A stretch of DNA of 34,602 bases, taken from a virus. The position numbers and the translations under genes are program-made. The DNA is taken from positions 1 through 34,602 of the IMG/VR virus record IMGVR_UViG_3300037487_000817; one strand, 5' to 3'. Below, one piece after another: positions 1 to 34,602 of this stretch. Each line of letters opens with the position of its first letter. Within the stretch, counting starts at the first letter, position 1. The notes under the pieces were generated by a model. It made no database searches and was not told the origin of the DNA. It saw only the letters and a list, made by a program, of their open reading frames with translations.

Positions 1-518
1 TCCATCACGGAAGTTAGCTCTTCCCCCCGCAGCGCCCCTGCAGACATGCCTTGGCCAAGCTGGATTATAGCGGCTTTGGCCGACTCAGCGCTAGCGCCTG
101 AAATACTAATAGACTGTTGTACTGTTTTGGTTAACGACACCAAGCTCTTGCTAGTGGCCTTCATTTCCCCCATTGAGCGGCCGAACGAGCTAAAGATGGC
201 GCCAGTATCCGCGTAGGTGGCATACGTCTGTATCGCCACATCTTTGAGTTGGCGTTGGACATTTAACAACTCAAAGGACCGCCCAGTTACTAGCGCGATT
301 TGATTTTCTACATTTTGAAGGCCGGATGAGATTGCTGTTAGCTGTGAGAATGCTTGGTCAACTGCAAAGGCTGAGCCTAACGAGATCATCGCTGTCTTTA
401 ACCCGCTCGATAGCGTATCTACACTTGATGAAATATTTTTTACGGAGGCATTGACTTCCTCTAGGTTTCTCTGAGCTTTCCTAGTATTTGCCTCGACGTC
501 GATTATAATACCGGACAT
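1..518 (-). CDS. Tail tape measure protein, N-terminal part (truncated by window edge)
   Basis: The minus-strand frame is open from ATG at 518 to the window edge, giving about 172 residues. The N-terminus (MSGIIIDVEANTRKAQRNL) leads into an Ala/Ser/Gln-rich helical region. Near the edge is the segment GQGMSAGALRGEELTSVM, which matches the conserved 'QGLASGALRGDEL' block of the tape-measure domain family. Tape measure proteins set tail length and span the tail lumen. The start at 518 is preferred over the in-frame ATG at 530 because GGAG lies 6 nt upstream of it. The gene follows the tail chaperone pair, the canonical siphovirus order. A hairpin with a T5 tract lies directly upstream. The remainder is outside the window. 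Confidence 0.88.
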   Translation of the reverse strand, partial: MSGIIIDVEANTRKAQRNLEEVNASVKNISSSVDTLSSGLKTAMISLGSAFAVDQAFSQLTAISSGLQNVENQIALVTGRSFELLNVQRQLKDVAIQTYATYADTGAIFSSFGRSMGEMKATSKSLVSLTKTVQQSISISGASAESAKAAIIQLGQGMSAGALRGEELTSVM

Positions 519-531
519 TTTGATCTCCATT

Positions 532-580
532 AAAAACCCCCTTACCGAAACCAGAAGGTATCAATGAGGGGGTGTTTTTA
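532..580 (-). terminator. Intrinsic terminator-like hairpin between tail gene and tape measure gene
   Basis: On the minus strand CCCCCT pairs with AGGGGG, with a second inner TACC/GGTA stem and a 10-nt loop, and the structure is followed directly by TTTTT. The TAA stop of the upstream gene forms the left flank. The Shine-Dalgarno GGAG and ATG of the tape measure gene lie within about 15 nt of the T run, so the hairpin could attenuate tape measure transcription. It is also fairly symmetrical on the plus strand (GGGGG then GTTTTT), so it could be bidirectional. Confidence 0.65.
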
Positions 581-871
581 GTTTGACACCACAAGAGTGC
601 CGTTTGGTGTTACATGGTTGTTTGCAAGGAGGGTTTTTTCGATAAAATGCGAGGGTGCTTGTTTGCTCGATCCTGAGTTCAATTCACTTATATACTCGAC
701 GTCGTTGACGATGGCCCCATCCCTGTAAGCCCACCCATCTCGGGCACGACCTGTGTCCACTGGGGTATGATCTCGAAGCGCTTGAACGATCTTGTGCGCC
801 TCACTATCCTTTTTCTCTTCTGCCGATCTTTCGAATTCTTTCTTTAGATCTAGTTTGAACCTGACTGCCAT
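578..871 (-). CDS. Tail completion / minor tail protein (HK97 gp10-like)
   Basis: 97 residues. The central segment TPVDTGRARDGWAYRDG, followed by a YISELNSG stretch and QAPSHFIEKTL, fits the HK97-gp10 / minor tail Z-like family pattern (TPVDTGRxRxxW...YxxxxExGxxxQAP..). Members take part in joining or completing the tail. AGGAG lies 8 nt before the ATG at 871. It sits 11 nt after the stop of the frameshifted chaperone gene and just before the tape measure terminator. This is later than the usual position of this family, which is often before the major tail protein. The family call rests on motif resemblance only. Confidence 0.7.
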   Translation of the reverse strand: MAVRFKLDLKKEFERSAEEKKDSEAHKIVQALRDHTPVDTGRARDGWAYRDGAIVNDVEYISELNSGSSKQAPSHFIEKTLLANNHVTPNGTLVVSN

Positions 872-882
872 CTCGTTGTCTC

Positions 883-1221
883 CTACAATACTATGTCCCC
901 ACCAGTTGCATTATGCAATTTCGCGAAGAAGCCAGAGCGTGCGAAGGCCTTGGCATCAAACGCGCCTCCTTCTGCCGCTTCTTTACGGTTATAGATGGCA
1001 TCGAGTGAAGTAAAGAGTTGCCAGGGCTTTTCTTTCACCCCTTGAACTTGTAATAGCTTGACAGCCCTATCATCAGCTCGCCAGTCTATTGGTCGCTGTT
1101 CTAGATAATTGAACCAGCCTAGTAATTCCTCGTATGTCATCTCTTCGTATATCTGATAGAGGGGCATCTTTAGATGATACGCAAGCTCAAAAAGAGGTAA
1201 CTCTTCGTCACTTAAGCGGAC
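883..1221 (-). CDS. Tail assembly chaperone, T-like extension made by -1 frameshift
   Basis: The region reads open from 1221 to 883 in the -1 frame relative to the upstream chaperone gene. It adds 18 codons before the first ATG at 1167, then 94 more residues including MTYEELLGWFNYLEQRP. That EELxxWxxYxxxxP block resembles the T part of lambda G/GT-type chaperones. No convincing Shine-Dalgarno site precedes ATG 1167, so the segment is probably made only as the C-terminus of a fusion with the upstream protein. Such fusions recruit tail tube subunits to the tape measure protein, which fits the neighbouring genes. Confidence 0.78.
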   Translation of the reverse strand, partial: VRLSDEELPLFELAYHLKMPLYQIYEEMTYEELLGWFNYLEQRPIDWRADDRAVKLLQVQGVKEKPWQLFTSLDAIYNRKEAAEGGAFDAKAFARSGFFAKLHNATGGDIVL

Positions 1222-1532
1222 TTTCCCGCTTCTTGACCTAAGCCAGAGTACTTCATAATCTCATTAGATAGTTTAGACAACTCATCCATAGGGAAATCGT
1301 CAAAGTCTCCATCGTCCAGGTCTTTGCCGCCTTCAACCGCCGATCTGATTACAGTCTTCAACAATTCCAAGCCAGCTGTTTCATCTTTCTCGATATCTTT
1401 TGCTTTGTTTTGGATGTCCAAGACTTCGGCTACTGATAATTTAGAAATCTTAACATCACTGTTTAAGAACTTAACTGTTTTGGTCATTCTTTGGCCAACT
1501 AAACTTTTGATACCTTTCGCTACTTCTGACAT
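1212..1532 (-). CDS. Tail assembly chaperone, G-like
   Basis: 106 residues from ATG 1532; an in-frame ATG at 1571 would give 119. The 1532 start is preferred because AAGG lies 8 nt upstream of it, while 1571 lacks a ribosome site and overlaps the previous gene. The protein is small, helical and acidic toward its C-terminus (DLDDGDFDDFPMDELSKLSN), typical of siphovirus tail assembly chaperones. It ends ...GQEAGKSA, with the slippery GGGAAAG heptamer three codons before the stop. Position between tail tube and tape measure agrees with this role. Confidence 0.82.
   Translation of the reverse strand: MSEVAKGIKSLVGQRMTKTVKFLNSDVKISKLSVAEVLDIQNKAKDIEKDETAGLELLKTVIRSAVEGGKDLDDGDFDDFPMDELSKLSNEIMKYSGLGQEAGKSA
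1221..1227 (-). other. Programmed -1 ribosomal frameshift site GGGAAAG
   Basis: The heptamer sits in the zero frame as G GGA AAG (codons GCG GGA AAG). It is the same heptamer used by phage lambda G/GT. A -1 slip continues as V-R-L-S-D-E-E and runs in frame, without a stop, into the T-like ORF (positions 1221 and 1167 are both divisible by three). The fusion would be about 216 residues from ATG 1532. Confidence 0.83.
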
Positions 1533-1551
1533 GTTATTTACCTTATTAATT

Positions 1552-1758
1552 TTAATTGAATTTGCGTTCATCTAACTGCGCTCGCATTTGGTGAAGTACT
1601 GATAGTGCCTCAAAAGCTTCTGAGATCTTCTCTTTTGAGAGGGAACCATCGCGTGTACGTTCGAATGTTTTATTGATACTGACGTCAATGCTTTTCAGCA
1701 TATGTTTGACTGTTAAGCCAATCACATAGTCAATACTGAATGGTGTATCTGGGGGCAT
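1552..1758 (-). CDS. Small hypothetical protein in tail module
   Basis: 68 residues, helical, with no recognised domain. Residues from about 20 on (VSINKTFERTRDGSLSKEK) are charged and probably helical. GGAG lies about 10 nt upstream of the ATG, separated by an A8 tract. It lies between the tail tube gene and the chaperone gene, in the same transcription unit downstream of a hairpin. A role in tail assembly is plausible only from position. Confidence 0.6.
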   Translation of the reverse strand: MPPDTPFSIDYVIGLTVKHMLKSIDVSINKTFERTRDGSLSKEKISEAFEALSVLHQMRAQLDERKFN

Positions 1759-1787
1759 TTTTTTTTGCTCCGATATTGAATGAAGAA

Positions 1788-1815
1788 GACTACGGCAACG
1801 AATGCCGCCGTAGTC
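1788..1815 (-). terminator. Hairpin after tail tube gene
   Basis: A perfect 9-bp stem GACTACGGC/GCCGTAGTC with a 10-nt loop lies directly after the tail tube stop. On the minus strand it is followed by TTCTTCATTC, a weak U-rich tract. It may be a leaky terminator or an mRNA 3' stabiliser that keeps the tube protein in excess over downstream tail genes. Confidence 0.55.
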
Positions 1816-1826
1816 AGGAAGTGCTA

Positions 1827-2519
1827 TTATGCTGCAGTGGTTGCCGCGTTTGTGTATGCGCCTTTGATTTCTGACTGAGCAGAAATGGTCAATTTAGCAG
1901 TAACCGCTTCTGTCAAGCTAGCTGTCACTTCTAAAGCTTCTAATTTGCCTAAGAAATAGAAGCATGAATGCGCTGTTCCGGCAACTCCACCAGTTCCGCC
2001 TGAGTTTGCCGTGACTCCCGCCAAGCCTTGTGAAGTCAACTTTCCTAACGGATCTTTGGCCATTAAGGTAAAGCGGAATACGTACAAGGTTTGGTCGTTA
2101 ACTCTAGGGTTAGTAGTCTTGCCATCTACATGGTTACCTGCCCACAAGTCTGGGATGTAGTTGAGCGTGATCTCCATCGTAGGCGCATCCGCTTGACCTT
2201 GGATTTGTTTAGATACAGGTGAGCCGTACTCAGGTACTTTTACAATGTTAGCAGGAGTGCCTAAAGAAGGGAACTCTTTCAAATGCGAAATAGAGACGAA
2301 CTCGTTGGCCGCAATATCAATTGTGCCTGTCCCAGTAAGCGTGTCATAAGTAGCACTGTCGGCAGCTGTGCCTTTATTGTCGAACAATTTTGCCAAGTTA
2401 GCTGCCGCTGTTGTTGCTGTGCTAGACTGCAATGCAGCCCACTGAACTTCAGTTACAGCGTATTTAGTCATTGATAAATCAGAGAACATTACTGCTGATA
2501 AAGTGGTAATATGTGCCAT
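1827..2519 (-). CDS. Major tail (tail tube) protein
   Basis: 230 residues, rich in Ala, Thr, Ser and Gly with many predicted beta strands, as in siphovirus tail tube proteins. The stretch DAPTMEITLNYIPDLW followed by YVFRFTLMAKD resembles tube families in which the middle of the protein carries the tube beta sandwich. AAGGAA precedes the ATG. It lies between the tail terminator-like gene and the chaperone pair and is followed by a strong hairpin, which suits a highly expressed structural protein. No enzymatic motif is present. Confidence 0.8.
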   Translation of the reverse strand: MAHITTLSAVMFSDLSMTKYAVTEVQWAALQSSTATTAAANLAKLFDNKGTAADSATYDTLTGTGTIDIAANEFVSISHLKEFPSLGTPANIVKVPEYGSPVSKQIQGQADAPTMEITLNYIPDLWAGNHVDGKTTNPRVNDQTLYVFRFTLMAKDPLGKLTSQGLAGVTANSGGTGGVAGTAHSCFYFLGKLEALEVTASLTEAVTAKLTISAQSEIKGAYTNAATTAA

Positions 2520-2535
2520 GTTGTAATTCCTTAAA

Positions 2536-2946
2536 TTAAGTTTGGTTTCCGAAGAAACTGAAAGTTATTGAGTAGCTGCTCTTAAATAAAGCGGCATTCT
2601 GGGTATCAACACTGCCCGCAGATAATGAGCTAAGCCCAAATTGCGTTAGTGTTAATGAATCCGTCGTTAGGCTTTTGTTTAATAAGTAAGAGTCAAGCTT
2701 GTCTGCTATTTCGAAGGCACGTCTGGTGCCTTTGCCTGCAGAGATAAATATATCAATAATCAAAATTCCCGCAAGAGAGTGACGGTTAATCCCTCTGCCA
2801 CTCGGGATCACAGAAACGCGAATAAACTCGCTGCTGCTGTCCACCGCAATATAATTCGTTGGAAATGTACGGATACCTTCATCTGCCCACGCTGATGATG
2901 CGAAGACGCTGAAGACATCTTGTTCTAAATTAGCGTATTTGCCCAT
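2536..2946 (-). CDS. Tail terminator-like protein (minor tail U / DUF4128-type)
   Basis: 136 residues. The pattern ILIIDIFISAGKGTRRAFEIADKLDSYL resembles tail terminator families, in which an 'I.I.VPxGxGxxxAxxIADxLxxLL' segment is conserved. Such proteins cap the tail tube and dock the tail to the head. Its start overlaps the stop of the previous gene as TAATG, indicating translational coupling. Position directly upstream of the tail tube gene supports the call. The family assignment is by pattern and context only. Confidence 0.7.
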   Translation of the reverse strand: MGKYANLEQDVFSVFASSAWADEGIRTFPTNYIAVDSSSEFIRVSVIPSGRGINRHSLAGILIIDIFISAGKGTRRAFEIADKLDSYLLNKSLTTDSLTLTQFGLSSLSAGSVDTQNAALFKSSYSITFSFFGNQT

Positions 2947-3299
2947 TAGATAGTCCTGCTCAGGGATAGTAACGCTGTGTAGCGATTAGAGGTGATCTTC
3001 GCCACCACTTGCCAATTTACAAGATCTACCTGTACTGTGGCATAATGGTGAAGAGTCGCTGCCTCAGGGGCGCTGACCAGGAGATTCATTGTCTCCCCCG
3101 TGGTAGTGCGGGAAAACTTGGAAGGAATTGCCTTTGCATAGACTTGCGGTGTGTCCTTAGTAGTGGGCACTGTCCCGGTGCTGAAATCGAACTCAGCAGG
3201 GGCCTTCCCTGTGCCTAGAAACACCACATCCACTGCCAAGCTCTTGCTCAGCTGGAAGGCTAACGTTAACTGCTTTTCAACAAGCGCGGCGTAGGACAT
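2946..3299 (-). CDS. Probable head-closure / neck protein
   Basis: 117 residues from ATG 3299, which overlaps the previous stop as TAATG and has GGAGG about 9 nt upstream. An upstream in-frame start at 3317 adds six residues and is less likely. The protein is beta-rich and has no catalytic motif. The position, between the connector gene and the tail terminator gene, is where SPP1 gp16-like or lambda FII-like head-closure proteins sit. The sequence itself was not recognised, so the function is inferred from gene order and size. Confidence 0.55.
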   Translation of the reverse strand: MSYAALVEKQLTLAFQLSKSLAVDVVFLGTGKAPAEFDFSTGTVPTTKDTPQVYAKAIPSKFSRTTTGETMNLLVSAPEAATLHHYATVQVDLVNWQVVAKITSNRYTALLSLSRTI

Positions 3300-3772
3300 T
3301 AGTTCGCCCTCCACCACTTGTTGCCAGTCCCGCTTAAATATGGGGCCAACAGCTTTTTGACGATAGTAGGCATCTTCGATGGCGCCCGAATGCGTTGCAG
3401 ATTAATTGTGTCAATCTGCAGAGTAACTACCCCGCCGGTGTCATCGAATAAGCCGTCATTGTTTAGGTAATGATACGCTAGCTCATAACAAGCTCTCAAA
3501 ACACGAGAGGGGATCGTCGTGTCAAACACAATTTCTTCCCCTCGTGCAACATCCCAGCTGATACCCAGCCTAGGCCAGCAAAGTAATTGTGTCGACTCTC
3601 TTACTTTGCCGATCCAAGGCATGTCTTCCAAAGTTGCAGTTGCCATTATCAGAGCTTGTTCGCGTATTAATTGATTGCCACTAGTCCAAGCCGCCGCATC
3701 CATGCGATCTGCAAAGTACAGTTCGGCGCTAGCAAGGTCAACGTAAGAATTAACACCAATCTCCAAGGCCAC
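3299..3772 (-). CDS. Head-tail connector (adaptor) protein, DnaT-like/gp15-like
   Basis: 157 residues starting at GTG 3772; no strong ribosome site is visible. The N-terminus (NSYVDLASAELYFADRMDA) followed by 'QALIMATATLEDMPWIG' and 'ACYELAYHYLNNDGL' matches the helical adaptor family often annotated as 'DnaT-like ssDNA binding protein' in phages. It occupies the SPP1 gp15 / HK97 gp6 connector position after the capsid gene. The family name is historical; a ring adaptor under the portal is the more likely role here. Confidence 0.72.
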   Translation of the reverse strand: MALEIGVNSYVDLASAELYFADRMDAAAWTSGNQLIREQALIMATATLEDMPWIGKVRESTQLLCWPRLGISWDVARGEEIVFDTTIPSRVLRACYELAYHYLNNDGLFDDTGGVVTLQIDTINLQRIRAPSKMPTIVKKLLAPYLSGTGNKWWRAN

Positions 3773-3776
3773 TTGA

Positions 3777-4964
3777 CTAACCGTGGAAGATCGGTAAGAT
3801 ACCTAAAGATAATACTGATGAAGCTTTACGATCCCAAACGCCTGTGCTAGCGTTTGTAGAAACAGCTGCAGCCAACGTTTTCTGAACACCGCCTTCCATT
3901 ACTGCGTAGTAGTTAGCGTCTGAAGGGAATGCGTCTTTGCTACCGGCCCAATCGTAGCCAACTGGTGCAACAACATAGCCCCAACGATTCCAGACAGAAG
4001 TTGAGCCGCCGCCTGCGTATTTACGAGCATCGCGGTAGATTTCTGTTGGCTCAGGTACAGACAATGGTTTCATTGCCAATGCACCAGGCAATACAATGAA
4101 TGAGCAGTCTGTACCCGCGATGTCAACGCCTGTACCTGTATTGATCTTTGTTAATTCAGCTGTAGAGAATGCTGCAGATGCACGTGTGACAACTAAGCGG
4201 AATTTACCTTGGAAGATAGAGTCAAAGTTCATGTTGCCATCAGTAATGCGATCTTCGTCAACCAAGTTCGCTGAACGGAAAGATGCCAATGTTTTAGGGC
4301 TACAAACTAAATACGCAAATTCAGGCTCGTAGTCTTTAAACGCTGCACCAAACGCTTGTAAGATTGTTTCAGCTCTCACTGCACCAGTGATTGCAGCATT
4401 AGTGCCTGAAACGCCACCGGCAGCCAACATGACTGCAGTGTTACCTGCGTCGTAGTAGAAGCCGTTTAATTTGCTTGTAGGGTCATTTGTGAATGATTGA
4501 CCACCCAAGCCGTTTGCTTTAGTGCCGTACAATGCTTCTGACATTGCAACACCTTTCAATACAGACAAGATAGCGTTATGCTCATCTTGCGCACGTGTTT
4601 CGCCAAAGTCACGGCCCATTTTGGCCAAACCGTCTTGCTGTGTAACTACTTGCTGCATATTGACTTTTTCTGCACCGTGTGTACGGACAGTTTTGATGTA
4701 AGTCAAGTAGTCAGCATTAAAGCTTGTTGCTGACCCATCAGTCGCATCAGTCAATGAAGCTACGTTGATTGTAGGGTTCATTGGTTTGTACCAACGTACT
4801 TGACCGATAAAGGTTTCGCAGTTGGTGTCAATTAATGGGTTGTCGCCAACGATACCAGTGCCAGATAATTTCTTAGCAGATGTGTATGCTTCATCACTAT
4901 ATGCTGTGATGGCTTCTTGTAATACATAGTTTGTTGCACCCGCAACGTTTGAACGTACTGTCAT
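3777..4964 (-). CDS. Major capsid protein (probably HK97 fold)
   Basis: 395 residues. It follows the scaffold gene directly and precedes the connector genes. The central DEHNAILSVLKGVAMSEALYG helix, the YLVCSPKTLASFRSANLVDE strand-helix and the C-terminal SVWNRWGYVVAPVGYDWAG segment resemble coat protein families with an HK97 fold. GGAG lies about 11 nt before the ATG. There is no N-terminal delta domain and no protease gene nearby; a separate scaffold replaces it. Capsid identity is supported by context more than by a diagnostic motif. Confidence 0.85.
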   Translation of the reverse strand: MTVRSNVAGATNYVLQEAITAYSDEAYTSAKKLSGTGIVGDNPLIDTNCETFIGQVRWYKPMNPTINVASLTDATDGSATSFNADYLTYIKTVRTHGAEKVNMQQVVTQQDGLAKMGRDFGETRAQDEHNAILSVLKGVAMSEALYGTKANGLGGQSFTNDPTSKLNGFYYDAGNTAVMLAAGGVSGTNAAITGAVRAETILQAFGAAFKDYEPEFAYLVCSPKTLASFRSANLVDEDRITDGNMNFDSIFQGKFRLVVTRASAAFSTAELTKINTGTGVDIAGTDCSFIVLPGALAMKPLSVPEPTEIYRDARKYAGGGSTSVWNRWGYVVAPVGYDWAGSKDAFPSDANYYAVMEGGVQKTLAAAVSTNASTGVWDRKASSVLSLGILPIFHG

Positions 4965-4985
4965 TTAAGTTAACTCCAATTTGAT

Positions 4986-5687
4986 TTAATTTCTCTTTGG
5001 CAATGGTTTACCTTCCGAGATATGTTGTAGTACTTCTTCCTGGGTCATTGCAAAGATAGAACTCTTAGCGGACACACCAGGAGTGGTCGAAGTTTGTTGA
5101 CTACCAGTCCCTGAAGACACTTTGGTCTTAAAAAGAAAGGTATTCTCTTCATTTTCGGCAAACACCTTCATAAAATCACGAACAGAAATACCTGACTTGT
5201 GAACCCAGTCGCCTGCATCAGTTTGCACTAATTCAGCTAGGACTTTCTCATGCGTCATTTCTGCTGCCATCTTGCCTCTAAACTGGTATGCGGACAGCAC
5301 AGCCGTCACTTCATTGTCTCTAGAGAGCTCGGTGTTTCTTTTTGCCAACGCAGCAAGTTTGGCATCTTTCTCTGCCAACTGCATATCGAAAGCTTCTTTG
5401 TGCTTTCCTTCTTCAGTCAGACGCGCAATTTCTGTATCACGGTCTTTCTTCTCGAACGCATCAGCCTTGGCCTGAGCGGCGTCTCTTTCTGCAAAAGCGC
5501 TGTCCAATTTGCCCTTGATAGGTTTCAACTGCTCCTGGATCATTGTCGCTAGTTCGCCTTCAGTCAACGTGAATGTCTTGGCGTCGATTGTAGGCTCTTC
5601 TACCACAGGGGCAGCTACAGGGGCAATAACAGGCGCTGGAGTTGGAGCCGCTGCAGGTATTGTTTCTTCGTTCGTATTTTCGCTCAT
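4986..5687 (-). CDS. Capsid scaffold protein
   Basis: 233 residues. Pro/Ala-rich acidic N-terminus (residues 8-33), then a long charged coiled coil (about 50-130) with many Lys, Glu, Asp and Ala heptads, and a basic tail ending KPLPKRN. This composition and the position directly before the major capsid gene are typical of phage scaffolds, which guide shell assembly and leave before maturation. AGGAA lies 8 nt before the ATG. A sigma-70-type promoter candidate lies about 60 bp upstream. Confidence 0.8.
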   Translation of the reverse strand: MSENTNEETIPAAAPTPAPVIAPVAAPVVEEPTIDAKTFTLTEGELATMIQEQLKPIKGKLDSAFAERDAAQAKADAFEKKDRDTEIARLTEEGKHKEAFDMQLAEKDAKLAALAKRNTELSRDNEVTAVLSAYQFRGKMAAEMTHEKVLAELVQTDAGDWVHKSGISVRDFMKVFAENEENTFLFKTKVSSGTGSQQTSTTPGVSAKSSIFAMTQEEVLQHISEGKPLPKRN

Positions 5688-5743
5688 TTTATATTCCTAG
5701 ATTACAAATCTATTAGTAGTCGGCACAGCCGGTTTAGAGTGCC

Positions 5744-5772
5744 ATAGTATACGCTATGACTCGCTTTGTCAA
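5744..5772 (-). promoter_or_regulatory. Sigma-70-type promoter candidate before scaffold/capsid genes
   Basis: A perfect TTGACA (5772-5767) begins directly after the polymerase stop codon, then a 17-bp spacer and TACTAT (5749-5744). A register with TATACT and a 15-bp spacer is also possible. CATAG and CTATG form an inverted repeat around the -10 and could be a control site. It would start transcription of scaffold, capsid and tail genes, and this is one of the few sizeable gaps in the late cluster. Confidence 0.6.
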
Positions 5773-7242
5773 TTACCCAATCCCGTAAAAGCCTAAATCA
5801 TCGTTGAACTTCGCGGGGTCTGGGATGGTGCCTAGAATGTCTTGCTTCGTGAGGATGTCCTCTTTTGTTAAGAGCACTCCATTGATACGTGAGCGGCCTA
5901 TCACGGGGATTAAGCCTGTCTCAATAGCTTCGTCTAAATATTTTTGATAAATTTCTTTTGGCAATCCTCTTGCACGCATTTCGTCCAAGGTTGCCCGTAC
6001 TGATTGCTTATCCACAGCAGTAGCATAAAGATCTCTCAAGCCTGCTCTGGCCTTTATCATGTCACTTGCATTCGCGAAGAACGCATCGTGGATTGTGCTG
6101 GTGGGGATGTTGTTCTTCTTCCCCCATAGGTGAAAGCCCTTTACCAGTGTTGCATCGTTACTGTGATTACCATTAACGGCGTACGCTGTTCTGGCTTTCG
6201 TCACATCCGCAATATCATTAATTTGACCTTCTTTGTTTATGACCTGTTCCCACCAAGACGCTTCGGTTTTTTGGGGGACCTGAATTACATTCATGATCAT
6301 ATTGCCATCTTTATCTCTGTACAGTAGTCGCTCTTCATAGGTCTGTGTAAAGTTTTGCTCTAGCACTTTACCATCAAAGTTTACCCACGGAACATTAGTC
6401 CATTTCTTAGGCAGCTTATTCGCGTAGAATAGCTGGAACCCCTTGGACACGTTGAGGATATCGAAGATTTCAATCTTGGCGTACTTAGCACCCGTCCGTC
6501 TTGTTTCAGAGGCAGCTGTCCCACCCAGCAGAATATCCGCTAGAGAAGAGTTTGGTTTGAACCAGCTAAACTTCTTAAGTACTTGTTCGGTGATTGGTGT
6601 CTTAGGGTCCACCCCTAGCATCTCACTGAACCGGGAGCCAAACAGTTCCTTTGTTAACTTATTCAGGCCCAGCAGATCCCCAACATATTCATCAACAGCA
6701 GGCCCTTTCTTCCGTCGCCCGAATACTATGATTTCCCCGATGGCTTTCCAATCAAAGGCCGACTTAGATGGCTTGGCCGACTTCAGGAAGTCTTCAGCCA
6801 AGCGTCCGAAGAACTTAGTGAAGTCTTTCAGAATAGGCACCTGCTCTGCTAAGTGATCACTCATGATATTCGCGATTGCCTTAAAGTCCTGAGGTGTAAC
6901 CACTAGGTCATAGGTTGCGGACATCTTCTCTACCAACGCACGATTTGTAGAGTCTAAGAAATAGAGTTGCTCCATTATCTCAGCTCCAGGGTCCATCCCT
7001 TTATTGAAAATGTCTCGCACATTGGCCCGTAACGTCATGAGTTCGGCAAAGGTGTCTGGGTCGAAGCTCTTGTATCTTGCTGCTCTGGCTGATATCTCGT
7101 CCAGGATAGTGTCTCTATCACTGGCTTTTACTACGAGGGTGCCTTCTTGTTTGTCTAGGATTTTGCCTAGTTTCGCCTCTACGTTCAAGATGCCAGTGCG
7201 CTCACCCGCGCCGTAGAAGGTGACCATGTTCTGGGCTTTTGC
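5773..7242 (-). CDS. Virion-type single-subunit RNA polymerase, exon 2 (fingers and motif C)
   Basis: Exon 2 of the MuF-RNA polymerase gene: 489 residues, starting at GCA 7242 after splicing. Unspliced, the first in-frame ATG is at 7227, but it lacks a ribosome site and starts in the middle of motif B. The exon begins AKAQNMVTFYGAGERTG, so with exon 1 the motif B pattern R1287-x3-K1291-x7-Y1299-G is restored (T7 R627/K631/Y639). Motif C is STIHDAFFAN with H1674 and D1675 (T7 H811/D812), preceded by NHSNDATLVKGFHLW, matching the T7 'VHSQDGSHLRKTVVWA' helix. The B-to-C distance, 376 residues, is longer than in T7 (173). About 100 residues follow motif C. Confidence 0.9.
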   Translation of the reverse strand, partial: AKAQNMVTFYGAGERTGILNVEAKLGKILDKQEGTLVVKASDRDTILDEISARAARYKSFDPDTFAELMTLRANVRDIFNKGMDPGAEIMEQLYFLDSTNRALVEKMSATYDLVVTPQDFKAIANIMSDHLAEQVPILKDFTKFFGRLAEDFLKSAKPSKSAFDWKAIGEIIVFGRRKKGPAVDEYVGDLLGLNKLTKELFGSRFSEMLGVDPKTPITEQVLKKFSWFKPNSSLADILLGGTAASETRRTGAKYAKIEIFDILNVSKGFQLFYANKLPKKWTNVPWVNFDGKVLEQNFTQTYEERLLYRDKDGNMIMNVIQVPQKTEASWWEQVINKEGQINDIADVTKARTAYAVNGNHSNDATLVKGFHLWGKKNNIPTSTIHDAFFANASDMIKARAGLRDLYATAVDKQSVRATLDEMRARGLPKEIYQKYLDEAIETGLIPVIGRSRINGVLLTKEDILTKQDILGTIPDPAKFNDDLGFYGIG

Positions 7243-8206
7243 CGCTGGTTGTTAGCTGTTAATCGTCGAACACAACGCTCTCCATTAACAACACTTTACA
7301 TTCTAATAATTTTTCCAAGTCTTGCCATGCCGTATCTGGTTGACAGTAGCAGGCGCTACACCGTACTTTTTACTTATTGTACGATCAGACAATCCTTTGA
7401 CGAAATATTCTCTTATCTCAGGGATGTCTTCTGCTGCTATTTTCCTTTTTACTCCATTTCCTGCAATCGGTTGTCTTTCTAAGTATCGCCAAGTACGATT
7501 ACAGCGAATGTCGTCTACCGTATTAGGCGCTACGTTGAACTCTCGACTTAGATCCGCATTCCTACAGCCACTTCTCAGTCTTTCAATTATTGCAACAACA
7601 TCTTCCTCAGATAGTATTGCTAGATAAGAGTCTTCCCCTGAAGCGATTAACCCCATTTTTACAGCATGCTCATTATTGGCGGCATGTGTAGTCCACTCAA
7701 GATTAGTCGCACGGTTATTGGTCTTTACACCATCAAGATGATTTACCACAGGGTGCATCTCTAAATTCGAGATAAACGCACGTGCCACTAATTTATGCAC
7801 ATTTACAGAGGTTCGTGTGGTCTTGTTACTAAACTGGATAGTAACTTGTAAGTACCCTCTGTCTGTCATAAATGGATTCAAAATGTAACCCGTAGAATTG
7901 TTGCGAACATTCCCAGATGTGCTGATGGAGTACAGACCTTCAGTGTCAGGAATCAATTTATATATTTCGGTCATAGTAACCTCTTTAGTTAGAAATGTAA
8001 AGTTCTCTATGTTGCCATAGACGTTCAGACTATATCATACATCCCTGTCCTTGCGCTTCGGCATCACTTGACACCTACTCTACTCGGTTCGTTACCCTTT
8101 CGATAGTCGTTGCACCCCGTTTCTACTTAGTCATCATGACTACAGGGCTCAGTATTGGCCGCAAGGGCTATCCACTGAATTCACAAGGTTTTAAAAGGCC
8201 GCATCC
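7243..8206 (-). ncRNA. Group I intron interrupting the RNA polymerase gene in motif B
   Basis: 964 nt. The 5' exon ends in U (...AAAGGCU at 8207) and the intron ends in G (7243), as group I rules require. P1 is seen: exon GAAAGGCU pairs with intron GGCCUUUU (8 bp, U-G wobble at the splice site) across a 6-nt loop. P10: UGC at 8203-8201 pairs with exon-2 GCA. P2: UUCAGU/ACUGAG. P7: GACTAT (8108-8103) pairs with ATAGTC (8033-8028) inside the typical GATATAGTC..GAAC element. P9: a 6-bp stem with GCAA tetraloop at 8021-8006. An endonuclease gene lies after P9, and a GTTGTTA/TAACAAC helix lies near the 3' site. P3 and P8 were not fully drawn. Confidence 0.93.
7303..7974 (-). CDS. Intron-encoded HNH homing endonuclease (I-HmuI-like)
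   Basis: 223 residues. Domains in order: a NUMOD4-type segment at residues 1-40 (EIYKLIPDTEGLYSISTSG), an HNH nuclease at about 50-100 with VHKLVARAF (H60), VVNHLDG (N78, H79) and TNNRATNLEW (N87, N91), then two helix-turn-helix repeats at about 121-165 and 180-223 (both end in a TW-(R/K)-Y/N-type motif). This is the build of I-HmuI and I-BasI, which nick intron-less alleles to spread their intron. AGAGG lies upstream of the ATG. The gene is wholly inside the intron, between P9 and the 3' splice site. All HNH core residues look intact. Confidence 0.93.
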   Translation of the reverse strand: MTEIYKLIPDTEGLYSISTSGNVRNNSTGYILNPFMTDRGYLQVTIQFSNKTTRTSVNVHKLVARAFISNLEMHPVVNHLDGVKTNNRATNLEWTTHAANNEHAVKMGLIASGEDSYLAILSEEDVVAIIERLRSGCRNADLSREFNVAPNTVDDIRCNRTWRYLERQPIAGNGVKRKIAAEDIPEIREYFVKGLSDRTISKKYGVAPATVNQIRHGKTWKNY

Positions 8207-11200
8207 AGCCTTTCTTAAATCTTTCTCTGACAAATTCAGCCGCTCATTCATGACCTTAAACCTCGGGTCATTATATGTTGCTGCTGCGATCTCGTCGTAC
8301 AACCTGCGTTTCTGCGTTGTTGGCACTACGTTGCTCAACTCTGCTAACTGTTTGTTCTTTGTTGTGAGCGCAATGATCTGTGCGCCCGATGACGACGCAT
8401 CTTGCTCTAATGCCAGCGCGGTACGATACTGGTTCATCTTAGCGACAATAGGATCGACAGCTTCACGTTCCCATAGCTGGTAATTAACCCCCTCTTTGTT
8501 ACGCATTCCTGTCTGCTTATACCCTAAACGTCTGAACAGCGCCTGTGAAGCGGTATTCTTCGGCGCGATGAAGGCAAAACTCTTCGCGTTACCGACCAGC
8601 TGATTAACCGCAGCATCTGCCAAACCTCTGCCACGGCCTGATGCATCTAGCCAGACACCACTAACCTTCTTCCAGCCGTTAACATTCTCGACTGAGATAA
8701 GGCCCTGGTTATCTCCAATGGTCTGCAATGAAGCCTTACGCTTGCTAAAGTAGCCATCGATGAATGGGTCAGCGTCTGCCTTGGTAAGAAGGGCTGTGTC
8801 GATCTTAGACGTAATCAGCGGCGGATTCAAATCGAAAGCAGCTGGAAACTTACGCATCTCATAGCGCCCTATAATTTGGAGGGGGTAGTCTTTCCCCAGA
8901 GCAGCCTTTATCTCAGCTGTCTTGGTTGCTACCTTCTCTTTATTGGCCGCTTCGAAGACTGAGTTGAGCGGGTCTGTCAAAGACTTGCTGCCAAATTCAA
9001 TAACAATGTCCACATCAGAGGAGGCCTTGTAGAAACCCTTAGCGCGGCTGCCGATCAACGTAATACCTTCAATTCCTGCTAATTTTTCTTTAACGACCAA
9101 GTCCGCACCTGGAGAGGGTGCCTTGAGGTGATTATCAATCTTAGCGGCTTCCATTGCGAACCGCATGAACTTGCCTAGCTCCTCTCCCTCTACCTGTTGA
9201 GCCATCTCTGACTCAAGAACAGACCTTATGTCAGCTGGCTTGCCTCTCAGCAACTTGTTGCCGATGTCAGTGAGCTCAGGCCACAATCTGTCAGCGATCT
9301 TTTGCCGTCCAGTGAACGTCAGAGAGTTATCCCGACCTTCGAATGCGTCAGTTAAACCGCCCATGAAGGCGCCTATCTGATCTCTAAAGTTCAGGTAGCC
9401 GTCGTGTCCTAAGACTTTTGCCTCCTTAGTATTAAGGAAGGGCCTAAAGGTCTCTCCAGACTGTGGACTGATGAGCCCTCTGTCGTAAATCCTAGCCCGA
9501 TGATCGATGAAGGGGTTGTTAGAGAATGAGTCACCTGACTTGCGTAACCATTCCATTGACTTAAATCGTTCATACGCATCACCACGCCCAGCGATATAGT
9601 GCTTGTACTCATTCAGCCCATCATAGTACTTGGCCTTCCCTCTGTCATCCACAAAGTATAATACTTTCTGTACGGCATCATAGAAGTCCGGATCAATCCT
9701 ATACTCAGACTGAGAGGCCCAGTTAAGCGCGTCTACAGTGTCCTTGTCCACAAACGACTCAGGGAAGTCACTAAAAGAACTAGTAGACGTAATGGGGATA
9801 CGGGTATCCGTCATTAACCCCAACTTGTCTTTCATGAAATATGTCTTGTAACCTTCTCTGAAGATTAAGCGATTCTCCGCCTTGGTAACACCTACCCGTA
9901 GACCCACCTCTACTTTTCTGGTGAGATGTGCGTAGTCTTGCACTCTCTTGTCCGTAATGCGGATGTTGTAAGCGAGGGTATCGTAGTAGGGGCCGAAATA
10001 GGCGCCTGACATTCTGGACTTCATACGTCTCTTTTGAATGCCGTAAGTCTCTACTTCGAACAGATCAGAATTTCCCTCAAGAATACTCAGCCCTGTTTCA
10101 TACCATTTTGCCTTAGTCCCATTTAAGTTAGCCTGATTATACAGATCTCGACCCAGTGCAATAGCTAATTGATCCCTATCGGGAGTATCCGCTAACGACA
10201 ACCTATTGGCAAAACGTAAGTAGAACATCTGCTTATCGCCTTCTGTCAATCGGCTGTTAATTATTAGAGGGATACGCCTATCAAATGCATCACGTAGCTC
10301 TCTTGCAATCCTAGGTGCGGTTCTGTCTTCCCAGAGATTCTTAGCCTTTATGTTTGGTAAGAAGTTATCGTGTAAGTCTTGTAGCTGAATTGGCCCAAGT
10401 ACAGGGTCAATGTAGTTATCTTGCAATAACTTCTTCAAAGGGTCGGAGCCGCTCCTGATCTGTGTCTCAATCGCGTCTGAGACGTTCATCACGTCAAACT
10501 TGACTTGCGATTGTGCAACAGCCTTGAAGTTACCCCAACGCTCGCCATTCTTCCGATAACGTGTGAATACAATTCGTAAGTTATCTGATACAACAGCTCT
10601 TTCATTGGCACTCATCTTGTCGCCTAGCCCCTCTATAAAGCTTACAATAAAGTCCTTATCCACTTGCTTGAGCTCTGGGCTATCCTTGACTAATTTTAAA
10701 TTGTTCTGTAATACACCTAGGTTTGGCTGGTATAGCCGCACATCCTCATAACGCCCGGTTACGGGATTGAAGATCAACTGATCCTCTCTAGGCAAACTGG
10801 TTAGCACTCTTCGCTTCATCGCCTTCTTGTTTCCAATAAGCGCTCCACGAAAGTTAGTTAGAGATAGAGTGCCATCAAGTTCACCTGATTGGAGCAAATA
10901 GTAGTCCCTGAGTGTATTGACCAGCGAAGTATCCCCGAAGAAATCTTCTGGCATCGTAGCATGGAGCCTCATTGCATCCAGCTTGGCCTTCGCATTGGCA
11001 AAACGTTGAGTGTCATTGGGTATCGCGTAGGTGCTATCTGTCATTTGCCTCAGGTCATTTAGCCCGATAGTATTGCCCTCAGGGTTACTAAACTTATCTA
11101 CAGTTAGCTGTCCAGTATTGAATAGCTGAACTTTCTTGTAATCCCCGAAATGCCTTAATTGTACAGACGTAGGTTGACGAAAAAGCCAGTCATTATAAGA

Positions 11201-12073
11201 CTCAGCAAGCGGTCCCATCCCATCATAATACGCTTGTTGATCCTTTGTAAGCGCACCAAGATTGCGTCTACGCACTTGAGAGACCGCCTCCAGCTTGCCC
11301 ATGTCATCCCAAGACTTAAAGACGGGCGTAGTAGTTGATCTGCATCTATAATGGGCAGGAGGCAAGTGATCTGTATCACCGACAGGGTAAATCTGGCCAT
11401 CTCGATGAGCACAAATTGGAGTGGTACGGGAATCGAGCACAGCAACGTATTGCCAGCCACTAATAGCTTTTTCATTTGCCTTATATACCTCATGATCGGC
11501 TTGGTTTGTTACAGAGGTCACTGCAGTAGTCACGAGCGCAGTGGCTTGGTTCTTCACGATAGGTGCGATAGCCCTTACGTCCGCTACTAGCTGGGTGTTT
11601 GTCTTCCCCTCTGCAAGCCCTCTCCTGATAGTGGCTTCAATGCGTGTCTTCTCACCGTCAGAGATGCCTGCCCAGCCTTGTGCCAATGTTCTGTCATTGT
11701 GCAAGGGTCTGCTCAGGACGATCTCTTCTGCGATGCGGCGGTTAGGTCGCTCTGTCTTCCATATCTGCCCAAAGCTCTTTTCTAGACTGCCATACGTAAA
11801 TGAAGCTTGCTCACTCACTAGCCCAGTAAGGTCGTGTTTAGTTGACAGGAAAGCATCTTTGTGTGTCTTCTTTATTTCTTTATCGACTGCTTCTCTGAAT
11901 CGTAAAAACCCAGCAGTAGAGAAGTTGGCATCCTTGACGAGCTTATCAACACGAACAGTGTGCCCGTCTAGGATCAATTCAACTTTACCACTTACTCTCC
12001 GCTCAAATAAGCGGACCATCGCGGCTCTATCGATAATTCTATCATATATTTCTGTGTTCGCGTTGACTGCCAT
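8207..12073 (-). CDS. MuF head protein fused to single-subunit RNA polymerase with inserted NTase and GNAT domains, exon 1
   Basis: Exon 1 codes 1289 residues; without splicing the frame runs 12 codons further into the intron and stops at 8168. Residues about 110-255 are a Phage_Mu_F domain with its C-terminal signature GWQYVAVLDSRTTPICAHRDGQ (206-227, written as two parts of one motif) and HYRCRS (241-246). Residues about 280-850 are polymerase N-terminal region. Polymerase motifs: DHRAR with D857 and R861 (T7 DWRGR, Gly replaced by Ala) and motif A QDASSSGAQ with D1225 (T7 D537). Between them, at about 988-1212, lies a nucleotidyltransferase (GS at 1008-1009, DVD at 1020-1022) then a GNAT acetyltransferase (GRGRGLA at 1146-1152; NTASQALFRRLGY). 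AGGA precedes the ATG. The gene directly follows portal, the usual MuF place. Confidence 0.9.
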
Positions 12074-12088
12074 TGGTCACCATCCTGA

Positions 12089-13621
12089 TTATGCCATCGC
12101 ATTCATTGCATTGGCGAAATTATCGTTCTTTGGTACAGCACCCTGGACAATGTTATCACTAGTGATTTCTTGCTGGCCTTCTTCGTCATTATACGAGGGA
12201 TCCACCATATCATTAGATTTAAGCATTTGTAGCCACAATGAGCGAGGCACAAGACCTTTCTCATACCATTCAGTTGCCAGTCGTAACCAATCAGCGCCTA
12301 ACGGAACTGGATCGAAATCAGTAGACAACGTGAACTTGACTTCACTCAAGGGAACATCAATATTATAGCGCCATTTGATCATGAAGACAATTATCGAGCG
12401 CATTGTATGGCTGACCTTATTGCTCAATACACCGAGTTGGGCTGTCTGTGCTGCATTTCTGATCTCTAGCGCTACACCTGACTGGACATTCTCTGGAGAT
12501 AACATCCGGACACCTAAGCGGGCAATCTCTTCAACTGATTGGACGATTGCTCTATCCATATCCGCAAGAGCTGCAGTAGGGGTGTCTAAGATGGTAGCCT
12601 TGCCATCCATTGGGAGTCGTATCCAGGAACCAAGGCCGGCATCGACGATCTCTTCAAAAGCCTCATCCGACATATCCGCACAAATAACAGGTGTGTAAGT
12701 CGCAGCACCGTACAACAAATGGTTGCGACGACTGACTTTATTATATAGACTGATCTCTTTGTCAACAATTGACGAAAGAATCGGTGGGATTGGGGCGATA
12801 GAGCCATTAAGCGGCCAAGCAGGGATCGCTGTGATACGCTCACCGTTCATTAAGATGCTGTCATAGCATTCTTTGTAGACTAATCCGCCGGCGATGTCCG
12901 TTAAGTCTCTCACTGCAGTAGTGTTACTGAAAACCCTGTCCTCTACCCGCTGCCCTGCTTCCTGAAATACGCGGACTTGGTAGAAACCTTCATCAGTCAA
13001 CTCATGCACCCAGCAAGTCTCTAAGAGATTGGGGTGGAACTCATTGTCAGCCAGGTAGACTTCTTCAAAGCCTCGTACAATTACCTGACATAGACCTCTG
13101 GCATCCGTCCGCCAATTCACGATATGCTCTGCCTTGTGGATCACAGGGTAGGGCTTCAATGCCTTGGCCTCTTCAGGAGAGAGTGCGTCGGGGTTGTCAA
13201 TATGGGGGTAATCCAAGAAGACCCAGCAACGTGAAGACTGCATTTCTTCCCATAACGCTTCATCTAAGAAGGCCGTCATTGGAGAGTCATCTTTGTTGAA
13301 CTGATTCATCAACCAACCATACGCTTCTGCCGGCACAGTGTCTGGCAAGCTCAACGTGGGTTGTTTTCTGAGAAGGCCACCTACGAGCATTCTAGCAAAC
13401 TGTGCAGTAATGCCTGGTAGCTCTGCCTCTGCTTTGTAGAACTTCCACTGCTCAAGACTCATTGAGTGCGAGAAGGGAATTAATAGGTTCTCAAAATTGT
13501 ATACATCAAGTAATGCATCAAACTTCTTAACTGCTGCTTCTCCGTTACATACAGCTCGACAACGTCCCCACAATTTAGCGAACATGGAGTAAGCAGCGCA
13601 TGGGGTCGCTACAGTAATCAT
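12089..13621 (-). CDS. Portal protein (DUF4055 family)
   Basis: 510 residues. It begins ITVATPCAAYSMFAKLWGRCR, matching the DUF4055 portal-family start, followed by AAVKKFDALL and an acidic, helical body. The segment ARMLVGGLLRKQPTL and the later 'VEEIARLGVRML...NVQSG' region are typical of the family. Portals form the twelve-fold ring through which DNA enters and leaves the capsid. The start overlaps the previous stop as TAATG and has no strong ribosome site of its own. The MuF-polymerase gene follows 15 nt downstream. Confidence 0.87.
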   Translation of the reverse strand: MITVATPCAAYSMFAKLWGRCRAVCNGEAAVKKFDALLDVYNFENLLIPFSHSMSLEQWKFYKAEAELPGITAQFARMLVGGLLRKQPTLSLPDTVPAEAYGWLMNQFNKDDSPMTAFLDEALWEEMQSSRCWVFLDYPHIDNPDALSPEEAKALKPYPVIHKAEHIVNWRTDARGLCQVIVRGFEEVYLADNEFHPNLLETCWVHELTDEGFYQVRVFQEAGQRVEDRVFSNTTAVRDLTDIAGGLVYKECYDSILMNGERITAIPAWPLNGSIAPIPPILSSIVDKEISLYNKVSRRNHLLYGAATYTPVICADMSDEAFEEIVDAGLGSWIRLPMDGKATILDTPTAALADMDRAIVQSVEEIARLGVRMLSPENVQSGVALEIRNAAQTAQLGVLSNKVSHTMRSIIVFMIKWRYNIDVPLSEVKFTLSTDFDPVPLGADWLRLATEWYEKGLVPRSLWLQMLKSNDMVDPSYNDEEGQQEITSDNIVQGAVPKNDNFANAMNAMA

Positions 13622-13827
13622 TAGTGTGCCATTGCTGCATTAAAAACAGACATCTCACCGACGAATGTTTGGCCTGTAAGGCTATGATATGCGCGGATCT
13701 GGCCCTCGCCTTCACTGGTCATTTCCCACAATCCTGGTACTTTATTTTCGGTAGCGATTACCAATGGTGCTGCTTTTGGCGTGAATGCCGGTTTGATTGT
13801 AGGTGTTTCAACTTTTAACTCTTCCAT
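13621..13827 (-). CDS. Small hypothetical protein before portal
   Basis: 68 residues: a Pro/Lys-rich start (about 1-30) and a C-terminal part ending TGQTFVGEMSVFNAAMAH. No family was recognised. TTAGGAAAAT serves as ribosome site and overlaps the end of the endolysin gene. The stop overlaps the portal start, so portal translation is probably coupled to it. The C-terminal segment resembles short head-associated proteins with an 'xxTGxxFxGxxxxFN' pattern, but that is only an impression. Confidence 0.6.
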   Translation of the reverse strand: MEELKVETPTIKPAFTPKAAPLVIATENKVPGLWEMTSEGEGQIRAYHSLTGQTFVGEMSVFNAAMAH

Positions 13828-13828
13828 T

Positions 13829-14281
13829 TTATTTTCCTAAGAACATGTTCATTTCAGCGGTACGGCGGTTCGTTAACCCTTGAACGACCTTACCATTATC
13901 TTTATTCCATCTAAGGAATTGTGGCGCTACTTCGCTACGGTTAACACCTGCGTTTAACAATTTCACAAGTGTAGAGCCTTTAAAGCCCGTAGTGCCAATA
14001 TTGTAGGCGAGGGATACAAGCGCATCGTATTCATGTTGCTCAAGTGGCACATGAATTGCAGCCTTTACAGCTGTTTCAAACTGAGGCAATGTGCCGTTTC
14101 TAAACAAGTCCTGTACGCGCTCTTTACTGATCTCACAATCCTGCATGGTTACGCTAGAGCCATCTTCGTACCGAATACAGCCGATGCCGATTGTAGGCAC
14201 ACCGCCGCCGTCCATGTAAGGGGTACACTTAGAGCCCTCGGATCTCTCGATTGCTGCAATCCCTTTTTCACTAATTTGCAT
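13829..14281 (-). CDS. Endolysin, T4-type lysozyme (glycoside hydrolase family 24)
   Basis: 150 residues. The catalytic pattern E15-x8-D24-x5-T30 is intact within ERSEGSKCTPYMDGGG and PTIGIG, as in T4 and P22 lysozymes (Glu/Asp/Thr). Further family marks are DALVSLAYNIGTTGFKGSTL and a GLTNRRTAEMNMFL end. It cleaves the glycan strands of peptidoglycan at lysis. There is no signal peptide or SAR segment, so it needs a holin, and two holin-like genes lie directly upstream. CGGAGG lies 4 nt before the ATG, the strongest ribosome site in the area. Confidence 0.95.
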   Translation of the reverse strand: MQISEKGIAAIERSEGSKCTPYMDGGGVPTIGIGCIRYEDGSSVTMQDCEISKERVQDLFRNGTLPQFETAVKAAIHVPLEQHEYDALVSLAYNIGTTGFKGSTLVKLLNAGVNRSEVAPQFLRWNKDNGKVVQGLTNRRTAEMNMFLGK

Positions 14282-14291
14282 GTAGCCTCCG

Positions 14292-14534
14292 TTAAGGTTG
14301 TCCTCTTAAGGCGAGAACTGTGTTTAGTTTTTGTGTCAAACGAATCATGTCATTATCTAATATTCTAATATGGTCAATCAGGACTATCAACGAGGTGGTA
14401 GCCTCGTCAAGGACTGGCTTAACTGTCTGGGTGGCCCACTTCCACGTGCTGTAGATGGAATACCCGAGATTCACAGCTGCTACGATTGGAAACCCGAAGT
14501 CACCAACGGCATTTGCCAATACGTCTAATTCCAT
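14292..14534 (-). CDS. Holin-like membrane protein (second of tandem pair)
   Basis: 80 residues with one membrane segment at about 12-32 (GDFGFPIVAAVNLGYSIYS), then an amphipathic helix (TTSLIVLIDHIRILDNDMIRL). The short form with a 'D-GFP-I-A' start of the membrane segment resembles small phage holins. It shares GFPI and the L-x-D-I/H-x-R...D/N-x-R-L helix with the gene just upstream, indicating tandem duplication. Its start overlaps the upstream stop as TAATG. The endolysin gene follows. One partner could be holin and the other antiholin; the sequence does not say which. Confidence 0.65.
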   Translation of the reverse strand: MELDVLANAVGDFGFPIVAAVNLGYSIYSTWKWATQTVKPVLDEATTSLIVLIDHIRILDNDMIRLTQKLNTVLALRGQP

Positions 14535-14809
14535 TAGTCTTTCCTCTGGTCAGCCCTCTCTGCCCTTGCGACCCTTTCAAGGTCCGGCCGCACGTTAAGC
14601 ACCGACGATATTAGAATATCTAATCGGAGCACCTCGTTAGACATTATCTTCACCCTATCATTAAGCCGGCGAGTAATGTCAATCAATCCATTGATTGAAG
14701 TTGACACTCCTTGAAGTATAAATTCCAGCGTTAATTGAACGAGATAGAAACCGATGAGGGCTGCCGCAATCGGAAACCCCACATCAGCGATAAACTTGAA
14801 AATGTCCAA
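14534..14809 (-). CDS. Holin-like membrane protein (first of tandem pair, TTG start)
   Basis: 91 residues with one membrane segment at about 6-30 (IADVGFPIAAALIGFYLVQL), a helix with 'NGLIDITRRLNDRVKIM' and a charged C-terminus (ERVARAERADQRKD), a common holin layout. The start is TTG, one base after the TAG of the upstream gene and close behind GTAGG; no ATG is available before the membrane segment. A weak start would keep expression low. It is a paralogue of the next gene. Confidence 0.65.
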   Translation of the reverse strand: MDIFKFIADVGFPIAAALIGFYLVQLTLEFILQGVSTSINGLIDITRRLNDRVKIMSNEVLRLDILISSVLNVRPDLERVARAERADQRKD

Positions 14810-14810
14810 C

Positions 14811-14978
14811 CTACGCAGCAGTTACAGCTGCAATAACGACACCAATGGCAGTTTCTTTTGCCACAGCTTGCACTTCAGGATTAGTGGCGACTTTCTCAAC
14901 AACGTGTGCTGCGTCATGTAGCCCTTTGTCCATTTGCTTGCCGGCATCTTTGAATGCTTTCTCTAAGGCGTTCTTCAT
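14811..14978 (-). CDS. Small Ala-rich hypothetical protein
   Basis: 55 residues, found by reading the gap between the neighbours. It starts MKNALEKAFKDAGKQMDKG and ends in a hydrophobic Ala/Val-rich stretch (AIGVVIAAVTAA), so it looks like an amphipathic helix followed by a short membrane-seeking tail. Its ATG overlaps the previous stop as ATGA and its stop is one base from the TTG of the next gene. It is therefore part of the lysis-side operon. Function unknown. Confidence 0.62.
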   Translation of the reverse strand: MKNALEKAFKDAGKQMDKGLHDAAHVVEKVATNPEVQAVAKETAIGVVIAAVTAA

Positions 14979-15199
14979 TCTTCAACTGCCTCTGTGACTG
15001 CTTCTGCGACTGCCTCTACAAATGCCTCTACCATCGCATCGGGGATTTCAGGAACTACTACTTCGATTACGGTTTCTACTACGTCTGCAATATCATCAAT
15101 AATTGACATTATGTTCTCCTGGGTTGGGGTTGTTTCGGGCATTGCCTTTAAACTCGCGGCTTCAGCAATTTCCCGTATAATATTATCCACAAAATTCAT
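14975..15199 (-). CDS. Acidic hypothetical protein with two in-frame starts
   Basis: 74 residues from ATG 15199 (GGAA upstream), very acidic, with Val/Ala/Glu repeats at the C-terminus (VEAFVEAVAEAVTEAVEE). An internal Met at residue 31 (ATG 15109) has an excellent AGGAGA site 5 nt upstream, so a 44-residue product MSIIDDIADV... is also likely. The protein looks helical, amphipathic and free of membrane segments. It is coupled by ATGA to the next gene. No family recognised. Confidence 0.6.
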   Translation of the reverse strand: MNFVDNIIREIAEAASLKAMPETTPTQENIMSIIDDIADVVETVIEVVVPEIPDAMVEAFVEAVAEAVTEAVEE

Positions 15200-15209
15200 G
15201 TCTTTCCTA

Positions 15210-15464
15210 TTAGGTGGCGGGTTTATACATCTCGGTATCCTTCATGTTAGCCTTATTCAAGCCTTCATTGTAGCCATACGTGAATGCATCATCAATGTAA
15301 TCACATAGCAATGAATGGAACCAGTCTGTGTTATCGTTGATCAATTTAGTCTTTTCTTCTGGGGTGTAAGCTACGCTTTCGTGAACAGAGCCGACCTTGG
15401 CTGCTAGCTTAAGTAATGCTTCCTTTTCCTCAGTAGACAATTTTACTGTATGTACTACGTGCAT
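15210..15464 (-). CDS. Hypothetical protein
   Basis: 84 residues. N-terminal LSTEEKEALLKLAAKVG and a middle YTPEEKTKLINDNTDWF are helical and charged; the second half is Asp/Tyr-rich. AGGAG lies 5 nt before the ATG, inside the end of the previous gene, which it overlaps by 10 nt. No recognised domain. Confidence 0.6.
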   Translation of the reverse strand: MHVVHTVKLSTEEKEALLKLAAKVGSVHESVAYTPEEKTKLINDNTDWFHSLLCDYIDDAFTYGYNEGLNKANMKDTEMYKPAT

Positions 15465-15793
15465 TTGTACTCCTGGTACGCGGTGATGAATCTTCTAGTG
15501 ATCGCTTGCCCCTCTGACGTCATAAAGAACTCAGGGATACATTCCTGATTTTCTGCGAGAGACAACCATTGCTGTTGAGCTTCAGTAAGGGCAGAGCCAA
15601 CCGCAGAGAGCATTGATACACTCTCTGCAGCAGGTTCAACGTTTTCAGCTGGCGTTTCTTTTGCCAACTCTTTCTGAAGAACTCTTTTTACCGTTTCTTC
15701 TAGCGTCTCTACTCTTCTCATCGCTTGGGCTCTCAAGGGCACCATCTGTGATTGGAGAAGTTCGATCTGCTTTTGGAGCGTTAACGAGTCCAT
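15455..15793 (-). CDS. Hypothetical coiled-coil protein
   Basis: 112 residues. An N-terminal coiled coil at about 4-45 (KQIELLQSQMVPL... ETVKRVLQKELAKE), a Pro/Glu/Ala linker, then a helical C-terminal part (ALTEAQQQWLSLAENQ). AAGGA lies upstream of the ATG. It follows the Gly/Ala/Gln-rich 299-residue gene. No enzymatic motif; possible virion or assembly role only by position. Confidence 0.58.
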   Translation of the reverse strand: MDSLTLQKQIELLQSQMVPLRAQAMRRVETLEETVKRVLQKELAKETPAENVEPAAESVSMLSAVGSALTEAQQQWLSLAENQECIPEFFMTSEGQAITRRFITAYQEYKCT

Positions 15794-15807
15794 AGCTTAT
15801 AGCATCC

Positions 15808-16707
15808 TTAAAAGCCGGCAACATTCGTTGGTGTTTGATTCACACCGCGTTGGCTACCTCCAATATTCAAGTTAGTCGCCATAGCATTTTGGTTGTGACC
15901 TAATGCCTGAACGGCGGCTAAGATGCCTTGGATTTGAGTTTGTTGCTGCTGTTGCACAGATGTTTGGTTGACATTAGTAATAACATCAACGTTACCTGAA
16001 CGAACATTTTCTGCAGCTAATTGGCGAGATAATTGAACTTCCAATACACCCACCTCACGTTGTAACTGTAACTCACGTGCATTTGGTAACTGATCTTTTA
16101 AATCAGCAATCGCGGCACGAGTCAGACTACCATCAGCGCTTATACTGGCTGTAATGATCTGTGTATTACGTAGACCGGCGATTTCACCGTCTTTTGCGGC
16201 AAGAGATGATGCTGCTGCCGCATTTGCAATAGCTGCATTAGTCACAGCAAATTGCGTATTGCTAACGTTAGCGAGTGCAGAGATATCCCCACTGATATCA
16301 TTAGAGTGACTATCCACCGAACTAATGATGCTTGCCTGTCCTTGCATCGATGCAATTTGAGCTTGCAAGATTTGGTTAGTAACTTGGCCGTTACTTGCAG
16401 TGATTGCGTTCTGCACATCACCTTCAGCCTTCCAGATTTCTCTTTGGACTTCACCAATCTCACGTCTTACTGCGCCGATGTCTTGAATGGTGTTGATGCC
16501 ATTCACGATCCCTTGTACTTCATTGACAGTGGCGCCGTGGACCGCTGCAGCTGCCGCTGCACCATCACCGCCGTTGTTACCAAACAAACCACCTTTTCCT
16601 CCGAAAAGAGCAGCACCTAATATTAAAGGTGTAATTGCGCCCATTCCCATGTCGTTCCCGCCAGCTTGCGGCATTGTAAAGATATTTGGGGTTGTCATGT
16701 CAGCCAT
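15808..16707 (-). CDS. Low-complexity (Gly/Ala/Gln/Asn-rich) hypothetical protein
   Basis: 299 residues. Gly-rich N-terminus with a hydrophobic patch (ITPLILGAALFGGKGGLFG, about 24-43), a coiled-coil-like part (about 78-130, AVRREIGEVQREIWKAEG), Ala/Ser/Asn-rich repeats, a helical region with RELQLQREVGVLEVQLS (about 211-228) and a Gln run (TSVQQQQQTQ). The hydrophobic patch could insert in a membrane. CGGAG lies 7 nt before the ATG. The gene overlaps the end of the kinase gene by 13 nt. It may be a virion fibre or an ejected protein; nothing decides. Confidence 0.65.
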   Translation of the reverse strand: MADMTTPNIFTMPQAGGNDMGMGAITPLILGAALFGGKGGLFGNNGGDGAAAAAAVHGATVNEVQGIVNGINTIQDIGAVRREIGEVQREIWKAEGDVQNAITASNGQVTNQILQAQIASMQGQASIISSVDSHSNDISGDISALANVSNTQFAVTNAAIANAAAASSLAAKDGEIAGLRNTQIITASISADGSLTRAAIADLKDQLPNARELQLQREVGVLEVQLSRQLAAENVRSGNVDVITNVNQTSVQQQQQTQIQGILAAVQALGHNQNAMATNLNIGGSQRGVNQTPTNVAGF

Positions 16708-17165
16708 TTGTAACTCCGGGTTTTGCTAGGTAGAAACCGCCTAGCTCGGTTGTGAGGGACGGTTCCCTCTATTCCAGCAGCTAACGCTTGCACGCTATAC
16801 ACGTGGTGCGTAATCCTTGTATCGTATTTTGCAGGGGCCACAAATACCGCATTTGTATTCGCGTATCTACCTGCTTTGATGCTGTCCATCCAGATTGTGT
16901 AGTCCGCCGCAAACACCGCACGAGTCTCTTCTGTAGGACATATGAAATCCGCGATAACAAAAGCACCCCATTTGCTGGTGATGTTGCATAGGTGGCCCAT
17001 GCGACGAGCCTGCTCAACTCGGTCGGATTCGGAAAATCCCAAATCCTTATTAATGTTCTTACGGATGTCGTCTGCATTGAAATGCGGACATTGAAGTTCC
17101 TTTGCAAGGGCCTCTGCTAGTGTGGTCTTTCCACTGCCTGGTAATCCGCATATGAGGATTTTCAT
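16695..17165 (-). CDS. APS-kinase-like P-loop kinase (CysC-type)
   Basis: 156 residues from ATG 17165, chosen because it overlaps the previous stop as ATGA; the longer frame to 17219 adds an unrelated leader. Walker A GLPGSGKT is at 7-14. NADDIRKNINKDLGFSESDR (30-49) matches the APS kinase 'DGDNVRHGLNKDLGFSxxDR' block, and IADFICPTEETR corresponds to the 'SxISPxxxxR' segment. APS kinase phosphorylates adenylyl sulfate to PAPS, the donor used by sulfotransferases. The C-terminal part (YTIWMDSIKAGRYANTNAVF) differs from bacterial CysC but is common in phage versions. The gene lies two genes downstream of a sulfotransferase. Activity on APS is inferred; another small substrate is possible. Confidence 0.75.
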   Translation of the reverse strand: MKILICGLPGSGKTTLAEALAKELQCPHFNADDIRKNINKDLGFSESDRVEQARRMGHLCNITSKWGAFVIADFICPTEETRAVFAADYTIWMDSIKAGRYANTNAVFVAPAKYDTRITHHVYSVQALAAGIEGTVPHNRARRFLPSKTRSYKWLT

Positions 17166-17728
17166 AGTCTGCCACGCGCTGGTTTGTGCGCTATTGCATT
17201 TATTTGAACTTGGTAGCAAGCATTATTATACTTACCCATTTCCCGTTCAAGCACACTCTGCCGTTGACCTTCAAACTGTTTTTGAAACCAAGGCATGAAG
17301 TCGTAACCGACTTGTTCTACACCAATATCAACTCCTAATTGCAATCCTAAAGTAGTTTCGCTACCACCGGTTTCAATTGTGTTTAGATTTCTTAACTGAT
17401 TAAACATATCAACACCGACGGGGGTTACTTTTCTACAATGAGATGGATCGTGATGGAAGTTTTCATGATTCCAATGGGGTACAGTGATTTTTATTGAACC
17501 CTTGTCTTTCAATATGCGATAGAATTCTTTCCATATATTAAGGTAAGTTTTTGTGTCTTGTCCTAAATGTTCAAGGACGTGGCATAATATTATTTCATCT
17601 ACAGAATCATCTTCAAACGGCAGGCTATCTTCAAGTTCAACAACTATATCAGGTTTACATATAGCGTCTGAATCTACATTGATATACCCATCAAGTTTAT
17701 TATAACCACACCCAAGATTCAATTTCAT
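17162..17728 (-). CDS. Class I SAM-dependent methyltransferase
   Basis: 188 residues. SAM motif I LNLGCGYNKLDGYINVD is at residues 3-19, an acidic strand-end follows at about 20-33, and VDEIILCHVLEHL is the typical type-11 post-motif region; RILKDKGSIKITVPH follows. A His-rich segment HWNHENFHHDPSHCRK is common in phage and capsule-cluster methyltransferases that modify sugars or peptides. It is coupled by ATGA on both sides with the small protein and the kinase. The substrate is unknown; a glycan or tail component is suggested by neighbours. Confidence 0.82.
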   Translation of the reverse strand: MKLNLGCGYNKLDGYINVDSDAICKPDIVVELEDSLPFEDDSVDEIILCHVLEHLGQDTKTYLNIWKEFYRILKDKGSIKITVPHWNHENFHHDPSHCRKVTPVGVDMFNQLRNLNTIETGGSETTLGLQLGVDIGVEQVGYDFMPWFQKQFEGQRQSVLEREMGKYNNACYQVQINAIAHKPARGRL

Positions 17729-18063
17729 AATAATGCGTCTAGCTCGTCATGGGTTGTGGCGGCTTCAATTTCGGCAACCCTTGTAGAATCTGCTACTGTG
17801 GTGTCAGGTTGTTGAAAGTTTGCTCTACCTTGCATGACCATTCCCGCTTTGCGGTCTTCAACTGAGATTTCGTAAGTGTCCCAGATAATCTCAATAGGGC
17901 GTTTAGTCACATCAAAACGGTGTGCAGTATAGCCTTGATGGTGAGGAACTAATACGGGTCTTACTTCAATAGCATCATGCCAACCCGATTCTGCTGCGGG
18001 TGGTGGGGTGTCCCATACTTGTAGTACGTTGTTGTTTTCATCTAATTTAACGTGTAGTGTCAT
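17725..18063 (-). CDS. Small hypothetical protein, tail-fibre-assembly-like
   Basis: 112 residues. N-terminal MTLHVKLDENNNVLQVWDTP is beta-like, resembling the start of small tail-fibre accessory proteins. The C-terminus is acidic and helical (STRVAEIEAATTHDELDALL). AGGAAG lies upstream of the ATG and the stop overlaps the methyltransferase start. It may assist fibre folding, as the 142-residue protein at 21677-22105 might. Similarity is only in general build. Confidence 0.5.
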   Translation of the reverse strand: MTLHVKLDENNNVLQVWDTPPPAAESGWHDAIEVRPVLVPHHQGYTAHRFDVTKRPIEIIWDTYEISVEDRKAGMVMQGRANFQQPDTTVADSTRVAEIEAATTHDELDALL

Positions 18064-18081
18064 CGCAGCTTCCTGTTTAAG

Positions 18082-19830
18082 TTATAGTGAATCTAATCTT
18101 GTTTTAATCGCATTAAAGGGCGCATTCCACTCACCAAAAACCTCTTGTCTGAATAACGTCATAGTGTCGTAGTAAGGCGTTTTTTCACCTTCAAGAGCGT
18201 ATAAGAAATAAGGCATAACAGGCGTTATCACCCAAGTGTCAATTCCCATAGCCGCGCTCAAATGGCTTACTGATGTACATGAACTGATTACAAGGTCGCA
18301 TGCTGCAACAGCATTACGGGTGTCTTCCCAAGAATCCAAAGGCACACGCTTAACCCAATTCGGAGCTTCTTCTGCGCCTTCGTCACGTTGCAGGCTAACG
18401 AACTCGTACTTATCACTTTTGACTGCATCAAACATCAAGTCGTAAGGGAACGCTTTGTGGTGTTCATGTTCAAACTGTGTAGAACCCTGCCAGCGAAGAC
18501 CAATACGTTTTTTAGGGCTTTTAATCGTCGTTGGCTTGCTTAAGTACGCTGCGCCTGAAATATCCGATAATTCAAATCCTAGTGGGACAATAGCCGACAT
18601 ACCCGCAACCCAAAAGTCATGGTAGATGCCGAATACGGCCTCATGCTGAATGACCGAGGACACGCCTTCAACATCTATGAACAACGATGCAAGCGAACCA
18701 GTACATGCCACAATGACTTTACAGCCTTTAGCCGCAATGTATTTAGCGTAACGAACTTGGTGGATTTGGTCGCCCAAGCCACCTTCAAGGTTAAGAAGTA
18801 CAATCCCTTTACTTTTGCCATCCCATTGCGGTGTAGGCACGTCAGGTCGTTTGTTGCCGAACACACCAGAGATACGCCCTCTATCCATTAGCTGATAACC
18901 CTTTTGGATTTGACCCTGTCTAAGCAAATACCAGCCACGATTGTAGGCAGCACGGTGATTGTTAGGTTCTTCTGCTTCTAGCTTCTGTGCAATTTGCCAA
19001 CCTTCGGCAAAGTTACCTGTTGTCGAAGCTGCAAGTTGCATATCTAAGTCATGCAATTCAGGTATTGTGCGAGGCGTTTCGAGCCAAAACTCAGGCTGAC
19101 AGAACGACGAGTAATGCGAGCCTAGCAAGTCTTTTGGGTTATCGCTATGTTGGCGTTCAAGTTTAGATTTAACATCGTGCATACCCGCATAACCGTGTAG
19201 ATTTTCGTCGTCTTCACTTACTGTGCTGCCGTCGATATTAGCAAAATCGTAATCAAAGTTGTCTAATTCAAGGAATTCGTGAATGCGCTCTAACTGTTCT
19301 TTTGGGTTAGCTATCAAGTCTTCATATTCTATGAACAAAAAACATTCAGGTGCGAACTCATGGCCGGCTTGTAGCGAAATATACGCTGCTTTTAAATGGT
19401 CGGCTAACTGCCCCGTAGCCATGAACTCATCGAGGTTGTCAGGTTTCGCCACTCGAACGAACGATGCCATACAATCAGGCACTGAACGGACTGTTGCTAT
19501 AATTTTAGGGTTACGTTCAAGCACCTGTGACATCGCCACCATAATAGTAGGGATAGCCCAGCCTCTACCTTTGTCAAACACTATGGGTTTATCTGTGTCT
19601 TCATAAAAGGCATCGACTACGCCACCCATTGTGCGAGCAAGTTTAGTTCTTTCGGGGTCGTTTTCATTTAATAACCCTGTTGAGTGCCATGTGTTAGCAA
19701 GACCATCTAAAGCATGAACAAGACCAGATGTAGTAGAAACGTGTGTTATTGGATTTTGGTTGAGAATAGCTGCGAGGACTGTTGAGCCAGAGCGGGGGAT
19801 ACCTGAAAGAAAATGTAATTGTTTTTTCAT
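18082..19830 (-). CDS. Sulfotransferase - TPR - glycosyltransferase fusion
   Basis: 582 residues. Residues 1-200 are a sulfotransferase: the 5'-phosphosulfate loop IPRSGSTVLAAI at 11-22 (PRSGST 12-17) and a 3'-phosphate block IIATVRSVPDCMASF with R115 and S116. Residues about 270-325 are TPR-like (NNHRAAYNRGWYLLRQGQ, KGYQLMDRGR). Residues from 341 are a GT-B/GT9-type glycosyltransferase-like domain: KGIVLLNLEGGLGDQIHQVR, later RIGLRWQGS and a CDLVISSCTSVSHLSAAMG donor-site block near 500-530. The layout suggests transfer of sugar and sulfate to one acceptor. ATGA coupling links it to the RCC1 gene upstream. The acceptor (fibre, RCC1 protein or host glycan) is unknown. Confidence 0.83.
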   Translation of the reverse strand: MKKQLHFLSGIPRSGSTVLAAILNQNPITHVSTTSGLVHALDGLANTWHSTGLLNENDPERTKLARTMGGVVDAFYEDTDKPIVFDKGRGWAIPTIMVAMSQVLERNPKIIATVRSVPDCMASFVRVAKPDNLDEFMATGQLADHLKAAYISLQAGHEFAPECFLFIEYEDLIANPKEQLERIHEFLELDNFDYDFANIDGSTVSEDDENLHGYAGMHDVKSKLERQHSDNPKDLLGSHYSSFCQPEFWLETPRTIPELHDLDMQLAASTTGNFAEGWQIAQKLEAEEPNNHRAAYNRGWYLLRQGQIQKGYQLMDRGRISGVFGNKRPDVPTPQWDGKSKGIVLLNLEGGLGDQIHQVRYAKYIAAKGCKVIVACTGSLASLFIDVEGVSSVIQHEAVFGIYHDFWVAGMSAIVPLGFELSDISGAAYLSKPTTIKSPKKRIGLRWQGSTQFEHEHHKAFPYDLMFDAVKSDKYEFVSLQRDEGAEEAPNWVKRVPLDSWEDTRNAVAACDLVISSCTSVSHLSAAMGIDTWVITPVMPYFLYALEGEKTPYYDTMTLFRQEVFGEWNAPFNAIKTRLDSL

Positions 19831-20957
19831 AGTTGTCTTATTGCTAGAGTGTTACCATGGCCGCATGCTACGGATAACCAATCAGTTAAAGCACCTACTT
19901 GTGTTGGACTTGAGCGAGCACCAGTGAGGGTTATCCCTAGTTGCCCTTGGGCGTTAGGTCCCCATGCCCATAGTGTCCCGTCTGTCTTAATGGCGGTATT
20001 GTGCTCCGCGCCAAGAGATATGGACTTCCAAGTGGTTAATGCGCCTACTTGTTTGGGACTAATGTATTGACTAACGTTACCTAAGCCTAATTGACCCTCG
20101 GCTGACCTCCCCCACGACCAAAGTGTACCGTCTGTTCTTGTCGATACGGTGTGGTAGTTACCGCACTCTATGGCTAACCACGTAGTTAAAGCGCCAACTT
20201 GCACTGGGCTAGAACGGTCTGTGATATCGCCTAGACCTAGTTGCCCTTGGCCGTTATAGCCCCATGCCCATAGTGTCCCGTCTGTCTTAATAGCCATGCT
20301 ATGATGCATCTTGCAGGCTATGGACTTCCAAGAGGTTAAAGCACCTACTTGCTTTGGACTGTTAAAATCGGTAGTGATGCCTAAGCCCAGTTGACCATTA
20401 CCGTTATACCCCCACGACCATAGTGTGCCGTCTGTTCGCGTGGCCACAGTGTGGTATCTTCCACACGCTAGAGATAACCACGTAGTTAAAGCGCCAACTT
20501 GCTTTGGACTCGAGTAAGCAACAGCAGTGCCTAGACCTGTCAGCCCAAATCCATTTGCAGGTGCGCCTCCCCATCCCCACAGTGTCCCGTCTGTCTTAAT
20601 AGCCATGCTATGATTCAAATTGCATTTTGTGGTTTTCCAATTAGTTAACGCACCTACTTGTGTTGGACTTGAGCGAGCATCAACGTCGTTTAAGCCTAAC
20701 TTGCCATTAGTGTTTCTCCCCCATGCCCATAGTGTCCCATCTGTTTTAACTGCTGTAGTCTGGTAATGGCCACATCCTATAGTTTTCCAAGTAGTTAAAG
20801 CACCTACTTGTTTAGGTGACCAGAGGTTGGTTATATTACCTAAGCCTAATTGACCCTCACCGTTAGCCCCCCAAGCCCAAAGAAAAGGACCATTACGTCC
20901 CATCCCAAACCCATAACCTTTTGCGCTTAATGCGCCTCGTGTTGCAATACTAGGCAT
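19827..20957 (-). CDS. RCC1-repeat (seven-bladed beta-propeller) tail-associated protein
   Basis: 376 residues built almost wholly of seven repeats of about 50 residues, each of the form WAWGxNxxGQLGLG, SSPxQVGALTxW, then CGxxHTxAxxTDGTL. This equals a full RCC1-type seven-blade propeller. Only a short leader (PSIATRGALSAKGYGFG) precedes it. DNA repeats are close: a 21-base stretch starting TAGTGTCCCGTC recurs at about 19972, 20273 and 20581. AGGAAC precedes the ATG. It follows fibre genes and is coupled to the sulfotransferase gene, so a surface-exposed, receptor-binding or decoration role is likely by context. Confidence 0.85.
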   Translation of the reverse strand: MPSIATRGALSAKGYGFGMGRNGPFLWAWGANGEGQLGLGNITNLWSPKQVGALTTWKTIGCGHYQTTAVKTDGTLWAWGRNTNGKLGLNDVDARSSPTQVGALTNWKTTKCNLNHSMAIKTDGTLWGWGGAPANGFGLTGLGTAVAYSSPKQVGALTTWLSLACGRYHTVATRTDGTLWSWGYNGNGQLGLGITTDFNSPKQVGALTSWKSIACKMHHSMAIKTDGTLWAWGYNGQGQLGLGDITDRSSPVQVGALTTWLAIECGNYHTVSTRTDGTLWSWGRSAEGQLGLGNVSQYISPKQVGALTTWKSISLGAEHNTAIKTDGTLWAWGPNAQGQLGITLTGARSSPTQVGALTDWLSVACGHGNTLAIRQL

Positions 20958-20965
20958 AATAGTTC

Positions 20966-21673
20966 CTATTTAAATTGCGTTAATGAAGCGAGAATAATAT
21001 ACGTTGCACTTGCTGTTTTGGTTATGGTGTAGGTATATACGTCAATCCCTGCCGCATTACCTGCTGTCGGAGCAGTTCCGCCTTGCCATTTAGGTGTTAC
21101 CGAAACGCCATCAATAGTGAAAGCGTTATTATAAAAAGCAGTTGCCCCTTGTGTAACCATAAACGCCAACGTAATAGATTGTCCTGTTGCGAGTGCTGTA
21201 TTGAGTGCTGTACCACTTGACGCTCTGAGGTTGACTGTCCAGTTGGCAGATGCACTTGTTGTGTAATAAAGCACGGACTGTGTCGTTACGTCGTAGTTGA
21301 TTGTTCCTGTAGCTGCTGTAGCGGATACCGTTGTTACTTCAGCCGCGCTGGTGATAATTGCACCGAGTGTGCTAGATGAGCCTGCGATAGCAAATGTTTG
21401 ACCAGCTGCAAATGTCTGTATTCCAGTGAACGTGTTGGCTGTTAGGGTTGCTGCACCGGCAAATGTTTGACCAGCATTAAACGCAATTGCACCCGTCATC
21501 GTGCCGCCAGCTAGTGGTAAAGCTGATGAAGTTTGCCAAGTGGCGGTTGAACCTGTCGTAGCTGTCAAGAGTTGACCTGCTGTTGGAGCAGGTGACGCAG
21601 TGGTATCCACTACGGTGGTCGCTGATCTTAAGGCGGAGGAAGTACCATCCGCCAACTGTCTAGCTTTTGTCAT
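20966..21673 (-). CDS. Tail fibre-like protein
   Basis: 235 residues. The N-terminus TKARQLADGTSSALRSATT is a common fibre anchoring start, followed by LPLAGGTMTGAIAFNAGQTF, the recurring 'LPxxGGTMTGxI' fibre motif that also occurs twice in the 661-residue fibre. Beta-rich Thr/Ala/Ser repeats make up the rest. GAGG lies upstream of the ATG, overlapping the previous stop. It probably forms part of the host-binding apparatus together with the RCC1 protein. Confidence 0.75.
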   Translation of the reverse strand: MTKARQLADGTSSALRSATTVVDTTASPAPTAGQLLTATTGSTATWQTSSALPLAGGTMTGAIAFNAGQTFAGAATLTANTFTGIQTFAAGQTFAIAGSSSTLGAIITSAAEVTTVSATAATGTINYDVTTQSVLYYTTSASANWTVNLRASSGTALNTALATGQSITLAFMVTQGATAFYNNAFTIDGVSVTPKWQGGTAPTAGNAAGIDVYTYTITKTASATYIILASLTQFK

Positions 21674-21676
21674 GGA

Positions 21677-22105
21677 TTATGCCTCGTTGAGTTGTTGACG
21701 TAATAGTGCAATCGCCGCTTCTTGTTCGGTTAGCCACGTTGTATCGATAGCTAAGATAGCTTCACGGGTTCTGCGTGGTGTAATCTCTGCTTCAAGTGCT
21801 GCGATGTCGGCTTTGATTTTGGCTTTCCCATCCTCAACCTTTTGTGCCTGTGCAGCTACAAGTGCGTCACCCTCTAGTGGAATAATTAACCATGTTTGCT
21901 CCCAATGTCCTTTTGAGGTTAATACAGGTTCACCTTGTTGCACGGTTTCACTGTATTTATCATAAGTGGGTTGTGGGGCATCAAATAGAACTGCATAGCC
22001 TTCAGGTATAGGGAATGGTTGCGGGTATGATACGTTTGGGTTTGCTGCTCTGATTTCAGATTCTGTGATAGTGCGTTTTGTTTCTACATTGATGTAATTA
22101 GCCAT
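21677..22105 (-). CDS. Tail fibre assembly-like protein
   Basis: 142 residues. The first half (YINVETKRTITESEIRAANP, PQPFPIPEGYAVLFDAPQP) is similar in build to phage tail-fibre accessory proteins that follow fibre genes, and the second half is a helical coiled coil with KVEDGKAKIKADIAALEAEI. AGGGG lies upstream of the ATG. It follows the TGNG-repeat fibre gene directly, the usual place of a fibre chaperone. Family identity is by pattern. Confidence 0.62.
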   Translation of the reverse strand: MANYINVETKRTITESEIRAANPNVSYPQPFPIPEGYAVLFDAPQPTYDKYSETVQQGEPVLTSKGHWEQTWLIIPLEGDALVAAQAQKVEDGKAKIKADIAALEAEITPRRTREAILAIDTTWLTEQEAAIALLRQQLNEA

Positions 22106-22115
22106 TGTGTTGCCC

Positions 22116-24065
22116 CTATGAGATTGCTAAGAAAATGTAAGTTGCTGATGCAACATTGATGTTTGTTGCTGCTACTTGATTGACAGCAAATCCTGCTGAA
22201 TAAGGGTCAACGCTATCGTCTGTAGTTACTTCTGCCGCTGTCGTGTTTAAGGACAAATGTGGGTCATTGCCAGCTACGATACCCCGTGCTGTATCCCATA
22301 CATACCAGTCACCTGCTGCACTTGTACGTTTAATTAAGATGAATCTTGCACCAGCCGCAAAGCCGCATTCGATGTTCTGAGATGAGCCATTGCCCGTATA
22401 AGAACCTACTTTGGAGATTCCTGCTAGTGTGGCGAATAGGTAGGCGACGAAAGTACCACCAGAAGAGTTTAAAATGCCCGGATTTCCTGTATTACTCACA
22501 ACAAAAGTTGTCGTTGTTGGGCTTGTGTTATCCCAATATGGGAATGTCCCAAGTGTATCAATTCCGTCTGCTTGATGTAATCTTAAGGCATAGTTATTAC
22601 CTAAAGTTACAGAATAAACCTCCCAATCTTGAGCACCACTTCTTTTTTTCACAATCATCAGTTCTGGCGCAACAGTTAAATTGTGCGAAACAGTTAATAT
22701 TGTGCCATTACCTGTGTAGCAAACCTCATCAAAGAATCCGGGGGCGCGTTTGAAGAAGTAATTAACGAAAGGCGTTGTAGCTGTGTTGCAGATGTTGAAA
22801 TCATCTGTTGAACACGAAAACCCATCCTGTAAAAAGGAAAGAAGGGCTGTTGCCGTCAAATCAGCTTCGGCTTGAATATCTGCAAGTTTTATTCCCCTAG
22901 AGTTTCCTCTTAGTCTATCAAATACATAGCGATTTGAGACACTTTTAGCCAGAGGCATTACCAAATCAGGAGCAAACCCCACCCCTGTCACCGTAGCAGC
23001 AGCACCAGTACCAGTCCGTGCAATCGCATTATAAACCTGCGTCCCCGATGTAGGAGGTTTGTTAGGTCTGCGGATTGCCATGTAGATGTAGGTGGAGCTT
23101 GCCGCTTTTCCAGATGCACGAAAACCAGTTGAGTTAATATCTTGTTGCGAAAATGCGTCCTCTGCCGCACCGCTTTGAGCTTGTAGCCTTACGCCATTCC
23201 CACTGCTGTATGCTAATAATCCACGCTGTGTGTCCTGTATATCCCATGTACCTATTGTACTTGAACACTTGGTCAGCAAAAACTGCGTCTCCCATCCCAA
23301 CGTCACAGTAGCATTGCCACTGCCGTCAGTAGGAAACGACCCACACTGAATCATCCCATCCGCAGCTGTGTCGTGGGCGTATAGGTAGGCGACGTAAGTG
23401 CTACCAGAAGCGTTAACATGTCCCGTATAACCTACTGAAAAATCAGTAGTAGTAGGCTGAGCCGACCAAATTGCTGTAGTTGGAGTTGGAGTAATCACAC
23501 TATCAGTAGTGTTTAGTTTTAAGTAATCCCCATTTGAACTAACATTTTTATGATAAACCGCCCAATCCCAACCGGAAGTGTCAGTACGTTTGACAATAAT
23601 CATTCCTGGAGCAATGCCTAGACTATGAGCAATCTGTCTACCAGCAACCCCATTCCCCGTATAAGTCACCACATCAAAAAACTTCGGTGCTTTGCGGAAT
23701 GTCCATGATGCCATGACAGAACCGTTGGCGTTAACAATTCCGTTAATTGGGTTTGCAGCAGTTCCTGGCAAAGTCATGCCGTTGGCGTCATATGTAACGC
23801 TCCAAGATTCTGTGCTTTGCGCCCTTGCTTCATTAGAAAATAGGGCTTTGTTTGTCCCTCTAACAGAGTCAATTAAAACGTGCGATTGCGCTGTAGTTCT
23901 GTCTTTGAACCATGTAAGCCCGCCCTTACCCGCCAAATTAATGCCGTTGGTGATGGTTTGCGTTGAGCCGTTGCCGGTATACAAATACGTACTAAACACA
24001 TCATCGACGTATAGTGTCGGGCCTGCGCTGGTGCCTGCGGTTTCTTGTAATTTTTTAGATAACAT
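22116..24065 (-). CDS. Tail fibre protein with repeated TGNG beta domains (DUF7483-like)
   Basis: 649 residues from ATG 24065, which overlaps the previous stop as TAATG; the longer frame to 24116 is not used. About six related beta domains each begin with a 'F-x-x-V/Y-x-YTGNG' element (FSTYLYTGNG, FDVVTYTGNG, FDEVCYTGNG, KVGSYTGNG) and continue with PGMIIVKR..DWAVYH-like strands and TTFVVSNTG-like strands ending in FVAYLFA. This matches large phage tail proteins with DUF7483-type repeats. It is probably an adsorption structure. No enzymatic motif is seen. Confidence 0.78.
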   Translation of the reverse strand: MLSKKLQETAGTSAGPTLYVDDVFSTYLYTGNGSTQTITNGINLAGKGGLTWFKDRTTAQSHVLIDSVRGTNKALFSNEARAQSTESWSVTYDANGMTLPGTAANPINGIVNANGSVMASWTFRKAPKFFDVVTYTGNGVAGRQIAHSLGIAPGMIIVKRTDTSGWDWAVYHKNVSSNGDYLKLNTTDSVITPTPTTAIWSAQPTTTDFSVGYTGHVNASGSTYVAYLYAHDTAADGMIQCGSFPTDGSGNATVTLGWETQFLLTKCSSTIGTWDIQDTQRGLLAYSSGNGVRLQAQSGAAEDAFSQQDINSTGFRASGKAASSTYIYMAIRRPNKPPTSGTQVYNAIARTGTGAAATVTGVGFAPDLVMPLAKSVSNRYVFDRLRGNSRGIKLADIQAEADLTATALLSFLQDGFSCSTDDFNICNTATTPFVNYFFKRAPGFFDEVCYTGNGTILTVSHNLTVAPELMIVKKRSGAQDWEVYSVTLGNNYALRLHQADGIDTLGTFPYWDNTSPTTTTFVVSNTGNPGILNSSGGTFVAYLFATLAGISKVGSYTGNGSSQNIECGFAAGARFILIKRTSAAGDWYVWDTARGIVAGNDPHLSLNTTAAEVTTDDSVDPYSAGFAVNQVAATNINVASATYIFLAIS

Positions 24066-26050
24066 TAGGCTGACTTCCCAACCAGCGCACCGTAAAGTGT
24101 TGTGCCGATTTTCCAAAAGACTAATGTATTACTTGCACTAAGTGTAGGCGCAGTATTCCCAGCCGCTGTCACCCATGTCGTAGCAGGCCATGTCATTGTG
24201 TATGAACTACCGCCAGTGAGCAAAAGTGAAATGCTTTGACCAGACGATAAGCTATCCGTAAATGTAATTGCAGCAGTAGCAGCACACGACAATGTTGTAC
24301 CTGTAGCAGGGTTTAAAGCAATCGTTCCAGATGTGGCAAGTGTAGCAACCTTTTCTGTATAGGCATCTAGGGTTAAATTCCCCGTCATTGTGCCGCCAGC
24401 TAAAGGTAATGCGTTAGCTGTGTAGTTACCAGGGTTAGTCGCATTGTACGGGACATATCCAATATTACTTTCTAAGATAGACCAATTAGCAGCTGTTTGT
24501 CCAGGAGTATCAGTCAAAGCTCTGAAGGAATCACCAATGGCTACAGCCGTACCTGCGAGAGTGCCTGCAACACTAACATACCACAAATCACCTTTTAATA
24601 CTGCACCTGCATTACCTGATCCTCCCGTAGTAGGAAATGTATTAACGCTTGCATTATAACTACCACGATCATCAATTAGCCCAACAACTAAGTTATCTAT
24701 CTGTGCAACCGTATAGGTATTCGCTACATTGAAGGTGCCATAAGCCACTATATCAACAGAATCCCCTGCTGTTGCACCTATTGCTAATACAATGTTAGTG
24801 CCGCTTGTTGCTGTAAAGTCTGTGTTGACTACTAGTTTTGCACCATTTAGGTAAACGTCAACAAAGCCAACATCATAAACAGCCGCAAAGGTCGTCTGGG
24901 CTGCTGTAGCTACATATACTTGACGTTGCGAGGTTCCATTAATAGGGCCTGTTTCCCATGTTGCTACTGTACCATCTGTTTTTAATACTTTACCTGCATT
25001 CCCAGTCTGCGATGGTAATGAAATAGGCGCGTCTTGCCATATAGCAGCTGTACCGCTAGTCGCTGTCAGGAGTTGACCTACCGTCGGTGCGGTCGCTGCA
25101 CTCAATGCAACAGTCGTTGTGGCTGACTTTAAGGCATAACCTACTGCATCTGTACAATTAGTCAAAACACCACTTGTCGGTGTCCCTAAAGGCTGTCCAC
25201 TATTAAAGACGATATTACCCGTCATTGTGCCACCGGCCTTAGGCAATGCGCTGTCAATATTCGCGCCGGGCATAAGTACTGTGAAGCCACTAGCAAGCGC
25301 GTCTGGCAAGATCATCCCACTCACACGCGCAGTACATACATACACAGTTATCCCAAAGATGACCACATCGCCAGGATGGTACAAGGTGCCGCCAACCCAA
25401 GCGCCTGTAAAGCGCAAGCCGGTAGTATACGGTAGCCAGTCTGTTGTAACAGAATCCGGAAGGGTGCCTGCAGTTTCTATTTGGCAGATGTACGCGTTAG
25501 CGCCAACAGTGACAACGTCTGCGGGGTAATAGGTCGCTGTTGAGACATAAGCACCACGTTGTGTGGAGCCTGTAACGAAAGCTGCCCAATCTAATCCCGC
25601 GACAGGGTAATGACCGACTGTAATACGTTTTGCAATATAACTTACACCGCCTACTGAGACGATATCGTTTTTCTGGTAAGTCTTAGTGGCATCATACGCG
25701 CCCTCAAACTGCATCCCATCTGAGAATAAAGTCCAGGCAGCAGAGTCTTGCGGGGCTACTGTTGTGTTGTCTGTGTTGCAGACATAAGTACGCCCACCAT
25801 CGGAGACTGCATCGCCTGGGTGGTAGACACGTGCAGGAACATAAGGACCCGAGAAGCTAATCCCAGGCACCATCAATTTCCAGTAGAGGACTGTTCCTGG
25901 GACCATTCCTGCTGTGCTTATTGCATTGATGTATGCATATAGGTTACCGCCGTAACGGACAACGTCGTTGGCTTCATAGACCGTACCTACGGCCCACTCA
26001 CCGGAGAAATCAAACCTCATTTTCCCTAATTCAATATTTAAAGTAGTCAT
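24065..26050 (-). CDS. Tail fibre protein with five carbohydrate-binding-like repeats
   Basis: 661 residues. Residues about 15-260 hold five repeats of the form 'G-x-Y/W-x5-Y-x3-D-V/A-V-x3-G-x-x-Y-x-C/A', e.g. GPYVPARVYHPGDAVSDGG and GAYDATKTYQKNDIVSVGG, the pattern of CBM5/12-type chitin-binding-like modules. Two LPxAGGTMTGN elements follow, and the C-terminus is beta-rich. Such modules bind sugar polymers, fitting host-surface recognition. The start is coupled by ATGA to the previous gene. The 195-residue protein at 27943 carries one similar module. Confidence 0.8.
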   Translation of the reverse strand: MTTLNIELGKMRFDFSGEWAVGTVYEANDVVRYGGNLYAYINAISTAGMVPGTVLYWKLMVPGISFSGPYVPARVYHPGDAVSDGGRTYVCNTDNTTVAPQDSAAWTLFSDGMQFEGAYDATKTYQKNDIVSVGGVSYIAKRITVGHYPVAGLDWAAFVTGSTQRGAYVSTATYYPADVVTVGANAYICQIETAGTLPDSVTTDWLPYTTGLRFTGAWVGGTLYHPGDVVIFGITVYVCTARVSGMILPDALASGFTVLMPGANIDSALPKAGGTMTGNIVFNSGQPLGTPTSGVLTNCTDAVGYALKSATTTVALSAATAPTVGQLLTATSGTAAIWQDAPISLPSQTGNAGKVLKTDGTVATWETGPINGTSQRQVYVATAAQTTFAAVYDVGFVDVYLNGAKLVVNTDFTATSGTNIVLAIGATAGDSVDIVAYGTFNVANTYTVAQIDNLVVGLIDDRGSYNASVNTFPTTGGSGNAGAVLKGDLWYVSVAGTLAGTAVAIGDSFRALTDTPGQTAANWSILESNIGYVPYNATNPGNYTANALPLAGGTMTGNLTLDAYTEKVATLATSGTIALNPATGTTLSCAATAAITFTDSLSSGQSISLLLTGGSSYTMTWPATTWVTAAGNTAPTLSASNTLVFWKIGTTLYGALVGKSA

Positions 26051-26346
26051 AGCACCTTTACCTGTAAGTGGCCAGTAGCATTAGCAGTGAACTCTAACGC
26101 CACATCTGACCGAAAATATAGCTCATAAAGGGACGGTCTAATTAATGTTCCGTCATCAATGACATCGTAGGTCAATGCCCCTGTGTCTCTGTTGTATTTG
26201 AATCCATAAAATGCACCAGTTGTGCTGGTCCCGCCTGTGGGGATGCCAAAGGACTCGATAGCTGTTTTTATGTTGGTAAGGTTGGTGTCCATCTCGATAT
26301 TCGTGAGAGGGAGCCCCTTGCCCAACCGCGTGATAATGTCAACCAT
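26047..26346 (-). CDS. Small tail-associated protein
   Basis: 99 residues starting VDIITRLGKGLPLTNIEMDTN, a short helical start followed by beta-rich sequence (GAFYGFKYNRDTGALTYDVI). The 'RLGKGxPLTxxEmD-NL' start often occurs as the first 20 residues of fibre proteins, so this may be a separated fibre anchor. It lies 4 nt from the previous gene and is ATGA-coupled to the next fibre gene. Function inferred from context. Confidence 0.62.
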   Translation of the reverse strand: MVDIITRLGKGLPLTNIEMDTNLTNIKTAIESFGIPTGGTSTTGAFYGFKYNRDTGALTYDVIDDGTLIRPSLYELYFRSDVALEFTANATGHLQVKVL

Positions 26347-26350
26347 GGCG

Positions 26351-26818
26351 TTATTGCGCTATTGCAATTTTCCAAGTAATCGCTAAGGTATCTAATGCAC
26401 CTTTGTTGATTACTAGAAATTTTGTGCGAGCTATCATTGTGCCACCTGCTACTGCCGTAAATAACCCTGCTTCACGAATTGGCCCAACAGCTTGGCCTGC
26501 AATGAAGGAAGCTACGTATTGCACTGAATCGTTAGCGACTGTTGTCTGGACTTGTTGACCGGCTTGAGTTAATGCTGCTCTTGGCAATAAGGGTGCTGTC
26601 AGGTCAACGTCAATTGGTCTGACAGGGTATTCGCTTTCGTCAGAGCCTAGTTGGATATGGGACACAATAGGTGACGTCTCACCTAACATTCTCGAAGTAA
26701 TGAAAGCCAACCCTGTGTTTACAATGAGGTTTGCTTTCTCGGTTGCCTTCACGTTCCCATGCTCATCTGTGAGCACGAGGGTGACGGTGCCGCTTGATTT
26801 TAAATTTTCTGTTAACAT
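26351..26818 (-). CDS. Tail-associated protein, probable fibre/baseplate component
   Basis: 155 residues. The segments GNVKATEKANLIVNTGLAFI, HIQLGSDESEYP and REAGLFTAV form a pattern found in phage tail-side proteins in which 'VxNxGLxxIaxRl' precedes 'hxxxGxg'. No enzyme motif. AGGAC lies upstream of the ATG. The call is by pattern and position among fibre genes. Confidence 0.6.
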   Translation of the reverse strand: MLTENLKSSGTVTLVLTDEHGNVKATEKANLIVNTGLAFITSRMLGETSPIVSHIQLGSDESEYPVRPIDVDLTAPLLPRAALTQAGQQVQTTVANDSVQYVASFIAGQAVGPIREAGLFTAVAGGTMIARTKFLVINKGALDTLAITWKIAIAQ

Positions 26819-26836
26819 TTGAAGTCCTTAGTGGTG

Positions 26837-27943
26837 TTATCCCATGTAGCCGGCTTCCACATACTCTTCAGAGAAGTAGTTCTGCATGGAGATTATAACC
26901 TCATCGTTGCAAAGACCTCTGTCAGAGATGAAATGTGATGCGTCTACGAATATAGATGTTTGTGGTCTGAGTGAATCAGCTCGAGTAATATTAGGTACGA
27001 CTGTAACAAATTCTGTTACGAAAGGATTACTTTGTAAGGCATGTGCGCCATTAAAGCTTATTGTGTCAATTATAGGCAAATGCTCATGAGTTGTCGGGCC
27101 TATCACTCTAAGTATTCCATCGCTGAACTGCTTAGCGTCAAAGATACTACGAGCTACTGTAAACTCAGGTCCACCTCCAAGGATAATGTTTGTTGCCAAA
27201 AAGGTACTAGTGTCGAAAGATAGCTGCGTAACAGGGCGGACTGGCTCATACACACCTTTGTCTACTGACAGGAGGCGATCATCACTGCCGCTGACCGTCG
27301 AGAAGGTGTAGCGATTAGGTCCACGGAAGCAGACCTCAGAGGTCTGATACGTCGTTGTAAATTCAGTAGTGACATCCCATGCAAGTATCTCTACTGGCAG
27401 AATAGGGGTAATTACAGACACAACCGCATCAAAGCTAAGTAGCTCTGCAGCGCCCTTCACCACCTCAAAGGTGACTTTGTTCGGAGTGCGGTAAGAGACG
27501 TCTAGCTGGCTCGCTACTTCCGCGAGTGGCTTGCTGTATAGCACAGACATTGGGTCTGTTAGCCATCCGTCCGCTTGGCCTTCAGGCATTAGAAACGCTT
27601 CACACGCCAGCGTTAATTCATTCTGGGGCACACATATGTCTAGCTGCCCTGGCTCAATTTGTCGAGAGGAGAAGTCAGCTGGATATGGCAGTACATCGAA
27701 GTTCTCTATGAACAACGTAGGGTCCATTATCGAAGAGCGCCCCATATCATACGAATCTACCTCGAGGTCTAGCACGACTAGGCTGTCTACCGTGGGAGGA
27801 GCTGTATTGCTCACAAGCATGAAGTTCCAAGTGCTAGCCAGTAAGGGGGCGAGTGTGTATGATGATGAAGGCACTCTGACCGTCGGAGGAGTCGCAATGA
27901 TTTCCAGCGGCGTAGGTATCGATATCACCAATGAGGTGGCCAC
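26837..27943 (-). CDS. Hypothetical structural protein in tail module
   Basis: 368 residues, start GTG at 27943 overlapping the previous stop as TAGTG. It is beta-rich and acidic with few Cys and no membrane segment or catalytic motif; repeated strands such as 'DFSSRQIEPGQLDICVPQ' and 'PFVTEFVTVVPNITRAD' are seen. It lies between the carbohydrate-binding-like protein and fibre accessory genes, so a tail or baseplate structural role is likely. Not recognised. Confidence 0.58.
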   Translation of the reverse strand: MATSLVISIPTPLEIIATPPTVRVPSSSYTLAPLLASTWNFMLVSNTAPPTVDSLVVLDLEVDSYDMGRSSIMDPTLFIENFDVLPYPADFSSRQIEPGQLDICVPQNELTLACEAFLMPEGQADGWLTDPMSVLYSKPLAEVASQLDVSYRTPNKVTFEVVKGAAELLSFDAVVSVITPILPVEILAWDVTTEFTTTYQTSEVCFRGPNRYTFSTVSGSDDRLLSVDKGVYEPVRPVTQLSFDTSTFLATNIILGGGPEFTVARSIFDAKQFSDGILRVIGPTTHEHLPIIDTISFNGAHALQSNPFVTEFVTVVPNITRADSLRPQTSIFVDASHFISDRGLCNDEVIISMQNYFSEEYVEAGYMG

Positions 27944-28530
27944 TAGACTGTCTGCTCAGTAGGGCTAAAGAGTATCTCTACCATTCCTCTCACTGGTTTC
28001 CAAGTTCTAGAGAAAATATTCTGGACAGGCTCCGTTACCCTTAGCTCGAAAAAGCCGTAAATAGAGTCTGCCACTGTGGGTTGTAGCTCCCAGCCAGCAG
28101 CAAGGCTAGCCGGGAATTGCAGATAGATGATGTTAAGGGTGGTCTCAATCCACAGAGGGTCTACCCCTGGGACGCCTGGGTAAGATGCGACACCAGCGAA
28201 TAGACGATATGCCTTGCCCTCCCAAGTCACCACGTTTTCGCGGGTATACGCTGTTGTAGCGGTATACTTGCCGATAACCACAGGGATCCTCACAACTAGC
28301 TGAGTTGCTACTGCGGCGGGGTGGACTGCTGTGGGCGGCGAGCGTTGTCCGGCAACATTAAGACCTTCAACGACAATCGCTTCCCAGATATACCCCGGCT
28401 TAGTCACATCATCAATAAAGGTTAATGTGACTGGAAATTCTAATTGCTCACCTCTCACAATAGACCACAGTACACTGCCGCCGTCTGTAATGATGTCTGT
28501 AGTGGTGGCCGTTAATTTAGACCTTGCCAT
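27943..28530 (-). CDS. Structural protein with one carbohydrate-binding-like module
   Basis: 195 residues. Residues about 88-130 (KYTATTAYTRENVVTWEGKA, then YRLFAGVASYPGVPGVDPLW) match the same CBM5/12-like pattern as the five repeats in the large fibre. The rest is beta-rich. GGAG lies upstream of the ATG, and the gene overlaps the membrane/coiled-coil gene by 14 nt. Likely part of the adsorption structure. Confidence 0.66.
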   Translation of the reverse strand: MARSKLTATTTDIITDGGSVLWSIVRGEQLEFPVTLTFIDDVTKPGYIWEAIVVEGLNVAGQRSPPTAVHPAAVATQLVVRIPVVIGKYTATTAYTRENVVTWEGKAYRLFAGVASYPGVPGVDPLWIETTLNIIYLQFPASLAAGWELQPTVADSIYGFFELRVTEPVQNIFSRTWKPVRGMVEILFSPTEQTV

Positions 28531-28876
28531 TTCTTAACTCCGTCCTGTCTGCTTTATCGTTTATTTTGCTTAAGACTAGATCCAGTTTTCTACCCAGAGA
28601 CTCACCTAGATCCTTTAAGTCCTGTTTCTTTGCGTAGTTGCTTGCCAATTGCACTTCCAGATCTTCTAGTTTATCCAGCTTCTTTAGTATTTCGACAAGC
28701 TGCATCTGCAAATCAGACCGCTTTACATAGTCATTGGCAATCAATAGTCTTAATTCTTGTGTATCTTTTTCATTCTGTGAAAGAAGTGTTTGTAATCCGT
28801 TGATCTTTGCGACCCCAAGGGCTGCAACGAAGCTGCCAACCCCTAATAGGATATTTACCCAATCTTGTGTTTCCAT
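28517..28876 (-). CDS. Membrane-anchored coiled-coil protein
   Basis: 119 residues: a hydrophobic segment at about 6-24 (WVNILLGVGSFVAALGVAKI), then a long charged coiled coil with NDYVKRSDLQMQLVEILKKL and RTELRNGKV at the end. This anchor-plus-coiled-coil form is common in phage genomes near fibre or lysis genes, but the role is unproved; tail-fibre trimerisation, spanin-like or holin-partner roles are possible. GGGAG lies 6 nt before the ATG. It follows the terminase gene. Confidence 0.6.
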   Translation of the reverse strand: METQDWVNILLGVGSFVAALGVAKINGLQTLLSQNEKDTQELRLLIANDYVKRSDLQMQLVEILKKLDKLEDLEVQLASNYAKKQDLKDLGESLGRKLDLVLSKINDKADRTELRNGKV

Positions 28877-28887
28877 TATAACTCCCT

Positions 28888-30249
28888 TTAAAACCTCCTG
28901 CCTCTCGCGGTAGCCTTGACGCCGCTATAGACCGGGTAGAGATACTCGACGGCATACCGCACACCATCAGAGAAATGCTCAATACTCTCGCTCTTGTCTA
29001 TCGCAGCAGTGTCAGGGTTATTGTCTAGCCATCTAGTCCTTTCCATACTGACTATGACGTCCGCGCACCGGGGGTGGATGAACATGTTTGTGTTTCCGTT
29101 TGCGTCTCTTAATAGACGATTAACTGCCTGCACGCTATCCACAATAGGAGGTGCTTTAGAGCGAGCTAATGTCTTGAGACCGTGAGAGTCTAGTATGCTA
29201 AAATCAGTACGCCCTACAGGCGCTGAAGTCTTTCTAGAACGACCACTAGGGTCAGGGTAGGTATATATCTTTCTTTTACCATTTTTATAGCGGCCATTAA
29301 TAGCCTTCGCGAGCTCCTCTGTATCTGGGTGCCCCTTAAATTGGTCAATAAAATGCATTTGACCACCACGTATTACAAAGACAGCAGAGCACTGTAAGGC
29401 AACGTTGAAATCGATGGCGACATGCACATCTTCTTCTTCCTCCAGGTCTGGTAAGTCTTTTCTTACATGTATATTACGGTCAAAACAATAGAATACGCTG
29501 TTCCCTGACTCTTTGAACAATGCCAAATACTCACTTGCAAACGTTATGGGGTCCATGCTGGTCTTAATCTTGTCAATCTCGACAGGATCTAAATAGGGGG
29601 AGTGTGTGTAATCGAAGTTGAAATAACTCCAATCACCATCGCTCTCGTGATTCATACATAGCTTGTGGAAATAATTGTAGCCCTTAGGTGTACCGATAAT
29701 GAGGCCTCTACCGGGCTTAAGGGCTGACGCTAACTCACCATACTGGTGTTTAAGCATCTGAACACGCATTGGGCTCCATCTGGTATTGATAGCTGGTAGA
29801 ATTGTACCCTCCCATGCCTCTTGAGGGTGTATCCCTCTTCGACAGCTAGAGACTTCATCCCACACAACCATATAGCAGCCTTTGCCACGTATTCTTTCCA
29901 CTGACTCATATGAGATCAATCGTATTTCGGTGCCATTAGCAAAAACGAACCTACCTGTTTGTCTACTCATGCTCTCGCAACGGTCTTCCAACCCTAGATC
30001 GTATGCCAGAAGGGGATAATAGATATCCACAACTTGATCATACGTTGGAGCAATGATATATACAAATTTATTAGGCACATTTTTAGGCAATGTTAGTAAT
30101 TCATGAGCGGCTGTTGTGGCCACTACGGCGGCTAGGAAGGATTTACCCCACCCTCTACTGCAACACACCGCTGTGAATCTGGCCTTATCGAGCAGTAACG
30201 CCTTTTTAAACACATCAGATTGTGTCTTATGCAGTGAGATATTAGCCAT
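28888..30249 (-). CDS. terL: Terminase large subunit (packaging ATPase-nuclease)
   Basis: 453 residues. The ATPase has a Walker A-like SRGWGKSF at 31-38, Walker B CYMVVWDEVSS with D131 and E132, and the coupling motif GTPKG at 186-190. The nuclease has VAIDFN with D280, a YPDPSG with D333 and SDGVRYAVEY with D428, matching the three-Asp RNase H-like metal site. It drives DNA into the capsid and cuts it. Length is usual. The start lies inside the end of the small-subunit gene. Some residues of the helicase-like 'RGKGCYMVVWDE' block favour a siphovirus-type terminase. Confidence 0.93.
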   Translation of the reverse strand: MANISLHKTQSDVFKKALLLDKARFTAVCCSRGWGKSFLAAVVATTAAHELLTLPKNVPNKFVYIIAPTYDQVVDIYYPLLAYDLGLEDRCESMSRQTGRFVFANGTEIRLISYESVERIRGKGCYMVVWDEVSSCRRGIHPQEAWEGTILPAINTRWSPMRVQMLKHQYGELASALKPGRGLIIGTPKGYNYFHKLCMNHESDGDWSYFNFDYTHSPYLDPVEIDKIKTSMDPITFASEYLALFKESGNSVFYCFDRNIHVRKDLPDLEEEEDVHVAIDFNVALQCSAVFVIRGGQMHFIDQFKGHPDTEELAKAINGRYKNGKRKIYTYPDPSGRSRKTSAPVGRTDFSILDSHGLKTLARSKAPPIVDSVQAVNRLLRDANGNTNMFIHPRCADVIVSMERTRWLDNNPDTAAIDKSESIEHFSDGVRYAVEYLYPVYSGVKATARGRRF

Positions 30250-30664
30250 TAGCTATTTCCGTAAAGTCTTCATCGCTTAGCGTTATCACCAAAGGAGAGA
30301 TTTGTTGTGTTTGTAGAATAGCTACTTCACTAACCCTTCCGTACCCATAGCGGAGTAATGATTCACTAATCTTAGATAGTTGGGTGTAAAGGGCATGATG
30401 TACCTCAGGCCGATAGGCTCTTCTCTTACCGTCAGATGTCATGGGGCATTCACCACCATCTCTCCATTGTTCCATCCGCTCTATTTCGTTCTCTAATCGG
30501 CGATGTGATATCACCAATTCAGCTATTGGGTCGAACTGTAAGGCAATTAGACGGTCCTTGCTTGCGCCAGTCCCGGCCTTGTAGGGCTGTACCACATAAT
30601 TCTCTGGTAATGATTTACTCTTTGGTTGCAAGTGAATGGAATTCACATAAGTATCTGTGAACAT
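30242..30664 (-). CDS. Putative terminase small subunit
   Basis: 140 residues from ATG 30664 (AGGAG 7 nt upstream); GTG 30667 would add one residue but leaves only 4 nt spacing. The sequence is helical in the middle (LVISHRRLENEIERMEQW, HHALYTQLSKISESLLRYG), which suits a ring-forming DNA-binding packaging subunit. No family motif was recognised; the call rests on size, position just before the large subunit and the coupled start. It would recognise the packaging site, possibly the repeats upstream. Confidence 0.6.
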   Translation of the reverse strand: MFTDTYVNSIHLQPKSKSLPENYVVQPYKAGTGASKDRLIALQFDPIAELVISHRRLENEIERMEQWRDGGECPMTSDGKRRAYRPEVHHALYTQLSKISESLLRYGYGRVSEVAILQTQQISPLVITLSDEDFTEIANG

Positions 30665-30692
30665 CACAGGTCTCCTTTTAATTTCGTGTTAA

Positions 30693-30728
30693 AGCACTTT
30701 ATAATAGCACCCACCATTGTAAAGTGCT
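30693..30728 (-). promoter_or_regulatory. Inverted repeat overlapping an extended -10 promoter candidate for the terminase operon
   Basis: A perfect 9-bp inverted repeat, AGCACTTTA at 30693-30701 and TAAAGTGCT at 30720-30728, has an 18-bp spacer. On the minus strand an extended -10 (TGC TATTAT, 30709-30701) overlaps one arm, but no good -35 is seen. On the plus strand the second arm is followed by CTCTTTTTTG, so a terminator toward the right is an alternative. It sits 29 nt upstream of the terminase small subunit start. Confidence 0.4.
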
Positions 30729-30800
30729 CTCTTTTTTGTTTAGCCGTTTAGTCGTCATTATTTTCTCTTTAAGTTTTCTCTTTAAGGTTTTCTCTATAAA

Positions 30801-31066
30801 GTCTTCTTTAAGGTCTTCTTTAAGGTCTTCTTTAAGGTCTTCTTTAAGGTCCTTAATTGCTATTAGTTATCATTAATAAGTATCATTAAATGTCTTCCTT
30901 AAGGTCCTTAATTGCTATTAGTTATCATTAATAAGTATCATTAAATGTCTTCTATAAGGTCCTTAATTGCTATTAGTTATCATTAATAAGTATCATTAAA
31001 TGTATCTATTTATAATTATCATTAAAGAAGACTTTAAAGAAGACTTTAAAGAAGACTTTAAAGAAC
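30801..31066. repeat. Inverted 12-bp tandem arrays around three 55-bp direct repeats (origin or pac candidate)
   Basis: Four perfect GTCTTCTTTAAG 12-mers lie at 30801-30848 (degenerate copies from about 30766). They are followed by three direct repeats of 55-bp period (30846, 30901, 30956) containing CCTTAATTGCTATTAG and ATCATTAATAAG. Then AAAGAAGACTTT is repeated three times at 31024-31059, with a partial copy to 31066. The right unit is the reverse complement of the left unit with one difference, so the two arrays face each other over about 175 bp. The region is very AT-rich. It may be a replication origin, a packaging site or a control region for the terminase operon. Confidence 0.8.
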
Positions 31067-31096
31067 AACTTTGAACCCTAAAAAGGCCTCTAACGA

Positions 31097-31110
31097 TTAC
31101 TTTAAAGTAA
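31097..31110. repeat. Perfect 14-bp palindrome
   Basis: TTACTTTAAAGTAA is its own reverse complement. It shares the CTTTAAAG core with the 12-bp tandem repeats and with the next inverted repeat, so a common DNA-binding protein is possible. Confidence 0.65.
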
Positions 31111-31150
31111 CCATAAAGACACTCTTTAGGGATGTTAAGGAACCTTTACA

Positions 31151-31200
31151 GCCTCTTTAAAGACATCCTATAACATTAGTAATAGAAGCTTTAAAGAGGC
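31151..31200. repeat. Inverted repeat with CTTTAAAG core
   Basis: GCCTCTTTAAAG at 31151-31162 and CTTTAAAGAGGC at 31189-31200 are perfect 12-bp arms with 26 bp between them. The shared core links this element to the neighbouring arrays. A hairpin in RNA or a dimeric binding site are both possible. Confidence 0.65.
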
Positions 31201-31246
31201 TTAAAAGAAATCTTAATCGCTCGGGCGAGGGCGAGGGCGTATTTCG

Positions 31247-31275
31247 ACATGCCTGAGGTGTGGTCTCAGGTCATG
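31247..31275. repeat. Hairpin CCTGAG/CTCAGG
   Basis: CCTGAG at 31252-31257 and CTCAGG at 31265-31270 have a 7-nt loop, and the stem extends through CATG with one bulged base. No T run follows on either strand. In N4, the virion polymerase uses small hairpin promoters; this is a possible but untested analogue. Confidence 0.4.
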
Positions 31276-31301
31276 CGCCAGTATAGCCGATTCGCCAAGA
31301 C

Positions 31302-31382
31302 ATTTTAATTACAACCCTTATCTGCCACCAAGAAAGCCTAGGCGGAAGCTAAACAGCAGCTTCAAAGAATTGTAATTAAAAT
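31302..31382. repeat. Nested inverted repeat, 81 nt, branched hairpin structure
   Basis: The outer arms ATTTTAATTACAA (31302-31314) and TTGTAATTAAAAT (31370-31382) are perfect 13-bp complements. Inside are GAAGCT/AGCTTC with a 7-nt loop (31345-31363) and TCTGCC/GGCGGA with one wobble. The whole could fold as a three-way branched structure. It is not a tRNA (no anticodon or T-arm consensus). It may be a DNA signal or a structured RNA. Confidence 0.6.
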
Positions 31383-32185
31383 ATCATAACGGAGGGGTGC
31401 TTCCCTCTTGCCAACCCGTGAAGGTCACCAAAATCCATCCTGTCCACCCTTACCGAGTGAATAAGACTACTATCAGCTGCACAATCCACATCTCCTTTGT
31501 CGGCATGACAAATTTGATTATATCACCAATGGGGGTTGTATCCATCACCTTAAGAAAACGGTAACTTCAAGAGCTATATTGACACCCTACCCATTTGTTT
31601 GATTGCAGCGAAATAACCCGATTATAGTTATTCAACCTTAAGCAATCCATGATACCCATACCTTCTCGCTCTATTAAAGCCTTACTTTCAAATCACCGCG
31701 CCCTAAGGCACTCTCTTAGACCTGCCGCCCTTACAGGCCCAGATGAATACATGATCCTACTCGATCTTCCTCACCCTTTTAGCCAATTCTGAGCCAAGGT
31801 GAGAAGATACGGATGCGCGAAGGGAAAACCAATCAAGAAAACCCCGCCATCATTATGTAACCGTACCGCACCTCACCCTCCCCCACTCACCTCCACCGCC
31901 CTCACCCCCGCGTCCGTCCCGCACTCGCCGCCGCCGCAATTTTTGGGTGGTAGTCAACCCGCGCCCCCGCGCTCCGCCTGCGACCAGTTTTCGACCCACT
32001 TTTCGGTCCTCCGCAGCCCTCGCCGTTCATGGCCTCCCCCGCAGCCCTCGCGGTTCATGGCCTGCCGGGGCCACGTTCTGCTGATTTTTTGCCCCCTGTT
32101 GCACACGCTATTTTGCAGGGTACTGCCGCTAAATTGTCACCACCAGGGAGCGCCAGCGAGCACCTCTACGGCCTAAGGGGGAGCG
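31383..32185. other. Non-coding stretch with GC-rich block and short direct repeats
   Basis: No credible gene was found. 31383-31860 has ordinary composition; 31860-32130 is C/G-rich on the plus strand, unlike the rest. Two 25-bp direct repeats with one difference (start CCGCAGCCCTCGC, at 32011 and 32039) and a 16-bp pair GGGAGCG(C/T)CAGCGAGC at 32146 and 32178 are present, the latter running into the end of the next gene. A plus-strand frame at 31799-32176 is Pro/Ser-rich and lacks a ribosome site. The block may be foreign DNA or part of a replication or packaging region. Confidence 0.5.
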
Positions 32186-32638
32186 TCAGCGAGCTTCCGT
32201 ATTAATTTGCAACCACGCCAAATCCGCAAAATTGTCTACATGTTCCAGCCCCATGAACACTGCACGGGAGGCCAAAGCGGCAGACCTAATCTGCATCGGA
32301 TGGGTCTTGACCATTGGGGATGTTTGGAAAAAGTAGTCAGTACCGAACTGTTCCATTAATGCAGTCATAGCAGCTCGCTTTAAGGTAGCCTTGCTAGGTA
32401 AGTATTTCCCCTCCCTCCCCTCAAAAGTGACACGAGGAGGGCATCCACTTAGGTCTATTGTCGCCCCATCCATGTCGAAAGTGAGCCCCCAAGCAGCCAC
32501 CCCTTGGGACGTCACGCTACTGTAGTATACCTTTGTTGTTTCTATTGGCTCTGTCGGTTCTGTTATCTCTGTTGACTCTATTTGGCCTAACGGCTCTACC
32601 ACAGGCACTGTATAGCTGTAAGCATACTCATTTTGCAT
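32186..32638 (-). CDS. Hypothetical protein
   Basis: 150 residues. N-terminal Tyr-rich stretch, then Glu-Pro-Thr repeats (IESTEITEPTEPIETTK, about 20-36), then a possible domain with GLTFDMDGATIDLSGCPP and LKRAAMTALMEQFGTDYFFQ. GGAG lies 8 nt before the ATG and directly after a 17-nt T run on the minus strand. The two hairpins upstream may control its expression. It shares a short FxxDYFxQ-type pattern with the next gene upstream, which may be chance. No recognised family. Confidence 0.6.
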   Translation of the reverse strand: MQNEYAYSYTVPVVEPLGQIESTEITEPTEPIETTKVYYSSVTSQGVAAWGLTFDMDGATIDLSGCPPRVTFEGREGKYLPSKATLKRAAMTALMEQFGTDYFFQTSPMVKTHPMQIRSAALASRAVFMGLEHVDNFADLAWLQINTEAR

Positions 32639-32650
32639 CGCAGTATCTCC

Positions 32651-32765
32651 AAAAAAAAAAAAAAAAATAGGGTGCCCTACCGCCCCAAAGGACAGCAGGG
32701 CTAAAAGGACTGAAGAAAAAAAAAAAAAAAATAGGGTGCCCTACCGCCCCGAAGGACAGTAGGGC
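32651..32765 (-). terminator. Two tandem hairpins with UUCG-type loops, each followed by a 16-17 nt U tract
   Basis: On the minus strand the hairpins lie at 32765-32738 and 32701-32674. Each has a 12-bp stem (GCCCTACTGTCC with GGGCGGTAGGGC) and a 4-nt loop, TTCG in the first and TTTG in the second. ACCCTA follows, then 16 T (32731-32716) and 17 T (32667-32651). The stem change A to G in the second copy keeps pairing as G-U, and the loop varies, so the fold is conserved. They lie between two genes, the second followed directly by the Shine-Dalgarno of the 150-residue gene. Likely intrinsic terminators or attenuators. Confidence 0.8.
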
Positions 32766-32788
32766 TAAAAGAAGGACGCTCCCTAGTG

Positions 32789-33505
32789 TTACAACTGTGT
32801 CAAGTAACGCACTAATTCTAGCTGCATTTTCCCCTGGTCTTTCACACGCGGGAGCAAGACCTTCACGGGATCACTGCCCCACCGCATATCATGGACCGTG
32901 CCGCCTGTCTTGCTACACGTTCTGATGGCTAAGACCGTCAAGCCTAGATCTGGAGGCGCAAGGAGCCACCCCAGACCCGCACCAGCCGGCAAATAATTTC
33001 TCAACCTACGGAGATCCTCCTTCTGCAGGACAACAGATACATGGCGCGAAGAAGGGGGCGCTGTCGTGGCAACAATGCCTGTAGAGCGCAGCAGGCTAGA
33101 CGCAACGAATCGCGCCACATTATGCTGAGGCAACTGCAAGGAATCAGGAATTTCTACAATAACTCCCCTGGTAGGCGAGCTTAACACCTTGAGCTGCTCA
33201 ATACAATTTGGATTTTGTAGAAAGTAATCAAACCCAGTCTCTACAATGAGGCCTAACTGTATGCTATCCCCCACAATTCCAGCGCCTAGTCTGGCGGCAA
33301 TATTCTGCGATATAAAGGGTTTGCAGTTCTTCGTACGTCCCATTGCAGCCGCTTCTGCGGTAACTACAAGGTGTTCTTCCACAAACAAGGTGATGCAAAG
33401 CCCCGAAAGGTCTTGACTATAACAGCCGTAGTACTTTGCCATTTCTCTAAGGCTATCTCTTGTGCCTTCACTAATACGCGCGTTATCTGTTACTGCACTG
33501 TTCAT
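32789..33505 (-). CDS. Hypothetical protein
   Basis: 238 residues from ATG 33505, chosen because it forms ATGA with the RNase H stop and has AGGAGA 6 nt upstream; the longer frame to 33634 lies inside the RNase H gene. It begins [20 protein letters not shown] and has a helical N-terminal part with [20 protein letters not shown] and a C-terminal mixed part with LKTLR-like basic patches. No family, membrane segment or enzyme motif was recognised. It is followed by the tandem hairpins. Confidence 0.62.
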
Positions 33506-33939
33506 ACTCTTTCTCCTAAAATAAAGATACCGGCCAAAGCATCGGCCCTTTCGTTTCCCGCATTGCCAGAATGGCCTTTCACCCACTTCCACGTTACCGC
33601 ATGAGGTGCGCAGGCGATATCTAACCGCCTCCACAGGTCCTCATTCTTGACTGGCTTCCCCGAGGCCAATTTCCAACCCCGTTGTTGCCAGCCAGCCAAC
33701 CACTTTGTAAATCCCTCCAGAACATACTTCGAATCAGTATATAACTCCACTCTGCGATTACCGTCAAGGCATTCCAGCGCAGCAATAGCCCCCATCAACT
33801 CCATCCGGTTGTTAGTAGTATGCACTTCTCCGCCCCACGATTCCAGCGCTGTTACGCCATCTATGATATGGACGAAGCCCCACCCGCCAGGCCCTGGGTT
33901 GCCCTGGCAGGCACCGTCTGTGTACACCACTACGCTCAT
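33502..33939 (-). CDS. rnhA: Ribonuclease HI
   Basis: 145 residues from ATG 33939, which forms ATGA with the previous stop; the frame upstream to 34032 is not used. All catalytic residues are present: D8 in [17 protein letters not shown]47 in NRMELM, D69 in YTDSKYV, H123 in KGHSG and D133 in ERADALA. RNase HI cuts RNA in RNA-DNA hybrids, here likely removing primers or transcription hybrids in phage replication. Length and motifs are like cellular RnhA. It lies in the rightmost group, presumably non-structural genes. Confidence 0.95.
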
Positions 33940-34602
33940 GCTAGAAGCGCTCGTGCTACAGTCTGGCTCAGTCTTGCCCCGGGCACAGTTAATGTCCCTC
34001 GGGGCACTTTGAGCCCCATCGCTTTCAACCATATTTCCCCTTCTTTAAACTCATAATCCCGGCGAAGTTCAACTACACCATAATCACAAGGAAATAAGCC
34101 AAGATTGTCAATAGACAAATTGTTAGGGTCCATATTCTTGAACCCCACATAGACCAAAGGAGGAAGTGGACCATGCATGTAAATATAACAAGAAGTCGCT
34201 ATATCGTAATAGCATCCTCCACCCTTCACCCTCACAACTGGTCTACGATTGGAAGCATCACGTACGCCATATACCGAGATATAGGGCTTCCGCGCAAATA
34301 AAACACCTGTCTCCTCGTCATAATGAAACCACTCTCTTAGCTTAGTCTGCGGCAGAGGGATAGCCCCTTTTGGCATCACATTCGCCTCAATTCGGTAATC
34401 GTAAAAATTCCTAGCAAGTGTCATCTCCAGATTCTCTATACGATTGTCCGTGACATCTCTGAAGCCAGCCTTCCCTATTTTATGGCGAATCCAATAGTTG
34501 GAGGGTATTTGCCCATTTACTTTTGTCCATTCCACAGATGCGACATCCATTAGTATATCCGTGAATGTTAAGTAATTGGCGCGTTTAGATGCACGATAAT
34601 CT
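33936..34602 (-). CDS. Degenerate HNH-like protein (open at window edge)
   Basis: The frame is open to the right edge; the first ATG is at 34550 (204 residues) with only a weak ribosome site, so the true start may be outside. Residues from about 73 ([14 protein letters not shown], then [31 protein letters not shown]) follow the build of phage HNH proteins ('YDPETGxLxWK...GYxxVxV-GxxYxxHRLAW...DHxNGxxxDNRxxNL'). The expected Asp-His and His-Arg pairs are missing, so it looks catalytically dead or altered. A nuclease-derived DNA-binding protein is possible. ATGA coupling to RNase HI. Confidence 0.6.

What the first reader, a model, noticed from the sequence alone, without database searches (positions are those of the whole stretch)
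8370..9110. Nucleotidyltransferase and GNAT acetyltransferase inserted in the polymerase before motif A
In T7 the DxxGR motif and motif A Asp are 116 residues apart; here they are 368 apart (D857 to D1225). The extra part (about 988-1212) holds a GS...DVD nucleotidyltransferase pattern and a GRGRGLA/NTASQALFRRLGY acetyltransferase pattern. The flanks (KFMRFAMEAAKIDNHLK and ALEQDASSSGAQ) join smoothly to the polymerase alignment. Two enzymes riding inside a polymerase that may be injected suggests they modify host proteins or RNA polymerase early, as T4 Alt does by ADP-ribosylation. That role is inference.
Basis: partly seen in the sequence, partly recalled or inferred. Interest (0 to 1): 0.78.

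Follow-up and report, generated by a model that had tools for sequence, protein, structure and literature searches.

The report
Swappable enzyme cargo inside virion polymerase
A phage RNA polymerase fused to a head protein (so probably carried in the virus particle) has a surface slot just before its active site where related phages carry different small enzyme-like domains; this one carries a nucleotidyltransferase and an acetyltransferase, which suggests the polymerase doubles as a vehicle for early host-takeover tools.

Summary
Residues 986-1212 of the 1301-aa ORF (window 9118..8438, minus strand) are a true insertion: an MntA-like Pol-beta nucleotidyltransferase (NTase) followed by a minimal GNAT acetyltransferase. 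The host protein is a MuF head-morphogenesis domain fused to a T7-type single-subunit RNA polymerase. The gene continues past a group I intron (8206..7243) that splits motif B.

The main discovery is that the insertion point is a polymorphic slot. Among 123 distinct relatives, 106 are empty and 17 carry other cargo: GNAT alone, unknown domains X, Y or Z alone, or X+Y+GNAT. The nearest relative (89-90% identical polymerase) carries Z instead of NTase+GNAT, and homology stops exactly at the cargo edges. Cargo type shows no phylogenetic clustering. A second slot after motif B carries Z in many relatives.

All 11 genomes/contigs examined also encode a second, canonical T7-like polymerase, as in N4 (virion plus non-virion polymerase).

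Best reading: a virion RNA polymerase of a new architecture whose palm loop is a hot-swap site for effector domains delivered with it. Delivery and host targets are inferred; no T4 Alt-like action on host RNA polymerase is shown.

The parts
8207..12073 (-). Exon 1 of the MuF-ssRNAP gene (residues 1-1289; the ORF reads on to 8168 into the intron)
11330..11644 (-). MuF / SPP1 gp7 minor head protein domain (residues 144-248)
   Evidence: PF04233 E 8e-15; TIGR01641 E 3.5e-20; phrog_241 head morphogenesis E 2e-67
9491..9505 (-). DxxGR motif of the polymerase (DHRAR, D857)
8438..9118 (-). Cargo insert, residues 986-1212 (227 aa), absent from most relatives, replaced by other domains in some
8801..9118 (-). 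Cargo part 1: Pol-beta-type nucleotidyltransferase, nearest to MNT/MntA; GS(x10)DVD at 9052-9008
   Evidence: PF01909 29.0 bits E 1.4e-6; MntA_antitoxin NF047752 E 1.7e-4, below its cut-off, and PDC-S09 E 4e-5; PDB 2rff, 8xeh weak
8438..8800 (-). Cargo part 2: minimal GNAT acetyltransferase; R-G-R-G-L-A acetyl-CoA motif at 8635-8618
   Evidence: invariant motif in 3 phages; profile hit to 4mbu E 2.3e-5; fold of homologue L036 matches Ard1/Naa50/NatC
8384..8407 (-). Motif A (EQDASSSG, D1225 aligns with T7 D537)
7243..8206 (-). Group I intron inside motif B (GCT|...GCG|GCA, giving LRKA|AKAQNMVTFYG)
   Evidence: RF00028 48.1 bits, E 6.4e-11; uninterrupted relatives read EKDLRKAAKAQNM
7303..7974 (-). 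HNH homing endonuclease (NUMOD4) inside the intron
5773..7242 (-). Exon 2 of the polymerase (489 aa): rest of motif B at 7242-7210, motif C TIHDAFF at 6096-6076; second cargo slot (empty here) after the sequence ...GKILDKQ
12089..13621 (-). Portal protein (upstream neighbour)
   Evidence: phrog_145 E 2.6e-48
4986..5687 (-). Head scaffolding protein (downstream neighbour)
   Evidence: phrog_206 E 1e-8
3777..4964 (-). Major head protein
   Evidence: phrog_247 E 4e-16

Best explanation
The protein is a virion RNA polymerase: a MuF head domain fused to a T7-type single-subunit RNA polymerase, made late, packaged with the head and delivered into the cell with the DNA to transcribe the first genes, while a second, stand-alone T7-like polymerase takes over later. 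A surface loop between the helix and the strand that leads to motif A (T7 residues about 524-526) tolerates whole folded domains without breaking the polymerase, and phages use it as a swappable cargo slot. In this phage the slot holds an MntA-like nucleotidyltransferase and a minimal GNAT, which most likely modify host proteins (NMP transfer and acetylation) in the first minutes of infection, possibly toxin or defence proteins. Shown by computation: domain architecture, insertion, slot polymorphism, cargo turnover, conservation of polymerase catalytic residues, second polymerase in relatives. Inferred: packaging and injection, enzymatic activity, host targets.
For: Insert present or absent at one exact point in 123 distinct variants (106 empty, 17 filled). 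Different cargos at the same point: GNAT (L029), X (L044, L049, L084), Y (L103, L117, L177-L183), Z (L055, L083, L093, L101), X+Y+GNAT (L036, L037). In the alignment of 61 representatives this is the main length-variable place; the others are the second slot, an intein and a 65-aa stretch in the divergent L003. Nearest relative L055 (90% identity over the tree columns, sister with support 100) has Z in place of NTase+GNAT, and DNA homology of 77% stops exactly at the cargo edges. Cargo states need 13 changes on the tree against 12.8 for shuffled labels, so there is no clustering. Cargo is under purifying selection: GNAT pN 0.20-0.34 against pS 0.76-0.88; Y dN 0.11 against dS 1.36. Polymerase homology: PDB fold matches shown are all ssRNAPs (POLRMT 1.4e-7, T7 2.5e-7); hhalign to T7 plus the phages' second polymerases collinear over 709 columns, E 1e-5. 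Equivalents of T7 D537, R627, K631, Y639 and D812 are present (the motif B assignment is by eye, the automatic alignment did not place it). Virion link: MuF, neighbours portal, scaffold and capsid. 11 of 11 records hold two T7-like RNAPs. NTase and GNAT domains occur in injected polyvalent proteins (PMC5512222).
Against: No proteomics or transcription data for any member. The NTase copy is unique to this window (no close relative in viral contigs; none in phage or plasmid records) and modelled poorly. Domains X, Y and Z have no assigned function, so 'effector' is not shown for all cargo. MuF proteins can be structural only. 86% of relatives do without cargo, so it is dispensable.
Confidence: 0.68

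Rival explanations
1. The cargo acts on the polymerase or its RNA in cis: for example the NTase tags or caps the transcript and the GNAT acetylates the polymerase or nascent RNA, tuning early transcription.
For: Position close in sequence to motif A; NTases of this superfamily can act on RNA as well as protein (general knowledge).
Against: Cargo is swapped for unrelated domains or absent among close relatives, so no cargo is needed for transcription; the GNAT resembles protein N-acetyltransferases; the NTase resembles MNT antitoxins.
Confidence: 0.12
2. Selfish or neutral passengers: domains drop into a permissive loop by illegitimate recombination and are kept only because they do no harm, much as the introns and inteins in the same gene.
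For: The same gene holds a group I intron here and an intein in L036, so it is a target for mobile elements; most relatives lack cargo.
Against: Purifying selection on GNAT and Y, conserved acetyl-CoA motif, same kinds of domain re-used at the slot and, for Z, at two slots; no self-removal or mobility gene recognised in the cargo.
Confidence: 0.13
3. Assembly artefact: the NTase+GNAT segment was joined to the polymerase by misassembly.
For: The NTase is seen in this contig only.
Against: Insert is in frame, GC 0.495 against 0.467 and similar GC3, sits at the exact slot used by others, and the GNAT with 55-73% identity occupies the same slot in independent contigs.
Confidence: 0.03

Closest known systems
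Phage N4 virion RNA polymerase (gp50) and its relatives
   Same: T7-type single-subunit RNAP fused to virion domains; N4-like vRNAPs carry extra effector domains such as ART or metallopeptidase (PMC5512222); two-polymerase strategy
   Different: Here the fusion partner is MuF at the N-terminus, the gene lies between portal and capsid genes in another phage group, and the extra domains sit inside the palm, not at the ends. [quoted passage not shown]
P23-45 tail-tape-fused virion RNAP (PMC10770324)
   Same: Virion RNAP fused to a structural protein plus a separate non-virion RNAP
   Different: P23-45 RNAPs are homologous to cellular RNAPs and fused to the tape measure; no cargo slot is described in the abstract read
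Polyvalent proteins with GNAT and Pol-beta NTase domains (Iyer et al., PMC5512222)
   Same: Multi-domain proteins thought to be injected, holding RimI-like GNATs and minimal NTases related to TA antitoxin NTases
   Different: There the domains are strung side by side; here they are nested in the catalytic domain of a polymerase and swapped at one fixed point
MuF polymorphic toxins of temperate phages (PMC12226406; Jamet 2017)
   Same: MuF N-terminal domain with variable enzymatic part
   Different: Variable part is C-terminal with an immunity gene; here it is internal, the conserved trunk is a polymerase; no immunity gene was recognised next to it
HepT/MntA type VII toxin-antitoxin adenylyltransferase
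   Same: Nearest named family of the NTase; GS..DxD motif
   Different: No HEPN toxin partner in the insert; below family cut-off (21.4 against 60 bits)

Membership tests
T7-type single-subunit RNA polymerase | Collinear DxxGR, motif A Asp, motif B R/K/Y-G, motif C HD | tested here: met
   hhalign E 1e-5 over 709 columns to T7 and six phage RNAPs aligns DxxGR, motif A and motif C; motif B assigned by eye; DHRAR, EQDASSSG, LRKA|AKAQNMVTFYG, TIHDAFF
T7-type single-subunit RNA polymerase | Fold | tested here: met
   AlphaFold2 of residues 501-1289 (pLDDT 75.6); all 50 best PDB matches listed are ssRNAPs; low TM-score, only exon 1 was modelled
MuF / SPP1 gp7 head protein | MuF domain and place beside portal | tested here: met
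   PF04233 and TIGR01641 above cut-offs; portal next upstream
Virion (injected) RNA polymerase | Protein present in virions and delivered to the cell | not testable with these tools
   indirect only: MuF fusion, second polymerase in relatives
GNAT acetyltransferase | Q/R-x-x-G-x-G/A acetyl-CoA motif and GNAT fold | tested here: met
   RGRGLA/RGQGLA/RGKGLA in all three copies; Pfam above cut-off; fold of L036 copy
Pol-beta nucleotidyltransferase (NTP_transf_2, MNT-like) | GS-x(n)-D-x-D plus third acidic residue, NTase fold | tested here: inconclusive
   Motif GS(x10)DVD present, PF01909 above cut-off; third acid not assigned; model of this part too uncertain (pLDDT 32-69)
MntA adenylyltransferase antitoxin | NCBIfam NF047752 cut-off and adjacent HepT toxin | tested here: not met
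   21.4 bits against 60; fused inside a polymerase instead
N4-like virion RNAP | Membership of the N4 vRNAP family by sequence | tested here: not met
   phrog_2166 only E 0.0019 over 95 residues; MuF instead of N4 flanking domains
Polyvalent protein | Several unrelated effector-type domains in one virion-linked polypeptide | tested here: met
   MuF + RNAP + NTase + GNAT in a head-gene cluster; injection not tested
MuF polymorphic toxin | C-terminal variable toxin with immunity gene | tested here: not met
   Variable part is internal; the gene after exon 2 is a scaffold protein

The most novel reading that the evidence does not exclude
A virion RNA polymerase that serves as a delivery chassis: its catalytic palm holds a fixed internal slot (and a second one after motif B) in which phages exchange effector domains so fast that cargo type no longer follows the phylogeny of the polymerase, giving a cassette system for early host takeover or counter-defence inside an essential enzyme.
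Probability: 0.6. Interest if true: 0.87.

Novelty: new variant of a known kind. Interest (0 to 1): 0.78.

Why it matters
It would add a third way of carrying an RNA polymerase in a phage particle (a head MuF fusion, beside N4 and the tail-tape fusion) and show that an essential polymerase can host whole enzymes in its palm without loss of function. The slot works as a natural display case: reading what sits there in metagenomes gives a catalogue of domains selected for action in the first minutes of infection, including families of unknown function (X, Y, Z). It makes concrete tests possible: which host protein an NTase or GNAT delivered with the polymerase modifies, and whether cargo correlates with host defences.

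Tried and rejected
NTase relatives: tblastn in phages and plasmids and a motif-weighted scan of viral contigs found none. Profiles of Z and Y against PDB gave nothing meaningful; Pfam gave nothing for X, Y and Z, PADLOC and NCBIfam nothing usable; Z was suspected to be MazG-like from VVEELGE but no library supports that. I first read the 702-nt gap after motif B in L010 and others as an intron; it is an in-frame copy of domain Z. A first hhalign run in a wrong mode gave no hit and was replaced. My automatic labels missed domain Y (printed as '?'); the alignment shows these variants are one family. T4 Alt-like ADP-ribosylation was considered and dropped: no ART domain was recognised in this cargo. 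Papers on MuF-polymerase fusions: none found in the library searched; subscription papers were not covered. DSS3_VP1 has uracil-DNA (PMC12697855), but that paper does not mention its RNA polymerase.

Full report
Observation. The minus-strand ORF 12073..8168 (1301 aa) begins with a MuF head domain and continues as a T7-type polymerase. D857 of DxxGR and D1225 of motif A are 368 residues apart. The extra 227 residues (986-1212; window 9118..8438) score as NTP_transf_2 and GNAT above or at Pfam cut-offs when scanned alone. The ORF is only exon 1. At 8206..7243 lies a group I intron (RF00028, E 6.4e-11, just under the gathering score) with an HNH gene. Removing it joins ...EKDLRKA to AKAQNMVTFYG..., which is what uninterrupted relatives read. 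The spliced protein would be 1778 aa and holds equivalents of T7 D537, R627, K631, Y639 and D812 (the motif B assignment is mine by eye, because the automatic alignment placed a gap there).

Relatives show a slot. Eight scans of IMG/VR, of which the one for NTase relatives gave no loci, and phage records gave 283 loci with both flanks, 123 of them distinct around the site. In 106 the two flanks are joined by about 5-20 residues. In 17 the loop holds 108-402 residues. L029 has a GNAT alone (55% identical to ours). L036 and L037 have domain X, domain Y and a GNAT (73% identical to ours). L044, L049 and L084 have X alone. L103, L117, L177, L179, L181, L182 and L183 have Y alone. L055, L083, L093 and L101 have Z alone. 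The window adds NTase+GNAT. In an alignment of 61 representatives the other large insertions were domain Z at a second point just after motif B (702 nt, 49 loci against 233 empty), an intein-like 341-aa element inside the MuF domain of L036, and a 65-aa stretch in the divergent L003. L084 carries X in slot 1 and Z in slot 2.

Cargo turns over quickly. On a tree of 80 polymerase rows without the cargo columns, cargo state needs 13 changes, against 12.8 for shuffled labels. The window's sister, with full support and 90% identity, is L055, which carries Z. L029 sits on a branch of 0.003 among empty relatives. Between window and L055 the DNA is 77% identical up to the last codon before the cargo, then unalignable, then alignable again from the first codons after it. 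Cargo copies evolve under purifying selection (GNAT pN 0.20-0.34 with pS near saturation; Y dN/dS about 0.08-0.14).

Where the slot is. hhalign of the family with T7 RNAP and six phage RNAPs is collinear from before DxxGR to motif C (E 1e-5). The slot falls between T7 residues about 524 and 526, in the loop joining the helix AFCFEYAGVQHHG to the strand leading to D537. The AlphaFold2 model of residues 501-1289 (46 sequences, pLDDT 75.6) matches only ssRNAPs among the 50 PDB entries listed. In that model the GNAT is well defined (80-90) and the NTase is not (32-69), so relative placement of the NTase is unknown. Coordinates of the model could not be inspected, so 'bulging from the surface' is inferred from the T7 mapping.

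The cargo enzymes. The GNAT keeps R-G-x-G-L-A in all three copies aligned; the L036 copy matches Ard1, Naa50, NatC and similar protein N-acetyltransferases by fold. The NTase has GS(x10)DVD; its nearest named relatives are MNT/MntA antitoxins and PADLOC PDC-S09; the MntA match is far below its family cut-off. MntA adenylylates its toxin partner (general knowledge), so NMP transfer to a host protein is the natural guess. Stand-alone relatives of X occur in jumbo phages such as FLC9, phiPA3 and 201phi2-1 and of the GNAT in FLC9, and fold matches to Y and/or GNAT of the L036 cargo occur in several phage proteins.

Is it a virion polymerase? The gene lies between portal (12089-13621) and scaffold and capsid genes (4986-5687, 3777-4964) with terminase further off. 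The 11 records searched, of 54-108 kb, each carry the MuF fusion; 10 of them show a second, canonical T7-like RNAP well above the family cut-off, while in the partial EBPR siphovirus 1 record (W02) the two matches are the two exons of the MuF fusion itself (read). So the count is 10 clear cases of 11, the exception being an incomplete record. That matches N4 and, in strategy, P23-45, where the virion enzyme transcribes first genes and a separate one takes over (PMC5512222, PMC10770324). In this 34.6-kb fragment no second RNAP is seen, which is expected of a fragment. The one genome-collection hit is a 74-kb contig in a MAG labelled Gammaproteobacteria; this looks like a binned phage contig, not a prophage. 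Where other sections of this report say 11 of 11, this paragraph is the correct statement.

Comparison. Polyvalent proteins with GNATs and minimal NTases and N4-like vRNAPs with added ARTs are described (PMC5512222), and MuF fused to ARTs and Nudix domains too (PMC9503650). I found no paper in the open library describing a MuF-ssRNAP fusion or a cargo slot inside a polymerase palm. I therefore file it as a new variant of a known kind (virion RNAP and polyvalent protein), with the internal hot-swap slot as the new element.

Shown versus inferred. Shown: architecture, insertion, polymorphism, turnover, selection on cargo, conserved polymerase residues, second polymerase in relatives. Inferred: packaging, injection, activity of NTase and GNAT, host targets, benefit to the phage.

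Noticed in passing
7243-8206: Group I intron with HNH/NUMOD4 gene splits polymerase motif B between the T7 R627 and K631 equivalents; EBPR siphovirus 1 has an HNH gene (gp48) between the two halves of the same gene, and L055 and L029 have interruptions near motif C instead.
   Followed up: partly
L036, MuF domain (341 aa between HWHC and CRS): Intein-like element (C...DTKILT...GSN-C) inside the MuF domain of a relative; same gene as three cargo domains and an interruption after AKAQNMV.
   Followed up: partly
L010, L084, L120 and others, after '..NVEGKLAKVLEKK': Second cargo slot after motif B, holding domain Z; Z is also found alone in slot 1 of other phages.
   Followed up: yes
G001, G005-G012, DSS3_VP1 (W01): All carry two T7-type RNA polymerases; in several the second one is itself split into pieces (G001, G005, G008, G010), possibly also by introns.
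   Followed up: partly
L003 (DSS3_VP1): Distant relative (Naomviridae) with uninterrupted MuF-RNAP gene; published as a uracil-DNA phage, a cultured system for testing the virion polymerase.
   Followed up: no
30668-31798 and 33936-34550: Stretch without large ORFs beside the terminase gene, and a further HNH endonuclease at 33936-34550.
   Followed up: no
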